Shown here in pieces: positions 1 through 64,000 of a stretch of DNA of 64,000 nt. Position 1 is the first letter of the stretch. Each line of letters opens with the position of its first letter. The notes under the pieces are model-generated. The model saw nothing but the letters and a program-made list of their open reading frames with translations. It was not told where the DNA came from and ran no database searches. Source of the stretch: Desulfomarina profundi (GTDB lineage: Bacteria > Desulfobacterota > Desulfobulbia > Desulfobulbales > Desulfocapsaceae). The stretch is from contig NZ_AP024086.1 of NCBI RefSeq assembly GCF_019703855.1, forward strand, positions 186,001-250,000. Reading direction: 5' to 3'. The translations under genes were made by a program, and so were the position numbers.

Positions 1-1202
1 AGGAAAAAGATCACTGCGGTATCTGTAGTTCTCAAATGCACCGGGTTTTCGAACCAGCCAGTCAATTATATGGCGGTACTGGATATAATGTTTGCTACCG
101 CCTCGTATTCTGGGGATATTCTCAATATGTTTCTGACCGTACCAGATCTCCAGATACTCTGCATACAGCCGCACTGTGACTGTTTCTTTGATAAGTCGAC
201 TATTCACCGAGTAAACCTTGTGCTTTACTCTGATCGTACTGCTGGGACCAACTCGAACTTCAAAACGAGTACATGTGTCGAGCTTACCCGAAGGCAGTGG
301 ACGCAACATCGACTGTTCTTCTTGAAAGCGCTCCTGGCGGTTGCAGTTGAGTTGTGCAAACAGCTTCTGTAGAAATAACTCATATTCCTTGCGTGTAGTA
401 AAATCCCGGTTACCTCGCAGCATCAGGGCCTGATCTACGGCTTTCTTGAAACGATGATGGCGCTGCTCAATGTCACCATTTTCGTGGGGCTTGACGAATT
501 GATTTTACGGCCTTGCAATTTGTAATGGGCCAAAAGCCCCTGGTAGCCACGGGTAAACTCTTCCGGGTTATCCGGTTTATTCACCGCAGCTGACAACCTG
601 TCTGTTTGATGTTGTTCTGGAACTCCGCCAAGTTTCCATAGACTCTTCTGTAATCCTTCGCTCAGGCTTTCGAAACTCTCGGAAAAACAGATCGTTCCTG
701 TCTCCCAGTTCGAATATGTCAGCACAAAATGGTAGATCAGGTGATCAAAAGGCTGACCACCAATACTGATCTGTAATTGGGACATATCTGTAAAATCAGA
801 CTGACTCAACCGTGCAGGCACATGCACCTGGGGAAAATAAACTTCACGTCCTGGACCTTCTGTACAACGCCAGGTTTTTACTCGACGTTGAAACGTGCGG
901 AGCTGGCCATCTCCAAAAGAACCGGGATAAATCCTTTGAAAATGGGTAAAAAGAGTTTTGGCTTCCAAACCTTCATTAGTTTCCAGAAATTGTAAAACCT
1001 CTGGCCATATACCTTCAAAAGGATCTTTACGAGTTCGCCACTCCCTCACTCGCTCCGCACTGATCTCACTTGGCAATTTGCCATTATCTCTATACTTGCG
1101 ACCGGTTTTCTCATCCATGCCGGCTCTAGCCGCTGCTACTTCCAACGTCTTCCCTTGACTTAAGTATTTCTTCAATTTCCTCACCTGAATATCTGTGACC
1201 AT
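1..1202 (-). pseudogene. istA: IstA transposase of an IS21-family element, frameshifted and cut by the window edge
   Basis: IstA is the DDE transposase of IS21 elements and works with the AAA+ helper IstB. The frame opens at 1202 with a helix-turn-helix N-terminus (KLKKYLSQGKTLEVAAARAG) followed by the integrase-core region containing QSDFTDMSQL. It shifts near position 495: adding one base restores a frame that stays open to position 1 and includes the family-typical VRKPGAFENYRYR stretch near the C-terminus. The missing base is a G/C on the coding strand, like the other frameshifts in this window, so this is either true decay or a base-calling error. The preceding frame ends about 20 residues after the shift in unrelated sequence. 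Confidence 0.85.
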
Positions 1203-1297
1203 CCATATTCCTCCTTTGAGAAATATGAATAATCAGATCACAATTTTCCGGGAAATTTAATTGTCGTCAAAAGGAATTATAATTGTCGCTGGTCACA
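1..1297 (-). mobile_element. IS21-family insertion sequence, right part only
   Basis: The element is cut by the window start; only the istA end is visible and istB would lie to the left. The outer end is placed at about 1297 on two observations. The host reading frame at 1298-1368 is broken exactly there. The end also carries repeated short blocks read inward on the minus strand (GCGACAATTATAATT, then GACGACAATTAAATT, then GGAAAATTGTGA), as expected of the multiple terminal repeats of IS21-type elements. The far end and the target duplication cannot be seen. Confidence 0.75.
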
Positions 1298-1368
1298 GCG
1301 AGAGTGTTTGGTTTTACCCTCAAAATATCAGCTGCCTCCTTACGAGTGTATAAGCGATCCTTATGCAT
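1298..1368 (-). pseudogene. AlpA/excisionase-like helix-turn-helix gene, 5' fragment cut by the IS21 insertion
   Basis: Reading from the ATG at 1366-1368 on the minus strand gives MHKDRLYTRKEAADILRVKP followed by NTLA. This is the first helix-turn-helix of small MerR/AlpA-type excisionase or activator proteins of integrative elements. The frame then runs straight into IS21 terminal sequence and stops about ten codons later, so the DNA-recognition half is lost. Its position after the integrase and a hypothetical gene, all on the minus strand, fits a P4-type island control gene. Too short for automatic calling. The remainder of the gene may lie left of the IS outside the window. Confidence 0.65.
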
Positions 1369-1565
1369 TTGGTTAGGTGAAAGGTGCGAAACTTGTGCTC
1401 TTGTGTATTGTAGTGTTTTTTCCTTTCCATTCATTTTTTTTTACCTCCATCGTAAATACTAGTACAGAAAGCCCAGGCTGCGCTGTCCGAAGCCTTCTGT
1501 GATGATATTTTTGTGCACATTTATGAAGGCAAGTGTAGTCTGTTAATTCTGAAAAAATGGTCGTT

Positions 1566-1603
1566 TGCCAAAAAGAATTGGCAATGCCAAAAAAAATTGG
1601 TAA
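1566..1603. repeat. Two tandem 19-bp iteron-like repeats
   Basis: Two adjacent copies of TGCCAAAAARAATTGGYAA lie at 1566-1584 and 1585-1603, followed by a partial third TGCCA. The unit is itself nearly palindromic (TTGCCAA...TTGGCAA). They lie between the hypothetical gene that ends at 1658 and the start of the broken excisionase at 1368, so upstream of the latter. They could be operator or excisionase binding sites; the function is inference. Confidence 0.55.
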
Positions 1604-1657
1604 TGCCATTATTTTGCGGAGAGATGAGGAGGGGAAAACAGTAAGAAAGTATGGGGG

Positions 1658-2386
1658 CTAGACCTTGTTCTCTTGGATAGCTGTCCAGGCTTTTTTTATT
1701 ATATCACGAATTGTTCTTTCCCCAATGCCGTTAATATTGAAGTCTTTGACTTTTAGTTTTGAATGTATTGTTTCTGTTATCTGTGAGGCATTAGGGCCAC
1801 TAGGTAGATTGTAATGTTCTGCATCATAATTTATTGCTATCAGGGCTCCTATGATTTTGAGGTATTTTTTCCTTTCGGACTCCGTAAATTCCTCGTCATT
1901 AATGTTAGATGAGTCTAGTTTCGGAATGCCAGCCGTTTTGTCAGTTACATCAACCGTAATAGTCTCTTCAAGAGTATTTGTTTGCGCTGATAAAAAGTTT
2001 TTTAAATCATCCTTATGGACCCATAACCTACTGTTATTAATATCTATGCTCCCAAGTTCAGCTATTTCTTCATGGGTGAATTGTTCCAAATACTCCTGTT
2101 CATAATTAAAAAAACAAGTGCTTGCATCTTTGTTAGTGAGATATTGGCAATTTTCGCAAGGAGATTTTGGTCTGATTATAGGTAGGTCGTAGTATATTTC
2201 TAAAGGTCTCCACTCTTCCTCATATTGACACTTCTGATTTCTTTGCAGCCTTCGTGCCTTACCCCACTGTATTTGAATGTTTAAACTATCTTGTCTGCAG
2301 TACTCAAATAAATCTCTTGTTGAGAGATTTGCTTTTTTAGCAACTTCTTCAATTTGATAATATTCGAACACGGGCTTATCCATCAT
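1658..2386 (-). CDS. Hypothetical island protein, 242 residues
   Basis: I do not recognise a named family. The N-terminus (YYQIEEVAKKANLSTRDLFEY) looks like a MerR-type helix-turn-helix. A CENCQYLTNKDASTCFF segment near residue 80 has three cysteines but no clear metal site. The C-terminal 75 residues (from SERKKYLKIIGALIAI, ending GERTIRDIIKKAWTAI) look like a second helical DNA-binding domain; similar C-termini occur in proteins next to integrases of small islands. The start at 2386 overlaps the stop of the integrase gene by 4 bases, so the two are probably translationally coupled. Role in island maintenance or regulation is inference. Confidence 0.7.
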   Translation of the reverse strand: MMDKPVFEYYQIEEVAKKANLSTRDLFEYCRQDSLNIQIQWGKARRLQRNQKCQYEEEWRPLEIYYDLPIIRPKSPCENCQYLTNKDASTCFFNYEQEYLEQFTHEEIAELGSIDINNSRLWVHKDDLKNFLSAQTNTLEETITVDVTDKTAGIPKLDSSNINDEEFTESERKKYLKIIGALIAINYDAEHYNLPSGPNASQITETIHSKLKVKDFNINGIGERTIRDIIKKAWTAIQENKV

Positions 2387-3609
2387 TTTTCCTTTATATT
2401 AACTACTTTTTCACGCAACTCTCTGGATGCTTCCATCATCTCCACTGCTGCCTCCATGCTTGAACGAACAGGATCAAGGTTTAGCCTTGCATAAACTGCT
2501 GTTGCTGACTGGCTTTTATGGCCAAGGGTCTTACCCACTACTGTTGAAGAAGCGCCTGTCATGGTTTGGTAGCTACCCATTGTTCGACGGAGATCATGTA
2601 TACGAACATCCGAGAGATTAGCCCTTTTAAGGAGCGATTTCCAGGCCCTTTTTGGTTCTTCAATATGGCCGCTCTTACTTCGAGAGCTATCAAAAACAAA
2701 AACAGAGCTTGTTTTAGCTTTCCTAGTCTTAAGTATCTGTATCGCAGGTGCGACCAGAGGCACTATCATAACTTCGGCATTTTTACTTTGAGATGCCGGT
2801 ATTCTCCATAGGTGCTGATCAAAGTCAATATCCACCCATTTCATCTGCATAACGTTGTTTCTGCGTGCTCCGGTGTAGATTGACAGTAGGAGGTAATCAC
2901 GAAGGGTGGGCGGTGTTTCAGGTTTTGCGAGGCCATCAAAAAATCGCTGTAACTCGGAAGGTTGTAAGAATCTGTCTCTACTCTGCTCCCTGAATTTTTT
3001 TACACTTTTACAGGGATTAGGCCTTTCTGGGGCCATTTGGCTAAAAATAGTTGAGAGCAAAGCAAGAGCGCGGTTGGCGGTTGTACCTGTTATTGTGCCT
3101 GTTCCTCGTTGTTTAGGAAGTTTTGTAATATCAGAGTGCCATTTTCTGATCTTGTTAGGTGAAAACCACGAGATAGGTTTGCTGCCTAATGGTTTGTCTA
3201 TGTAGAGTGTATAGCGCCTTTTGTCTTCATCCCATGACTTCTTGTGAGGTTTTGCGTACACGTCAAGCCAGCGGGAAAAGATAACAGCGAGGGTGTCTTC
3301 ATTTTTTATGGCTTTCGCAGCTTCTATGACATCAACACCTTTGTTGACTTCTGTTAGTAAATTGGCTGCCAATTGTCTGGCATGATTAATAGCTACTGAT
3401 GGGTATTTACCTATGGACTTCGTAACAGATTTTCCTCTGGCTCTATCCCATGCTTGAAACTGGAAGGATTTTGTACCAGCAGGTGTGATGCAGAGAGATA
3501 GCGCAGGTTGACCAGCATCATAGAAATATAGACGCTTGGTGCTACCATCATGGTTGAGCTTGCGGAGTTTGGTATCAGTGAAGTTAATTTTATTCTTTAT
3601 CATTGGCAT
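2383..3609 (-). CDS. int: P4-type tyrosine integrase, 408 residues
   Basis: Site-specific tyrosine recombinase of the phage P4/prophage CP4-57 type, which integrates elements into tRNA genes. The N-terminal arm-binding domain (DUF4102-like, about residues 10-95, with LSLCITPAGTKSFQFQ) precedes a core-binding domain and the catalytic domain. Catalytic residues are visible: the Arg of YTGARRNNVMQMKW, the HDLRRT box, LGHKSQ, and the nucleophile Tyr of ATAVYARL. Length is normal for the family, so the enzyme looks intact. It begins about 150 bp from the tRNA-Arg fragment at 3766-3815 and reads away from it, which marks that fragment as the attachment site. Confidence 0.95.
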   Translation of the reverse strand: MPMIKNKINFTDTKLRKLNHDGSTKRLYFYDAGQPALSLCITPAGTKSFQFQAWDRARGKSVTKSIGKYPSVAINHARQLAANLLTEVNKGVDVIEAAKAIKNEDTLAVIFSRWLDVYAKPHKKSWDEDKRRYTLYIDKPLGSKPISWFSPNKIRKWHSDITKLPKQRGTGTITGTTANRALALLSTIFSQMAPERPNPCKSVKKFREQSRDRFLQPSELQRFFDGLAKPETPPTLRDYLLLSIYTGARRNNVMQMKWVDIDFDQHLWRIPASQSKNAEVMIVPLVAPAIQILKTRKAKTSSVFVFDSSRSKSGHIEEPKRAWKSLLKRANLSDVRIHDLRRTMGSYQTMTGASSTVVGKTLGHKSQSATAVYARLNLDPVRSSMEAAVEMMEASRELREKVVNIKEK

Positions 3610-3765
3610 GCCCTCATGTAGATAGTAAACGGTCAGATGCCGGTCAGATGAAATGTATCAAAATCTATCAATGTCCATGAGGTCATTGTACCATATAACC
3701 ACCTTTAAAAGCACGTAAAATCAATGCGTATAAATCTATATATACTTTTATCAATAATTTAGCCC

Positions 3766-3815
<50 letters not shown>

Positions 3816-3823
3816 GTAATAAA

Positions 3824-3859
3824 AAATGGGGTCGCATATCAAAATATGCGGCCCCATTT
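3824..3859 (+). terminator. Rho-independent terminator after the tRNA-Arg fragment
   Basis: Sixteen-base stem (AAATGGGGTCGCATAT with ATATGCGGCCCCATTT, one G-T pair) around a 4-base loop, with A-runs before and T-rich sequence after it. It lies 9 bases past the CCA and was probably the terminator of the original tRNA transcript; it could work on both strands. Confidence 0.8.
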
Positions 3860-3882
3860 GTGTTTATTGCTGATTAAATCCT

Positions 3883-4044
3883 GATGGACTCGTAAAAACT
3901 CCGATCTACTGCGTTGTGGGGTGATCGTGTAATGCTCGACGTACCATATGTACGCCTGCGCTTACACGACACCGCCACACCTTGTATATCGAAGTTTTTC
4001 CAGAGTCCATCTGGGAACGTTGAACGACTTTTTACGGGATCATC
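3883..4044. repeat. Palindromic repeat family A, copy 1 (162 bp)
   Basis: Nearly identical over 162 bp to 40379-40540. Ends are imperfect inverted repeats sharing CTCGTAAAAA. Inside are a second inverted pair (GGACTC...AAAAACT against AGTTTTTCCAGAGTCC) and a central palindrome around TACCATATGTA with arms TCGTGTAA/TTACACGA. Flanks show a short duplication (AATCCT on both sides). No coding capacity; the apparent reading frames across it are shared by both copies and come from the repeat. A non-autonomous transposon-like element is the best reading. Confidence 0.8.
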
Positions 4045-4053
4045 AATCCTGGT

Positions 4054-4901
4054 TTACACATTTTTCCCGGCGCGAATTCGACGGTTGGCAAGTACGGCAA
4101 GACCTGCCCCGAAGAGAAGGAGTGTGGCCGGTTCGGGTACCTGTTTTGCCTGAAAATTATCTAACGCCCACAGGGCCTCCTCATTATTGTTCGAGAAGGC
4201 TCCATAATGGAGCAGTTGGTTGTTTTCCCAGGTTCCTGTGCTTCCGTTAATATTGCTGATTGTGTCGGTACCGCTGAAGAGATAGAGGCCGATGCTTGTA
4301 TAGTCCGCAAGTACATCAGAAAAACTCTGGTTATTGGCATCATAATTCGGCCAGCGGAGAAAATTATCTTCCTTTAATAATACGGAGTGGGTTTCCCAGC
4401 CCTGGAGAAGATTGATATTAATACTTGAGGACCGTTTTGAGACAAACATATTGTATTCGTCAAATCCGTCATTGTCAGTATCGCCAATATTATTTGCTAT
4501 GACCCATCGGGCATACACATTTCCATCATCCCCATAGGAACCATTCGCCAGTGTCTTCCAATTGTTGGTGCTGAAGATATCTGTCTGCAGCCGCATTCCA
4601 GTAAGGTCGCCCAATGTGTTGTCGCTTATGTTTCCCATCCAGTATGCACGCTGGTCGGTTCCATTAGCTTTCTGGTAGATGTTGCCTGCGGGATTACCGC
4701 TGGTTGCCCGCCAGTCGGCCGCACTCGATGGGAAAAGCGTATCATAACCAGGGCCCCGGCTGGTCGTCCCACGTAGGACTGTTGCCATCCTTCAGAACCG
4801 GTGTCAAATGTATAGGGTAGAGCAAAGACAGAAAGCACTGTTCCCGGTAACAGTAGTGCAGTTACGACGATAATTATTTTTATTTTCTTTTGTATTAACA
4901 T
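4054..4901 (-). pseudogene. PEP-CTERM-anchored exported protein, one frameshift
   Basis: Secreted protein with an N-terminal signal peptide (MLIQKKIKIIIVVTALLLPG, start at 4901, AAGGACG 8 bases upstream) and a C-terminal exosortase sorting signal: VPEPATLLLFGAGLAVLANR followed by a basic tail. PEP-CTERM proteins are cleaved and anchored by exosortase, usually in biofilm/exopolysaccharide producers. The frame breaks near 4768-4770 after GWQQSYVG; one added G gives GTTSRGPGYD and a continuous 282-residue protein. The mature part is Asn/Asp/Ser-rich with no recognised enzyme domain. The stop lies 10 bp from repeat A copy 1. Probably intact in the organism if the missing base is a base-calling error. 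Confidence 0.8.
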
Positions 4902-5024
4902 GTGTTCGTCCTTGTAATTTGAATAACTGAAATACTATTCAGCCTGTTAATGTTTGCCATTGGCATGCAAAAAATATACCTGTAAGAACCGGTGTAGAGT
5001 GTTATGGCAAAATTCTGTTTCTTT

Positions 5025-5248
5025 AGCCCGCATTTTTCATGAACATTGTGTCAATTTTGAGAATATCTGTAGAATACAAACAATGAGCCAACTCTCAATG
5101 ATTGAACAAAATTTACACAATGTTCACCCAAGGTCAGTCCAGGCTACGCCATTTGCTGCAGTATTTCGGCAGTAAATAGAGGTCACTATAATTTACTGCC
5201 GAGAATTTTTAAGCTGACGCCACCTGAACTGATAAGAAATGCAGGTTA
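5025..5248. repeat. Palindromic repeat family B, copy 1 (224 bp), in a gene-free stretch
   Basis: Matches 41082-41306 along its length. Nested inverted repeats: outer AGCCCGCATTTTTCAT with a matching ATGCAGGTTA end, then GAACATTGTGTCAATTTT against AAATTTACACAATGTTCAC, and an inner 11-bp pair CGGCAGTAAAT/ATTTACTGCCG. It has no coding capacity of its own; the 73-codon frame across it is not supported. The rest of the stretch 4902-5466 holds the PEP-CTERM leader on the left and AT-rich sequence (5249-5466) in which I see no gene or clear signal. Confidence 0.75.
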
Positions 5249-5466
5249 GAGTTTTTCTGGCTCGGGAGAAAGATAAAAAAGCATTACAAATTATAATTAA
5301 TCGATATTCCGGAAAAAAGAAAAACTGTTTCCTGTTTTAAGGAAATTATTTATTGGGAGCTCTGAAAAAATTTACGGCAACTGTCAGGTAGGAAGATGGT
5401 TATGGGTAAAGGCAGGGCTGGGTAGTTTTCAGTTGATTTTTTCATCGTTTTGCGTGTTCTTCCTAT

Positions 5467-5643
5467 TTAACCGTCAATTTGCGGGGTGTTGTATTTGGTT
5501 ATTTCAATTAAGGTTTCTAAACGCACAACTCTTTTGTCAACATCGACTACATGGGATTGCAGTTTATCTATGTCTTGATTTAAGCGTTTGGTTTCATCGG
5601 TGAGTTTTAATACATCAATTAACAACTCTTTCCAGCCTGCCAT
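5467..5643 (-). CDS. 58-residue coiled-coil protein coupled to a ribbon-helix-helix gene
   Basis: Too short for most callers. ATG at 5641-5643 shares its A with the TAA of the upstream gene (TAATG), so translation is almost certainly coupled. The product is highly charged with a heptad-like pattern (KLTDETKRLNQDIDKLQSHV, then VDKRVVRLETLIEI), predicting one helix that could form a coiled coil; no signal peptide or cysteines. No function recognised. A partner or dosage-matched subunit for the DNA-binding protein is the obvious reading, by inference from coupling alone. Confidence 0.65.
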   Translation of the reverse strand: MAGWKELLIDVLKLTDETKRLNQDIDKLQSHVVDVDKRVVRLETLIEITKYNTPQIDG

Positions 5644-5912
5644 TATTTCTCTCCCAGTAATGCTAATGTGTTATGTAAGCGTTCACGTGTTTTTACGGTG
5701 TCCGCTATTGCTTCTTTAACTCTTGTGGATACCAGATCAAATAATTCTGATTCATTAAGATCTGCTGGAACATCAGGGTCAAAGGCATCTATGGCCATGC
5801 GTACAATTTCGGCAGCTGAAGTATTTTGTTTTTCAGCCAGATCTTTGAGTTTGTTAATTTGGCGTGGGGCAATAAGATATTGTTTTCGAACTAAGTTTTC
5901 TGTGATTTGCAT
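5643..5912 (-). CDS. Ribbon-helix-helix (CopG/Arc-like) DNA-binding protein, 89 residues
   Basis: The N-terminal half (KQYLIAPRQINKLKDLAEKQ, then NTSAAEIVRMAIDAF) has the beta-strand plus two-helix pattern of Arc/CopG/MetJ-type repressors, which bind palindromic operators as dimers. The C-terminal half (VSTRVKEAIADTVKTRERLH) is helical. First gene of a two-gene unit with the 58-residue protein. An 8-bp inverted repeat 45 bp upstream (5957-5980) is a good autoregulatory operator. Could be the antitoxin/regulator part of a small module, but the partner does not resemble a known toxin. Confidence 0.75.
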   Translation of the reverse strand: MQITENLVRKQYLIAPRQINKLKDLAEKQNTSAAEIVRMAIDAFDPDVPADLNESELFDLVSTRVKEAIADTVKTRERLHNTLALLGEK

Positions 5913-5956
5913 ATATTTATCCCATAAGTTTTGATTTATTCCTGTCTTTTAAATTA

Positions 5957-5980
5957 GTATATGCATACACAAGCATATAC
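5957..5980. promoter_or_regulatory. Candidate operator of the ribbon-helix-helix gene
   Basis: Perfect inverted repeat GTATATGC-8-GCATATAC, 45 bp upstream of the start at 5912 and within the expected promoter. Ribbon-helix-helix repressors commonly bind such sites in their own promoters; that link is inference. Confidence 0.5.
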
Positions 5981-6272
5981 ACAAGTTATTTCTGTTGTTT
6001 CCCCTGTTATTTGTAAATATCTCACTTATGGACAGACTCTATATGACAAGGAAATTATCACTGACCGGTTTAATTCCTTTTCCAGACCATTCAACATCAG
6101 GGAGGCATGCCCGGCAGAGTCGATAATACCTTATGGAGTCAGTATCATGATTGATTAAGGTGATCATATTTCAATAACATCCTGATTCACAATAAAGAGA
6201 TTTCTTCTCATTTTCTGAAGTGCAGGATTGAGGATTCATATTAACAGCATTAATCAGGCAGGAAATTAATTT
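5981..6272. other. Intergenic stretch without a gene
   Basis: No convincing reading frame between the operator and the ZIP transporter stop. Two repeat relics are possible: CTTATGGACAGACTC (about 6026) resembles an end of repeat D, and GAAGTGCAGGATT (about 6220) resembles an end of repeat C. No terminator hairpin is evident. Confidence 0.4.
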
Positions 6273-7088
6273 TCAACCCAGGGCAACATCCAGAATCATC
6301 ATAGTGGCAAATCCGGTCATTGTTGCCATGGTCACAATATCGATATTAGCGTAATTTCTCTGGGATTCGGGGATAAGTTCTTCCACAACAACAAAAATCA
6401 TTGCTCCGGCGGCAAAGCAGAGGGCATAGGGGAGGATATTCTGCATTTTCATGACAAAGAGGGCACCAATGACTCCGGCGACGGGTTCCACAATACCGGA
6501 AGCCTGGCCCAGCATGAAACTTTTTGTTTTGCTCATTCCCTCTCTTCTCAGGGGCAGAGCCACTGCAGTTCCTTCCGGAAAATTCTGGATACCGATCCCG
6601 ATGGCAAGGGCAATGGCGCCACCCAGTGTTGCGGAAGGGAGTCCAGCGGCGACAGCTCCAAAGGCCACACCGACAGCCAGTCCTTCCGGAATATTGTGCA
6701 GGGTGATGGCCAGCACCAGCAGTGTACTTCGCTGCCATGATGTTTTAATGCCTTCAGTTTTGTCTGTACTGAGTCCGGGGTGAAGATGGGGGAGAAATTT
6801 GTCGGTCAACCGCATGAAAATACCTCCGCCCATAAAACCGATGGTGGCTGTCAGCCAGGGTGTATGGCCCAGCTCTTCCGCCATCTCGATACCGGGAGCA
6901 AGCAGGGACCAGAAGCTTGCGGCAATCATGACCCCAGCTGCAAAACCGAGCATCGAATCCATCAGCTTGGCATTAACCGTTCTGGTCAGGAAAACCAGGG
7001 CCGCACCAGCGGCGGTCACACCCCAGGTGAAAAGTGTTGCAAGCAGAGCTTGGACAACAGGGTTGAACTGCAGCATGTATTCCGACAT
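6273..7088 (-). CDS. ZIP-family divalent metal transporter, 271 residues
   Basis: Inner-membrane importer or exchanger for Zn2+/Fe2+/Mn2+ of the ZupT/GufA branch. About eight membrane segments; the paired metal-site helices carry LHNIPEGLAVG and, in the next helix, IQNFPEGTAVALPLRREG, the signature of this branch. A loop with HLHPG may bind metal in the cytoplasm. Start chosen at MSEYML because GGAGG lies 9 bases upstream; the frame can be extended 7 codons. No neighbouring metal regulator identifies the substrate. Confidence 0.9.
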   Translation of the reverse strand: MSEYMLQFNPVVQALLATLFTWGVTAAGAALVFLTRTVNAKLMDSMLGFAAGVMIAASFWSLLAPGIEMAEELGHTPWLTATIGFMGGGIFMRLTDKFLPHLHPGLSTDKTEGIKTSWQRSTLLVLAITLHNIPEGLAVGVAFGAVAAGLPSATLGGAIALAIGIGIQNFPEGTAVALPLRREGMSKTKSFMLGQASGIVEPVAGVIGALFVMKMQNILPYALCFAAGAMIFVVVEELIPESQRNYANIDIVTMATMTGFATMMILDVALG

Positions 7089-7190
7089 TTTTATAGGCCT
7101 CCATGTCAATAATTGGATATCACATGCTGTTTATCATACCAGATGCCTCCTTCAGTATTCAAACCGTATGAGCGGGTATGAACACTTTTT

Positions 7191-7376
7191 TCAGTTCAAA
7201 CCGATTTTCTCCCAATACCCTTCTATTTCCAGCTTTTTTTTTAAAAAAAAGAGCAATTCATTCCGGTTGCTTTTGCCGGAATGGGTTTTTCTGTATTCTG
7301 ACAATATTGCTTTTTTTTGCCGGGATTCATAAAGATTCCATTCTACAAGAAGGTCCTGCTGCTGGTCCGGTGTCAT
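7191..7376 (-). CDS. Possible small protein, 61 residues
   Basis: A soluble, highly charged frame (MTPDQQQDLLVEWNLYESRQ, then KKAILSEYRKTHSGKSNRNE) with AGGTGA 7 bases before the ATG. No family recognised; there is no second copy to support it. A + strand frame of similar length overlaps it but has a hydrophobic/low-complexity composition and looks spurious. Confidence 0.4.
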   Translation of the reverse strand: MTPDQQQDLLVEWNLYESRQKKAILSEYRKTHSGKSNRNELLFFLKKKLEIEGYWEKIGLN

Positions 7377-7484
7377 AAAGTATCACCTGATGAATTAAGG
7401 CACTCTTAAGTTGTGTTGTGACGACTGATTATTTGAGAGCAATTTTTTTCATAATAACCGGAAGATCTTACAAATTTCCTACAA

Positions 7485-8532
7485 ACTGGGTATCCGCTTG
7501 CCTCCAGTAACCACAACATGTAGTATATCCTCAATGAACATTTTGGAGGAGGATATTAATTGGAGCAAGAAGATTACCCGGAAGACTTTGAGCAATTTAT
7601 TGTCAGGTTTGCAACTGAGCAAGATTGTTACGACTATATTTCGAAAATTCGCTGGGCCAACGGTTTTACTTGCCCGCGTTGTTGTAGCAGCAACTACTGG
7701 CGGAAAACCAATAAACGCCCGCTGATGGTCTGCGCGAGCTGTGGACTTCAAACCTCGATCACCGCTGGAACTATTTTCCAGGGAACTCGCAAGCCCCTTC
7801 GACTCTGGTTCCACGTTATGTGGTGGATGATGTCGCAAAAGACGGGCGCCAGCGCAAAGAATTTGCAGCATACTATGGGATTCAAGCGATATGAGACAGC
7901 ATGGACTTGGCTGCATAAACTTCGACACGCCATGATTCGCCCTGGCCGTGATCGGCTTATAGGTGCTGTAGAGGTAGACGAAACATTTATAGGCGGTGCC
8001 GAGAATGATACTAAAGGCCGCGAAACAGAAACTAAAACCCTCGTTGCTATTGGAGTAGAGCTGGAGGAAAAGAAACTCGGTAGAATACGATTCAAGGTCA
8101 TACCCGATGCTTCGGCAGATAGTTTGATCCCGTTTATCAAGGAGAACATTACTCCGGGCAGTTGCGTAATCACCGATGGATGGCTTGGCTATGCGCCTTT
8201 GAGGAAAGAAAATTATCAGCATGTTGTTCACAATATATCTCAGAGTGATGAATCAGCTTCCACCTTGCTTCCTCATGTTCACTTGGTTGTCTCGTTGATA
8301 AAAAGGTGGCTTATGGGAACTCATCAAGGCGCTGTTTCCCAGAAGCATCTGTCTGAATACTTGGATGAGTATGCTTTCAGATTCAATCGTCGATTGTCTA
8401 CTCATAGAGGCAAGTTATTTTACAGGCTTATGCAACAAGCTGTCTCAACTGAGCCGACATTTCGGCAAGATATTGTTTCCTAAGCCCAATATACCATATG
8501 TTGTACCAACTGGACTAAAACGGATACCCAGT
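7485..8532 (+). mobile_element. IS1595-family insertion sequence, complete (1048 bp)
   Basis: Terminal inverted repeats begin ACTGGGTATCCG on the left and end CGGATACCCAGT on the right, with further similarity inward (CCAGT, CACAACAT/GTTGTACC). Both sides are flanked by the perfect 8-bp direct repeat TCCTACAA (7477-7484 and 8533-8540), the duplication size typical of IS1595. It encodes a single intact transposase. The intact duplication indicates a fairly recent insertion, into intergenic DNA. Confidence 0.95.
7560..8483 (+). CDS. IS1595-family transposase, 307 residues
   Basis: ISXO2-type DDE transposase. An N-terminal zinc ribbon (CPRCCSSNYWRK, later CASCGLQ) precedes the catalytic core with the conserved GAVEVDETFIGG segment (first Asp) and the later CVITDGWLGY (second Asp). 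Length is standard, no frameshift. GGAGGAG precedes the start region, and the TTG/ATG choice is uncertain by a few codons. It is the only gene in the element. Confidence 0.92.
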   Translation: MEQEDYPEDFEQFIVRFATEQDCYDYISKIRWANGFTCPRCCSSNYWRKTNKRPLMVCASCGLQTSITAGTIFQGTRKPLRLWFHVMWWMMSQKTGASAKNLQHTMGFKRYETAWTWLHKLRHAMIRPGRDRLIGAVEVDETFIGGAENDTKGRETETKTLVAIGVELEEKKLGRIRFKVIPDASADSLIPFIKENITPGSCVITDGWLGYAPLRKENYQHVVHNISQSDESASTLLPHVHLVVSLIKRWLMGTHQGAVSQKHLSEYLDEYAFRFNRRLSTHRGKLFYRLMQQAVSTEPTFRQDIVS

Positions 8533-8673
8533 TCCTACAAATTTCAAGAGTGGGAAATAATACAGGACAGTTTTTGAGGAACTTATAAGAAAAGTGTAAT
8601 TGACCTTGCATTATACAATCGTTACCATATGAATAACTGTGCCGCGCACTCCCTGATTCCTGTGGAGGAGATG

Positions 8674-9078
8674 ATGACTGAAAAATTTGATTTCTGGAAT
8701 GATCATTCCGAGACGTTTCTTGAGATGGCGTACCTCTGGGAGCGAAGAAAACCTCTCAATAATCCTGACGGATATGGCAGAAAGACTGGTGACTGTGGTG
8801 ACACTATTACCATATATCTCGCCATTGAAAACGATACGATCATCTCGCTCAATTTTCAGCTTGATGGTTGTATTCATACAAATGCCTGCTGTAATGGGCT
8901 GGCGGTTCTTGTCGAAGGCAAAAAGACAGAAGATTGCTGGCAGGTAAAACCTGAGGATGTTATTGATTTCTTACAAACTCTCCCGGAAGATCATTATCAT
9001 TGCGCGGAGCTGGCCACAGGTGCATTCTATCTGGCACTTTCTGATTATGAGGAAAAGAGAAAAGCCGGGAATTTGTAA
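8674..9078 (+). CDS. NifU/IscU-like Fe-S scaffold protein, 134 residues
   Basis: Single-domain protein of the NifU N-terminal/IscU fold, which assembles Fe-S clusters for transfer to target proteins. The three ligand regions are visible: GDCGDTI (about residue 35), GCIHTNACC (about 65), and HYHCAEL (about 110). The Asp after the first Cys is the IscU-type Asp. Start at the second of two ATGs, because GGAGG lies about 6 bases before it. No IscS, HscA or ferredoxin gene is nearby, so this is a stand-alone member. A relative with an added membrane anchor is at 38075-38512. Confidence 0.8.
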   Translation: MTEKFDFWNDHSETFLEMAYLWERRKPLNNPDGYGRKTGDCGDTITIYLAIENDTIISLNFQLDGCIHTNACCNGLAVLVEGKKTEDCWQVKPEDVIDFLQTLPEDHYHCAELATGAFYLALSDYEEKRKAGNL

Positions 9079-9248
9079 CCTGTTACAAACATGATGATTG
9101 ATATAACGAAATTGCCTGCCCTGTGACAAGTTACGGAAATTGACCTATGTCATTTTAACCATGGACTGTCTGCAGTATTATCATCCTGGAAAGAACCATG
9201 GAACAACAGATATTCATGGGAGATAAATGAATTTGCCAGGAGAAAAAC

Positions 9249-9530
9249 ATGTCCGGATGTGGTTGTGGTTGCAGCAGCAGTGGTGGTGGTCCCTTTTCCA
9301 AGGGAAAAGAACTTGTAGAATTTGTGTATAATGCCCATGGCGGTACAGTCAGGGACCAGCCGATCAGCAGAGGTCCGATTGAAACAGAATGTCAGGGTTG
9401 TGGCGCGGTGTTTGTTTTGGAAACGTACGTGGGCAAATGTGGGGAGTGTGGCGGCGTTCACGCTGTTGCACCTATGAACCCCACTGCTGAAAATGTACAG
9501 TTTGCAGGCGTTGGTTATACACTGCCATGA
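9249..9530 (+). CDS. Cysteine-rich small protein with a zinc-ribbon-like core, 93 residues
   Basis: Starts MSGCGCGCSSSGGG and has a later CQGCGAVF...CGECGG pair, a likely zinc ribbon. AGGAG lies 7 bases before the ATG. The N-terminal Cys-Gly repeat recalls metal- or selenium-handling tails, but no function is known to me. It follows the NifU-like gene on the same strand, separated by about 170 bp, so an operon is uncertain. Confidence 0.7.
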   Translation: MSGCGCGCSSSGGGPFSKGKELVEFVYNAHGGTVRDQPISRGPIETECQGCGAVFVLETYVGKCGECGGVHAVAPMNPTAENVQFAGVGYTLP

Positions 9531-9732
9531 CTTTTTTGAGTGAAGTTGTCTTCGGGATGGCCGTAACGCAATAGAAAATTTATGGCCATCTGTCATGCTC
9601 TCCTTCTGCTTCCTCCCCTTGTAAAGTTATTCCTTCTTGAAGTACAATAAAAAGTGTTCTGGGGTTGTCCTGAAATGGGCAGGCAGAACAGTGTACGGCC
9701 ATTCTTTTTCTTCTTTGCAGAGTCAGGTTGAT

Positions 9733-12162
9733 ATGAAGCCAATGAAAAGCCTGCAGAATGCTCTCAATTGGAGCATGATTCTGGTGTCGGTTCTTTCCGT
9801 ACTGATGGTCGGTTCATTCTGGATTTTTCAGGAATATAAAAAATTCAATGATGAGCTTTCCAGTATAAGAAATCAATATTATTCAACCCAGAAAAAGGCA
9901 ATCAAGGATGAAGTTCATCGTGTCCTGAATTATGTGAATTTTCAACGGGCAACAACAGAAGAAAAGTTGAAGAGGAATATCAGGGCCCGTGTCTATGAGG
10001 CCGTTGCCATCGCCGAAAATCTTTATAAAACTCACCACAACGATAAAAGTGATGAAGAAATAAAAACGATTATCAAGGAGGCACTGCGTCCTCTCAGATT
10101 TAATCAAAATCGCGGGTATTTCTTTATTTATGACATGGAGGGCAACAATGTCCTTCTTCCGACATTTTCAAAATGGGAAGGACGGAATTTGTGGAACCTG
10201 AAAGACAGCAAGGGAGATTATAATATCCGAAGGTTCGTCCGTCTGCTGAAAGAAAAGGGGGAAGGATTTCTTCGCTGGTACTGGTACAAACCGGACAAAC
10301 GGGATTCCATGTCAGAAAAAATTGGTTTCAGCAAGGTCTTTAAACCGTTTGGCTGGTGGATTGGAACAGGTGAGTACCTTGAGGATTATACGAATAATAT
10401 TCAAAAAGAGGTCCTGGAATGGATTAATAAAATCCGTTTCGGTCGCGACGGTTATATCTTCGTCTATGACTTTCAGGCAAATACTCTGGCACATTTTAAA
10501 CAGAAAAACATTGGAATAAATCGCTGGAATTTCAGGGATTCAAGTGGCCAGTATGTGGTCAGAAAACTCATTGAGATAAGTCAGAAGAACGATGGTGGAT
10601 ATCTGAACTACGTGGGCACAATCAGGCCGTCAACCGGGAAACCCGCCCCCAAGATAGCTTATGCCAAAGCAGTAAAAGACTGGAACTGGATGGTGGGTGC
10701 AGGGCTTTATGTGGATTCGATTAATGATGTTATTGCTGAGAGACAGAAGATTCTTGGTAGAAAAATCAGAACAAGCATACTGACTATTCTTGGAATTCTC
10801 ATTATTTCTCTCATCTGTATCAGTTTCATATCCAGGTTTATTTCCAGGAAAATTGCTAAAAATATTTCAGTTTTCACCTATTTTTTTGAACAGGCTGTTA
10901 CTGAATCCGCCAGGATAAGCGATAAATCAGTATATTTTTCCGAATTCAAACAACTGGCCCGTTCTGCAAACACCATGGTTGATGAACGAAAACGATCAGC
11001 GGAATCTCTTGAGAGGTTGCAGAAACAGTTGCAACAGGCACAGAAGATGGAGGCGATTGGTACACTTGCTGGCGGTATAGCTCATGATTTCAATAACATA
11101 CTTGCAGCAATCCTGGGCTATGCTGAAATGGCAAAGGATGACAGCCCGCCTGATTCGTCGGTGGCAAGGGATCTTGAAAAAGTACTGGATGCAGGACTTC
11201 GGGCAAAAGAACTTGTGCAGCAGATTCTCTCTTTCAGCCGTCAGGCTGATACGCAATGCATACATGTGCAGCCCGCAACCATTGTCAATGAAGTGATTAA
11301 GATGTTGCGGCCGTCGCTGCCTTCAACAATTACAATAAACAGTGAGATCGACTCCGGTACCGAGACGATTTTCGTTGATCCCACCAGGGTCCATCAGATC
11401 ATAATGAATCTCTGTACCAATGCTTTTCATGCCATGGAGGAAGCCGGTGGTACCCTTGACATTTTCCTGCGGGAAACGGTTGTCGATGAAAAAACGGTTG
11501 AACAACATGAATTACCTGGGAAATCAAGAGAATACGTACAATTGACCGTCAGGGATACGGGGTCGGGGATTTCCCCTGAAATTAAAGATAGAATATTTGA
11601 TCCATACTTTACAACCAAGGAACAGGGCAAGGGAACTGGAATGGGGCTTGCCATTGTTCACGGTATTATAAAGAGTTATGGAGGATTTATTTCAATAGAG
11701 AGTGAACTCGGAAAAGGCACTGCTGTCCATGTCTTTTTTCCGATAGCCAATAAAGAAGTGCCTGACGATGAACATTTAGCGCAATTACTGTCTGTCGGTA
11801 GTGAAAGGATCCTGTTTATTGATGATGAGGAAATTCTGGCAGAAATGGGCAGGGACATCCTTGAACGGCTCGGTTATCAGGTGACGGTAAGGACGGACAG
11901 CCTGACGGCTCTTGAAACGTTTCAAAACGAGCCGGAGCAGTTTGATGTTGTTATTACTGACCAGACGATGCCGGGCATGACAGGAACAGAGCTGGCGAGA
12001 AAGATGATGCTGATACGTCCGGATATTCCTATAATACTCTGTACCGGTTATTCAACTGTAGTTTCAGAAGCCAAGGCAAAGTCTCTGGGCATCAGAGAGT
12101 TTGCCCTGAAACCTCTTTCCAAAAAGGATATTGCCGCATTGATCCGGAAGGTACTTGATTGA
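9733..12162 (+). CDS. Hybrid sensor histidine kinase with tandem Cache-type sensor, 809 residues
   Basis: Membrane-bound sensor. TM1 at about residues 12-32, then a periplasmic region with two similar Cache-like units ([20 protein letters not shown] and [17 protein letters not shown], each followed by [11 protein letters not shown] and a [12 protein letters not shown] / [14 protein letters not shown] ending), TM2 at about 345-370, a coiled linker, HisKA with phospho-acceptor His451 in [10 protein letters not shown], an HATPase domain ([28 protein letters not shown]) and a C-terminal receiver with phospho-Asp743 (VITDQTMPG). It begins MKPMKSLQ after AGGTTGAT; the frame extends 32 codons upstream without better support. 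No separate response regulator is adjacent, so its output partner is unknown. Confidence 0.9.
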
Positions 12163-12178
12163 GAAAATGACTGGAAAT

Positions 12179-12215
12179 CCCTGCCGTACCAGTTCTTCTG
12201 CTGGTGTTGGCAGGG
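12179..12215. terminator. Intergenic hairpin between convergent genes
   Basis: Stem CCCTGCC/GGCAGGG with an inner ACCAG/CTGGT pair, in the 66 bp between the kinase stop and the icd stop. No T-run follows, so it may end transcripts in a factor-assisted way or simply stabilise 3' ends. Confidence 0.45.
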
Positions 12216-12228
12216 GGAATTATGTGGG

Positions 12229-13449
12229 TTAGTATCTTTTTAACGTTTTTTTGAGGTTTTCATCAAGTTTTTCCAGGAATTCTTCAGTAGTAAGAAATGT
12301 CTGTTCCGCACCGATGAGCAGAGCAAGATCCTTGGTCATATAACCTGATTCCACCGTATCCACACAGACTTTTTCCAGGGTCTCGGCAAAGTTCATAAGT
12401 TCCAGGTTTTCGTCAAATTTTCCTCGATACCAGAGACCGCGGGTCCAGGCGAAAATTGATGCTATCGGGTTTGTCGAGGTTTTATTGCCTTTCTGATGTT
12501 CACGGTAATGACGTGTTACTGTGCCGTGGGCGGCCTCAGCTTCAACTGTGCCACCGTCTTCAGTCATGAGAACCGATGTCATCAGCCCAAGGGAGCCGAA
12601 ACCCTGGGCGACCGTATCCGACTGGACATCTCCATCGTAGTTTTTACAGGCCCAGACGAAACCGCCTTCCCATTTCAGAGCTGACGCCACCATATCATCA
12701 ATGAGCCGGTGTTCGTAGGTGATTCCCGCCTCTGCAAATTTATCTTTGAATTCCTGGTCAAAAACATTCTGAAAGATATCCTTGAACCGACCGTCATACT
12801 GTTTGAGAATGGTATTTTTGGTGGAGAGATAGACCGGCCAGCCAAGATTCAGCCCGTAATTCATGCAGGAGCGGGCAAAACCGCGGATAGAGGCGTCAAG
12901 ATTGTACATACCCATGGCGCAACCTGAATCGGGAAAGTCAAATACCTCATGTTCAATGGTTTCACCGCCATCTGCAGGTTCAAATCTCATGATGAGCTTG
13001 CCAGCTCCCGGGACGAGAAAGTCCGTGGCCCTATACTGATCCCCAAAGGCATGACGGCCGATGACGATCGGTTTTGTCCATCCCGGGACAAGTCGTGGGA
13101 CATTGCTGCAGAGAATCGGTTGCCTGAAGACTGTGCCACCGATGATATTACGGATGGTACCATTAGGCGAACGCCACATCTGTTTCAGGTTGAATTCTTT
13201 GACCCGCGCCTCATCGGGGGTGATGGTCGCGCATTTAATACCGACCCTGTAGCGGTTGATGGCTTCAGCCGCCTCCACCGTGATGTGGTCTTCGGTTTCA
13301 TCTCTTTTTTGGATGGAAAGATCGTAGTATTTCAGATCCATGTCGAGATAAGGAAGAATCAGTTTTTCTTTTATAAATTTCCATATGATTCTGGTCATTT
13401 CATCGCCGTCGAGTTCAACGACAGGATTTTTAACTTGTATTTTTTTCAT
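12229..13449 (-). CDS. icd: NADP-dependent isocitrate dehydrogenase, 406 residues
   Basis: Oxidises isocitrate to 2-oxoglutarate in the TCA cycle. The sequence is of the homodimeric, eukaryotic-like subfamily (starts [18 protein letters not shown]; contains [65 protein letters not shown]). Full length, no breaks. It sits alone between convergent and divergent genes; a possible -10 TATAAT and a 7-bp inverted repeat lie in its upstream region (13450-13592), shared with the divergent selenoprotein gene. Confidence 0.97.
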
Positions 13450-13509
13450 TTTTTCCTTTCTCTTTTGAAGAGGTTTTTTTCAAATACTGTATTATAAATT
13501 ACTTATAGT

Positions 13510-13526
13510 TTTAAGGCTACCTTAAA
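13510..13526. promoter_or_regulatory. Inverted repeat between icd and the selenoprotein gene
   Basis: TTTAAGG-3-CCTTAAA, perfect, in the divergent promoter region and 20 bp from a TATAAT-like -10 that reads toward icd. Candidate regulator site; no regulator can be assigned. Confidence 0.35.
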
Positions 13527-13592
13527 GCTCTTCTGGATCATCTGCGGTTTTCTGCAGAGAAATTCCCCGTTCTGGTATACTTGGTGAAAGAT

Positions 13593-13838
13593 ATGAGTAA
13601 GCTTATTTGTTATTGTTTTAATTATTCGGTGAAAGATATTGAAGAAGATGTGATTAAAAACGGCAGATCTATGATTCAGGAACGAATCGTGCGGGAAAAA
13701 AAAGATGGAGCCTGTCAGTGTCATACCAGGAATCCCTCGGGTAAATGATGTCTTGCCGATGTTCACCGTGTTGTGAGCAATGTCATGAAAAGAGAAGGGA
13801 TCCAAAACATCTCTGGACTTCAATCAATTGTTCGGTAA
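13593..13838 (+). CDS. Small [2Fe-2S]-type selenoprotein read through UGA, 81 residues
   Basis: Reading from ATG 13593 gives MSKLICYCFNYSVKDIEEDV, an IKNGRSMIQERIVREKK segment, GACQCHTRNPSGK, then an in-frame TGA (13746-13748) followed by CLADVHRVVSNVMKREG to a TAA at 13836-13838. The pattern CYC...CQC...NPxGxxCL is that of small BFD-like/CopZ-N-type 2Fe-2S proteins. As I recall, these usually have CCL where this gene has UGA-Cys-Leu, and one such family is annotated as a 2Fe-2S (seleno)protein (Csac_0668 type). The conserved sequence continues beyond the TGA, so it is best read as selenocysteine. A hairpin follows the UGA at SECIS distance. GGTGAAAG lies just upstream of the start. Likely a redox or metal-transfer protein. 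SelA/B/D genes are not in the window. Confidence 0.8.
13746..13790 (+). promoter_or_regulatory. Candidate bacterial SECIS element
   Basis: Just after the in-frame UGA, GTTCAC (13761-13766) pairs with GTGAGC (13773-13778) around the 6-base loop CGTGTT, which starts about 18 bases after the UGA. Spacing and a G/U-containing apical loop fit SelB-binding SECIS hairpins; the lower stem is weak, so the fold is a prediction by eye. Confidence 0.5.
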
Positions 13839-13909
13839 ATGGTCAGGGATACAGCATCATCGCACGGTCGCAGTGGTCGCAGAGTCGGACAGGTGTGATC
13901 GTGCCCTTT

Positions 13910-16900
13910 TTAAACCCATTTTCTGGTTTGACCCAGTTTCTTTAAATCCAGGAGGTATTGTTCGGATCTGTCAAGGTAGAAAGAGAGAGGTTTGGAGAAA
14001 TTTTTACCAACAAGACCATCAACAAAGAACTGACTTATCTCTCTGTATCTTTTCAGGACAAGCTGTGAACGATAAAAAATCAGCCATTCCTCTTCTGTCA
14101 TCTGTTGGAAAATAATGGTCAAAGCCTTATGGGCCCGCGGTTGATACAGCCAGAAATACATCAGGTCCAGAGCATTCACGATAATAAATTTTTCCTGTTC
14201 CCTCGCCTCATAGTTCAATGTTTCCATAGTCATTTTAGGTGACTGTAGCATTTCAAGTACATCTTCCTCCGGAAAATGTACCTCCAACCTGGCAAAAACC
14301 GCAAATAACTGAGAAATTTTATTTCTGTATGCCACAAGTCTTGCCTGAATATTTGCCTGTCTGTCTGCCAACCCTTCAATAACAGCTGCAACGCAGTCAG
14401 ATGCAAATTTGGAAATAATTGCAGCCCATTTCTGCAAAACCATCGATATATCTGGAATACCGGTAAACTGTAAAACAAATCCAATAAGAATATTCAATAG
14501 AACGGCAAGTGGAATTGCCAGAATAGAACGGAAAAAATTCCCGGCAGCGGCGGCTTTTGGCAAGCCGCGGAAAATATTATGTCCGGAAATATACAAACCA
14601 TTGGCAAGTCCCATAACCGAATAAAGTAAAATCGGATCAGAGGCGACAGTTATTCCCATAGTCTCTTTAAGCAGAATTGTTTTCACAAGGTAGTCAAGAA
14701 GCGGAACAGAAAAACCTGTGTACAGTAGTGAATCGGCAATACGGCTCCAGCTGACCAGTGAATTCCATGGTAAAAGAGGTGAGCGTCTCATGCCGCCCCC
14801 GCCAAGAACCGATTGAATGATATTTCGCGTACCGGTTATGCCAAACCAGATAAAAGCACCGCAATAGGCAAGCAGCCACCAGTCTTTAGTCAGGCTGAAA
14901 GTGAGAAAAGCGGGAATAAATCCAACAATTACTTTAAGACTGTTCTTCAGGTTGGTGTTCAGGTATTTCAATGAAGCTCTAACCCGTTTTTCATTTTTTT
15001 CTTCCCCGGTTTTTTTGCCGGCACCAGCGGGTCGCCCTAAACCGCCGAGAGTTGCGATATTACCATGGGTTCCAGGATGAACAAGAAATCCGTCAAGTTG
15101 CCAGTCCTGCCAGCGCTGGTCAATAGATCTGTTGATCAATGGTATTTTCTTGTATGATTTATTTTTTCCGGTCATGCCGGAACGGTCATAACATCGGCGA
15201 TGGAAGTTTCTGGTGAGCAGGGCGCTGATGGGTATAAAAGACCGTTCCTGTCTGACAACAGCTTCTTTAACAGTACGGCGAGATCCTGCAGGCAGGGTAT
15301 CAACCACTACCAGTCCCATGCCATGCTGATGTTCTGCCTGTCCCGTTGAACCGGAGCCGATTCGGGAGCCAAGCATTCTTTTCAAATAATAATTGTGAAA
15401 TGACTCGAGGTTGTACAGTATCTCAACCAGTTGTTGCTTCCGGTTAAGCATCTTCTGCAGCTGCTCTTCACCCTGTTGTTTTTCAGGTTTTCCAGGAGGC
15501 AGGGTCTCAATGTATTCTTTCTGATTATGGCACTGTTCTTCAAAATCCCAGATAATGGCACGTACACATCTCTTCAAACTGATTACATTATCATCGTTAA
15601 GGGCTGTCTGGAGATCATTAATAATGGAATAATGCTGTTCAGGACTTTTGAGATCAACAGCTTCACCAGCCACACCTTTTTCGCCGATAATCACATTTGA
15701 ACTCATGCCATGGGATGCATCTTTGAGATTGTAAGCTTCAATATGGGTAATCATTCCTTTGCAGGTATAGAGAAGTTCTAATACATCCTGGGCTGAGAGA
15801 TTTCCGAGGTTGAGGGAAAATCTGGAACTTGAATGTAAAGCCTGCAGTCTGCGCAACAGTGCTTTTGGTTTTAAGCGGAGTAATTCAGGAAGATCCTCGC
15901 TTTCACGCGGTCGGTTCGGGTCGTGTAGTTCAGGATTTTGTCCCGGCAGAAGAAACTGTTCAATAATTGTCTCAACATTCAGTTCCCAAAGGTCTTTTAT
16001 TCTGTCGTTGCCCTGTTTTGCATCGACGGGGGAAGATGTTTGTTTGAGATATGTAAACAGTGTGTTTTGAATAAATCGTGCCAGATGCAGGATCGATGGT
16101 TGTCCTGCCCCGACGAAGGCGAGAAAATCAGCACTCTTCATCACAGGAAAAGAAATTTTATACTCATCATTTATCCACTTGCGATGCCTGTTATTAAAAA
16201 CTTCCAAAACCTCAAAAACGTATTTTTGCTGATACCTGGAAACGGAACGCCCTTCTTCCATCAGTTTTTTTACTGCATCCTGCTTTAAAAATTTCAGAGA
16301 AGCCCGGTTCGCATTAAACCCATGAGGTTCCCAGGTAAAACGGACATACTTATCCCGGAAACGACAGGACATTTCGATACCCACCTGAATTTTGACATCG
16401 AGGATAGCGCTGGCCTCAATCAACTCTTCGACCACTTCTGGACTGACAAAATTATAATAGACAACTTCAAGGAACCTGATACCTTTGATCCAGGCATCCA
16501 TAACCAGGTGCGTAGGTGATTTGCGTCCTTTGGTGTTGGCGTCATGTACACGATCATCAAAGGCATACTGGTTCCACTCTTCGGGCATTTCCAGTAGATG
16601 ATATTTTGAAAGCTCTGCTCTTACCAGCCGGGGGTTCCCCGTGGATACCATACGAAAATCATGAGCCAGTTTCAGTTGCTGAAGTTCGTTGTCGGAACTT
16701 CGAAGCAGGTTTTTCATGATCTGTATCAGAACTCTGGCAGTGTTATACTTGTATCTGGAAGTTGATGATAAGAGAACCTCATCCCGCAGCGAGCGTAGAG
16801 CTTTAATACGATCACTGGCCTTGCCGCTTTCAAAAGAACCGAGCAGACTGGCTATGGCATACGCAATGCGCAACCCCTGGGGAGCGGCCATTTCCTGAAT

Positions 16901-17038
16901 ACCCTGTGGATGCATATGTTCACCAAGAAGTACCCGCAGTTCTGAAGACTTGTTTCCCTGTTCTAAAACATCTCGTACAATTTGCAGAAGCTGGTAATCG
17001 TTTTTATCAAAAAAGATGGAAGCGGGTTTATTTTTCAT
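13910..17038 (-). CDS. Large membrane protein of unknown family, 1042 residues
   Basis: I do not recognise it. Residues 1 to about 670 look soluble and helical. They include a stretch (DDRVHDANTKGRKSPTHLVM, then IRFLEVVYYNF and later KIQVGIEMSCRF) faintly like a PHP or amidohydrolase fold, but without a full metal-ligand set. Residues about 700-900 hold several hydrophobic segments (VIVGFIPAFLTFSL, LLAYCGAFIWFGITG, SILAIPLAVLLNILIGF), one with a GGGGMRRSP loop. The last 150 residues are soluble and charged. The start is at 17038. It stands alone and ends convergently with the selenoprotein gene. No gene context hints at function. Confidence 0.8.
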   Translation of the reverse strand: MKNKPASIFFDKNDYQLLQIVRDVLEQGNKSSELRVLLGEHMHPQGIQEMAAPQGLRIAYAIASLLGSFESGKASDRIKALRSLRDEVLLSSTSRYKYNTARVLIQIMKNLLRSSDNELQQLKLAHDFRMVSTGNPRLVRAELSKYHLLEMPEEWNQYAFDDRVHDANTKGRKSPTHLVMDAWIKGIRFLEVVYYNFVSPEVVEELIEASAILDVKIQVGIEMSCRFRDKYVRFTWEPHGFNANRASLKFLKQDAVKKLMEEGRSVSRYQQKYVFEVLEVFNNRHRKWINDEYKISFPVMKSADFLAFVGAGQPSILHLARFIQNTLFTYLKQTSSPVDAKQGNDRIKDLWELNVETIIEQFLLPGQNPELHDPNRPRESEDLPELLRLKPKALLRRLQALHSSSRFSLNLGNLSAQDVLELLYTCKGMITHIEAYNLKDASHGMSSNVIIGEKGVAGEAVDLKSPEQHYSIINDLQTALNDDNVISLKRCVRAIIWDFEEQCHNQKEYIETLPPGKPEKQQGEEQLQKMLNRKQQLVEILYNLESFHNYYLKRMLGSRIGSGSTGQAEHQHGMGLVVVDTLPAGSRRTVKEAVVRQERSFIPISALLTRNFHRRCYDRSGMTGKNKSYKKIPLINRSIDQRWQDWQLDGFLVHPGTHGNIATLGGLGRPAGAGKKTGEEKNEKRVRASLKYLNTNLKNSLKVIVGFIPAFLTFSLTKDWWLLAYCGAFIWFGITGTRNIIQSVLGGGGMRRSPLLPWNSLVSWSRIADSLLYTGFSVPLLDYLVKTILLKETMGITVASDPILLYSVMGLANGLYISGHNIFRGLPKAAAAGNFFRSILAIPLAVLLNILIGFVLQFTGIPDISMVLQKWAAIISKFASDCVAAVIEGLADRQANIQARLVAYRNKISQLFAVFARLEVHFPEEDVLEMLQSPKMTMETLNYEAREQEKFIIVNALDLMYFWLYQPRAHKALTIIFQQMTEEEWLIFYRSQLVLKRYREISQFFVDGLVGKNFSKPLSFYLDRSEQYLLDLKKLGQTRKWV

Positions 17039-17245
17039 GGCAGGTGGATGCGGTAAAGATCACATTGATGTGTGCCCACAATTCGGCACAGGTTTCGAGA
17101 GGGACTCAGTTCAGTCCCCCTTTGATAAGGCTGAAGAGACATATTATTACGGTATGTAATCTATTACAACATTTTCGAAAGAGCAGGAGAGGAAAATCAG
17201 GCCGCATCAGACGAGCGCCCGTGGATTCAGGCTTTTTTGAATACG

Positions 17246-18748
17246 TTATTTTTCTGTTTCGATTTGGGATATGGATTCTTTTTTTCTGTGCTGTTTGATT
17301 ATCTGCATAAATGGTGGAATGAGCAGCAGGACAATAATAAACCACAGGGCTATTGCCTGGGGACGATTGAAAAATATTGAATAGCTGCCATGTCCCATGA
17401 TGAGTGCCTGGGCAAATCCTGATTCCGCAATGGGTCCCAGGATCAGCCCCAGGATCAGTGCTCCCAGTGAAAATCCGGTCTTATGAAGGATAACTGCTGA
17501 AATTCCGCAGATCAGGGCAATAAAAATATCAAGTATGCTGTTGTTCATCGCATAAGAGCCCAGAATGGAAAACAGGCAGACCACAGGAATCAGCAGTCCC
17601 GTCGGTGTCAGGGAAATTCGGGCAAAATATGGTGCCATAAACAGACCGACAACCAGGAAAACGATATTGGCCAGGAAGAGTGACAGGATAAAACCATAGG
17701 TCATTACGCCATATTTAGTGAACAGTTCCGGGCCGGGAATTAACCCGTGGACAAGTAGACCCCCGAGAAGAGCTGCAGCAACGCTGTTGCCTGGTATGCC
17801 GAGAGTCAGGGTGGGGATAAGGGACCCCCCGACGCAGCCGTTGTTTCCCGCTTCTGCCGCCGCAATACCTTCCGGATTTCCTTTGCCAAAGAGTTCCGGT
17901 GTCTTAGAGAGTCTTCTGGCAAAATTATAGGAGAGAAATGCTGCTATGGTTGCCCCTTCTCCGGGGAGAATACCCACGACTGTTCCGGTGAGAGAACCAA
18001 GGCCGATAAATTTTTTCAACCCCTTTGGCATCGGTTCACGTTTTATTTTTTTCAGGGTTGATGTATCAGAAACGATGTTTTTTGTTCCGGTCAATTCAAG
18101 CATTTGAGATATGGAGAACATACCGATCAGGGCCGGCATGAAAGCAACCCCGTCATAGAGATCTGTAAGGTCCATGGTGTAACGCAGCATACCGGAAATA
18201 GGATCAGTACCGATTACTGCAATGATAAGGCCAAGAAGGCCTGATATGAGCGCTTTCACCAGGCGGTTTTCATCATCGGCCATGGAGACAATACCGACGA
18301 GTCCCAGGATGGCGAGGAGAAAGTATTCTGGTGGGCCGAATGAAAGGGCGAAGATTGCCAGGATCGGTGCCACAAGAAGGAGGATGAAAACGGAAAAGAC
18401 ACCGCCGACAAAGCTGGAAATCACTGAAACCTTCAAGGCAAGTCCGCCCCGGCCTTTCTGACTCATGGGATACCCTTCCATGGCAGTGGCAACGGCAGCG
18501 GGAGTGCCGGGAGTCCGCAGCAGAATAGCCGGAATTGATCCACCATACATGGCACCGCAGTAAACACCACCCATCAGAATAAGGCCGGTAAGCGGCTCAA
18601 GGACAAAGGTTACAGGAATAAGAAGGGCGACCGCCATGGTGGCGGTAAGGCCGGGCATTCCGCCGACCAGAACCCCGGAAATCGTACCGATGAAAACGGC
18701 GAACAGCGACACGGGGGTCATCAGGGCTTGCAGCGCATCCAGAATCAT
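17246..18748 (-). CDS. tctA: TctA large membrane subunit of a tripartite tricarboxylate transporter, 500 residues
   Basis: Permease subunit of a TTT-family (tripartite tricarboxylate) importer, secondary transport with a periplasmic receptor. About twelve membrane segments and the family loops GGMPGLTATMAVALLIPVTF, YCGAMYGGSIPAILLRTPGT, LGSLTGTVVGILPGEGATIA and GNNGCVGGSLIPTLTLGIPG are all present; length is normal. Third gene of tctC-tctB-tctA on the minus strand, 86 bp after tctB, with a strong hairpin in that gap that may lower its expression relative to the receptor. The substrate could be a di- or tricarboxylate; the sequence does not decide. Confidence 0.95.
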   Translation of the reverse strand: MILDALQALMTPVSLFAVFIGTISGVLVGGMPGLTATMAVALLIPVTFVLEPLTGLILMGGVYCGAMYGGSIPAILLRTPGTPAAVATAMEGYPMSQKGRGGLALKVSVISSFVGGVFSVFILLLVAPILAIFALSFGPPEYFLLAILGLVGIVSMADDENRLVKALISGLLGLIIAVIGTDPISGMLRYTMDLTDLYDGVAFMPALIGMFSISQMLELTGTKNIVSDTSTLKKIKREPMPKGLKKFIGLGSLTGTVVGILPGEGATIAAFLSYNFARRLSKTPELFGKGNPEGIAAAEAGNNGCVGGSLIPTLTLGIPGNSVAAALLGGLLVHGLIPGPELFTKYGVMTYGFILSLFLANIVFLVVGLFMAPYFARISLTPTGLLIPVVCLFSILGSYAMNNSILDIFIALICGISAVILHKTGFSLGALILGLILGPIAESGFAQALIMGHGSYSIFFNRPQAIALWFIIVLLLIPPFMQIIKQHRKKESISQIETEK

Positions 18749-18800
18749 TTTTTATCCTCGATAATGACTGTTGTAATTGATGTCTACCAACACAATTCAT

Positions 18801-18828
18801 ACTGCGGAGCCTTTCACAGCTCCGCAGT
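18801..18828 (-). promoter_or_regulatory. Intercistronic hairpin between tctB and tctA
   Basis: Perfect 10-bp stem ACTGCGGAGC/GCTCCGCAGT with an 8-base loop and no T-run. Located in the tctB-tctA gap; such hairpins typically protect the upstream mRNA 3' end or attenuate the downstream gene. Confidence 0.6.
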
Positions 18829-18834
18829 ACAGGT

Positions 18835-19296
18835 TTAAAACAGGGAACTTTCCGGCAGCGGAACTTCAAGGAGTTTGTCAAACACCAGATAGACAAAGAC
18901 AAGCACACCCACTGAGGTAAAGATTATATGGGGTGTTTTGCGTGTACCGAGAAGGTACATGGCAGCCGGTAGAAAAAACGAAGAACCGATATAAAAACCC
19001 AATGGTTCCAGCAATATTGAGTAAACAAACATCAGGATGAGAAGCCCCCAGAACCTGACAGGTGTTTCGGTGAGGTTCAGACGGTCGGTTTTTTCTTGTG
19101 TTGAGGTGTTCTTTTTCTTCAGCCACAGCACAATTTCAAGAAGACATAATCCACCGAAACAGATGGCGAGGAATCGTATATATGTAGCTGTTGAATGCTG
19201 CACCATTTCTGGAAAGGCTGCTGTGCTCCTGTAGAGCAGAACGGAAAGAACCAGAAACAGACTGAGAAGCAGAAGTTCCGTTGCTTGTTTTGTCAT
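18835..19296 (-). CDS. tctB: TctB small membrane subunit of a tripartite tricarboxylate transporter, 153 residues
   Basis: Small, poorly conserved four-helix subunit of TTT transporters. Hydrophobic helices (LLLLSLFLVLSVLLYRSTAA, RFLAICFGGLCLLEIVLWL, FWGLLILMFVYSILLEPLGF and a last one ending VYLVFDKLLEVPLP) match the family plan and length. Begins 6 bp after the tctC stop, so the two are co-translated or co-transcribed. Confidence 0.9.
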   Translation of the reverse strand: MTKQATELLLLSLFLVLSVLLYRSTAAFPEMVQHSTATYIRFLAICFGGLCLLEIVLWLKKKNTSTQEKTDRLNLTETPVRFWGLLILMFVYSILLEPLGFYIGSSFFLPAAMYLLGTRKTPHIIFTSVGVLVFVYLVFDKLLEVPLPESSLF

Positions 19297-19302
19297 GGTT
19301 TT

Positions 19303-20244
19303 TTACCAGGGGGTTGAGTCATAGAATTTCTGGGTTTCTGCCTGCAGATCCACGAGGTATTGACGATAATCTTCTCCCTTCATCGGCAGGAGAATCATGA
19401 CATCTTTTTTACAGTTGGCAATAAATTCAGGATCGTTCATGACATCCTGGAGCAGTTTGTCCAGTGTAGCCGCAATTTCCTTGCTGATTCCTGCCGGTGC
19501 GACAAAACCTCTGGTGGCAGTCATGCTCACATCGAGACCCTGTTCTCTGGCGGTTGGAACATCGGGAAGAATGTCGGAACGCTTGGAGTCCATTATCGCA
19601 ATGATTCGTGCGGTTCCGGCCTTGTGCTGTGCCTGGAGCTGGGTCAGGTTCATGAAGGAGGCATCAATATGGCCACCGAGAATGAGTGATTTCTGTTCAG
19701 TGGAACCTTTGGTGGGCATGAGGTTGAACTTGGCCCCGGTCTTGTTTTCGAATTTCTTGGCGGCGACAAAATCATCAGAACCAATACCGTTGACCGCTAC
19801 CGTGAGATTTGCTGCCTTGGCGGCCTTGATAAAATCCTGAAGGTTTTTTATCGGGCTGTCCTTTGGAACGGCAATGATAAGCGGGTCCTGCATCATGTTG
19901 GCAATAATATGAAAACTGTCGAGCGTGTATTTTGCACGTTTGGCGACGATATGGGAAACAATCTGTGTTGTGAACATCATACCGATTGTATAACCGTCAG
20001 CCTTTGCCCTGGCTATTTCCTCAAATCCTTTCTTTCCTCCGGATCCCGGTACGTTCTTAATAACAAAATCGGCACCTTTCAGATATTTCTTGGCGGTTTT
20101 CACAAACAGCCTGGCTGAGGTGTCGGTAGAGCCTCCGGCCTTTGAGGGGACGATAATTTTGATCGGTTTGGATGGATAGGAGGCCTGGGCCAGTCCGGAA
20201 AAGGCGAAGAACAGAATAGAAACAAGGGTCAGAAGTTTGCGCAT
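19303..20244 (-). CDS. tctC: TctC periplasmic receptor of a tripartite tricarboxylate transporter, 313 residues
   Basis: Solute receptor of the Bug/TctC family (PF03401). Signal peptide MRKLLTLVSILFFAFSGLAQ with a cleavage site near ASYP; mature domain begins YPSKPIKIIVPSKAGGSTDT, the family signature. GGAG lies 7 bases before the start. First gene of the tct operon; a perfect sigma-54 promoter is about 100 bp upstream, tying it to the NtrC-type regulator beyond. Confidence 0.95.
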   Translation of the reverse strand: MRKLLTLVSILFFAFSGLAQASYPSKPIKIIVPSKAGGSTDTSARLFVKTAKKYLKGADFVIKNVPGSGGKKGFEEIARAKADGYTIGMMFTTQIVSHIVAKRAKYTLDSFHIIANMMQDPLIIAVPKDSPIKNLQDFIKAAKAANLTVAVNGIGSDDFVAAKKFENKTGAKFNLMPTKGSTEQKSLILGGHIDASFMNLTQLQAQHKAGTARIIAIMDSKRSDILPDVPTAREQGLDVSMTATRGFVAPAGISKEIAATLDKLLQDVMNDPEFIANCKKDVMILLPMKGEDYRQYLVDLQAETQKFYDSTPW

Positions 20245-20343
20245 AATTTTCTCCTAATGAATATTTTAGATGCCTTGGCGGCGTTTTCTTCTCCCTGGTA
20301 TTAGAGGGAGAACGGGTTGAAGAACATTCTGGCAGGGTTGACC

Positions 20344-20358
20344 GCAAGGACTGTGCCA
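20344..20358 (-). promoter_or_regulatory. Sigma-54 (-24/-12) promoter of tctCBA
   Basis: Minus-strand TGGCAC-AGTCC-TTGC matches the RpoN consensus exactly, including the N5 spacer. It would start transcription about 85 bp upstream of tctC and lies between tctC and the NtrC-family regulator gene. Confidence 0.85.
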
Positions 20359-20439
20359 TTTTTAAAGGAGAATTTATCGTCCTTGAATCACAGGGGATTT
20401 TTATTATTTTACAGTGTTGGGGAGATAGAGGTTTCCGTG

Positions 20440-20482
20440 GACGGGTCATGGATGACCGTTAATGAGTCATTGTTGACCCGTC
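20440..20482. promoter_or_regulatory. Palindromic upstream activator site for the tct promoter
   Basis: Outer arms GACGGGTCA/TGACCCGTC enclose a perfect inner palindrome GGTCATGGATGACC and a further GAGTCA half-site. It is centred about 100 bp upstream of the -24 element, the usual place for bEBP binding. It overlaps the regulator's stop codon and could also act as a 3' hairpin for that transcript, though no T-run follows. Confidence 0.6.
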
Positions 20483-21821
20483 ATTTTTTCAGATTGAACT
20501 TCTGCATGCGGAGATAGAGTCTTTTGCGGGGAATGCCAAGCATTTTTGCTGTTCTTTCTATTTTTCCTCCATTTCTGGCAAGCGCTTCCTTGATGATTTT
20601 CTTCTCGTATTCCTGGACAAGATGATCAAAACCCAGATCAAAATGAACCTGGTCAATAGAATGAGCTGAGGGGTCTGCAAGATCCAGCTCTAGACCCAGG
20701 ACAAGTTGCTGAGCGACGTTGCGCAGTTCTCTGACATTGCCGGGCCAGAAATAGTGTTCCAGCCTGTCCCGGGTGGCGGCATCAATCCGCACCTCTTTCT
20801 TCTGGAATTGCTTAGCTGTCTGTGAGATGAAATACTGGAGAATGAGCATTATGTCTTTTTTCCTTCTGCGAAGCGGTGGAATGGTGATCCTGGCCACATT
20901 CAATCTGTAAAAGAGATCCTCCCTGAAGGTACCTTTTCTGACTGCTTCTCTCAGGTCCACCTTTGAGGCGGCAATAATACGGAAATCAACCGGGATTGTC
21001 AGGTTTCCCCCAACCCGTTCGATAACTCTTTCCTGTACGGTTCGCAGAAGTTTAACTTGGATATCCAGAGGCATGGATTCAATTTCGTCAAGAAAAAGAG
21101 TCCCCCCCTGGGCCTGTTCGATTTTTCCTATTCGCCGTCTGGAGGCGGAAGTAAAAGCTCCTTTTTCATGTCCGAAAAGTTCACTCTCAACAAGATTTGC
21201 CGGAATAGCACCGCAGTTCAAGGGAATAAACCTTCCCGTGTGCCGGTGCCCGAGATCGTGGAGACAATTTGCTGCCAGTTCCTTGCCTGCTCCTGTCTCT
21301 CCAATGAGAAGAACATCGACGTCAATAACGGCAAGAGACAAGAGAATTCTGCGCATTTCCTGGACTTCATCTGAAATACCTATAATGCGTGTTTCTATGT
21401 CTGAATCGGTTTCCAGGCGATGTTTGAGTGAGCGATTTTCAAGGCCGAGTCGTCTTGTTTCAAGAGAGCGTCTGGCTACATCCAGGAGGTACTCAGGAGG
21501 AGCCGGCTTTTCAAGAAAATCATAAGCACCTGACTGCATGGCCTCAATGGCCATGGGAACATCGCCATGGCCGGTAAGGATAACAACTGGAATATCGGCC
21601 GAAATTTTCTTGATCTCATTCAACAATTGCAGACCACTCATCCCCGGCATCTTCACGTCGGTGATAACTGTCCCCATCCAGTCTTCATGAAGGAGAGGCA
21701 GGATTTTCTCAGCAGAGCTGAAAGTGGTGATCGAATATCCTTCCAGCTCAAATGTCTGCCGGCAGGCAAGGAGGATTTCCTCTTCATCGTCAACAAAAAA
21801 AATTTCACCTATTGGAATCAT
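20481..21821 (-). CDS. NtrC-family sigma-54 response regulator (DctD/PgtA-like), 446 residues
   Basis: Receiver with phospho-Asp55 (VITDVKMPGMSG), AAA+ sigma-54 activator domain (Walker A GETGAGKE, Walker [12 protein letters not shown]) and a Fis-type HTH at the C-terminus (GGKIERTAKMLGIPRKRLYL). The sigma-54 contact loop reads GAFTSA instead of GAFTGA, a variant that could affect coupling. It begins 3 bp after the kinase stop, so they form one operon with the receptor upstream. Its probable target is the sigma-54 promoter of tctCBA, directly downstream. In Salmonella, PgtA/B/C control a transporter with the same regulator-kinase-receptor arrangement. Confidence 0.9.
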   Translation of the reverse strand: MIPIGEIFFVDDEEEILLACRQTFELEGYSITTFSSAEKILPLLHEDWMGTVITDVKMPGMSGLQLLNEIKKISADIPVVILTGHGDVPMAIEAMQSGAYDFLEKPAPPEYLLDVARRSLETRRLGLENRSLKHRLETDSDIETRIIGISDEVQEMRRILLSLAVIDVDVLLIGETGAGKELAANCLHDLGHRHTGRFIPLNCGAIPANLVESELFGHEKGAFTSASRRRIGKIEQAQGGTLFLDEIESMPLDIQVKLLRTVQERVIERVGGNLTIPVDFRIIAASKVDLREAVRKGTFREDLFYRLNVARITIPPLRRRKKDIMLILQYFISQTAKQFQKKEVRIDAATRDRLEHYFWPGNVRELRNVAQQLVLGLELDLADPSAHSIDQVHFDLGFDHLVQEYEKKIIKEALARNGGKIERTAKMLGIPRKRLYLRMQKFNLKK

Positions 21822-21824
21822 CTC

Positions 21825-24227
21825 TTACATCCTGGTTTTTTGGAGCGAAATGGAGAATCTTGTGAAACCGTTTTCATCCTGGCTGGCCACTATGGAACCA
21901 CCGAATCCTTTAATGATGTTATAAGAGATCGACAGGCCGAGGCCAAGTCCCTTGCCGGCTTCCTTGGTTGTAAAAAACGGATCGAATACGGTTTGCATGT
22001 TTTCCGGTTCAATGCCCATGCCGTTATCAATAATTCCTGTAACCACTGAATCACTGGTTTCAGTCAACTCAATAATGATCTTTTTCTTCCCGTGTTCATT
22101 ATTACTGACGGCATCGATGGCATTACTGATGACATTGACAAAAACCTGTTCAAGCCGGATGGAATCAGCATAGACAGCTATGCTGTCAGTAGCTGTTTTT
22201 CTCATAACGTCTACACCATTATTTTCGATCTTGACTGTAAGGAGTGTCAGGGCTCTATCAAGGACAGTTGCGATATCAACAGGTTTGAGTCTGTTTGTTC
22301 GCCAGCGGGAAAAAGTTTTCAAATGGGAGATCATCTTGGCCATCCGCTCTATGAGTTCGCCTATTTTTTCCAGGTTTTTTTCATGAATGTCAATAGCTCC
22401 TTTCTCCAGTAATTTTTTTGCGTTGTGTAGATAATAGCGCATTGCGGAAAGAGGTTGATTCATTTCATGGGCAATTCCGGCGGAGAGTTGTCCCAGCGCG
22501 GCCAGTTTTCCCGCCTGGACCAGTTCGTTCTGTACTTTTCGTCGTTCCTGGATCTCCTGTCGCAACCTGATATTGATTCTGCTTAAATGATCCGTTTTTT
22601 CCCTGACTCGTTTTTTGAGCAGTTGCTGGGCCTGCTCTCTTTCAGTTACATCGTGGACGGTGATCATCAGTCTGCTTCTTTTTCTCTGCCGGACTCTACT
22701 GATGGAGATATCTATCGGGAATGTCATGCCATCACTTTTTTGACCGGTGAAGGTAAACTGTCTTGTGGAATCTTTTTTATTTCTCAGGATTGCATCGCAT
22801 GAGGTGATAAAACTGTCTCTGTCTTTTTTGTCAACAATTGTATAGAGAGAACCGCCTATCATGTCTTTTTCGTCAACCGTAAAGAGAGAAACCGCCATGG
22901 GATTAAAAAAATGAATGATCCCGTCCGGATTGGCAATTACCAGGCCAACGGCAGCGTTATCGATAATTGCCTTTGCGTTTGTCTCTTCCACTGTCAGAGC
23001 AGTATCTCTGAAGATCCGCAGAGCTGCGGCCATCCGCCCGATTTCATCATTTCCAGCTTCAGGAACTGCGTAGGTGAGATCACCTTCGGCTATGGCTTCC
23101 ATACTTTTTCCAAGGGTTGCCAGGCGGGCGACAATGCTGCCTCTGACATAGAACCAGAGAACGGATCCAGCAATAAGAAGACTGAGACAGACCATACCGG
23201 CCAGCAGCCATCCGGCCTTTTTCATTGTTTGGTTTGAACGATTCATCGCGGCCAGTGTTTCCTGCTGGGTGGAATTGATTATTTCGTTGATGATATTTTT
23301 AAGTTTGCTGATAAAAAAATTGTTTTTTGCCAGTATATTCCGACTTTGTATACCGCCTCCCAGGATCCGGTTACGTATGGAAAAAATCGAGTGAGGGCCT
23401 TGCGCAAGGAAAAAAATTTCATCCAGAATCTGTTTCAGGGTAAGTGTACTTGCGTCACCGGGCAGGTTGTTTATGTCGTAACGCAGCAGAGTAATAGCGT
23501 CCCCGGAGAGTGATGTCAGATTTTTAATCTGGTCGAAATCGTTCGAGGTTGAAACCTGGATCATCAGGCTGATCAGTAAAATACCATTGGATCTGATTGT
23601 TTCTATCGTCTCTTTTGAATGCCTGTTCGCCTGCAGTCTGTCAGGAGAAATTTTTGATTTCCTCTCTTTGACAGCGTCAACCAGTTTTTCCAGTTCTGCG
23701 TCAAAATTGTATTTGTAATCTTGGTTCAGGGGATCTACTTCATCTATGAGGTCGGCATAAAGCCATCGCAATCGCTCAGTTTTTTTATTCAGCTCTCTTT
23801 CCAGCTCCAGCTTGCTGGTTACCGATATCTGCAGAGCTTCCAGGTTTTTTCTGAGTTCGGAAGCGAGTTTTCTTAATTCTTTTTTTAATCCGGTTGAGGC
23901 CGTATTGAGGAGGACAATCTGGTTGTTGATCCGTGAAAGCAGGCTTTGAATGTCACGTTGGATAACAGTGCGGACCCTGTCGTTGGGTGCCGAGAGAAGG
24001 CGGGGTGCCACTGCAATGATTTCTCCGCCGATTTTAGTGAAATCTGTTACCTGGATAACTTCCTGAACATGCTGTTTGGCGATTGACTGGAAGAGTTTCT
24101 CCGAATGTTTAAAGATAAGCATTGACAGTATTCCTACGATTATCGTAATCATCGCAATTGTAGAAAACGCCAGCAGCAGTCTGGTCCATATGGTCGCAGG
24201 AAAGGTTTTCAGTGAAATAATTTTCAT
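21825..24227 (-). CDS. Sensor histidine kinase of the DctB/PgtB type, 800 residues
   Basis: TM1 at about residues 15-37, a long mostly helical periplasmic domain (about 40-345), TM2 about 345-370, HAMP (ending NDEIGRMAAALRIFRDTAL), a PAS domain (VGLVIANPDGIIHFFNPMAV), coiled coil, and a kinase core with the DctB/FixL-type H-box GIAHEMNQPLSAMRYY, N-box NVISNAIDAV and GLGLSISYNIIKG. The helical periplasmic domain suggests it reads a partner protein rather than ligand itself; the adjacent periplasmic binding protein is the candidate. It transfers phosphate to the co-operonic NtrC-type regulator. Confidence 0.88.
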   Translation of the reverse strand: MKIISLKTFPATIWTRLLLAFSTIAMITIIVGILSMLIFKHSEKLFQSIAKQHVQEVIQVTDFTKIGGEIIAVAPRLLSAPNDRVRTVIQRDIQSLLSRINNQIVLLNTASTGLKKELRKLASELRKNLEALQISVTSKLELERELNKKTERLRWLYADLIDEVDPLNQDYKYNFDAELEKLVDAVKERKSKISPDRLQANRHSKETIETIRSNGILLISLMIQVSTSNDFDQIKNLTSLSGDAITLLRYDINNLPGDASTLTLKQILDEIFFLAQGPHSIFSIRNRILGGGIQSRNILAKNNFFISKLKNIINEIINSTQQETLAAMNRSNQTMKKAGWLLAGMVCLSLLIAGSVLWFYVRGSIVARLATLGKSMEAIAEGDLTYAVPEAGNDEIGRMAAALRIFRDTALTVEETNAKAIIDNAAVGLVIANPDGIIHFFNPMAVSLFTVDEKDMIGGSLYTIVDKKDRDSFITSCDAILRNKKDSTRQFTFTGQKSDGMTFPIDISISRVRQRKRSRLMITVHDVTEREQAQQLLKKRVREKTDHLSRINIRLRQEIQERRKVQNELVQAGKLAALGQLSAGIAHEMNQPLSAMRYYLHNAKKLLEKGAIDIHEKNLEKIGELIERMAKMISHLKTFSRWRTNRLKPVDIATVLDRALTLLTVKIENNGVDVMRKTATDSIAVYADSIRLEQVFVNVISNAIDAVSNNEHGKKKIIIELTETSDSVVTGIIDNGMGIEPENMQTVFDPFFTTKEAGKGLGLGLSISYNIIKGFGGSIVASQDENGFTRFSISLQKTRM

Positions 24228-24239
24228 TTGAACTTCCGG

Positions 24240-24392
24240 CTAGTTGGTGTCTGTCCAGAAATGAGATTTTTTGTTCGAGTTCAAGGAGCATAGAAAAATA
24301 AAAAGTGCAGCATATTAGACATATGTGAGCATTTTTATTTTTCGTAGCGACGCAGAAATCGGGCAAAAAGGCCATTTATGGACAGACACTAG
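24240..24392. repeat. Inverted-repeat element family D (153 bp)
   Basis: Ends read CTAGTTGGTGTCTGTCC on the left and, inverted, CTAGTGTCTGTCCATAAATG on the right. No coding capacity. It lies between the receptor gene and the kinase gene of one operon. Its right edge coincides with the receptor's stop codon (TAG at 24389-24391), so the C-terminus of that protein may have been set by the insertion. A partial relic may occur near 6026. Confidence 0.65.
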
Positions 24393-25821
24393 TTGTCAAT
24401 CCGGACCCGGGAAGATGATTGTCCTGTTCTGCTGTCTTCAAGCAGATTCTCCGCTTTTTGTAGTTGTCCTGAAACAAAAGCGGACCAGTTTTTCAGCAGT
24501 TCTCTCCTGCTGTTACGCTCCCCGATATGGAGGGAGCTTCCATTCAACAGGTTATTCAGGTCAGTATCAACGGATTCTTCCGCAGTTACCGGCAGTGCAC
24601 AGAGAAGAGTTATGATTTCTTGTGTGAGTTTTGTCTTTAATGGTTTTTCAATTCCCGGATCTTTTTGCAGTTCAATAAGTTTTTTCCAGATTTTTCTTCG
24701 CTCCGGTAATCTGTAAGTAATCAACTGGTCGAAAAGTTGATTGACCAGATGGTATCTGTTTCTCGACAGCCTAGAGTCATAGGCTTGGATTTTGTTGCCG
24801 TTTATATACTTGAGAAGCCTCGGTATCTGTGATTTTTCAGTTGTGTAGATATTTTTCAGGACCGGCAGGCGACCGATTGCCGGGGAGAGAAGGATTTTCT
24901 GTCCGGGGGTGAGAGAACAAAGGTAAGGAACTGCTCAGCGGATGCGATATTTTCCGCTCCGTTCAAAAGTGCGATTCCGGCTGGAATAAGAACAACAGGT
25001 TTCCCGTACTCGAACTGGATTTCTCTGTTAAGGCTTTTCTGTCTCTGGGCAAGAAAGTCAATGACCAGCCCTATTCCGAATCGCCCGTTGACGATCCCTT
25101 CGGGAACACTGAAACTTCGGGCAGTTATGGTATTAAAATTACCGGATGCCTTGATCAGGTAAGCCCAACCCTGCTGCCAGCCCATCTTTTGTAGAATACT
25201 CTCGACAATCAGGTGAGTTGTGCCGGAACGGGAAGGTGTAGACATGGCAACCTGACCATAATAGACTTGATCGCTGAGGGAGTGCCAGCCGGTGGGGGGC
25301 GGCAGTTGATTTTCTTTCAAGAACCTGTTGTTCCACATATAACCGACTCCGGAGAGGGCAAAACTGTAAAAATAGCCATCATGATCCTGGAGATTCAACC
25401 CGTTGATTTTAAGGGAAGGATATTGAAGGTGGAAACCGGATTGCAGTAACCTGCCGGTTTGCTGCAGGACCTCAAAGGCATCTGTTGAGGAGGACCAGAA
25501 GAGATCAAATTTTCTCTGGTTTCCCCGTTGGATCTCTGCCAGGGCGGCAGTTGTTTTTTTATTGAGTATGCTGATCTGAATCAGAGGGTGGAGTTCATTG
25601 AATACATTGATGAAAGGTTGATAGAACTCCGGTGGGAATGATGTGATGATCGCCAGTTTCTCAACATTTTTTCCAGGAATTGACAGGTCGTTCTCTTTCC
25701 GGGAAAAAGCACATTCCGGATATGCCTGGAAAAGAGAGAAGAGAAGCAGAAGGAGAAACAGGTAACCGCGGGGCAGCATATATCCGGATTTTTCGTATGG
25801 ATCAGTTAGGTGTTTTGTCAT
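24389..25821 (-). pseudogene. Periplasmic solute-binding protein (PgtC-like receptor), one frameshift
   Basis: Signal peptide (GYLFLLLLLFSLFQAYPECA) followed by an Fe3+/phosphoglycerate-type binding domain (LAIITSFPPEFYQPFINVFN, FDLFWSSSTDAFEVLQQTGR, GYFYSFALSGVGYMWNN, AMSTPSRSGTTHLIVESIL). The frame shifts in a run of five G on the + strand at 24905-24909. With one more base the protein continues as GQKILLSPAIGRLPVLKN and runs 477 residues to the TAG at 24389, with a helical C-terminal extension. Its place before a kinase and an NtrC-type regulator matches PgtC, the receptor of the phosphoglycerate-sensing PgtABC system. Start could instead be MLPRG, 14 codons in. Probably functional if the frameshift is a base-calling error. 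Confidence 0.8.
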
Positions 25822-25950
25822 ATGCGTGCAGCTGTTGATACGGATTTCATATGCAATCAGAAACTTTATAGTACCCTATTCATTGGTTTGTGAAAGAAAA
25901 AAACAAATAATTCTTGCACTACTCATGAAAAGGAAGTACTAAAAAAGTCG

Positions 25951-25962
25951 AATGTCGACATT
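25951..25962. promoter_or_regulatory. GntR operator candidate 1
   Basis: Perfect 12-bp palindrome AATGTCGACATT, 55 bp before the gntR start and 10 bp past a plausible promoter (TTGCAC-17-TACTAA). It shares the TGTCGACA core with the site in front of the downstream operon. Confidence 0.6.
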
Positions 25963-26016
25963 ATAAAATTTACTGTTCGGTATGGGAGTACCACTGAACG
26001 TGACCAGTTTTCAGAG

Positions 26017-26673
26017 TTGGAAAATACATTGAAGATTGTAAAATCCACATACAAAGACCAGATTATTGAGCATATTTATGACCTGGTCCTTGATGGAGTG
26101 TATTCACCGGGAGACAAGATCAAAGAGAGTCTGCTGGCTAAGGAGTTGGGGGTGAGCAGGGCTCCTGTGCGTGAAGCACTGAAGGAACTTATTGCCAATG
26201 GCATAATTGACTACCGCGCCCAGGTGGGAAATTTTGTTGCCGATTTGTCTCCGAAGGAAATTATCGATGCCTATACTACGCGGGGTGTACTGGAAGGATA
26301 CGCTGTTATGGAGACCAGTGCAGCTTTTTCCCGGGATGAAATCGAGACCCTGGTGGAGATGACAGGGAAAATGGAAAGATACGCGGAAAAAGGCAATCGA
26401 AAAATGGTAGTCAAAATTGGTGATGATTTTCACAATATGCTCATCAGCAAAAATAAGAATATGCAGTTGATCGAATATACAGAGCGACTCAGCCTGAAAC
26501 TGCATGTCCTCTTTTACAAATACTGGTCAAACCTGTATACGCCGAAAGAGATAGGCAGTCGGCATATGGAAATCGTTTCCAGTATTATTTCCGGTAATCC
26601 TGGAAAAATTGAAAGAAGTGTCAGGGAGCATTATACAGAGACTGGAACGAAAATAGCTTCCTGGGGTGACTAA
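26017..26673 (+). CDS. GntR/FadR-family transcriptional regulator, 218 residues
   Basis: Winged helix N-terminus with the GntR signature (DLVLDGVYSPGDKIKESLLA, then ELGVSRAPVREALKELIANG) and an all-helical FCD ligand domain (metal/carboxylate-binding in this family; His residues in DDFHNMLIS and GSRHMEIV, and REHYTE). Starts with TTG. It precedes the ATP-grasp/aminomutase/peptidase genes, and matching palindromes lie before gntR and before the next gene. It probably represses or activates both, with an effector that is a substrate or product of the pathway. Confidence 0.9.
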   Translation: MENTLKIVKSTYKDQIIEHIYDLVLDGVYSPGDKIKESLLAKELGVSRAPVREALKELIANGIIDYRAQVGNFVADLSPKEIIDAYTTRGVLEGYAVMETSAAFSRDEIETLVEMTGKMERYAEKGNRKMVVKIGDDFHNMLISKNKNMQLIEYTERLSLKLHVLFYKYWSNLYTPKEIGSRHMEIVSSIISGNPGKIERSVREHYTETGTKIASWGD

Positions 26674-26717
26674 TTGTTTTGACTTTCTTTATACATGAGG
26701 ATGTAGGGAAAGAATAA

Positions 26718-26734
26718 ATGTCGACTGTCGACAT
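26718..26734. promoter_or_regulatory. GntR operator candidate 2
   Basis: ATGTCGACTGTCGACAT, a 17-bp inverted repeat around a central base carrying two GTCGAC cores, about 135 bp before the ATP-grasp start. Same core as the palindrome before gntR, which supports one regulator for both. Confidence 0.65.
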
Positions 26735-26870
26735 AAATGGTGGTTTCTCCATCGGGGAGGTGGAGGATTCAAGTGATATTTCAATCATGCAGTCAGCAAA
26801 ATTCGGGGTCGCCAGGCGTCAATGGTGCTGAAGTGCGGGGTTGGGATGATAATGAAACCAGGTAAAGAAT

Positions 26871-28295
26871 ATGCAGATCCATGGTGGGGATATTTTATAT
26901 TCTAATTTGGAATATGATCCAGATGTGTACTATTTCCTCTATATTGGGGATCTTAAAAACTATGCGCTCAATTATTTTGTGAAGGAAACCCTTGAAAAAA
27001 GATTTTCCGGCCGGGAGGTTCAATTTATAGCTATAGTTCCGGATGTATGTTTTCAGTACAATTTTTCCAATATTCTGGTCATTAATCCTGTGGCCCGGGA
27101 TGATATGATTACAAATCATACCTTCAGTAATATCCCGACAGCGCCAAAAACGAGTTGCAGGATCAGTGGCCCTCAGTTCATGTCAGCTGTTTCAAAAAAT
27201 GAAACTGTTTTGTCACTTATTGAAACTGTTTTAAAAAACCAGAATGAAATATACATAAATCTTTACGAGAGCCTGATGGAAATGAACCTTGATTCTCTTG
27301 ACAGGGTTATTCTTCTTGGGCCGGACAAAAAGATTGCAAGAAAATATAATGATAAAATTGTTCAATTCAGAGAGCTGCAGGGTATTGTTCCTCTCATCGA
27401 AGGAGCAGTCTGCCGTGGTGTTGAAGAATTGATGAGAATGACCAGCTCTTTCAGGGAAAAATGGCCGGATGGTATTTTCGTCAGTGGGGCGTTCTCGGCA
27501 GCCGGTGCGAACTCAGCGGTGACTCGTACCCAGGAGGAGGTTTCCGCAAAATTTACGGATGACAGTAGTGAATATCTGGTGACAAGGTATATTCCCCATG
27601 ATCTCGACCCCACTGTGCTGGCTGTGGTTGCCAATGAAAACGATGTTTATATTGCAGGAGTCGCGGATCAGACAATTGTTGATGGTAACCGGTTTGTAGG
27701 ATCGCATTTTCCTTCCGTGACAACCCGGGAACAGCAGCAGAAACTCAAAGAATACACCAGGGCGGTTGGTAAGTTGCTGGGCAGATCGGGCTACAGGGGA
27801 ATTTTCGGTTGTGATTACCTGATTGATTGTGAAGGAAATATTTTTTTCCTGGAAATCAATGCCAGGAAACAGGGAACAACTCTTGAATTTTGTTTCACTC
27901 TTGAGCAGAATCTGCCGAAGGGATCACCCATGTTGCCCGAGCTGGAATATTGTGCGGTTATGGAGAACAGGTTTCCCGAAGGAACCGTGGAAATGAAGGA
28001 GAACTCCAGAGAAATTCACTGGGGGACATATAATTACAAGGTAATGGAAGAGCTGGTAACCAACGGGTATATCCCACAAAACCCCTATGAACGGGAAACC
28101 TTTCAAAAGGTGGCAAACGGAGAATTGGTTAAGGATTTTGTTATCCTTGAGCACCTGGGTACCAATCTTAAGGTTATGCCCGGGACCTTTCTGTCCAGGG
28201 TTGTTTCTGTCGGCCGTTGCAGGGATGATGTGAATGAGGGACTGTGTCAGGGAGTCGGCTTTATAAAACAGACAATACAAAAGCTGGGAGCATAG
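26871..28295 (+). CDS. ATP-grasp ligase-like protein, 474 residues
   Basis: The C-terminal two thirds has ATP-grasp features: LVTRYIPHDLDPTVLAVVAN, GYRGIFGCDYLI and the Mg/ATP motif FFLEINARKQGTT (about residue 325). ATP-grasp enzymes join a carboxylate to an amine via an acyl phosphate. The N-terminal 130 residues match no domain I know. First gene of a three-gene operon (6 bp to the next), behind the GntR operator. The neighbours suggest it ligates an amino acid or beta-amino acid; the substrate is unknown. Confidence 0.8.
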   Translation: MQIHGGDILYSNLEYDPDVYYFLYIGDLKNYALNYFVKETLEKRFSGREVQFIAIVPDVCFQYNFSNILVINPVARDDMITNHTFSNIPTAPKTSCRISGPQFMSAVSKNETVLSLIETVLKNQNEIYINLYESLMEMNLDSLDRVILLGPDKKIARKYNDKIVQFRELQGIVPLIEGAVCRGVEELMRMTSSFREKWPDGIFVSGAFSAAGANSAVTRTQEEVSAKFTDDSSEYLVTRYIPHDLDPTVLAVVANENDVYIAGVADQTIVDGNRFVGSHFPSVTTREQQQKLKEYTRAVGKLLGRSGYRGIFGCDYLIDCEGNIFFLEINARKQGTTLEFCFTLEQNLPKGSPMLPELEYCAVMENRFPEGTVEMKENSREIHWGTYNYKVMEELVTNGYIPQNPYERETFQKVANGELVKDFVILEHLGTNLKVMPGTFLSRVVSVGRCRDDVNEGLCQGVGFIKQTIQKLGA

Positions 28296-28301
28296 AAGAG
28301 G

Positions 28302-29897
28302 ATGACATCAGTGAATAAACAGATGAGTGATGAATTAACAGAGCTGGATACGTATACAAAAGAACTTCTGGCAGAGCTGGAGGCTGGCTCCGACAGCAGG
28401 ACAGAGCAGTCCCCGGCTGAGGAAAGAAAGGTAAGAGATCTTTTTACCAGGGCGGAGAATGAAAATCTGACCGGCCCGATCATTGAGCTTTTTTCCCGTC
28501 TGCTGGAGGCTGCCAGGCAAAAAAAGGCGACGCCCGCTGATTTCGGCATTTCAAGCGTTGATCTTCAGCGGCTTGCCTTGAAACATCAGCAGATTGATGA
28601 ACACATGGTTTCTGTAGGAGGTCGCCTGGTGCGGGCTTTGCCTATAGCGGGTCAGGCCAACAGCAGGGTTGAGGAATACCTGGCTGCAAAAGACAGTGTC
28701 GCGCCGAGCGGTATTGAGAGGTGGGACCAGATTCAGGAAAATATCAGCAGAATCAAGTCGGAGTTGAAGATGACGGATGAAGACTGGAATTCATTCCAGG
28801 GGCAGATTCGTCATGCTGTTGATTCCGTGGGAACACTTGCAAAACTGATTGATCTGCCGAAAGATGTGCTTGAGTCCATCGGCAGGGTAACAGAGTCCTA
28901 CAGAATGCGTCTTACTCCTTACTATACAAGCCTTATCATGCCGGGAGTGATTAATGACCCCATCATGTTGCAGTCAATCCCGACGGGGGAGATGATAGAC
29001 AACGCGGGGGTCGAAATTCCGCCGGTGGCCGCTGACCATTCTCCAGCCAGGTTGATTGATCAGTTTTACCCGCGGGTGCTTACCATCAAAGTGACAAACA
29101 TGTGTGCCATGTACTGCACCCATTGTCTGCGGCTGGCTCATATAGGTAGAAAGGACCATATGTATTCTAAGGAGGCTTACGGGGAGGCCCTTGACTATAT
29201 AAGGAAAAATGAGCGGATCCGGGATGTCCTGATAACCGGTGGAGACGCTTTTGTATTGCCCAACTCTCTTTTGCAGTGGCTGCTGGCTGAGCTTGATGCC
29301 ATTGACCATGTGAAAATCAAACGGCTCGGCACCCGTATTCCGGTCACTGCACCCATGCGGGTGGACAGTGAACTGCTTGATATCCTGGAGGAGAGCAGTG
29401 ACAGAAAACCGATCCGGGTTGTGACCCAGATAAATACAGCCCAGGAAATAACACCGGTTTCAAGGGATGCATTCAGGCAATTGTCCAAGAGAACTTTTAC
29501 CGTGTTGAACCAGGCGGTATTGCTGAAAGGAATAAACGATACCAGGGAAAAGATGTGGAAACTCTGTGAAACAGTGCAGGAATCCTATGTCAGGCCGTAC
29601 TATATTTTTAACTGCAGCTACAGAAATCCTCAGTTCAGCCATTTCAGGGTTCCCCTGGAAGTCGGCCGGGATATCGTGGAATCCATGTATGGCAATATTT
29701 CAGGGGATGCTATTCCCAGGTATATAGCCACTGCAGGTGGGAAGATTCCCCTCCATCGCTCAAATGTCATGAAACGGGAAGGAGACGACTATGTCCTCAA
29801 AAAACCGTGGAATGGTGAAGAGGCCCATTACCCCGATGCCGACCCTGATGTCTATGCCCGGGAAATGTTTGCCTTCAACAACCGGGGCGTGAAATGA
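28302..29897 (+). CDS. KamA-like radical SAM aminomutase, 531 residues
   Basis: Lysine-2,3-aminomutase family: PLP- and SAM-dependent migration of an amino group from C2 to C3. The SAM cluster motif CAMYCTHC gives Cys268, 272 and 275; KRLGTRIPV and VRPYYIF are family blocks; the PLP lysine is Lys481 in TAGGKIPL. Compared with the clostridial enzyme as I recall it, the two Asp residues that hold lysine's side amine are missing (QCD is NCS; the VVDAPGGGGK loop is shortened to ATAGGK), so lysine is unlikely as substrate. A roughly 250-residue N-terminal part is longer than usual. Co-transcribed with the ATP-grasp and M20 genes (4-bp overlap with the latter). Confidence 0.85.
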   Translation: MTSVNKQMSDELTELDTYTKELLAELEAGSDSRTEQSPAEERKVRDLFTRAENENLTGPIIELFSRLLEAARQKKATPADFGISSVDLQRLALKHQQIDEHMVSVGGRLVRALPIAGQANSRVEEYLAAKDSVAPSGIERWDQIQENISRIKSELKMTDEDWNSFQGQIRHAVDSVGTLAKLIDLPKDVLESIGRVTESYRMRLTPYYTSLIMPGVINDPIMLQSIPTGEMIDNAGVEIPPVAADHSPARLIDQFYPRVLTIKVTNMCAMYCTHCLRLAHIGRKDHMYSKEAYGEALDYIRKNERIRDVLITGGDAFVLPNSLLQWLLAELDAIDHVKIKRLGTRIPVTAPMRVDSELLDILEESSDRKPIRVVTQINTAQEITPVSRDAFRQLSKRTFTVLNQAVLLKGINDTREKMWKLCETVQESYVRPYYIFNCSYRNPQFSHFRVPLEVGRDIVESMYGNISGDAIPRYIATAGGKIPLHRSNVMKREGDDYVLKKPWNGEEAHYPDADPDVYAREMFAFNNRGVK

Positions 29898-31063
29898 GGG
29901 AAAAAATTCTGTCGGTTCTTGCAAAAGAGGAAGCTGATCAGTTCCGTCTTTTACAGGACCTGGTACTTCAGCCCAGTTACTCCTGGTTTAAAGAAGGAGT
30001 GGACAGGGTCGGTCGCCTGCTTGCGGAAGAATTGACCACATGTGGAATGGACATGGAGGTGATCCCCGGGGAAAAACTGGGCAATCAGTTGGTTTTCCGT
30101 TCCCCGGCAACACGAAAGAGCGGAAAACAGCTTCTTCTGGTGGGGCATATGGATACAGTTTTTCCGGAGGATTCGTCGTTTAACTGGTATAAAGATGATG
30201 GTCAACTGGTAAAAGGACCCGGGGTAATAGACATGAAGGGAGGGCTTGTTGTCGCAGTGTCTGCCATCAGGGCTCTTTATCATTGTGGCCTGCTTGATAC
30301 CATTCCCCTCGCCTTTATCTGTAATTCCGACGAGGAAATAGGCTCTCCTGAATCGGTGCCGTTGATTCTAGCTGAGGCGGAAAAGTCATTTGCCGCCATG
30401 GTCTTCGAGTGCGGTGGGTTGGACGGAGAACTGGTGACTGGAAGAAAGGGAAAAACCGGATACCGGCTGGATGTTTCCGGCAGGGCAGGGCATGCCGCCT
30501 TTGCCGGGAGGGACAAGGCGAGTGCTGTTCTGGAACTGGCCCATAAGACCATAGCCCTTGAAAAACTCAATGATCCCGATCGGGGGGTTGTTGTCAATGT
30601 GGGTGTTGTCCAGGGAGGAATGGGGCCAAACAGTGTCGCTGAAAAAGCCCGGGCAGAGATTGATACACGTTTTCTCACTGAAGAGGATGCCAGCAGAGTG
30701 GCCGGGGAAATTGCCGGTATTGCAGGCAGTTCAACAATTGCCGGTACCGGTGGTGTACTGCTGAAGACCTCATCCCGTCCCCCGATGGAGCAGACTGATA
30801 ACAATCGGGCTCTTTTTGCTCTTGTCAGAGATCAGGCTGAGTCAATGGGGATTACAGTTGTGGAAGAATTGCGCAGTGGCGTTTCTGATGCAAATACTAT
30901 TGCCACAGTCGGTATCCCCGTGATTGACGGTATGGGCCCGGTTGGTGGCAGCGATCACAGTGACCGGGAATATATGATTCGCTCATCCCTGCCTGAAAAA
31001 AGCAGGTTGACCGCGCTCAGCATATTGGCCTGCTGGGAGAAGTCTGGCAGGGAGCATGAATAA
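29894..31063 (+). CDS. M20-family metallopeptidase, 389 residues
   Basis: Zn-dependent amidase/peptidase of the ArgE/DapE/CPG2 clan. Metal ligands and catalytic residues visible: GHMDTVFPED (His, Asp), GPGVIDMKGG (bridging Asp), NSDEEIGSPES (catalytic Glu and ligand), and the C-terminal GGSDHSDREY (His). Lid domain about residues 185-300. Start overlaps the aminomutase stop (ATGA). In this operon it may hydrolyse a ligated product, remove an acyl protecting group or degrade a dipeptide signal. In Bacillus yodO-yodQ an aminomutase and an M20 enzyme are also neighbours. Confidence 0.88.
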   Translation: MREKILSVLAKEEADQFRLLQDLVLQPSYSWFKEGVDRVGRLLAEELTTCGMDMEVIPGEKLGNQLVFRSPATRKSGKQLLLVGHMDTVFPEDSSFNWYKDDGQLVKGPGVIDMKGGLVVAVSAIRALYHCGLLDTIPLAFICNSDEEIGSPESVPLILAEAEKSFAAMVFECGGLDGELVTGRKGKTGYRLDVSGRAGHAAFAGRDKASAVLELAHKTIALEKLNDPDRGVVVNVGVVQGGMGPNSVAEKARAEIDTRFLTEEDASRVAGEIAGIAGSSTIAGTGGVLLKTSSRPPMEQTDNNRALFALVRDQAESMGITVVEELRSGVSDANTIATVGIPVIDGMGPVGGSDHSDREYMIRSSLPEKSRLTALSILACWEKSGREHE

Positions 31064-31083
31064 TAATTCTGTTAACCCGGAAT

Positions 31084-31113
31084 CCAGCCTGGCTCATGAC
31101 CGTGTCAGGCTGG
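31084..31113. terminator. Hairpin at the convergent end of the aminomutase operon and pspC
   Basis: Stem CCAGCCTG/CAGGCTGG with a 14-base loop, extended by AACCC/GGGTT outside. It lies between the M20 stop and the pspC stop; no T-run on either side, so termination strength is uncertain. Confidence 0.5.
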
Positions 31114-31114
31114 G

Positions 31115-31495
31115 TTAGCGATTGAATTTTCTTTCCCATTCGTATTCCCTGGCAGTGACCCTGTCTTCCATCCGGCGAATTCTTTTGTCCAGGTTTTCGA
31201 ATTTCTTTTTCAGACGCCAGGCAGCATTTTTCGGGGAGTGTACATAGCTGTCGTAGAATTCGTGTTCCGCTTCGTTTTCAATGGGACGGGTCGGGCGGGG
31301 GGTCATGAAAAATGCTGCGGCAAGATATATGCCGATAACCGGCCAGAATCCGCTGAGCATGAAGGTGACAACCAGGGCCATTCGTACCCAGAACGGTGAA
31401 AAATCAAAGTAGTCGGCAATACCCCGGCATACTCCGAAAATCACGCCGTCTCTTGATCGATATAACGTTCTGTCTCTTCTACCGTAATGTTTCAT
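31115..31495 (-). CDS. pspC: PspC-domain membrane protein, 126 residues
   Basis: Inner-membrane sensor/partner of the phage-shock response. The PspC domain (LYRSRDGVIFGVCRGIADYF, then FSPFWVRMALVVTFMLSGFW and IYLAAAFFM) occupies the first 70 residues and is followed by a coiled coil (RLKKKFENLDKRIRRMEDRV). Last gene of pspABC, 6 bp after pspB. Confidence 0.93.
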   Translation of the reverse strand: MKHYGRRDRTLYRSRDGVIFGVCRGIADYFDFSPFWVRMALVVTFMLSGFWPVIGIYLAAAFFMTPRPTRPIENEAEHEFYDSYVHSPKNAAWRLKKKFENLDKRIRRMEDRVTAREYEWERKFNR

Positions 31496-31500
31496 TGTCT

Positions 31501-31737
31501 TTACTCATCCTTTTCCTGAGCGTCCATCAGGATTGTTTCAAGGGATTCTATCCGTTTTTCCATTTTATCAAGACCCCGGTATATTTCCTGGATTATCTCC
31601 GCCTCTTCAGAGCTGCTCGTCCCCTGCATGATCCGGCTGCTGCGGGTTTTTATAACCATCAGCACTGTGCCGCAGATAAGAGAGGCCAGGGCGAGAAATG
31701 AACCGAAAACTATGGCGACAATCAGTACTGTTCCCAT
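31501..31737 (-). CDS. pspB: PspB phage-shock protein, 78 residues
   Basis: One N-terminal membrane helix (VLIVAIVFGSFLALASLICG) and a leucine-zipper-like cytoplasmic tail (IYRGLDKMEKRIESLETILM), the plan of E. coli PspB, which works with PspC to relieve PspA inhibition of PspF. Six bp after pspA. Confidence 0.85.
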   Translation of the reverse strand: MGTVLIVAIVFGSFLALASLICGTVLMVIKTRSSRIMQGTSSSEEAEIIQEIYRGLDKMEKRIESLETILMDAQEKDE

Positions 31738-31743
31738 GGTTGT

Positions 31744-32412
31744 TTACTCCGGTTGAATGGCTTGTTCTTCTTTTATTTTGGCAAGTTCTTCTTCTATTTC
31801 TTCATCTTCGGCAAGATTTTCAAATTCTTCATTCAAAGATGGTTTCTGTTTTATATTCACGAGTTCGGCTTCCGCTTCCATCTGTTCTATGCGGCTTTCC
31901 AGTTTATCAAAACGGGCCATGGTATCTCCGCTGTCGCTTCTGCGGATATCTTCCTGGGCTCGTTTCTTGCTGCTTGCTCTTCTATGCCTTTCCAGCAGTA
32001 CTCTCTTTTTCTCCTTGGCGTTGATGAGTTTGTTCTCCAGTTCAGTGATATCTTCCTGGTATTGATGGATGAGCTCGGTATGTTCATCAATTTCACGTAC
32101 CAGGGTATCGGCGACTTTCGCATATCTGCGCTTTTCCACCAGGGCTTCCCTGGCAAGGTCATCCTGGCCCTTTTTGACGGCCAGTTTTGCCCGATCACTC
32201 CAGAGATTCTTTTTGGCGAGAATTTCATCCGCCTTTCTCTCAATTTTTTTTCGTCCGGCTATAACTCCGGCGCAGGATGACTTGAGTTCGATAAGGGTGT
32301 CTTCCATTTCCCGTATCATCAGTTTAATCATTTTTTCAGGATCTTCAGCTTTATCCAGCATTGAGTTTATATTGGCACTGACTATGTCTCTGAAACGTGT
32401 AAAAATACCCAT
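31744..32412 (-). CDS. pspA: PspA phage-shock protein, 222 residues
   Basis: PspA/IM30 coiled-coil membrane-protecting protein. N-terminal amphipathic region and signature (GIFTRFRDIVSANINSMLDK followed by AEDPEKMIKLMIREMEDTL), then a long helical hairpin with little else, ending acidic. It binds and inhibits PspF and coats stressed inner membrane. Sigma-54 promoter directly upstream and divergent pspF support the classical circuit. Confidence 0.96.
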   Translation of the reverse strand: MGIFTRFRDIVSANINSMLDKAEDPEKMIKLMIREMEDTLIELKSSCAGVIAGRKKIERKADEILAKKNLWSDRAKLAVKKGQDDLAREALVEKRRYAKVADTLVREIDEHTELIHQYQEDITELENKLINAKEKKRVLLERHRRASSKKRAQEDIRRSDSGDTMARFDKLESRIEQMEAEAELVNIKQKPSLNEEFENLAEDEEIEEELAKIKEEQAIQPE

Positions 32413-32538
32413 TGTTTTCCTCCATGTTTATATGAAAGTGAAGAAAAAAACATGAGCAATCGCATCACTTTCATCGTCCGTTGTGGCTGTGATCCATAAT
32501 TTGGTCCAGCCATGCTTTAGTGTTTGCTTTTATTTTTT

Positions 32539-32553
32539 GCATTTCTCGTGCCA
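32539..32553 (-). promoter_or_regulatory. Sigma-54 promoter of pspABC
   Basis: Minus-strand TGGCAC-GAGAA-ATGC, one base off the -12 consensus, about 125 bp upstream of pspA, in the pspA/pspF divergent region. Matches the known sigma-54 dependence of psp operons. Confidence 0.75.
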
Positions 32554-32705
32554 GAACCAAATGTGATTTTATTTGTTTATTATCAATTTGTTACATGTGT
32601 CTTTGTCTGGACGTTGCAGGTATGTGGAATAATAACATGGTGAAAAATACCGATTGTTGGTAATATTTACCATTATGGAATGTGGCAGGAGCAACGGAGA
32701 GGAAA

Positions 32706-33712
32706 ATGGGAATTTTGTCTGAAAGAGAAGCGCTTGGTCAGTCTGAAATTTTCCTTGATTTTCAGGAGAGACTGTCTCGGGTAGCACCGGTAGATCGGCC
32801 TGTGTTATTGATCGGGGAAAGGGGGACGGGCAAGGAGCTTGCTGCCAGCCGGCTTCATTTTTTGTCCAGTCGATGGGAAAAACCGTTTGTAACCTTAAAT
32901 TGTGCGACACTATCCCGGGGTTGATCGAGGCGGAGTTGTTCGGGTATGAGAAAGGTGCATTCACAGGTGCAGGCGAGCGTCGTCCCGGACGATTTGAAGC
33001 TGCTGATGGAGGCACACTTTTTCTCGATGAGATCGGCTCCATTCCCTTGGAAGCACAAGAAAAAATCCTGAGAGTTGTGGAATATGGTTCCTTTGAACGG
33101 GTTGGCAGTGCAAGACCTGTGGAGGTTGACGTGAGAATCATAGGTGCCACGAATGTGGACTTGTCCGCCATGGCTGTCAGGAAGGATTTCAAGCGTGACC
33201 TGCTGGACAGGCTCTCTTTTGAAGTTCTTTTTCTCCCACCTCTCAGGTACCGTGGAGAGGATGTGATGTTGCTGGCCACCCATTTTGCCAATCGCATGGC
33301 TTTTGAACTCGGCAGGGCCAATATGCCGGTTTTTACGGATGCGGTTGTCCGGCAACTGGAAGCATACCCGTGGAAGGGAAATATCAGGGAATTAAAAAAT
33401 GTTATAGAAAGAGCCGTGTACAGGTCTGAAGAAGATGTAATTGATTCTGTGAATTTTGATCCTTTTGTCTCACCATACGGGTTAATCAGGATAGAGCAGG
33501 AAGACTTTGGATCCGAAAAAGCTTTTTCCTTCGATTTTGAAAAAAGAGGAAAAAAACTGGTTTTTAAGAAAATGGTGAGAGAATTTGAAGTTAAACTCAT
33601 CAGAAAAAGCCTCGTGATGACCGGGAACAATCAGAAAAAGGCCGCAGCACTTCTTGATCTGACATATGATCAGTTTCGTGGTCTGTTAAGAAAATATAAG
33701 GAAAAGCTTTGA
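32706..33712 (+). pseudogene. pspF: PspF sigma-54 activator, one frameshift
   Basis: AAA+ enhancer-binding protein without a receiver domain: [20 protein letters not shown], Walker A GERGTGKE, sigma-54 loop [19 protein letters not shown], arginine-finger region, and a C-terminal Fis-like HTH ([20 protein letters not shown]). The frame breaks at CCCGGGG (32914-32920); one added base gives [20 protein letters not shown] and a 335-residue protein, the normal PspF length. Start at ATG 32706 because GGAGAGG lies 4 bases before it. Divergent from pspABC, which it should activate. Confidence 0.88.
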
Positions 33713-33759
33713 TCTATCAGAAAAGAAAAAGTCGGTTGAAACTCAAATACCATTTCAGA

Positions 33760-34551
33760 ATGAAGAGGATATTCGTTTTCGTCCTGTTGCTTGTTTTCTT
33801 TTTGTCTTCATTCTCTTTTGCACATGGAAAAACAGTGAGAATGGCTACACTTTCCGATTTCCCTCCATATTGTTTTGGTATTGAAGGGAGTAGGGCTGTT
33901 GCTGTGGAGACAATTGCTCCCGGAGGTGATTCAAAAGTTCTGCAGGGATACAGTTGGGACGTGGTCAGGGAGAGTTTTCATCGGCAGGGATATACCATAC
34001 AATTGTATATTGTGCCCTGGATGCGGGGTTTGCATTATCTTGGCACGGGAAAAATTGATGTGGTGTTTCCCGCTGGCAAAACGGTAGAAAGAGAAGCTGT
34101 ATATGATTATTCCAGGGAAACTGTCGATACTGTTGAGATAACTATTTATATGCGGGAACCCGACATGTCCGGATGGTATGGATTGGACGGATTGTCTGGG
34201 ATGAGTGTGAGTTATGTACGGGGATGGGCATATGGAAAAAAATGGGAGGCAAATCATCAGATAAATAAAATTGAGGCGGACTCAATCCAGCAGAGTTTTG
34301 AAATGCTGGCAAATGGAAGGGTTGATGCCGTTGTTGGCTATGCGATGCCGTATGATTATGTACTGAGTCACGCAACAATTTCAGAAAAAATCGGGAAAGT
34401 TGGCAGTTTTGATCTGGTCAATGAGTTTTTAATTGCCGTGAAAGGAAAAAATGGAGCTGTAAAAATACTTGATGCTTTTGACAGGGGTAAAAGAAGCCTT
34501 ATCCATGACCTGGGGTTGAGTCGGATTCAGAAGAGATGGCAGTCGAAATAA
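33760..34551 (+). CDS. Periplasmic amino-acid-type solute-binding protein (SBP_bac_3), 263 residues
   Basis: Signal peptide (MKRIFVFVLLLVFFLSSFSF) and a domain of the glutamine-binding-protein fold (VRMATLSDFPPYCFG, GYSWDVVRESFHRQGY, PAGKTVEREAVYDYSRE, DSIQQSFEMLANGRVDAVVG). No permease or ATPase genes are near. It was originally one base upstream of a hybrid kinase gene, so it may serve as that kinase's ligand-receptor rather than a transport component. The frame extends 17 codons upstream from a TTG overlapping the pspF stop. Confidence 0.85.
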   Translation: MKRIFVFVLLLVFFLSSFSFAHGKTVRMATLSDFPPYCFGIEGSRAVAVETIAPGGDSKVLQGYSWDVVRESFHRQGYTIQLYIVPWMRGLHYLGTGKIDVVFPAGKTVEREAVYDYSRETVDTVEITIYMREPDMSGWYGLDGLSGMSVSYVRGWAYGKKWEANHQINKIEADSIQQSFEMLANGRVDAVVGYAMPYDYVLSHATISEKIGKVGSFDLVNEFLIAVKGKNGAVKILDAFDRGKRSLIHDLGLSRIQKRWQSK

Positions 34552-34555
34552 TATG

Positions 34556-34805
34556 ACCTAAATCCTGCAATTGGCAAGTTTATCGGAGATGCGAGGCATC
34601 AAGGGCGTCGACGTATTAACAACATACTTCAAGCCCTTGATAACGAGGCAGATTCGATAAAATTGCCAATCCCGTAGGGCGAGGGAATAAAGAAAAAACA
34701 ATCTCACTCCGATAGTGGATAGTACAACCCTTACTGCGATATGATAATTATCTGTTTATACAGTATAAATGCTTTTTATTTATTCCCAGAGTGCAGGATT
34801 TAGGT
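34556..34805. repeat. MITE-like repeat family C, copy 1 (250 bp)
   Basis: Perfect 14-bp terminal inverted repeats ACCTAAATCCTGCA/TGCAGGATTTAGGT, flanked by the direct repeat ATG (34553-34555 and 34806-34808). Internally it is AT-rich with imperfect hairpins and shares most of its length with the copies at 56761 and 58256, differing at scattered bases. No transposase. It separates a binding-protein gene from a kinase gene; removing it and one ATG leaves the kinase ATG one base after the upstream stop. Confidence 0.85.
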
Positions 34806-37100
34806 ATGAGCAAAAAAAAGATATATACAGGTGCTCAATTAAAAATGAATCGAAGTTTGAGTAATCGGTTCAGCCTGATACTTATCAGTGTTGTTATAGT
34901 AATATCCTGCATATTTTCTGCTGTCATCCTGATTTATGGTAATTACACCAAAGAAAGGCAACTTGAACTTCAGATGGATGAGGCTCTCAAACTCGCGGAA
35001 ACATCGTTGCCCAATGCCGTGTGGCAGCTGGACTATGGATCAATCAATGATATTCTCAGGGCTGTTCTGTTTAATAAGGCGATTGTGTATATCAGTGTAA
35101 TGGTTGACGGGAAGATTGTTTCAGAGCTGGTACAGCCGGGGGTTCAGCTCAGGGAACCGGATTTTTACTCAGGTTCTTCAAACTACCTGGTAAAGACAGC
35201 GAAAATAATGCACGGGGATGTCCAGGCAGGTACCTTGCGGATAATCCTTTCTAAATCAGGTGTCGCAAGGGAGCTGTGGTCCACAGCTCTGAGTGTGATC
35301 AGTCTGCTTTTTCTCCTTATTCTGTCAATCCTGTTTACTTCTCTGGTAATTTTTCGCTTCTATGTCATACACCCTCTGGAAAAGTTGGAACGGTCGGCAA
35401 AATTGATTACTGCCGGGAATCTCGATACCCGGATCGAGGTTGACTCGCATGATGAGATCGGTCGTCTTGCTGCTGCATTCAGTACGATGACCAGAAGATT
35501 GAAAGAAAGTTTTCAGACGCTTGAACAGAAAGTGAGGGAACGGACAAAAGACTTGTCAAAAGCAAAGAATGAAGCTGAAAAAACGAACCTCCATCTCCTG
35601 AAAACCAGTGCGGAACTTCAGGCCATTCTAGATAATTCTCCCGTGGGAATTCTATTTGTGAATGAGAATCGTGAAATTGAGAAATTTAATGCCGAACTGA
35701 TTCACATTACAGGATATTCTCCTGAGGAGCTTATGGGAAAAAGCACAAGAATTTTTTATGCTGATGATCAATCCTTTGAAAAGGTTGGGGATGAGCTGTA
35801 TGGACAACTTCAGAAAGAGGGGGTGTGTGAGGGGCAGATCAGGTTGAAAAAAAAAGATCAATCAGATTTTGTCTGTCAGGTTCGTGGACGCGTGACCAGG
35901 GGAAGTGGGACTCTTGACGGTATTGTCTGGAGTATTGGTGATATTACCGACAAATTGAAAATGGAGCAGGAATTACTGGAGGCCAGAAAATTCGAATCAG
36001 TTGGTATTCTTGCCAGTGGAATTGCTCATGATTTCAACAATATTCTCCAGGTTGTACTGGGGAATCTGGCATTGGCTGAAAGGATGGGAGGTACTGACTC
36101 GAAAATAGTGGATTATATTTTGACCGCAAAGAATGCTGCTGTCAGAGCCAGAGAACTGACGGCCAAACTGCAGAGTTTTGCGAAAATGGAGAAACCTGTG
36201 AAGGCAGAAGGGTATCTGCCGGATCTTGTAAAGGAAGAACTGGAAGATCTTCGTGTGGACCATGATGTACAGTATAGCGTTGAGGTGGAGGATAATCTCT
36301 GGTGTGTTGCCGTCAACAGTGTTCAGATCAGTCAAATGATGCGTAGTCTGATCAAGAATGCATACCAGTCGATGGCCGGAGGTGGTGTTATAACTATTGG
36401 GTTTACCAATATTGTTCTCGATGAGGATGAAATTGCCGGCCTTGATGGAGGGCGTTATGTCCGAGTTGTCATGAAAGATGAGGGGCGGGGGATTTCCGCA
36501 GACATTATTGATAAAATATTTGATCCATATTTTTCAACACGGGAAAAAAATGCAGAAAAAGGATTGGGGCTTGGTCTGGCCATAGTTCATTCCATTGTAA
36601 AAAAACATGATGGTAGAATTCTTGTGGATTCCGTACCAGGGAAAGGGACGACGTTTACAATTTATTTTCCCGCTATTGCAGAAAAAGAGAAGGACGAGAC
36701 ATCGTCGGAGTCTATTCTTCCTACCGGCAGAGGTGTTGTGCTGGTGGTTGACGAAGGTGAGGAAGATTTGGCAACTGCCTGTGAAATGGTTTCCTATCTT
36801 GGTTACAAGGCTCTGGCAGCCAGGAAGCTGGAGGAAGCATTGGACCATTTCGGGGACAGTAAGGAAAAAAAAGGGAGTGTAGCGATAATACTGGCGGGTT
36901 TGGGCGATGGCCGGAAAAGTCTGATTGCGGCGGATTATTTAAGAAAGAAGTGGCCGGAAGCAAGAATTATTCTGGCACTCCACGAGTCGGATGCTTCACT
37001 GCTTGAGAAATGTCAAGATCGGCAGCAATGTGAAATTATAGTAAAACCATATAAACTTCTCGATTTGAATCGTGCTTTTCAGCCGTCTGACTGCAATTGA
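34806..37100 (+). CDS. Hybrid sensor histidine kinase with degenerate receiver, 764 residues
   Basis: TM1 about residues 22-42, a periplasmic domain (45-160), TM2 about 165-190, HAMP, coiled coil, PAS (ILDNSPVGILFVNENREIEK), HisKA with His408 in [16 protein letters not shown], HATPase (GRGISADIIDKIFDPYFST, GLGLGLAIVHS), and a C-terminal receiver-like domain. In that last domain the phospho-acceptor position reads IILAGLGDG instead of an Asp-containing DL/DxxMP motif, so it is probably not phosphorylated. The start ATG is the 3-bp target duplication left by repeat C copy 1. Confidence 0.88.
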   Translation: MSKKKIYTGAQLKMNRSLSNRFSLILISVVIVISCIFSAVILIYGNYTKERQLELQMDEALKLAETSLPNAVWQLDYGSINDILRAVLFNKAIVYISVMVDGKIVSELVQPGVQLREPDFYSGSSNYLVKTAKIMHGDVQAGTLRIILSKSGVARELWSTALSVISLLFLLILSILFTSLVIFRFYVIHPLEKLERSAKLITAGNLDTRIEVDSHDEIGRLAAAFSTMTRRLKESFQTLEQKVRERTKDLSKAKNEAEKTNLHLLKTSAELQAILDNSPVGILFVNENREIEKFNAELIHITGYSPEELMGKSTRIFYADDQSFEKVGDELYGQLQKEGVCEGQIRLKKKDQSDFVCQVRGRVTRGSGTLDGIVWSIGDITDKLKMEQELLEARKFESVGILASGIAHDFNNILQVVLGNLALAERMGGTDSKIVDYILTAKNAAVRARELTAKLQSFAKMEKPVKAEGYLPDLVKEELEDLRVDHDVQYSVEVEDNLWCVAVNSVQISQMMRSLIKNAYQSMAGGGVITIGFTNIVLDEDEIAGLDGGRYVRVVMKDEGRGISADIIDKIFDPYFSTREKNAEKGLGLGLAIVHSIVKKHDGRILVDSVPGKGTTFTIYFPAIAEKEKDETSSESILPTGRGVVLVVDEGEEDLATACEMVSYLGYKALAARKLEEALDHFGDSKEKKGSVAIILAGLGDGRKSLIAADYLRKKWPEARIILALHESDASLLEKCQDRQQCEIIVKPYKLLDLNRAFQPSDCN

Positions 37101-37109
37101 ATATAGACA

Positions 37110-37970
37110 CTATTTAACAAGGTCATAGGCTATTGTCTTCATTTCACTAATGAGTGGTGTCTTGCCCGTCCAGAGAGAAAATGCGGCTGCTCCTTGGTAA
37201 ACAAGCATTCCCAGGCCATCGACAGTTATGCAACCGCGCTGTTCTGCGTCCCGCAGGAGCCTGGTCTTCAGTGGATTGTAGACGATATCCGCCACCACAA
37301 GGTGCGAAAAGAGGAGTGAACCGTCAATTGGGCTGGTATCCGTGTGTGGGTGCATTCCAAGCTGGGTGCCGTTGATAAGGACATCGCAGGTCTCGAGGTA
37401 TTTTGCAATGGATGATTTCACCTGTTCCACAGCAGTGGTGCACTCTGCAATTTTTTCATTTATTTCCCCGGCCAACTGTTCCGCTTTGGATTGTGTGCGG
37501 TTACAGATGTAGATATGACGGGCACCGCGAAAGGCAAGGGTCATGGCAATGGCCCGGACGGCACCTCCGCAGCCGAGAATAAAGATGTTTTTTCCTTGAA
37601 TTGCCAGGTTGCCTTTTTTTTCAAGGGACTGAACAAATCCTTTTCCGTCGGTGTTATACCCTTTTGTTTTCCCGTTGTTCAGACAGATGGTGTTTACAGC
37701 ACCTATTTTTTCGGCCAGCGGGTCGATTTCATCGAGGTACTCCAGTATGGCAATTTTATGGGGAATTGTTACATTAAATCCGCCGGTGTTTATTTTGCTC
37801 AGGCCAGTGAAAACTGGTCCGAGATTCTCCGGGGTTACCTCCACAGGAAGATAGCAGTAGTCCATGCTGAGTGTGTTAAAAACATGGTTATGCATGGCCG
37901 GCGAAACGGAATGGCCAAGGGGATAACCGAGCAGGAAAACGAGTTTTGTTGTAACAGAAGGAAATGTCAT
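37110..37970 (-). CDS. aroE: Shikimate dehydrogenase, 286 residues
   Basis: NADPH-dependent reduction of 3-dehydroshikimate in aromatic amino acid synthesis. Substrate-binding GYPLGHSVSPAMHN, NVTIPHK (catalytic Lys), NTDGKGFV, the nucleotide loop GCGGAVRAI and the C-terminal GLGMLVYQGAAAFSLWTG are all present. Start chosen at MTFPSV, giving normal family length; the frame extends 35 codons upstream across a fragment that resembles a repeat B end. Single gene, divergent from the NifU-like gene. Confidence 0.95.
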   Translation of the reverse strand: MTFPSVTTKLVFLLGYPLGHSVSPAMHNHVFNTLSMDYCYLPVEVTPENLGPVFTGLSKINTGGFNVTIPHKIAILEYLDEIDPLAEKIGAVNTICLNNGKTKGYNTDGKGFVQSLEKKGNLAIQGKNIFILGCGGAVRAIAMTLAFRGARHIYICNRTQSKAEQLAGEINEKIAECTTAVEQVKSSIAKYLETCDVLINGTQLGMHPHTDTSPIDGSLLFSHLVVADIVYNPLKTRLLRDAEQRGCITVDGLGMLVYQGAAAFSLWTGKTPLISEMKTIAYDLVK

Positions 37971-38074
37971 TGTTCTGGCATTTGGTTGAATTGAACTGAA
38001 ACCACTGTAAATGATTACAGCTACCTCATTTTTTGAAATGCGGGTTAATTGATATCGGGAGCTTTTTATACTCA

Positions 38075-38512
38075 ATGACTGTTTTTACCGGAATAATCGC
38101 ATTTCTTGTTCTCTTTGTAATTGGTCTGACCTGGTTTTTCATCTACTATTTCGGCAACCCCGTTATTGATGAACCGGAAGGTATAGCCAAGGTTGTCGGT
38201 AACTGTGGGGACACCATGGAGATCGGCCTGAGAATTCGTGAGGGTAGGGTTCTCGATTCACATCACTGGACGAACGGATGTTCCTTCAGTCGGCACTGCG
38301 TGGAAGCGGCCGCCAGGCTGGCCAGAAATAAAACCGTGGAGGAGCTGGCGGAGGTCAATATGGTCACTATCATGGAAGAGGTTGGGCAACTGCCCGAAAC
38401 ACATCTTCACTGTGCTCAACTGGCGGAAATAACATTGCGTCGAAGTGTGGAGGATTATTATGCCCGTTTCAATAGAGGGCAGGGTCGGTCACCTGCCGAT
38501 GGGAATGGATGA
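38075..38512 (+). CDS. NifU/IscU-like protein with an N-terminal membrane anchor, 145 residues
   Basis: One membrane helix (GIIAFLVLFVIGLTWFFIYY, about residues 5-24) followed by a NifU-N/IscU-type domain with NCGDTMEI, NGCSFSRHC and HLHCAQL, the same three cysteine regions as the protein at 8674-9078. A membrane-anchored scaffold is unusual; it may maintain Fe-S proteins at the membrane or be involved in something other than cluster assembly. GGAG lies 12 bases from the start, so initiation is uncertain. Confidence 0.75.
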   Translation: MTVFTGIIAFLVLFVIGLTWFFIYYFGNPVIDEPEGIAKVVGNCGDTMEIGLRIREGRVLDSHHWTNGCSFSRHCVEAAARLARNKTVEELAEVNMVTIMEEVGQLPETHLHCAQLAEITLRRSVEDYYARFNRGQGRSPADGNG

Positions 38513-38521
38513 GGGAACTGA

Positions 38522-39475
38522 CTATTTTTTCCGGCGTTTGTTTTTTTCCCTGTAGCGCAGTTCATTTTCCAGGGATTCAAGTTCATGGAGAATGGAGAGG
38601 TAGGTTTTATATCGCTCTTGCGATATCCGGCCCCGATCCAGGAGTGAGGTTATGGTGCAGCCCGGTTCCGAACGATGGAGGCAGTTTCTGAACTGGCATG
38701 GGGTGTCATGACTTCTTTCAAAACCAGGAAAGTGGAAAGCCAGGTCTGTTACCGGAATATCAGCCAGACCGAAATCTATAAACCCGGGAGAATCGATTAA
38801 TTCTCCACCTCCTTTTAACCTGTGAAGAGTGGAAACTGTAGTTGTGTGACGACCTCGTTTGCGACTTTCATGCAGTGCTCCTGTCTGGAGATTGATGGCA
38901 GGACAGATCCTGTTCAGCAGGGAACTCTTGCCGACACCGGTGGGCCCGACAAATATGGATCGCAGTCCACTCAGGTTTGCTGTAAACCGATCAACGCCGG
39001 TGCCCGTGATGGCACTGAGAATGAAAAGAGAAACAGGGCCTGCGTAAGTTTTTTTTAATTCCTTCTCGTATTGTTTCGAGTTGGGAAGATCGCATTTGTT
39101 TACCAGGAGAATGGGGCGGAGGTGCGCTGCCCTGGCTGCAATAACAGCTCTGTCAATAAATCCAGGCGGGGGAAGCGGTTCACAGGCGGCAACAATACAG
39201 ACTGCATCCAGGTTGGCGCCAATGCAGTGTTTTTTCCCCCTGGCATCCATACGGGTCAGTTGGGATTTTCTTTTTTGCCGGATCAGCAGATCACTGTCCA
39301 CTGTGACCCTGTCTCCGACAACATGTCCGGAGTTACGTTTTACCCGGATTATCTTTTTTTCTCCCGTGGCGTCAAAGCGAACCTCAACCGCTACACCCAG
39401 ATGGGCAACGAGGGTGCCTTCCTGTCTGCACGCATTTTTTTTTCTATTGTTCCGGTTTGTGTCATCCATTACCAC
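38522..39475 (-). CDS. rsgA: Small-ribosomal-subunit biogenesis GTPase RsgA, 317 residues
   Basis: Circularly permuted GTPase (G4-G1-G3 order) in late 30S maturation. OB-fold N-terminus, LLVNKCDL (G4), SAITGTGV (G5), GPTGVGKSSLLN (G1), TTVSTLHRL, DSPGF (G3), and a C-terminal zinc finger with CQFRNCLHRSEPGC. Length normal. Its stop is 10 bp from the stop of the convergent NifU-like gene and its start 7 bp from the LysE gene stop. Confidence 0.94.
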   Translation of the reverse strand: MVMDDTNRNNRKKNACRQEGTLVAHLGVAVEVRFDATGEKKIIRVKRNSGHVVGDRVTVDSDLLIRQKRKSQLTRMDARGKKHCIGANLDAVCIVAACEPLPPPGFIDRAVIAARAAHLRPILLVNKCDLPNSKQYEKELKKTYAGPVSLFILSAITGTGVDRFTANLSGLRSIFVGPTGVGKSSLLNRICPAINLQTGALHESRKRGRHTTTVSTLHRLKGGGELIDSPGFIDFGLADIPVTDLAFHFPGFERSHDTPCQFRNCLHRSEPGCTITSLLDRGRISQERYKTYLSILHELESLENELRYREKNKRRKK

Positions 39476-39481
39476 AATATC

Positions 39482-40123
39482 TCACGGATTCATGTTTTCG
39501 CCCAGCAATTTTGCACCGAGCAGGATCAGGATCGACCCACTGAGTCCATGTAATATTTTGTTTGTTTGAGGTGTCTGCAGCCAGGTTCCTGCCCTGTCTA
39601 CCATGGAGGAAACCGTACAGAGCCAGATCATGCCTATGATAAAATGCAGACCGGCGATAAACAGGGACTGGAGCAGGGGAGGGCGGGAGGGATCAATGAA
39701 CTGGGGCAGGAAGGCCATATAAAAGACAATGGCCTTCGGGTTGAGGATATTAGAAAAAAAACCTTCCCGAAACGATTTGTAATAATTATTGTTCTTTTCT
39801 GTGGTTGCGGTGGTTTCACCCGTGTGATGCTGTTGTCTGAAAAGTTCTTTCAGGCTTGTAAGGCCGAGCCAGATAAGATAGGTTGCGCCCATTACTTTAA
39901 GCAGACTGAAAGCCCATGTTGTAAGGAGCAGGATAGAGGAGATACCGAGTGCGGAAACTGTAGCGTGAACAAAGAGTCCTGAGCAGATCCCGAGGGAGCT
40001 TGCCGCACCGTCCTTCCAGCCACCCCGACCGCTGTTGCGGATGACCAGTATCGTGTCTACTCCAGGGGTGAGTGTAAGAAGAGTTACAGCTGTAAAACAT
40101 GTTATAAAAGTGTGTATTTCCAT
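39482..40123 (-). CDS. LysE/RhtB-family amino-acid exporter, 213 residues
   Basis: Six-helix exporter of amino acids or homoserine lactones. Family opening TLTPGVDTILVIRNSGRGGW and later LGLTSLKELF, NPKAIVFYMAFLPQFIDPSR. Start at the internal ATG (MEIHTF), which gives the usual N-terminus; the longer frame starts at a TTG. It lies upstream of rsgA on the same strand with a 6-bp gap. Confidence 0.88.
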   Translation of the reverse strand: MEIHTFITCFTAVTLLTLTPGVDTILVIRNSGRGGWKDGAASSLGICSGLFVHATVSALGISSILLLTTWAFSLLKVMGATYLIWLGLTSLKELFRQQHHTGETTATTEKNNNYYKSFREGFFSNILNPKAIVFYMAFLPQFIDPSRPPLLQSLFIAGLHFIIGMIWLCTVSSMVDRAGTWLQTPQTNKILHGLSGSILILLGAKLLGENMNP

Positions 40124-40210
40124 AGAAGCTGTTTTTGAGGTGAACAATTCTGATTTTTACAGGCCTTGCTGATAATACTCATTAAAATGTGTTTCTACAA
40201 AACTATTCTG

Positions 40211-40263
40211 ACCTAAATCCTGCACTTCGAAAATGAAGAATTTTTTTTCTTCATTTTCGTGCA
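40211..40263. repeat. Solo end of repeat C with a 13-bp hairpin
   Basis: Begins ACCTAAATCCTGCACTTCG, which matches one end of family C, and runs into a perfect hairpin CGAAAATGAAGAA/TTCTTCATTTTCG. No matching second end is found before repeat A copy 2, so it is a decayed or different member. The rest of 40264-40378 shows no gene. Confidence 0.6.
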
Positions 40264-40378
40264 GCCAGATTGGAGACGTATCTACCATCTCAGGCTGGCC
40301 TGCGACAAAAAAACAATGAAAATTCCAACTGCAGGGGAACGATTTTCCATGATGGAATTTTAAGGAAAAATCATAAAG

Positions 40379-40540
40379 GATGGACTCGTAAAAACTCCGA
40401 TCTACTGCGTTGTGGGGTGATCGTGTAATGCTCGACGTACCATATGTACGCCTGCGCTTACACGACACCGCCACGCCTTGTATATCGAAGTTTTTCCAGA
40501 GTCCATCTGGGAACGTTGAACGACTTTTTACGAGATCATC
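40379..40540. repeat. Palindromic repeat family A, copy 2 (162 bp)
   Basis: Nearly identical to 3883-4044. Flanks share ATAAAGGA on both sides, indicating a short target duplication (6-8 bp; the end boundary is ambiguous by a few bases). The duplicated bases contain the ribosome-binding sequence of the nitroreductase gene that starts at 40558. Confidence 0.8.
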
Positions 40541-40557
40541 ATAAAGGAGATGAGAAA

Positions 40558-41076
40558 ATGTTTCTGGAATTATTAAAAAAACGTCGTAGTATTCGTCGAT
40601 ATAAAGAAAAACCGATTGAAAAGGAAAAAATTGACATACTTGTAGAAGCTGCTCTCCGATCACCATCCTCCAGAAGTCTCAATCCCTGGAAATTCGTGGT
40701 TGTGACAGACAGAGCCCTTTTGGAAGAGTTGGCCACATCCAAACCCCATGGGGGGAGTTTTATTAAAAATGCGCCCCTGGCAATTGTTGTATGTGGAGAT
40801 CCGGAGAAAAGCGATGTCTGGGTGGAGGACTGTTCCATCGCCTCCATCATTCTCCATCTCCAGGCCACGGATCTGGGATTGGGAAGTTGCTGGATTCAGA
40901 TTCGTAAACGAAACAGGGACGAGGGGCAGGCAGCGGAGGACCATGTGAAAGAGATCCTTGGCCTGGACAACCGGTTGATGGTTGAAGCGATCATTGCCAT
41001 AGGCTATGCACAGGAAGAAAAAGAGGAACACGCATATGATTCTCTGCCTTTTGATAAGGTAAAGTTTTGTCAATAA
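40558..41076 (+). CDS. Nitroreductase-family flavoprotein, 172 residues
   Basis: FMN-dependent NAD(P)H oxidoreductase fold. N-terminal FMN phosphate site KKRRSIRRY, SPSSRSLNPWKFVVV, a middle LGLGSCWIQIR and the C-terminal GYAQEEKEEH are typical; substrate unknown. The ATG at 40558 has AAAGGAG 8 bases upstream. The longer frame upstream is translated repeat A sequence and is not real protein. Confidence 0.88.
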   Translation: MFLELLKKRRSIRRYKEKPIEKEKIDILVEAALRSPSSRSLNPWKFVVVTDRALLEELATSKPHGGSFIKNAPLAIVVCGDPEKSDVWVEDCSIASIILHLQATDLGLGSCWIQIRKRNRDEGQAAEDHVKEILGLDNRLMVEAIIAIGYAQEEKEEHAYDSLPFDKVKFCQ

Positions 41077-41081
41077 TTTTT

Positions 41082-41306
41082 TAACCCGCATTTCTCATGA
41101 ACATTGTGTCAATTTTGAGATTAGCTGTAGAATACAAATAATTAGCCTACTATCAGTAGTCGAACAAAATTGACACAATGTTCACCCAAGGTCAGCCCAG
41201 GCGACGCCATCTTCTGCAATATTTCAACAGTAAATATAGGCCACTATTATTTACTCTTGAAAATGTTGTAGCTGACGCCGCCTGAACTGATGAAAAATGC
41301 GGGTTA
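41082..41306. repeat. Palindromic repeat family B, copy 2 (225 bp)
   Basis: Ends TAACCCGCATTTCTCATGA and ATGAAAAATGCGGGTTA are inverted repeats; internal GTGTCAATTTT/AAAATTGACAC pair as in copy 1. It lies between nitroreductase and lpd, 6 bp after the stop. Confidence 0.75.
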
Positions 41307-41319
41307 ATTACCCATGGAA

Positions 41320-41359
41320 CTCAGCCTGCCGGGAGATATTGCCGTTTTATGAGGCTGAG
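41320..41359 (+). promoter_or_regulatory. Hairpin in the lpd leader
   Basis: CTCAGCCT/AGGCTGAG with a 24-base loop, 40 bp before the lpd start and 14 bp after repeat B copy 2. It could affect lpd expression or be an upstream terminator; no T-run. Confidence 0.35.
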
Positions 41360-41400
41360 CTTTGTTTGGAAATATACATTTTTCTGGGAGGTTGCACGTG

Positions 41401-42809
<1,409 letters not shown>

Positions 42810-42821
42810 TGTATTTTTTTT

Positions 42822-45098
42822 ATGGAGCTGACCGCTGAACAGCTGAAGATCGTCCATCATGGTGAGGGGCATGCACGTGTAAGTGCGGTAGCCGGTTCAG
42901 GAAAAACAACTACCATGATTGGCCGCATAGGTCACCTGCTTAAGAATGGAGTGGAAGCGAAAAAACTGCTGGTGCTGATGTTCAACCGTTCAGCACGGGA
43001 CAGTTTTGTTCTTTCCATGGAAAAGCAGTTGAAGGGGTGCACCTCTTTGCCTGAGATACGTACCTTTCACTCCCTCGGTTACAGGCTTGTGGCAAGTTTT
43101 GTCAAGCGTGGGGCCTTGCCGTCATATACCCTTGTGACCGAGGAGTATGTCTTCGAAAAAATGGCAAAACAGGTTGCAGCTCAGCTCTACAACCGGGAAA
43201 ATGGCGGCCATATCTCCGGTGAAGATGTAGAAGAATTCCTCGCCTTTATTGATCAGGTCAAATCAACGGTGGAGCCTGCCGGAAAAGTTTTTGATCAGTT
43301 GCGCCTTCCCGATCGATGCCGCTATTTTATTGAAGGATTCGATTTTTTCGAGCAGGTAAGAAAGGAGAGGGAGATTCGTTTTTATAACGATCTGATTTAT
43401 GAACCTCTGCAGGTATTGCGCAATGATTCTCAGCTGGTAGAGTGGGTGGAGAACAGGGTAGATCATATCATTGTCGATGAGTACCAGGATATAAACGAAG
43501 TGCAGCAGCAGCTTCTCCTGCTGCTTGCGGGCCGACGGGCACAGGTCATGGTTGTCGGTGATGTTGATCAGTGCATATACGAGTGGAGAGGGGCACGACC
43601 GGATTTTATTGTCAACCGGTTTCAGCGTGATTTTCCCGAACCGGTGAATTATACACTTTCCCGGACATTTCGTTTTGGTCATCGACTTTCCCTGGCCGCT
43701 AATCATCTTATCCATAATAACGTGCTGCGGGATGAAAAACTCTGTATTTCCTCCACCACTACCCCTGACACACGCCTGTCATATATGGAGGAGAACGGTA
43801 AGCATCCTATCCTGGCTGTAGTCAACCGGTGGTGTGAACAGGGAAGAAGTCCGGATGAAATTGCGGTGCTGGTTCGGATGTATGCTCACAGCGTTCCTCT
43901 GGAGCTGGCTCTGCTGGATGCCGGTATTCCCTACAGGCTTGAAGGGCATGGACGGGTCTTTGATTGTGGCGAAATAGTTGCCCTTCTCGGCTATCTGCAA
44001 TTGTCTCTCGGACTTTTCGGAACACAGTCTGAAGAAAAAATATTCAGGACAGTTGCTGCCATGCTGTCCCAACCTCATCTCGGAGTGCGGCAGGGAGAGC
44101 TTGAGCGACTTGCCTGGCAGATAGCACAGAATCCGCTGGCTGGAGCAGATATTATTGAAGCGGCAGTGAATGATGATATGCCCTCCTTTATCCAGAAGCG
44201 TTTTTTTATTACCGCAGAAAACTGGAGGTGGGTGGAAAAGAGTTTTTTCGATTCCCGCACTGATCTCGTGTTACGCAGAATAGTTGAAAAAATTGATCTG
44301 TATTCCTTCTATACCAAATTTTCAGCGAGAAATACAACAGCTGAAAATCGTATAAAAACCTGTGAAGCATTTATCGAATTTGCGGGGGAACAGGGACTGG
44401 TACCTGGGCAGTTTTTAATAAAAATTGAAGAACTTGCTTCATCCGACGGGTTGGCTGACGAGAAGAGTTTGCTTATCACCTCCATTCACCGGGCGAAAGG
44501 GCTGGAGTGGCCACTGGTTGTTATTCCTGGGCTTGAAGACGGCAGTTTTCCCCTGTTACAGGATGTGTCTGCGGGGGAGAGTCTGGAGGATGAGAGGAGG
44601 CTGTTCTATGTGGCCATGACCAGGGCTGTGGAAGAAGTCGTTTTTATTTATCCCCAGGACAGGTTGTTGAGAAAAGCTATGAGAACAGGCAGGGATTGTT
44701 CTCCTGGCGAGCAAATACAGGCCAGTCGTTTCCTCTATGAGGCAAACTTGTCTTTTTCAGACAAGTTGGGTGGGATGGTCAGCCGCCAAGGAACCGGGAG
44801 AGAGATTAAGGTTTCGCCGAGCGGTGAAAACAGTATTGCCGCGAAGTATCTGCGGGCAATGAACCTTTCTTTTTCTGCAGACACGAAAAAATTTGATGAT
44901 CCAGTGGTGAATTTCTCAGATAGAAAAATCCTGCAGATTGACGAAATTTCCGAAGGCCTGACAGTGTGGCATGAAAAATTTGGTATCGGTACGGTTACGG
45001 AGGTCAAAGACAGAAAACAGGGACGGTTGCGAGTTCTTTTTGAGGATCATGGTGAAATGATTCTTTTGGCACGTTATGCCGGGTTACGTTCCGGGTAA
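42822..45098 (+). CDS. UvrD/PcrA-like superfamily I DNA helicase, 758 residues
   Basis: ATP-dependent 3'-5' helicase of repair or recombination. Walker A AGSGKTTTM, motif Ia FNRSARDSF, motif II IIVDEYQDINEVQ, motif III VGDVDQCIYEWRG, motif IV LSRTFRFG, motif V TSIHRAKGLEWPLVVIPGLE, motif VI YVAMTRA. A C-terminal PcrA-like Tudor-type tail (VWHEKFGIGTVTEV) is present. It starts 12 bp after the lpd stop. Confidence 0.92.
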   Translation: MELTAEQLKIVHHGEGHARVSAVAGSGKTTTMIGRIGHLLKNGVEAKKLLVLMFNRSARDSFVLSMEKQLKGCTSLPEIRTFHSLGYRLVASFVKRGALPSYTLVTEEYVFEKMAKQVAAQLYNRENGGHISGEDVEEFLAFIDQVKSTVEPAGKVFDQLRLPDRCRYFIEGFDFFEQVRKEREIRFYNDLIYEPLQVLRNDSQLVEWVENRVDHIIVDEYQDINEVQQQLLLLLAGRRAQVMVVGDVDQCIYEWRGARPDFIVNRFQRDFPEPVNYTLSRTFRFGHRLSLAANHLIHNNVLRDEKLCISSTTTPDTRLSYMEENGKHPILAVVNRWCEQGRSPDEIAVLVRMYAHSVPLELALLDAGIPYRLEGHGRVFDCGEIVALLGYLQLSLGLFGTQSEEKIFRTVAAMLSQPHLGVRQGELERLAWQIAQNPLAGADIIEAAVNDDMPSFIQKRFFITAENWRWVEKSFFDSRTDLVLRRIVEKIDLYSFYTKFSARNTTAENRIKTCEAFIEFAGEQGLVPGQFLIKIEELASSDGLADEKSLLITSIHRAKGLEWPLVVIPGLEDGSFPLLQDVSAGESLEDERRLFYVAMTRAVEEVVFIYPQDRLLRKAMRTGRDCSPGEQIQASRFLYEANLSFSDKLGGMVSRQGTGREIKVSPSGENSIAAKYLRAMNLSFSADTKKFDDPVVNFSDRKILQIDEISEGLTVWHEKFGIGTVTEVKDRKQGRLRVLFEDHGEMILLARYAGLRSG

Positions 45099-45106
45099 AG
45101 TCATGG

Positions 45107-45196
45107 TGTCATTTTTGAGAATAACTGTAGAATACAAACAATGAGCCAACTCTTATTGATTGAGCAGAATTGACACAATGTTCACCCAAGATCAGC
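45107..45196. repeat. Partial repeat family B (copy 3)
   Basis: About 90 bp matching the left half of family B (GTCATTTTTGAGAATAACTG, AATTGACACAATGTTCACCC), without the outer ends. It lies between the helicase stop and the convergent cyclase stop. Confidence 0.6.
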
Positions 45197-46829
45197 AGGC
45201 GTTGGTTTCTTCAGTGACCAATTGGTTTATATCCGCCATACAGTAGTGGTCTTTTCCATGGCGTTTTGCAGCATACATGGCCATATCTGCCAGTCGGATC
45301 AGTTGGTCCGGTTCTTCTCCATGGTCCGGGTAGAGAGCAATGCCTATACTGATGCTGATTACAGATTTTCCATACCTGCTACCCATGGCGGTTCGCACGG
45401 AACTGCAGAGTTTGTCGGCCACCAGTTCCGCATCGAGGCTGTCTGCTATCTGGGGAAGGGCGACGACAAATTCATCTCCTCCCCAGCGGCAGAGAATGTC
45501 GGAATCTCTCAGTGTATTCTGCAGGGAGGCGGACAGCTCAATCAGGAAAAGATCTCCCTTTTCGTGCCCATAGCTGTCATTTATGCGTTTGAAGTTGTCG
45601 AGATCAAGAAACAGGATGCCAATCAGGTCTTTGTTTCGTCTGGCGCGGAGGATCATCTGTCTAAGGAGGTCATGGAACAGTCGCCTGTTGGGCAGTTTGG
45701 TGAGGGTATCGTGATAGGCCATGTGGAGAAGCTGTTGCCGGGCTTTAGTGATGTCGGTAATATCATGGAGCGTGACAACAGCACCAATTTTTTTGCCATT
45801 GTTGTCATGCATTGCCTGACCATTAACCCGAAGTGTCTGTCGCTTCCCACTGCTTGAAAAAATCACAATTTCCTCGTTTCGTATTTCTTCTCCTGCAAGA
45901 GCTCTGGAGAGAGGGATTTCCTCTATGGAAAGGGGTGTCCGTCCATCTGGTTTGAACAGGCTGAAATATTCAGTCCATTTATGTAGCGGAACATTTTGAT
46001 AATCAGACCCGTGAATTTTGACACTGGCCGGGTTGAACATGGAAAGATATCCTTCCGCATCGCAGACGACAATGCCGTCCCTGGTATGCTCCAGAACCGC
46101 TTCCTGAAATTTTTTCTGTCTGGCAAGTTCGGTCTGAGCCTGTTTGAGGGAAGTGATGTCGAGAAAATACCAGACCCTGCCGACATATTTTTCCTTACTG
46201 TAAACCGGATACGAGTGACGATAAAAGGTCCGGCCATCTTTGAGCTCGATTTCGTCAATGCTTTTTTCATTCGGACGTTCATGGAGATATATCATTTTCT
46301 GCATGAAAATTTCCGGTTCTCTGACCTGTTCGATAACTGCTTCCAGGCTGTCGAGATCATTGCGGCAATCTTCACTGAAATGAGGAATCTTCCACATGCG
46401 CAGAAATTCACTGTTATAGGAGATCATTTCCATCCTGTCGTTGACCAGGAGGATTCCCGCAGGATTGTGGCGATATTGTTCCTCCAGGAGCGCATGTTCC
46501 CGGTCACCTGGTGATTGCAGCAGTTTTTCCAGGTAAACCAGGGCCAGCAGGTTGCTGTTATCCAGCCTGGACAATTTCAGGGTTATGGGGTCCGCATGAC
46601 CTGGCTGAGTCGCCAGTGTTGCCTCATATTGTACCGGATCTCCAGTTTTAATTTGTTTGAGAACGTGCGGAAAAGCTGACCTGTATTGTTTTTCCAGAAA
46701 ATCCTGGAAAAACAGATCGGTCGGGGAAGAGTGGTCACAATTGAAAAATTCTGCCGCCAGAGGATTCAGGCGGAGAATCCGTGCATTCGGTTGCAGTTCA
46801 AGGGCAGGACAGGGGAGATTGTTAAACAT
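45192..46829 (-). CDS. PAS-PAS-GGDEF diguanylate cyclase, 545 residues
   Basis: Makes cyclic-di-GMP. Two or three PAS-type sensory domains (for example GILLVNDRMEMISYNSEFLR and DGIVVCDAEGYLSMFNPASV) precede a GGDEF domain with the intact active site RWGGDEFVV and an RxxD product-inhibition site (RDSD five residues before GGDEF). No membrane segments, so cytoplasmic. Could regulate surface or exopolysaccharide functions; no target gene is adjacent. Confidence 0.92.
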   Translation of the reverse strand: MFNNLPCPALELQPNARILRLNPLAAEFFNCDHSSPTDLFFQDFLEKQYRSAFPHVLKQIKTGDPVQYEATLATQPGHADPITLKLSRLDNSNLLALVYLEKLLQSPGDREHALLEEQYRHNPAGILLVNDRMEMISYNSEFLRMWKIPHFSEDCRNDLDSLEAVIEQVREPEIFMQKMIYLHERPNEKSIDEIELKDGRTFYRHSYPVYSKEKYVGRVWYFLDITSLKQAQTELARQKKFQEAVLEHTRDGIVVCDAEGYLSMFNPASVKIHGSDYQNVPLHKWTEYFSLFKPDGRTPLSIEEIPLSRALAGEEIRNEEIVIFSSSGKRQTLRVNGQAMHDNNGKKIGAVVTLHDITDITKARQQLLHMAYHDTLTKLPNRRLFHDLLRQMILRARRNKDLIGILFLDLDNFKRINDSYGHEKGDLFLIELSASLQNTLRDSDILCRWGGDEFVVALPQIADSLDAELVADKLCSSVRTAMGSRYGKSVISISIGIALYPDHGEEPDQLIRLADMAMYAAKRHGKDHYCMADINQLVTEETNAC

Positions 46830-47187
46830 TTTTTATAAAGAGTTTTTGCGTAATAAATGTGTTATGAAACCTGCGGCACTATATCCAACAATTGGAGCGT
46901 GTGTCAACAGGTAACATGAAAAACGTTGAAGGTGGGCAGGACATATCCTTCTTCCTCTGACACGCACTTGACTTCAAACCAGTGGTTTTGTAGTGTAAAA
47001 TATGCCCAGTCAGAAAAGAAAATGGATTTATCTGTCAATTCAGAAGATCAGGCGAACATTTCGGAGTCTGCGCTTATCCGGCAGTAAAGCGGGTTGAGAG
47101 GTTTGCTTCGACAATTCTGAAGATGACGCCGCCTGAGTTGATGAGAACTCCGAATTAGAGGTCATTCAGTAAGGGAAAGGAGAAAAT
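46830..47187. other. Intergenic stretch with a partial repeat B
   Basis: Divergent region between the cyclase and the receptor gene. A TTGACT hexamer near 46969 could be a -35 element but no good -10 follows. From about 47079 to 47158 the sequence matches the right half of family B (GACGCCGCCTGAGTTGATGA). Two short frames here have no support. Confidence 0.4.
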
Positions 47188-48306
47188 ATGAGAAGACAGC
47201 TCTGTTTTGCAACAGCTTTTTTCGTGTCTGTATTTATTCTTTTTTTCCTGGTTTCCTGTGAGAACCAAAGGGAGTCGATTAAACTTGGTCTGGCAATTAA
47301 TCTGAGTGGTCGCGGGGGAGCTGCAGGAGAACATATTCGTAATGGAGCCCTCCTGGCTGTCGAAGAAATAAATGAACAGGGTGGCATTAATGGACATTCT
47401 CTAGAGCTCTTGATTCGTGATGATAAAAACACCAGCGAGGGAATTCGGCAGGCAGACCGGTTTCTTCTTGACCGGAAAGTTGTCGCTGTAATCGGCCACA
47501 GCACATCAAGAAATACCCTGATCGCCTATCCTGCAGTCACTTCCAGCAAAACCCTGCTCATAACGCCGTATGCCGCTACGAATCGACTGACCGGCAAAGA
47601 TGATCTGTTTGTCCGTACACAGGTAAGCTGTGATCTCTACGGGAAAAAAGCGGCAGAACTGTTTAAACGCAATTCTGTTAAATCCGTTGCTCTGCTGATG
47701 GATTTGAGTAATAGTGAGTTTGTCATGGACTGGGCTGCTTCTCTGAAACGATCATTTTCAGGAAAAATAACGGAAGTTCATTTTAATTCAAGTGAAGAAC
47801 CGGACTGGGAACATATCTGCAATGAGCTCCTTTCTTCCGGACCGGATGCGGTTCTCTTTCTTGCTGAAGCCGGTATGACGGGGATAGCGTTGCAGAAGAT
47901 AAAGGCTGCCGGGTTCAAAGGGAGGCTGTTTTCTTCCGTCTGGGCACATACTCCTGAGTTGTTCAGATATTCGGGACAGGCGGCGGAAGGGCTTTCTCTG
48001 ATAACGTTTATCGATCCTGACAATTCCAGACCCCGCTATCTCGATTTTTCTTCAAAAATGAAAAAAATCTTTAAAACCGCAGCCAATCCCCGATCAACAA
48101 GGGCCTACGAATTGATTTATATCCTGGCGGATGGTCTGAGACGGTGTTCTGAAATAACAGGCGTTGAATTGAAAAAAGCTCTTCTTGCCGGGGAGTATGA
48201 TACGTTGATGGGACATGTTCAGTTTGATAAATACGGAGATGTACTGCGTCCCGTCTATGAAGTAGTAGTTCGTGGGGGGCAATTTCACAATAATGGAGAA
48301 ATATAG
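47188..48306 (+). CDS. Lipoprotein receptor of the branched-chain amino-acid binding family, 372 residues
   Basis: Periplasmic binding fold of the LivJ/AmiC type (Peripla_BP_6). Lipobox LFFLVSCENQ makes it a likely lipoprotein; mature protein opens IKLGLAINLSGRGGAAGEHI with LAVEEINEQGG and later SNSEFVMDWAASLKRS. AAGGAG lies 10 bases before the start. Its stop is directly followed by the start of a sensor kinase, and no transporter genes are near, so it is probably the kinase's ligand receptor. Confidence 0.88.
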   Translation: MRRQLCFATAFFVSVFILFFLVSCENQRESIKLGLAINLSGRGGAAGEHIRNGALLAVEEINEQGGINGHSLELLIRDDKNTSEGIRQADRFLLDRKVVAVIGHSTSRNTLIAYPAVTSSKTLLITPYAATNRLTGKDDLFVRTQVSCDLYGKKAAELFKRNSVKSVALLMDLSNSEFVMDWAASLKRSFSGKITEVHFNSSEEPDWEHICNELLSSGPDAVLFLAEAGMTGIALQKIKAAGFKGRLFSSVWAHTPELFRYSGQAAEGLSLITFIDPDNSRPRYLDFSSKMKKIFKTAANPRSTRAYELIYILADGLRRCSEITGVELKKALLAGEYDTLMGHVQFDKYGDVLRPVYEVVVRGGQFHNNGEI

Positions 48307-51261
48307 GTGACGCCACAACCTTTACAAAAGAAAATCAACCTGATGTTTTCTGCTGTTGCCGTCTGTGTTTTTCTTGTTGTGGTGTTTATCAGCGGTTTTC
48401 TTGAATACCAGCGTGTCAGGGATGAGTTTTCGTCCGTGATGTCGGCACGGATCAATGTTGCCCGTGCCCTGATGAAAAATACTCTCAGCTATACGGACAG
48501 CCTGGTTCAATCTCTTCTGCATAATGTTCCGCCCGGCAGGTTTGATGAGCTTATCTCCCGGTTTGATGCTTCCGGATATTTTAACCTGTCAGGAGACAGT
48601 TTTTATATTCTTGATGCGGACGGAAAGGTTGTTCATATTTCCAAACCTTATTCCCAGTACAAAGGCATGGATTTCAGTGCCATGGTGATAAACGGTTACA
48701 ACAGGAAAAATCATGAATATCATTATTTTCAGTCTCTTCTGACAAAGGAATCGGTGGTTACAATCCAATATCCGCTCTATAATAAATATCTTCTGGTCAT
48801 AGAACGGGGAGTGGAAAATTTTATTTCAATTATGAAGAGTTTCAGAAAGGGGAGACTGTATGAAGGGGAACAACTGTTCGTTCTTTCCGAGAAGGGCAGA
48901 GTGATTTACCATCCTGATGAGCTGCTGATGACCACCCGTTACAATCTTGGTTTTGATCTCAGGCAAAAGACAGAATCAGATCCCCATGGTCTTTTCTCTT
49001 TCCGTTACCAGGGGAAGAAACATATTGCCATTAAAGAAAATTTTGGTGAGCCAGCCGGCTGGATCATTTATTACAGTGTTCCTTCTTCTGTCATGTCGGA
49101 AGCAATTAAAAAAGTGCTGCTGCACCAGGTCGGTTTTCTGTTTTTTCTTTTTTTATTACTGTTTTCCGTTATTCATTTTATTTTCAAACGGTTTTTTTCA
49201 CGACCTGTGAAAAATATTGTTGGAGCTCTTGAAACTTCGGGAGAGGACAATAATCTGTTTCTTGATTCCTCCACTCTTTCCGGTGGTATTTTCGAGTTCC
49301 AGGCAATTGTATCCGCCATCCAGAAGCGTGATGAGGAAGTTGCCAGTACGGTGGAGAGATTTCAGGCGGTTCTCGACAGTCTGGACGCTATTGTGTATGT
49401 CTCTGATTTTGAAACATATGAACTCCTGTTCATGAACAGTTATGCACAGAATATCTGTGGAGAGTGTATTGGCAAAAAATGTTATTCAAGTTTTCATCGT
49501 GGGGATTCTCCCTGTGAATTCTGCACAAATGAGAGCCTGGTAGATGAGCATGGGGAACCTGCCGACGTGTTTGTCTGGGAGTATGAGAGCAAAATTACGG
49601 GGCAGTGGTTTGAATGTCGGGATCAGGCCATTCGATGGACCGACGGAAGACTTGTCAGGATGGAGATTGCAACGGACATAACAGGAAGGAAGCAGGCGGA
49701 GGAAGCGTTGATAGCTGAAAAGGAGCGGCTTTCAGTAACTCTTCGGTCAATCGGTGACGGTGTTATTACAACTGATGTTGAAGGAAAAATTGTTTTTCTG
49801 AATAAAGTAGCGGAAGAGCTGACCGGCTGGCGTTCCGAAGATGCGGAAGGAAGACCGTCGACGGAAGTTTTTAAAATCATCAACGAGAAAACCGGGAAAA
49901 AATGTGCAAGCCCTGTCCAGAGGGTTATGGAACTGGGACGCATCGTAGGACTTGCAAATCATACTGGTCTTATTGCACGTGACGGTTCAGTACGATCGAT
50001 TGCGGACAGTGGCGCTCCTATCAGGGATAAGGAGTCGAAAATCATAGGAGTTGTCCTCGTATTTCGGGACATCACCAATGAAAAGAAGATGGAAGAAGAG
50101 TTACTGAAGGTAAGAAAACTTGAATCCGTTGGGGTGTTGGCTGGAGGGATTGCCCACGATTTTAATAATATACTATCAGCGATACTTGGAAATATCGAGC
50201 TGGCCTCGTTTCGGTTGAAAAATGAAGACAGGGAGGCGGAAATACTCCTGTCCGAAGCGAGAAGAGCTACAAAACGAGCGACAAAACTGACACGGCAGCT
50301 ACTGACTTTTTCAAAAGGCGGAGAGCCGATCAGGGAAGCGGCTTCTCTCGCCGAATTAATTATGGAATCCGCGGATTTTATTCTCAGGGGCAGTCAGGTG
50401 GTCTGCAAACATGAAATCCCGGAAAATCTCTGGATGGTGGAAGTGGACAGCGGACAGATCAGCCAGGTTATTCAAAATATAATATTGAATGCCAAGCACG
50501 CCATGCCGGAAGGTGGGACCATTACTGTGCGTTGTGCCAATGTGGAAGATCCGGCCAGAGAAGCCCTTCTCAGTGTCGATAAAGGGTATTATGTCCGTAT
50601 TACCCTTTCTGATACAGGGGTAGGTATCCCCGGGACCATAATAAATAAAATTTTTGACCCGTATTTTTCAACCAAGCAGGAAGGGAGTGGACTGGGCCTT
50701 GCCATCTGTTATTCGATTATCAATAAACATGACGGGTTTCTCACAGTAAATTCCAGTCCGGGTAAGGGTGCGGTCTTTACCATTTATCTCCCTGCCATTA
50801 TAACCTGCGGTAAAAAGGTGAGTGAAAAATCACAACCAGGTTCAGCAGTGAAAGCGGCAAGAATTATGGTTATGGATGACGACAGCATGCTGCGGGAACT
50901 GGCCAGATCCCAGTTGCTGGCCCTGGGTCATTCAACTGTTCTGGTTGCGGATGGAGAGCAGGCCGTGAATAAATACCAGGAACTGCAGGACAGCGGTCAT
51001 CCGGTTGATCTTGTGATTTTGGATCTGACCATTCCTGGCGGAATGGGGGGACAGGAGGCAGCCCGGAGACTTCTCAGACTTGATACCGGTGCGAAGATTG
51101 TGGTGGCCAGTGGTTATTCCAATGATCCGGTTCTGGCAAATTACAGGGAGTACGGTTTTTGTGCGGCGGTGGCAAAACCATTTGACCTGGGGGAATTATC
51201 AAGAGTTATCGAATGCGCGTTAGACCCGATGCGGTCGGATTCAACTCTCCTGAATTCATGA
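48307..51261 (+). CDS. Hybrid sensor histidine kinase with Cache-like and Cys-bearing PAS domains, 984 residues
   Basis: GTG start immediately after the receptor's TAG, with GGAG 8 bases upstream. TM1 about residues 10-32, a Cache-type periplasmic domain to about 270, TM2 about 272-294, a PAS-like domain with five cysteines (ICGECIGKKCYSSFHRGDSP followed by CEFC), a second PAS (VITTDVEGKIVFLNKVAEEL), HisKA with His617 ([16 protein letters not shown]), HATPase (DTGVGIPG, GSGLGLAICYS) and a receiver with Asp906 (ILDLTIPGGMGG). The Cys-bearing PAS may bind metal or sense redox. The operon with the receptor suggests a receptor-kinase pair. Confidence 0.9.
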   Translation: MTPQPLQKKINLMFSAVAVCVFLVVVFISGFLEYQRVRDEFSSVMSARINVARALMKNTLSYTDSLVQSLLHNVPPGRFDELISRFDASGYFNLSGDSFYILDADGKVVHISKPYSQYKGMDFSAMVINGYNRKNHEYHYFQSLLTKESVVTIQYPLYNKYLLVIERGVENFISIMKSFRKGRLYEGEQLFVLSEKGRVIYHPDELLMTTRYNLGFDLRQKTESDPHGLFSFRYQGKKHIAIKENFGEPAGWIIYYSVPSSVMSEAIKKVLLHQVGFLFFLFLLLFSVIHFIFKRFFSRPVKNIVGALETSGEDNNLFLDSSTLSGGIFEFQAIVSAIQKRDEEVASTVERFQAVLDSLDAIVYVSDFETYELLFMNSYAQNICGECIGKKCYSSFHRGDSPCEFCTNESLVDEHGEPADVFVWEYESKITGQWFECRDQAIRWTDGRLVRMEIATDITGRKQAEEALIAEKERLSVTLRSIGDGVITTDVEGKIVFLNKVAEELTGWRSEDAEGRPSTEVFKIINEKTGKKCASPVQRVMELGRIVGLANHTGLIARDGSVRSIADSGAPIRDKESKIIGVVLVFRDITNEKKMEEELLKVRKLESVGVLAGGIAHDFNNILSAILGNIELASFRLKNEDREAEILLSEARRATKRATKLTRQLLTFSKGGEPIREAASLAELIMESADFILRGSQVVCKHEIPENLWMVEVDSGQISQVIQNIILNAKHAMPEGGTITVRCANVEDPAREALLSVDKGYYVRITLSDTGVGIPGTIINKIFDPYFSTKQEGSGLGLAICYSIINKHDGFLTVNSSPGKGAVFTIYLPAIITCGKKVSEKSQPGSAVKAARIMVMDDDSMLRELARSQLLALGHSTVLVADGEQAVNKYQELQDSGHPVDLVILDLTIPGGMGGQEAARRLLRLDTGAKIVVASGYSNDPVLANYREYGFCAAVAKPFDLGELSRVIECALDPMRSDSTLLNS

Positions 51262-51400
51262 GCACGAGATGGTGATTTTTGAAATATGTCTCATAAAACA
51301 AGCATATCTCCAGAGTCACAAGGATCAGGCTGAGTCTTGTCGGTAATCGGCAAGCAAAATCACAACGTCACCACGGATTCAGGAATATGGCCTGATGTTG

Positions 51401-53017
51401 TTATGAGCTGCATGAGAGCATGGAGCAGCCGGGGCGGTTTCGGGCCCATTCGGGACGTTTTCGGGCAAAGTGGTTTTTCTCCGGCTGTTCATCATAGGGG
51501 TATCGTATGAGATCCTGGAGTTCCTCTATCATTGTTGTATCGCCGTTTTCCGCCTTGTCGATTGCCTGCTGAGCCAGGTAATTGCGCAGAATATATTTGG
51601 GATTGGTTTGGTTCATTCGTTCTGTCCTCTCCTCAACCGTCTGGTCGTCTTCCTGAAGACGTTTCCTGTATTTCTGCAGCCAGTTTGAAAGGCGGGCTGT
51701 GTATTCCTTGTTTATCTGTTCGGGAAGATAGTATGCTTCCCTGAGTGGAGCGGGAATGGACTGGTCATTATTATCTTCCTGGATCGGGGAGAGTTCTGCA
51801 AGATTTCTGAAGAAAATGGTCATATCTGTTTCAACCGATTGCAGGATGCCCAGCAGTTCATGAATCAGGGTATCGTCGATATGAGGTTGAAAGGTTTTCA
51901 GGCCAAGTTTTCCGGTCATCATTACATTCCATTTTTCCTGGAAGGAGCTGGTGTAAAGATTAAGTGCTTCCTGCAGGGGAAGGGTGTCGTTGATCAGGGG
52001 GTAAATGGCATTTGCCAGCTGGAGCAGGTTCCATTGACCGATGTGGGGTTGATTCTTAAAACAGTAACGGCGCCCCTGGCTGTCTGTGGTGTTTGGGGTC
52101 CAGTTGGGGTCAAAATCTTCCACCCATCCGTAGGGGCCATAATCAATGGTCAGTCCTGTAATTGACATGTTATCAGTATTCATAACCCCATGGACAAAAC
52201 CGACACGCATCCAGTGAACAAGAAGAATGGCTGTTTTTTCGCAGACTTCATTAAACCACTGGAGATACGTTGCAGTTGAAGGTTTCCCCAGGTGGGGAAA
52301 ATCTGTGCGAATGGTAAAATCCACCAGTTGTTTGAGCAGGTTTATGTCTTTTCTGGAGGCTGGGAGTTCAAAGTTACCGAAACGAATAAAGGACTGTGCA
52401 ACCCGGCAGACAACAGCACCCGGCTCTTCCTTGGGATGTCCATCGTAAAACATGTCTCTTACCACTTGTTCACCTGTGGTGATGAGACTCAATCCTCTTG
52501 TGGTGGGGATGCCGAGGTGATGCATGGCTTCGCTGCAGAGGAATTCCCGCAGAGATGAGCGGAGAACGGCCAGGCCGTCTGCAGATCGTGAATAGGGTGT
52601 AGGTCCGGCACCCTTCAATTGCAGGGTCCAGTGAGAATTCTTCCCTGTATCCACTTCGCCCAGGTTGATTGCCCGGCCATCTCCCAATTGTCCCGCCCAG
52701 TTGCCAAACTGATGTCCGCCATAGCACATGGCATAAGGATTCATCCCGGCAAGGAGCCGGTTACCCACAAAAATTTCAGTGAAATCACTGCTCCGGCATG
52801 TTTCGATGGAGATACCCAGAAGTCGGGCAACTTCGGGACTGAAGGCCAGAAGGTGCGGAGATGAAACTTTCCTGGGAGTCACCCTGGAATAACAGGCACC
52901 CCGTATCTGCCTTCGGGAGTTTTCCTGGATGGGATCACTGGGGAGATCCCTGAAGAAACGATTATCAAAAATCAGGTCATCGAGTGATGGGACAGTTGGA
53001 GAATGAGTCATGCTCAT
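51401..53017 (-). CDS. selO: SelO/YdiU protein adenylyltransferase, 538 residues
   Basis: Pseudokinase-fold enzyme that transfers AMP to protein Ser/Thr/Tyr residues in the oxidative stress response. Family blocks: YGGHQFGNWAGQLGDGRAIN, GPTPYSRSADGLAVLRSSLR, HHLGIPTTRGLSLITTGE, VHGVMNTDNMSITGLTIDYG. The C-terminus ends SMLSCSS, where the Cys stands in the place of selenocysteine in animal SelO. Start taken at M70 of the open frame because residues before it run into an upstream zinc-ribbon gene. Single gene. Confidence 0.92.
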   Translation of the reverse strand: MSMTHSPTVPSLDDLIFDNRFFRDLPSDPIQENSRRQIRGACYSRVTPRKVSSPHLLAFSPEVARLLGISIETCRSSDFTEIFVGNRLLAGMNPYAMCYGGHQFGNWAGQLGDGRAINLGEVDTGKNSHWTLQLKGAGPTPYSRSADGLAVLRSSLREFLCSEAMHHLGIPTTRGLSLITTGEQVVRDMFYDGHPKEEPGAVVCRVAQSFIRFGNFELPASRKDINLLKQLVDFTIRTDFPHLGKPSTATYLQWFNEVCEKTAILLVHWMRVGFVHGVMNTDNMSITGLTIDYGPYGWVEDFDPNWTPNTTDSQGRRYCFKNQPHIGQWNLLQLANAIYPLINDTLPLQEALNLYTSSFQEKWNVMMTGKLGLKTFQPHIDDTLIHELLGILQSVETDMTIFFRNLAELSPIQEDNNDQSIPAPLREAYYLPEQINKEYTARLSNWLQKYRKRLQEDDQTVEERTERMNQTNPKYILRNYLAQQAIDKAENGDTTMIEELQDLIRYPYDEQPEKNHFARKRPEWARNRPGCSMLSCSS

Positions 53018-53069
53018 CAGTATAAGCATGCCACAATGTGTTATCAAGAGTGGAAGGGGTGTTATCTTT

Positions 53070-53300
53070 TCACAAAACGTGAATACAGTGTTCGCAACAT
53101 TCTGCGGAAAAACCCTGAAAAAGTGGGGGATCTGGGGGAAGAATTGAGAAAAATGGTTTCTTTCCACTTCCCTGTAGCTTAAAATCCGATTGGAATTTTT
53201 GACCGCAGGAAGGACATGCCACAACCAGTCCTCCTATATTATGGGGAAAACGAAGTGTTTGACCACATTGATTGCATTTTATGATGGTATATTCTGACAT
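53070..53300 (-). CDS. Zinc-ribbon small protein, 76 residues
   Basis: Starts with a four-Cys ribbon (CNQCGQTLRFPHNIGG, then CPSCGQKF), like short ribbons at the N-terminus of many deltaproteobacterial proteins; the rest is Pro/Phe-rich with a final CCEHC. No clear ribosome-binding site. It is upstream of selO on the same strand; a 52-bp gap separates them. Confidence 0.5.
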   Translation of the reverse strand: MSEYTIIKCNQCGQTLRFPHNIGGLVVACPSCGQKFQSDFKLQGSGKKPFFSILPPDPPLFQGFSAECCEHCIHVL

Positions 53301-53413
53301 ATGTGCAGGATAAGATATGGCAGCTGAATCTATAATTCAACCGGGTTGGTGTATGGGTTGAAAAATTTATGATGAGAATTCTACTGGATTCGGGTTGAAG
53401 GGAGAACGAAAAA

Positions 53414-54124
53414 ATGATCATACGAATTCTTATTGCCGGTTTTGCCTCTTCTGTGACCGGCATGAGTTATCTGGTCGGACTGGCCAGGTTGACGACAGCA
53501 CTTCTTTTGGGTTTTGGTTCCCTTGTTGCTTTTGTTTTCGGTCTGCTGTTTCTTTTGCCGCCGGAGGAGGGGCGTCTCTGGTTCCCTCTCTATGGTGAAG
53601 CACCGCCATGGCCTTTTTTTATGATCTGCGTCATGCTTCTCGGGGCAGTACTTCTTTTATTTCGACAAAAGTCAGGTTTTGAAGTTGTGGAAGAGGTGTC
53701 AGGAGACCATTTCAAGTTTCTCCTGGGAGGGGTCGGCGGGTATCTACTCACTTTTTTCACGGCAGTTTATTTCTGGTTTCCTTCCGAAGCGAGAAAGCTG
53801 GCTGCAGATGAATCCGGTCTGGCTGTTGGTGCACTGGTAGGAACATCCATTTTTTTTCTGGGCCTGACTGTTTCCCTCTATTTTCTGTACCGGGCTTCAC
53901 TGGGCAGTTCTCCGGAACGGCCGGATCTGATGAGGCGTTTCGTTCTTGCCCTTTTTGCCTTTCTTCAATTTGATAAACTGCCCGCCCTTGCGGCATACCT
54001 GCTTGTGTACTCACCTGAAACTCCAGTGATTTTTCCCCACATGGCGGCTTTTGCCCTGGCTGCGTACATTCCCGTTGCCCTGTTTTTGCTGAAAACTGTC
54101 AGGGGGATGCGGCAGGGGGGATGA
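53414..54124 (+). CDS. Multi-pass membrane protein of unknown family, 236 residues
   Basis: About six hydrophobic segments (IRILIAGFASSVTGMSYLVG, LLLGFGSLVAFVFGLLFLLP, FFMICVMLLGAVLLLFR and three more), no signal peptide cleavage site, no recognised motif. GGGAG 9 bases before the start. It stands alone. Confidence 0.65.
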   Translation: MIIRILIAGFASSVTGMSYLVGLARLTTALLLGFGSLVAFVFGLLFLLPPEEGRLWFPLYGEAPPWPFFMICVMLLGAVLLLFRQKSGFEVVEEVSGDHFKFLLGGVGGYLLTFFTAVYFWFPSEARKLAADESGLAVGALVGTSIFFLGLTVSLYFLYRASLGSSPERPDLMRRFVLALFAFLQFDKLPALAAYLLVYSPETPVIFPHMAAFALAAYIPVALFLLKTVRGMRQGG

Positions 54125-54143
54125 AGTATCTGCCTGTGGTCAC

Positions 54144-55040
54144 CTACGAATGGTCGGCAAAGAGCTCAATCACCTTTGCGAGCTTATTCGCCATGGTATC
54201 AAGGGCAATGGAAACTGGGGCATCTGGAAAGAGTTCGCACACTGGAATATAGGCCTTCAGTGCTTCTCCGGCAGCACTGTCCTCCGGGATTTCCCCCAGG
54301 GGTGGAATTTCAATTCCCAGGTATTTTGAGGTGAGTGAATTGAGTTTTTTCTTGTTGACCCGAGCATTGGCTGAATCACGGTTGACCACAAGGAGGGGAT
54401 GGAAATATTTCAGAGCCAGTTGGGCTTTTTCCCTGGCTCCTTTTTGGGTGTCTTCCGCCAGCCTGAATACCTGGGAAAGAGAGGTAAAATGCTGTTTTTT
54501 CAGGGTACTGCTGACCTGGCTTCGGGAGAGGAAACTCCCCAGTACCCTGCGGATGGTTGCCAGTTGCAGGAAGGTGTAAAAATCCAGAATTGATGTGGGG
54601 TCCGGTAGAGTCACGCAGATCTGGATATCGGAAAACATAAAGAAGTCCAGGGAGTGGTAGTTTGTTCCCGCACCTACGTCGATCAATACAACATCCGCAT
54701 CAATGGTTGATATGGCACGGAGGAGCCGCTGTTTTTCCTGGTAGCTCATATTAGCTGTCTGCAGTGTGTTACCTGTTCCGGGAAGGAATTGCAGACCGTT
54801 GTAGGAGTAAAAGGTGTGCAGGGTATCTTGCAGCGTATCGACTTTTCTTGTAAGAAAATCAGTCAGTGAGTATTTTGGCTCAAAGAGACCGAAAAGCAGG
54901 TGGGTGTCGGCTCCTCCCACATCCAGATCAAGCAGGCAGACTTTTTTCCCTTTCCGGGCGAGAAGAAGTGCCAGGTTGGCAAGGATCATTGTCTTTCCGG
55001 TACCGCCTTTTCCGGATCCTATGGAGATGGTTGTTGTCAT
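54144..55040 (-). CDS. MinD/ParA-like ATPase, 298 residues
   Basis: Deviant Walker A GKGGTGKTMILANLALLLAR, LDLDVGGADTHLLFG and the IDVGAGTNYHSLDF region fit the ParA/MinD/FleN superfamily. A long insertion (residues about 165-215) is less typical. It lies 9 bp after a zinc-ribbon gene on the same strand, so they probably act together. No flagellar, plasmid or division genes are near, so the cargo is unknown. Confidence 0.88.
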   Translation of the reverse strand: MTTTISIGSGKGGTGKTMILANLALLLARKGKKVCLLDLDVGGADTHLLFGLFEPKYSLTDFLTRKVDTLQDTLHTFYSYNGLQFLPGTGNTLQTANMSYQEKQRLLRAISTIDADVVLIDVGAGTNYHSLDFFMFSDIQICVTLPDPTSILDFYTFLQLATIRRVLGSFLSRSQVSSTLKKQHFTSLSQVFRLAEDTQKGAREKAQLALKYFHPLLVVNRDSANARVNKKKLNSLTSKYLGIEIPPLGEIPEDSAAGEALKAYIPVCELFPDAPVSIALDTMANKLAKVIELFADHS

Positions 55041-55049
55041 GGATTCGGG

Positions 55050-55352
55050 TCAGTTTTTACGTCGTCTGCTGCGGATTTTATAGATACGCTGTGCCTGTTT
55101 CAGGGCTGTTTTCAGATCCGTTTCCGCAGTTACGGGTGCACTCCATAGCTCCCAGCCTTCTTTTGAGCGCAGGATGATTTTATTGTTTTCACAGAGAAGA
55201 ACAGTTTCTTCCAACAGTTCTTCGTATTCGTTTTCTCTCTTTTCCTGTGGTGGCGGCGCAGGTTTTCTATGCTGGATGCAGGAAGAACAGAGCTCCCCCT
55301 CATTGTTTCCAAAAAGATTGAGAACGCCTCCGCAGTCTTTACAGAATTGCAT
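55050..55352 (-). CDS. Zinc-ribbon protein upstream of the MinD/ParA-like ATPase, 100 residues
   Basis: N-terminal ribbon (MQFCKDCGGVLNLFG, then GELCSSC), a charged linker and a C-terminal beta-rich segment (NKIILRSKEGWELWSA). Same operon as the ATPase. Could be its adaptor; no family recognised. Confidence 0.7.
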   Translation of the reverse strand: MQFCKDCGGVLNLFGNNEGELCSSCIQHRKPAPPPQEKRENEYEELLEETVLLCENNKIILRSKEGWELWSAPVTAETDLKTALKQAQRIYKIRSRRRKN

Positions 55353-55537
55353 TGAACTCCTTGCCCGCCAGGAAAGAAAAAATGCTGTCGCCTGTTGTCA
55401 CACCATTCCATAGAATTCTATCAAAGAAACATGACAGAGTCACTTTTTCCTTGAAGAATGTAGATTTCTTTTCGGAAGGTGGGGAGATAAAATTTAGTCT
55501 GAGTACCCAGTATCAGAACAGGAAAACTATATGTCTG

Positions 55538-56326
55538 TCATGAATTCAAATGGAGGACTGCTGCACCAAACAGGGGGAGAGTGGTGCCAAGATCCCCATG
55601 GAAAAAGTAATCGGACAGAGGAAAATGACCCAAAAGTCCGGAGGTGGAAAGTGTCTGCTCCCGGTTGAATTCATACACCAGCCCACCCTGCTGTTTCACT
55701 GTATGGGGCAGGGTTGCCGCTGGGTAAACCTGGGCTGATGTGCCGATAACAAGCAGGAGATCACAGGAGCGGATTAATTCCTGGATGGAATCGAGGTTGT
55801 GTACCTGTTCTCCGAAGAGAACGATATTGGGTTTCAAGGGGTAATCGCACAGGCTGCAGCGGGGAATATTGCTCTTCGTAAAATGGTCGGCACGCACTTC
55901 TATTCGATCACCGCATTGCAGGCAGTGCAGATGATTATGATCACCATGAATTTCTAGGACATTACTGCTGCCGGCCGCCTGGTGCAGGTTGTCGATATTC
56001 TGGGTGACAATACCTTCCAGGAGATGTTGTTTTTCCAGTTCAGCTAGGACAAGATGAGCCTTGTTGGGTTTTTTGTCCTGCAGTTCCCTGCCCAGGGTTC
56101 TGTACAGTTTCCATGCTTTTTCCGGATTGTCGAGAAAGACCTGGAGAGTGGCATATTCTTCGGGGGAAAACCTGCTCCAGAGTCCGCCTCTACTTCTGAA
56201 ATCGGCAATGCCGCTGGCAACCGAGATTCCTGCTCCAGTAAGGGCAACAGGATGGTCTGCTTTCCTGAATTTTAGGGCGGCTTCTTCCAGAAAAGTATCT
56301 GTTGTCTGTGGGGCAATGGTTTTCAT
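55538..56326 (-). CDS. cobB: NAD-dependent protein deacylase (sirtuin), 262 residues
   Basis: Removes acetyl or succinyl groups from lysines. NAD-site ALTGAGISVASGIADFRSRG, catalytic HGD of EIHGDHNHLHC, TQNIDNLHQAAG and the zinc ribbon (CLQCGDRIEVRADH, then CSLCDYPLKP) are present. Start at MKTIAP, 11 bp after the DUF1992 gene stop; the 40 codons before it overlap that gene. Co-transcription with DUF1992 is likely. Confidence 0.9.
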   Translation of the reverse strand: MKTIAPQTTDTFLEEAALKFRKADHPVALTGAGISVASGIADFRSRGGLWSRFSPEEYATLQVFLDNPEKAWKLYRTLGRELQDKKPNKAHLVLAELEKQHLLEGIVTQNIDNLHQAAGSSNVLEIHGDHNHLHCLQCGDRIEVRADHFTKSNIPRCSLCDYPLKPNIVLFGEQVHNLDSIQELIRSCDLLLVIGTSAQVYPAATLPHTVKQQGGLVYEFNREQTLSTSGLLGHFPLSDYFFHGDLGTTLPLFGAAVLHLNS

Positions 56327-56336
56327 GGATGCAATG

Positions 56337-56732
56337 CTATTTGGAGGAAGAGGACGGTTTTGCGTTAAGGGAGATTTTTTCCACAACCATTCGATAATAA
56401 TCATCCTGTTGGGTGATATTGGAAGTTTTTCCCCGTCGGGCATCAATTTTCATGAGGAGGACACTCAGTTTTTTCATCTGCTTAAGGCGGACATGTTCGT
56501 CTTCCGTGGCGGCAATCAGTTCTTCCAGGCGCTTTACCTCTTTTCGTTCTTCAATTTCGGGTGGCAGGTAACCACTGTTTTTCAGGATCTTGTAGGCCAT
56601 TTTCAGATCATCGGGGACCAGGCTGTCATCCTCCATTGGCAGCGGTCTGTTCTTCCACCTTTCAACAGTGAGGTCGCCTTTTTTCATGGCTTCCTGTATT
56701 TTCTGTTCTGCAATAAAGGCTATTGAATTCAT
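56337..56732 (-). CDS. DUF1992 (DnaJ C28-like) protein, 131 residues
   Basis: Small cytoplasmic protein with the conserved DUF1992 block (AEQKIQEAMKKGDLTVERWK, then NRPLPMEDDSLVPDDLKMAYK) and YLPPEIEERKEV. Function unknown. First gene before the sirtuin. Its start lies 29 bp from repeat C copy 2. Confidence 0.85.
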   Translation of the reverse strand: MNSIAFIAEQKIQEAMKKGDLTVERWKNRPLPMEDDSLVPDDLKMAYKILKNSGYLPPEIEERKEVKRLEELIAATEDEHVRLKQMKKLSVLLMKIDARRGKTSNITQQDDYYRMVVEKISLNAKPSSSSK

Positions 56733-56760
56733 AAGTAATAAAATTGATGGGAAGGTTATA

Positions 56761-57007
56761 ACCTAAATCCTGCAATTGGCAAGTTTTTCGGAGATGCGAG
56801 GCATCAAGGGCGCAGACGTATTAACATACTTCAAGCACTTGATAACGAAGCAGATTCGATAAAATTGCCAATCCCCCAGGGCAAGGGAATAAAGAAAAAA
56901 CAATCTCACTCTGATAGTGAGTAGTACAGCCCCTACTGTAATATTATAACTATCTGTTTATACATTATAAATATTTTTTCTTTGTTCCCGAAGTGCAGGA
57001 TTTAGGT
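56761..57007. repeat. MITE-like repeat family C, copy 2 (247 bp)
   Basis: Same 14-bp inverted ends as copy 1, flanked by ATA on both sides (56758-56760 and 57008-57010). Its base sequence appears identical to copy 3 at 58256, pointing to recent movement. It overlaps the last codons of the hydrolase gene, supplying its stop. Confidence 0.88.
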
Positions 57008-57665
57008 ATAAAAGTAATTTCTGTAACCAGTTGCCGATATCTGTTATCTGTTCCGGGCAGACTGCGTGTTCCATGGGATAATTTTTGTAATTGACACTGT
57101 AACCTGCCTTGACAAGTTGTGTGGTCGCCTTCTGTCCAAGAGTCTCCGGTACTACCGGATCATATATCCCGTGCTGGATGGTAATGGGGATGTTTTTATT
57201 CTCTCTGCTTAATATAATAGTGTCAGCGGTAGCAAAATAGGTCGACATGGCCAGGAGCCCACCCAGGGGAAGAGTATGACTGAGAGCCACCTGGTAAGCT
57301 ACTGCCCCACCCTGGGAGAAACCGGCAATGATGATTCTGGCGGAGTCGATCCCCCGTTCCAGTTCCCGGGTAATAAAATCTCCGATCCTGGCGGCGGATT
57401 GCAGGAGTTGGCTGGTGTCCACCTTCCTGTCGATTTCCATTTCCAATATATCATACCAGGCGGGCATGACAAAACCGCCATTGACCGTGACGGGAATGGC
57501 TGGCGCATGGGGAAAGATAAAACGGATATGTGCGGATTTCGGTAATCGCAGCTCGGGAACAATGGGCGCAAAATCGTTGCCGTCGGCACCAAGGCCGTGC
57601 AGCCAGATAACTGTGGCGTCGGGATTTGCACCCGTTTCAAGTTCGATGGCGGGAAGAAGTGTCAT
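56958..57665 (-). CDS. Phospholipase/carboxylesterase-family serine hydrolase, 235 residues
   Basis: Alpha/beta hydrolase of the acyl-protein thioesterase/YpfH group. LHGLGADGNDF, nucleophile Ser in IIAGFSQGGAVAYQ, catalytic Asp in GIYDPVVPE and His in YPMEHAVCPEQ. The last 16 residues (YLNPALREQRKNIYNV) are translated from repeat C copy 2; without it the gene would end TTA TAA after QKLLL. The extension may or may not be tolerated. Confidence 0.9.
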   Translation of the reverse strand: MTLLPAIELETGANPDATVIWLHGLGADGNDFAPIVPELRLPKSAHIRFIFPHAPAIPVTVNGGFVMPAWYDILEMEIDRKVDTSQLLQSAARIGDFITRELERGIDSARIIIAGFSQGGAVAYQVALSHTLPLGGLLAMSTYFATADTIILSRENKNIPITIQHGIYDPVVPETLGQKATTQLVKAGYSVNYKNYPMEHAVCPEQITDIGNWLQKLLLYLNPALREQRKNIYNV

Positions 57666-57787
57666 TGAATTGTGCCTCAGTAAAAAATGATTAATGTGAT
57701 GAATTTCTGGAGAAAAAGAGAATCAGCATGGTATTATACATGAAAACAATCTCAGGGAACATGAGAAAAAACGGATGAGGAAATAAA

Positions 57788-58186
57788 ATGAGCATGCAGG
57801 AAAGGTTTCAGAATGAACTGCAGGTGGCGATTAAGGCAAAGGACAGTGACCGCACAGGTGCAATACGTATCCTGATAGGAGAATTCCAGCGACAGCGCGA
57901 GAAGAAGCTCAGTGATGATCAGGTGATTGGCATTATCAGAAAACTGATAAAATCGGAAAAAGAACTGCTGACAGCGGCAGGAAAAGACAGTTCAGGTTTT
58001 CTAACTGTTATGGAAAGTTATCTGCCCAGCCAGGCTGACGAAGAGGAAATCAGAACCTGGATTGAGGAAAATATTGATTTTGAGAGTTTCGACAACCGGA
58101 TGCAGGCAATGAGACCAGTCATGAACCATTTTTCAGGACGGGCGGATGGAAATATCGTCAAAAAGATTCTTATGAGTTTTACCTGA
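57788..58186 (+). CDS. GatB/YqeY-family protein, 132 residues
   Basis: Helical domain related to the tail of the amidotransferase subunit GatB. It may be involved in tRNA-linked transamidation or aminoacyl-tRNA handling; role not established. MQERFQNELQVAIKAKDSDR and GAIRILIGEFQRQREKKL are typical. GAGG precedes the start, with ATGAGCATG giving a second possible start. Confidence 0.85.
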   Translation: MSMQERFQNELQVAIKAKDSDRTGAIRILIGEFQRQREKKLSDDQVIGIIRKLIKSEKELLTAAGKDSSGFLTVMESYLPSQADEEEIRTWIEENIDFESFDNRMQAMRPVMNHFSGRADGNIVKKILMSFT

Positions 58187-58255
58187 CGTGGAATCGTTAT
58201 GAAATCAGACGATGAATCAATTCCTGTTGTGCTTGTCCAAACGATGTTTATTATT

Positions 58256-58502
58256 ACCTAAATCCTGCAATTGGCAAGTTTTTCGGAGATGCGAGGCATC
58301 AAGGGCGCAGACGTATTAACATACTTCAAGCACTTGATAACGAAGCAGATTCGATAAAATTGCCAATCCCCCAGGGCAAGGGAATAAAGAAAAAACAATC
58401 TCACTCTGATAGTGAGTAGTACAGCCCCTACTGTAATATTATAACTATCTGTTTATACATTATAAATATTTTTTCTTTGTTCCCGAAGTGCAGGATTTAG
58501 GT
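58256..58502. repeat. MITE-like repeat family C, copy 3 (247 bp)
   Basis: Identical in my reading to copy 2, flanked by ATT on both sides (58253-58255 and 58503-58505). Intergenic between yqeY and the htpX region. Confidence 0.88.
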
Positions 58503-58534
58503 ATTACCCCATTAAAAAAATAATACTGATTATA

Positions 58535-58614
58535 CACGAAACTCAGCCTGAATTTGTTTGAAAGGAGCTTTGGTTGCTTTGACCTGGATATCCTTTGATA
58601 TGCTGAGTTTCGTG
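58535..58614 (+). promoter_or_regulatory. Long inverted repeat in the htpX leader
   Basis: Perfect 13-bp arms CACGAAACTCAGC/GCTGAGTTTCGTG separated by 54 bp, ending 45 bp before the htpX start. Could be a regulatory hairpin or another small repeat; no second copy seen here. Confidence 0.5.
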
Positions 58615-58659
58615 GGTAATCAGAAAAAATATGAACTTTTTGAAAATGGAGGTAAGGGC

Positions 58660-59523
58660 GTGTTACGTATAATTCTGTTTTTGGCAACGAATATGGCAAT
58701 ACTGGTTTTACTGGGTATTGTTATGTCTGTCCTGGGGATCGATTCAAGAAGTACTTCCGGTCTGCTTGTCATGGCTGGAATGTTTGGTATGGGGGGTCGT
58801 TTATTTCCCTGGCCATGTCCAAATGGATTGCTAAAAAATCAACCGGGCCAGGGTTATTGAACAACCTGTAAATCCCACGGAGAAATGGTTGATGGATACC
58901 GTGGCCCGTATGGCTGAAGATGCGGAAATCGGAATGCCTGAGGTTGCTGTTTACCATTCGCCGGATTTGAATGCCTTTGCAACGGGAATGAACAAGAATA
59001 ATGCCCTTGTCGCTGTGAGCACGGGGCTGCTGCAGAATATGAACCGGGATGAGGTGGAAGCGGTGCTTGCCCACGAGATAACCCATGTGGCCTGTGGGGA
59101 TATGGTCACCCTGTCTCTTATCCAGGGAGTATTGAACACCTTTGTTATTTTCCTGTCACGTATTGCTGCCAATATTCTGGATAATGTTCTTGGTGGTGAC
59201 GAAGATGGGGGGGACTGGGTTTTATGGGTTATATGGCTGTCACCATTGTCCTTGAAATGGTACTGGGACTTTTTGCTTCTATAATTGTCATGTGGTTTTC
59301 AAGAAAGCGGGAGTTTACTGCGGACAAAGGTGCTGCCTATCTCACATCGAGTGCAAAGATGGTTGGTGCACTGCGTCGGTTGCAGGCACACCATGAGCCG
59401 TCTCATCTTCCTGAACAGGTTGCTGCTTTCGGTATCCGTCCGAGAGAAGGGGGGCTGGCCAGTCTTTTTAGAAGTCACCCTCCGCTGGAAGAGCGTATTG
59501 CTGCTCTTGAGCGGTTGTCGTAG
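58660..59523 (+). pseudogene. htpX: HtpX-like membrane M48 protease, three frameshifts
   Basis: Zinc endopeptidase of inner-membrane quality control. The N-terminal helix (IILFLATNMAILVLLGIVMS), catalytic [10 protein letters not shown], and MWFSRKREFTADKGAAYL are all present, but in three frames. Breaks fall in G-runs at 58791-58796, 58845-58847 and 59207-59213; adding one G at each gives one 288-residue protein of normal length (segments [50 protein letters not shown]). Start is GTG with GGAGG 7 bases upstream. Either a heavily decayed gene or three base-calling errors. Confidence 0.88.
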
Positions 59524-59591
59524 AAAATACTGTGGCAACTGTTTTGCGGGACTGTCTGCCCGTTTTTTCTGAACTGTAATGGAATTCAGCG

Positions 59592-60431
59592 TTACTCTTC
59601 TCTGGTGATGCCGAGAATTGTATGCCAGATATTATCCTCATTCCATCGTTTGACTATGACCACCGGTAGAGTCGCAAGGTAATCGGATACTTTTTTTTCC
59701 TCACTGTGGAGTAAGCCGGAGAGTATAAACCATTTTTGCCGAAGAAAACCGTCGGTGCGGATTAACTCCTTCATGACCTCGTAGTGGATATTGGCAACAA
59801 GAAGATCCGTGGGTTTTCCAGTACACTGTTCAGCCCTGCCATTTACGACCACAATGTTTTGTTTGAGCTTATTGAGATGGACGTTGCTCAGGGCAGTTTT
59901 GCAGGCAAGCAGGTTGTAATCAACAGCGACTGCCTTGCTGCAGCCGAGTCGGCTGGCTGCCAGGGCGAGGATTCCTGTTCCACAGCCAAGGTCCAGCATG
60001 GTCTGGACTTTTCCGCCCGTGCAGGCAATATCAATGGCTTCCAGGCAGGCCCGGGTTGTGGGGTGAGTACCGTTGCCGAAAACAACACCGGAATCAAGGG
60101 TGAGGGCAATTTCATTTTCCACCGGAGTGGCTTTGATCCAGGGGGGATTCAGGAGAAACCGACCGATCCGCACAGGTTCTATGCTTCCTCCCTGCCACTG
60201 TTCATAGGTCATTTCAAATTCATCGAGCAGTTTCAGGTATGGGAGACCGGCGCAGATATCTTCAACTTCTTTTCTTGCGGGTGCGGTAAAAAAGAGGAAA
60301 GAAAAATCATCTTCGACCCAGTTGCCAATGAACGTTTCCATGTGCAGGCGGGCAGAGCGGGGAACAATTCCTTCAATATAGTAGATAGAGAGAACAGTGT
60401 CTGGACTCAAGTATGCCTGTTGAGTTTTCAT
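59592..60431 (-). CDS. prmA: Ribosomal protein L11 methyltransferase, 279 residues
   Basis: SAM-dependent trimethylation of L11. FGNGTHPTTRACLEAI, SAM loop DLGCGTGILALAA, AVDYNLLACKTALSNVHLN and LLVANIHYEVMKEL (NPPY-like NIxxE region) are seen. Length normal. Single gene before the chemoreceptor on the same strand, separated by about 145 bp from it. Confidence 0.92.
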   Translation of the reverse strand: MKTQQAYLSPDTVLSIYYIEGIVPRSARLHMETFIGNWVEDDFSFLFFTAPARKEVEDICAGLPYLKLLDEFEMTYEQWQGGSIEPVRIGRFLLNPPWIKATPVENEIALTLDSGVVFGNGTHPTTRACLEAIDIACTGGKVQTMLDLGCGTGILALAASRLGCSKAVAVDYNLLACKTALSNVHLNKLKQNIVVVNGRAEQCTGKPTDLLVANIHYEVMKELIRTDGFLRQKWFILSGLLHSEEKKVSDYLATLPVVIVKRWNEDNIWHTILGITREE

Positions 60432-60575
60432 CTTCTTTAAAAAAGAGAGTTGAGGTCTTGGAATTATTTTGGGGTTTTACCAACTGTGGGATGATATGGC
60501 AATATCGATTTGTGAAAAAAGGTGGGATTGTAACCTGCCTGCAGGGTTTTCCCGGCAGGCAGGTTACCTGGGAAT

Positions 60576-63560
60576 TTACAGCCTGAAACCGCTGACCATT
60601 TCCTTCAGTTTTTCCGCAGTTTCAGATAGGTCTGCGGCGCTGCCCTGTACTTCTCCGCTGGATGTGGCCATTTCGCCGGAGGCCTGGCTGACCATACTGA
60701 TATCTTCAGCTATCTGGGTTGCGACGGTTGAGCTTTGAGCCACATTTTCATTGACCTCTGTCAATCCCTGGGCTGCCTGGGCCACATTTGATGCGATTTC
60801 ATCGGTGGCGGCAGTCTGCTCCTGTACAGCGCTGGTAATTGTCTTGACGGTATCATTTACCGTATTGATTACAGCGGTAATACGCTCTATCTGGTTTACA
60901 GTTTCAGTGGTTGAATTCTGGATGTCTTCAATCTGGTTTTTTATCTGGTCTGTTGCCTCAGCGGTCTGTTTTGCAAGTTCTTTGATCTCGTTTGCCACTA
61001 CCCCAAATCCTTTTCCTGCCTCTCCGGCCCGGGCTGCCTCAATGGTTGCATTCAGAGCCAGGAGATTGGTCTGGCCCGAGATATCATTTATTACTTCGGT
61101 TACCTTGCTGATTTCGCTTGCGGCGCGGCCAAGTTGCTGCACCTTGGCTGTAGCGCTTTTTGCCTCTTCAACGGCTTCACCTGTTACTCTTCCTGCCTGT
61201 TCCGTGTTGCTGTTCACATCGGAAATTGTTGCCGTCATTTCTTCTGCAGCCGATGCTACAATATTCATATTAGTTGTGGTTTCCTCCGTTGCTGCAGCAA
61301 TGGAATCCATGTTAACGCTCATTTCTTCTGCTGCTGTGGCAACTGAATTGGACTGGCTGGAGACGTTTTCTGCTCCACTTGACATCTGTTCTGCAATGGC
61401 GGAAAGTTCCGTGGTTGCGGCTGAAACAGTATTGACTCCCTGAACCACCTCTTTGAACATGCCCTGCAGTTTAAAGATAAATGCATTGAAGTTTGTGGAA
61501 AGCGATTGCAGTTCATCATAGTTGGCCATTGCATAGACTTTACACTCCTGGCAGTCGGTAATTTTGCCACTGGTTACCTCAATGCAGTCGGGAGCCTCGG
61601 CCATGGTTCCGCTTATTTCCCAGCAGAGCCCTTTTTTAGCAAAACTTTTACAATCCGGTTCATTGCAATTCATCACATCTGAACAGTCAGGGCAGTCAAC
61701 ATTGAGACGCTGGGTGAGGTCTCCTTCCCCCTGGGAGAGTTTTCGGAGGTTGTTTGCAACGGTTTTGATTGGTCCCGTTATCATGCGCAGAAGGAGAAAT
61801 GAGATGCCGAAAACAATGACGACACTGGAAGCCATTACAATACCAGTCATTTTCTGTAGAGCCTTGGTCGGGGCAAGAGCCTCGGCTTCATCAATTTCCG
61901 CTATAAGGGCCCAGTGAAGATCCTGGATTTTGATCGGGGTAAAACTGGAAAAGACCTTGTTGCCGTTGTAGTCAGTGATTATTTCAGTGGCTGTTCTTCC
62001 CTGTAAACTTTTTTGTGTGGCTATGGTGTTTACTTTACCCCTGTCAGGTTTTGCAAAAGATGCTTTGACGGAATGATTTTTCGGATCAAGAAAGGAGTCC
62101 GAGCGCATCAGCATATCCGGGCCGACGAGGTAGGTTTCTCCCGAAGTTCCCATTCCATCCCTCTGCTGCATGATTCCGTTGATGGCGTCCAGGGAAAGTT
62201 GCAGGGCTATGATAACTTCTATTTTGCCGTTACTGGAAATAAACGGTTGGGCGATAAAAGCCGCTGGTTCATTGTTGCTTGGTGAGTAGGGTGTAAAGTC
62301 TGCGATACCAAACGATTTTCTTTTGATAACTGAACGAACCAGCCTGCCAAGGTTGGATGAAGCATATTTCCCGTTTAAAAAATTGGTCTGAAAATCTGCC
62401 TCCTTTGCTGCAGTGTAAAAGCAGAAACCATCGGGGTTGATAAGGAAAAGATCGTGATATCCATAGGATTTGACATATTTTGCGAAATATTCCCCTCCGT
62501 CGCTATTAACCGGACTGAAGGCTTCAGCCAGATCAATTTCAGAAACAATGGCCCACCGTACCCCTGCAAGATCAAGAGGTGCCGCGGCGGAGAGTACCGG
62601 ATTGCCATTATAATCCTTTATCACTCCTGTTTTGTCTTCACCGGCAAGTGCCCAATGTACTGCCTCTGTATCAACTTTTCCTTTGACAGGATTGGCAAAA
62701 GATGATTTAACCGAGTGGTTCTCGGGATCAAGGAAGGAATTCGAACGCATGAGCAGGTCACTGCCGACCAGGTATGTTTCGCCTGTTTTGCCGAGGCCGG
62801 TTCGTTCGTCCATGATGGACTGCAGTTTATCCATGGAGAGCTGGAGGGCAACCACGCCTGTCCGTTTTCCCTTGAAGAGAATAGGAGCTGCGATAAATGC
62901 GGCTGGCTCATTATTGCTGGGGGCGTAGGGGGCAAAATCGACCAAGACTGTTTTTCCCTTGATGGCCCCATGAAAAGCCCGGGCAAGTCCACTGTCTTTA
63001 TAGGGACCGGAAATCAGGTTGGTTTGGTAATCGGCTTCCTTTGCCTGTGTATGAACAACAGTACCCTTCGGATTGATGACAAAGAAATCGTAATAACCGG
63101 TTGCCTGAATAAATGTATCAATAATTGATGCAAACCGTTTATATTCGGGCGTTATTTCACCAGTCGCAAGATAGTTTTCATACTGGGCCATTCCTTTGGT
63201 GCAGATGGATCGGCTTTGCTGGGCAGCGATATCTGTCTGCCACTGGCGGGCCAGTTCAATGACAGCTTTCTTCTTGTTTTTCTGGATGGCATTGAGTTGT
63301 TCAAATGCGTGTTCCCTGAGAGTTCTCACGGTTTCCAGGAGAACTTTCATATCTCCTTTTCGATCTTTGAATAAATTTTCGATCTGTTTCTTTTTAATTT
63401 CTCTGACGCTTATCAATTGTTCGAATGTCGCTGTTTTAAGAGCTTTACTAGCTTCATTATAAGAAATGAGACCACTGAGGGTCAGGGGTAGAATGCCAAT
63501 AAAGAGAAAGGACAGGACAAGTTTGACTCCAGTTGGTTTGAAAAATCTCAGTAGTTTCAT
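60576..63560 (-). CDS. Methyl-accepting chemotaxis protein with duplicated Cache sensor, 994 residues
   Basis: TM1 about residues 12-34, then a long periplasmic part with two homologous Cache units (shared [11 protein letters not shown], GETYLVGxDxLMRSxSFLD, NHSVKxSF), TM2 about 580-600, HAMP, a cysteine-rich linker ([20 protein letters not shown], then CWEISG and [10 protein letters not shown]) and a signalling domain with the hairpin tip [20 protein letters not shown]. The Cys-rich linker might bind a metal or Fe-S cluster; this is inference. No che genes are adjacent. Confidence 0.93.
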
Positions 63561-63930
63561 TGTTTCTCCTTTGAGTTTTTCTTATTTTTGGATTTGTGTG
63601 AAGGTATAGATGGGAGTGTAGTTTTCAGTATGAATTGTCATTGTTTTGAGTATATGTTTTGGAAAAAAGAAAAACAAATAAAATTACATTTTTTAGGTGT
63701 TTGTCTTATGTTAGAAAGTGGGGAAATTTTTTTTCTGAAAATCGGTATTTTCGCCATTGTTGCTGATGCTGCTTTGTGGTATAATGTGTAACATGTTTTT
63801 ATTATGACAATAATTATTATTTTTAGCGATGCATTATGGGCCTCTCTCTGGGAGGGCTTCAGAGAATTATTGTTCGGGTAGTGACTAATAGCAGCTTTGT
63901 TTGTGTCAGGAAAAGAGCATGGTTCTCAAA
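63561..63930. other. Intergenic stretch without a recognised gene
   Basis: Upstream of the chemoreceptor and AT-rich. A 67-codon + strand frame at 63588 has no ribosome-binding site or family match. Promoter elements are not obvious. Confidence 0.4.
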
Positions 63931-63962
63931 AAATCTTTGACTTGGGTCAAAGATTTTTTTTT
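63931..63962 (+). terminator. Rho-independent terminator near the window end
   Basis: Perfect 11-bp stem AAATCTTTGAC/GTCAAAGATTT with a 4-base loop and a T-run; A-run before it allows use on the minus strand, where it would serve a gene lying beyond 64000. Confidence 0.75.
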
Positions 63963-64000
63963 GCATATTGAGTATGAAGAAATACAGAAATGTCACGGTC

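Follow-up and report, generated by a model that had tools for sequence, protein, structure and literature searches.

A predicted selenoprotein gene in Desulfomarina profundi encoding a stand-alone CopZ/BFD-like [2Fe-2S] domain

Background

A predicted selenoprotein closely resembling the one considered here has been listed in two reviews. Table 1 of PMC13188914 gives '(2Fe-2S)-binding protein (copper chaperone CopZ family) form 1' with cd10141, the motif GxUC and the accession WP_245779778.1, and PMC9312934 lists the same predicted selenoprotein as '(2Fe-2S)-binding protein (CopZ family) form 1', the motif being ungiven there. For form 1 the latter review, published in 2022, cites PMC2398784 (its reference 64); in the main text of PMC2398784 the terms 'CopZ', '2Fe-2S' and 'copper chaperone' are all absent.

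The gene described here lies in a window of 64,000 nucleotides, the whole stretch of DNA that was analyzed. Like the published CopZ-family form 1 it is a predicted selenoprotein gene with one selenocysteine (Sec), a GxUC motif (here GKUC) and a putative CopZ-like Fer2_BFD domain. Because two reviews list form 1, the newer one with GxUC, the gene appears from its sequence to belong to an already predicted selenoprotein family, being likened to form 1 by motif and description. The published representative of form 1 may be either the short stand-alone form or a member of a second family with the motif GRUC (L166-L169, see below). Our main reading, to which we assign a probability of about 0.9, is that the predicted product is an 81-residue selenoprotein consisting of a stand-alone CopZ/BFD-like [2Fe-2S] domain, with a UGA codon that would be decoded as Sec by means of a downstream hairpin.

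Reading frame and in-frame UGA codon

An earlier note, made from the letters of the sequence, had described a small 2Fe-2S selenoprotein hidden by an in-frame UGA. When the sequence was re-read, the frame and its coordinates, U52, the motifs CYC (C6/C8) and CQC (C41/C43), the NPSGK-UGA-CLADV stretch and the length of 81 residues were all found as claimed. The following features define the gene:

13593..13838, + strand: predicted selenoprotein gene, 81 codons including Sec52, with a TAA stop at 13836-13838
13593..13838, + strand: predicted stand-alone CopZ/BFD-like [2Fe-2S] domain, from homologs, NCBIfam matches below cut-off and a structure model
13746..13748, + strand: in-frame UGA, predicted Sec52 of the GxUC motif (GKUC), a Cys codon in homologs

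Translation of 13593-13838 on the + strand gives MSKLICYCFNYSVKDIEEDVIKNGRSMIQERIVREKKDGACQCHTRNPSGK-U-CLADVHRVVSNVMKREGIQNISGLQSIVR, followed by TAA, and the UGA is codon 52 of the 81-codon frame. In the standard-code list of open reading frames of at least 40 aa, the only frame at the UGA has 55 residues and ends there. At the gene a pattern scan for promoters and terminators found none, an Rfam scan of 13500-14000 gave a single match far below the gathering score, and a scan of viral_contigs confirmed no relative.

Under translation table 11 the frame ends at the UGA, and if this were a true stop the product would be a protein of 51 residues (55 from a TTG start) and the similarity downstream a remnant. 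We consider this very improbable. In 30 aligned rows, comprising the window copy and 29 relatives' genes, codon conservation goes on 3' of the UGA, and both the selection on the downstream stem and the complete Sec machinery of the genome, described in the next section, speak against a stop as well. The UGA column itself is invariant in all 30 rows, as are C6, C8, C41, C43, N47, P48, G50, C53 and L54. According to the earlier note the family pattern continues past the TGA, where related proteins have Cys; the continuation is real in the 30 rows, but near relatives mostly carry Sec rather than Cys at that position.

A search of 97 related genomes, the own genome included, returned 48 matches in 44 genomes, and 45 of these 48 contain an in-frame TGA. 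The remaining three are without it: the matches in G013 and G080 and, in G055, one part of a match that was split. Run against 395 genomes of the phylum, a profile of the 30 rows hit 82; 56 of the 58 profile matches above 66 bits hold a TGA, the exceptions being G150 and G183. That Cys homologs exist could be taken to mean that the TGA is a sequencing error or a mutation of a Cys codon in a single genome. However, dozens of other assemblies show an in-frame TGA, and in the 29 aligned relatives' genes it stands in the same column; this recurrence refutes such an explanation, the probability of which we put close to nil.

Four genomes contain genes of a second family, also short but divergent, in which an in-frame TGA accompanies the motif GRUC (L166, L167, L168 and L169, in G472, G292, G196 and G362, respectively); its Cys counterparts are L170, L172 and L173.

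Cys forms of the studied gene were collected by scanning named genomes for a pattern that contained CC, so that Sec forms were outside its reach. The best 80 of 136 confirmed Cys-form loci have CC at the Sec position, and among these 80 the genomes are titled Acidobacteria, Nitrospira, Methanoperedens, Bdellovibrionota and others, with titles of many other phyla represented. Homologs lacking both Cys and Sec at position 52 had been named as evidence against a selenoprotein; the homologs inspected carry one or the other and thus do not refute it. The 80 Cys loci (best of 136) yielded 75 distinct full 51-nt rows for the synonymous-shuffle test described below and 79 rows for a tree. From both analyses L154 and L158 were left out for mismatch to the motif pattern, as were the second gene copies L129, L134, L136 and L149. 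The motif-filter counts of 57/57 (three of them second copies) and 80/80 are partly circular because the filter demands Cys. A tree was computed from 63 columns with 54 Sec and 79 Cys domains, the bootstrap being unsettled and the same-phylum Cys forms G150 and G183 left out; in it the Sec rows make up one side of a branch with support of 98/97.

Decoding machinery and downstream hairpin

The Sec machinery that had been predicted to lie outside the window was found in the host genome, a single contig of 4.31 Mb. It comprises a tRNA-Sec (74.9 bits, anticodon TCA, i.e. UCA), selA (634.6 bits), selB (364.5 bits) and two selD genes (L159 and L160), both over cut-off with 369.9 and 342 bits. Each of the two selD genes contains one in-frame TGA. 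A genome devoid of such machinery had been named beforehand as evidence against the selenoprotein, and this check did not refute it.

A selA match was obtained in 81 of the 97 relatives, in 36 of the 42 TGA-carrying relatives and in 359 of the 395 genomes of the phylum; since selA is nearly ubiquitous in the phylum, its presence does not discriminate and is no positive argument. The six TGA carriers in which the selA search gave no match are G004, G011, G017, G028, G049 and G081. Four of these (G011, G028, G049 and G081) have a tRNA-Sec over cut-off; in them selA may either be unusual or have been missed by the search. The tRNA-Sec search gave none over cut-off in G004 and G017, which are drafts of 590 and 230 contigs.

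A hairpin with a GU-containing loop, which had been proposed to follow the UGA at SECIS distance, is present:

13761..13778, + strand: bacterial SECIS-type hairpin, six pairs, from 13761/13778 to 13766/13773

Its apical loop (13767-13772) reads CGUGUU, which contains GU, and the spacing between UGA and hairpin is 12 nt. Judged by folding energy, the window hairpin does not differ from dinucleotide shuffles (z -0.14); what sets it apart is only the comparison with synonymous-codon shuffles and the covariation between relatives' genes, both given below. In the ungapped alignment of the UGA plus 48 nt (30 rows) a stem is found at columns 16-22/27-33, with pairing in 93.3% of 210 cells and both sides changed in 17 cells. 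None of 500 shuffles reached the observed covariation score, percentage paired or count of double-changed cells; two of the five structure measures, namely pairs with a double change (126/500 shuffles) and further pair types (153/500), were unexceptional. Sliding the partners against each other destroys the pairing of the stem, and RNAalifold returned nearly the same stem.

As the hairpin sits in coding sequence, synonymous codon randomization was used as the control. In Sec genes (n = 54) the mean z was -2.62, with 5.85 of six pairs formed compared with 4.04 expected, whereas in Cys homologs (n = 75) z was -0.06, with 2.77 pairs compared with 2.67 expected. All six pairs were intact in 46 of the 54 Sec genes versus none of the 75 Cys genes, and eight Sec genes were without at least one of the six pairs. 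The window copy has the six pairs complete and a synonymous-shuffle z of -2.46. This comparative evidence supports a SECIS function of the predicted hairpin.

Relationship to CopZ-type and BFD domains

The best curated match is NF047645 (CopZ_Nterm_CC), with 57.9 bits against a cut-off of 100 and an E value of 1.3e-15 over positions 86-137 of 138. The gene shares the C-terminal part of this Cys metallochaperone family with its NPSGxCC, but differs from it in having a predicted Sec rather than Cys, in being short and stand-alone and in scoring below the cut-off. For NF045877 (CopZ_Nterm_CU), i.e. the Csac_0668 family or form 2, the score was 26.8 bits (cut-off 190); the domain and a Sec within an adjacent Cys pair are shared, but the published motif of that family is CU, whereas the order here is UC. 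All 30 rows match both NF047645 and NF045877 at E 1e-3. Pfam Fer2_BFD scored 12.8 bits against a gathering score of 26, and the same model gave 27.2 bits on the relative L174. When a full-length Cys CopZ was sought throughout the own genome, the sole match was the studied gene itself, with a sub-cutoff score of 53.2 bits.

The nearest solved sequence is PDB 2HU9 (profile E 5.9e-4), deposited as 'Mercuric transport protein periplasmic component', which we take to be the N-terminal domain of Archaeoglobus fulgidus CopZ. Its NPSGRCC aligns to NPSGKUC, and the CYC, the Cys ahead of NPSG and the adjacent-Cys position all align. Unlike the gene product, the 2HU9 chain has 130 residues, about 70 of them ahead of the match, and Cys at the Sec position. 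The predicted structure model (mean pLDDT 85.6) had entries of the bacterioferritin-associated ferredoxin Bfd (4e6k, 6e6r) as its top fold matches. These were weak, with Foldseek E values of 2.4 or worse, and the best one gave a VIA Z of 5.9 over 53 residues at 19% identity. Bfd, unlike the predicted gene product, is without Sec.

Genomic context and possible roles

The window copy is flanked by a divergent gene with a Pfam match to isocitrate/isopropylmalate dehydrogenase and by a convergent open reading frame of 1042 residues. The latter (13910-17038, - strand) has no Pfam match at E 1e-3. No ars- or mer-type neighbour lies beside the window copy, and a metal role of this copy is therefore extrapolated from relatives.

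Among the 102 nearest open reading frames at the 54 Sec loci, nine encode ArsP_1 permeases, at eight loci (L137, L139, L143, L144, L146, L151, L153 and L046; six of the eight are from one genome family), and six encode TauE. Neither of the two ArsP_1 permeases that were tested reached the NCBIfam cut-off for SaoE or for SO_0444. At other Sec loci there are genes resembling arsC, arsR and merR as well as a permease that scores over the ArsG-family cut-off. At the eight ArsP_1 loci the permease gene shares the strand of the Sec gene and ends 33-57 nt ahead of its CYC codons, and several of these loci have ArsC- or TauE-type genes nearby.

In the relative L174 (G234:C167:1-4000, frame 3-530, + strand) an HMA domain is fused to the GxUC domain. 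UxxU metal-binding selenoproteins are a listed family (NF041115), and the HMA part of L174 scored 50.3 bits against the UxxU metal-binding (seleno)protein family, with a cut-off of 95. L174 is a putative triple-Sec protein, in which GMT-U-MS-U replaces the CxxC of HMA; at the start of the contig its frame is still open. Among five genomes of the order of G234 the HMA(UxxU)-GxUC fusion was found in G234 alone, and a search of the own genome for the UxxU HMA family gave four sub-cutoff matches, none with an internal stop. Cys-form CopZ domains were also seen in one open frame with MerA (L162), MerT-HMA (L098) and MerF (L112); in L162 the MerA part may have an internal start. A literature search on Sec-dependent organometal (Sao) systems yielded nothing useful.

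The context in some relatives suggests, in part, that this family handles metals. A plain electron transfer role, as in a Bfd-like ferredoxin, or a role in thiol redox chemistry would suit the selenoprotein too: BFD domains carry electrons, Bfd entries head the fold matches and 46 of the 54 loci are without an ArsP_1 neighbour. Against such a role stand the HMA fusion, the MerA, MerT and MerF parts in one frame with Cys homologs, the ars/mer-like neighbours in some relatives and the best curated names, which are those of CopZ-type metallochaperones. We regard it as a serious candidate, to be given somewhat less than an even chance. A wider proposal is that this gene, together with its relatives, constitutes a selenium-dependent module of soft-metal(loid) trafficking, in which the vicinal Sec-Cys pair next to a [2Fe-2S] cluster would capture or reduce Hg, As or Cu and feed ArsP-type permeases, with L174, a predicted triple-Sec chaperone, as the extreme case; this is speculative and, on balance, unlikely.

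Cluster ligands and proposed mechanism

The candidate cluster and Sec sites are located as follows:

13608..13616, + strand: CYC (C6, C8), predicted first two [2Fe-2S] ligands, invariant and aligned to positions 75/77 of the 2HU9 chain
13713..13721, + strand: CQC (C41, C43), both invariant in the 30 rows
13731..13751, + strand: NPSGK-Sec-Cys with the predicted vicinal Sec52-Cys53 pair, from aligned ranges

Going by the aligned sequences, C6 and C8 would be the first two cluster ligands. C43 is likely the third, C41 being the less likely ligand because L175 has Ser in its place. Cys53 is the likely fourth ligand, with Sec52 beside it. In the alignment with Bfd the range begins with model residue 3 opposite Bfd residue 1 and closes with model residue 69 opposite residue 57. 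At the C-terminal helix of Bfd this amounts to an offset of 12, and with the Bfd ligand numbers that we assume, which include Cys41, the offset would place C53 rather than U52 on Cys41; the placement is weak, as it is derived from the range ends alone. It nevertheless argues against Sec52 itself as the fourth ligand, in a selenolate-ligated cluster. In the 2HU9 chain positions 118 and 119 are both Cys and either may be a ligand, which leaves room for such a cluster, although we think it improbable. A literature search for the cluster ligands of 2HU9 and Bfd, which included PMC12363616, gave no confirmation.

If C53 is the fourth ligand, Sec52, as the residue next to a ligand, would remain available for binding or reducing a soft metal. 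In the mechanism that we propose, the hairpin at 13761-13778 would recruit SelB with Sec-tRNA(Sec), and the UGA at 13746 would be read as selenocysteine. The [2Fe-2S] cluster would be held by C6, C8, C43 and C53. Next to C53, Sec52 with its selenolate would provide a soft-metal(loid) or redox site, at which an ion of Cu, Hg or As may be bound or reduced; the metal would then be passed to efflux or reductase partners. The part of this proposal that goes beyond decoding, namely the four-Cys cluster, the site at Sec52 and the handing over of metal to partners, is tentative, and we would not back it at even odds.

Conclusions

Dozens of related genomes hold similar genes with an in-frame TGA. Annotation with current models would probably miss the gene, because the list of open reading frames stops at the UGA and the NCBIfam and Pfam cut-offs are not reached. 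The gene offers a small and simple test bed for the role of selenium beside an iron-sulfur cluster.
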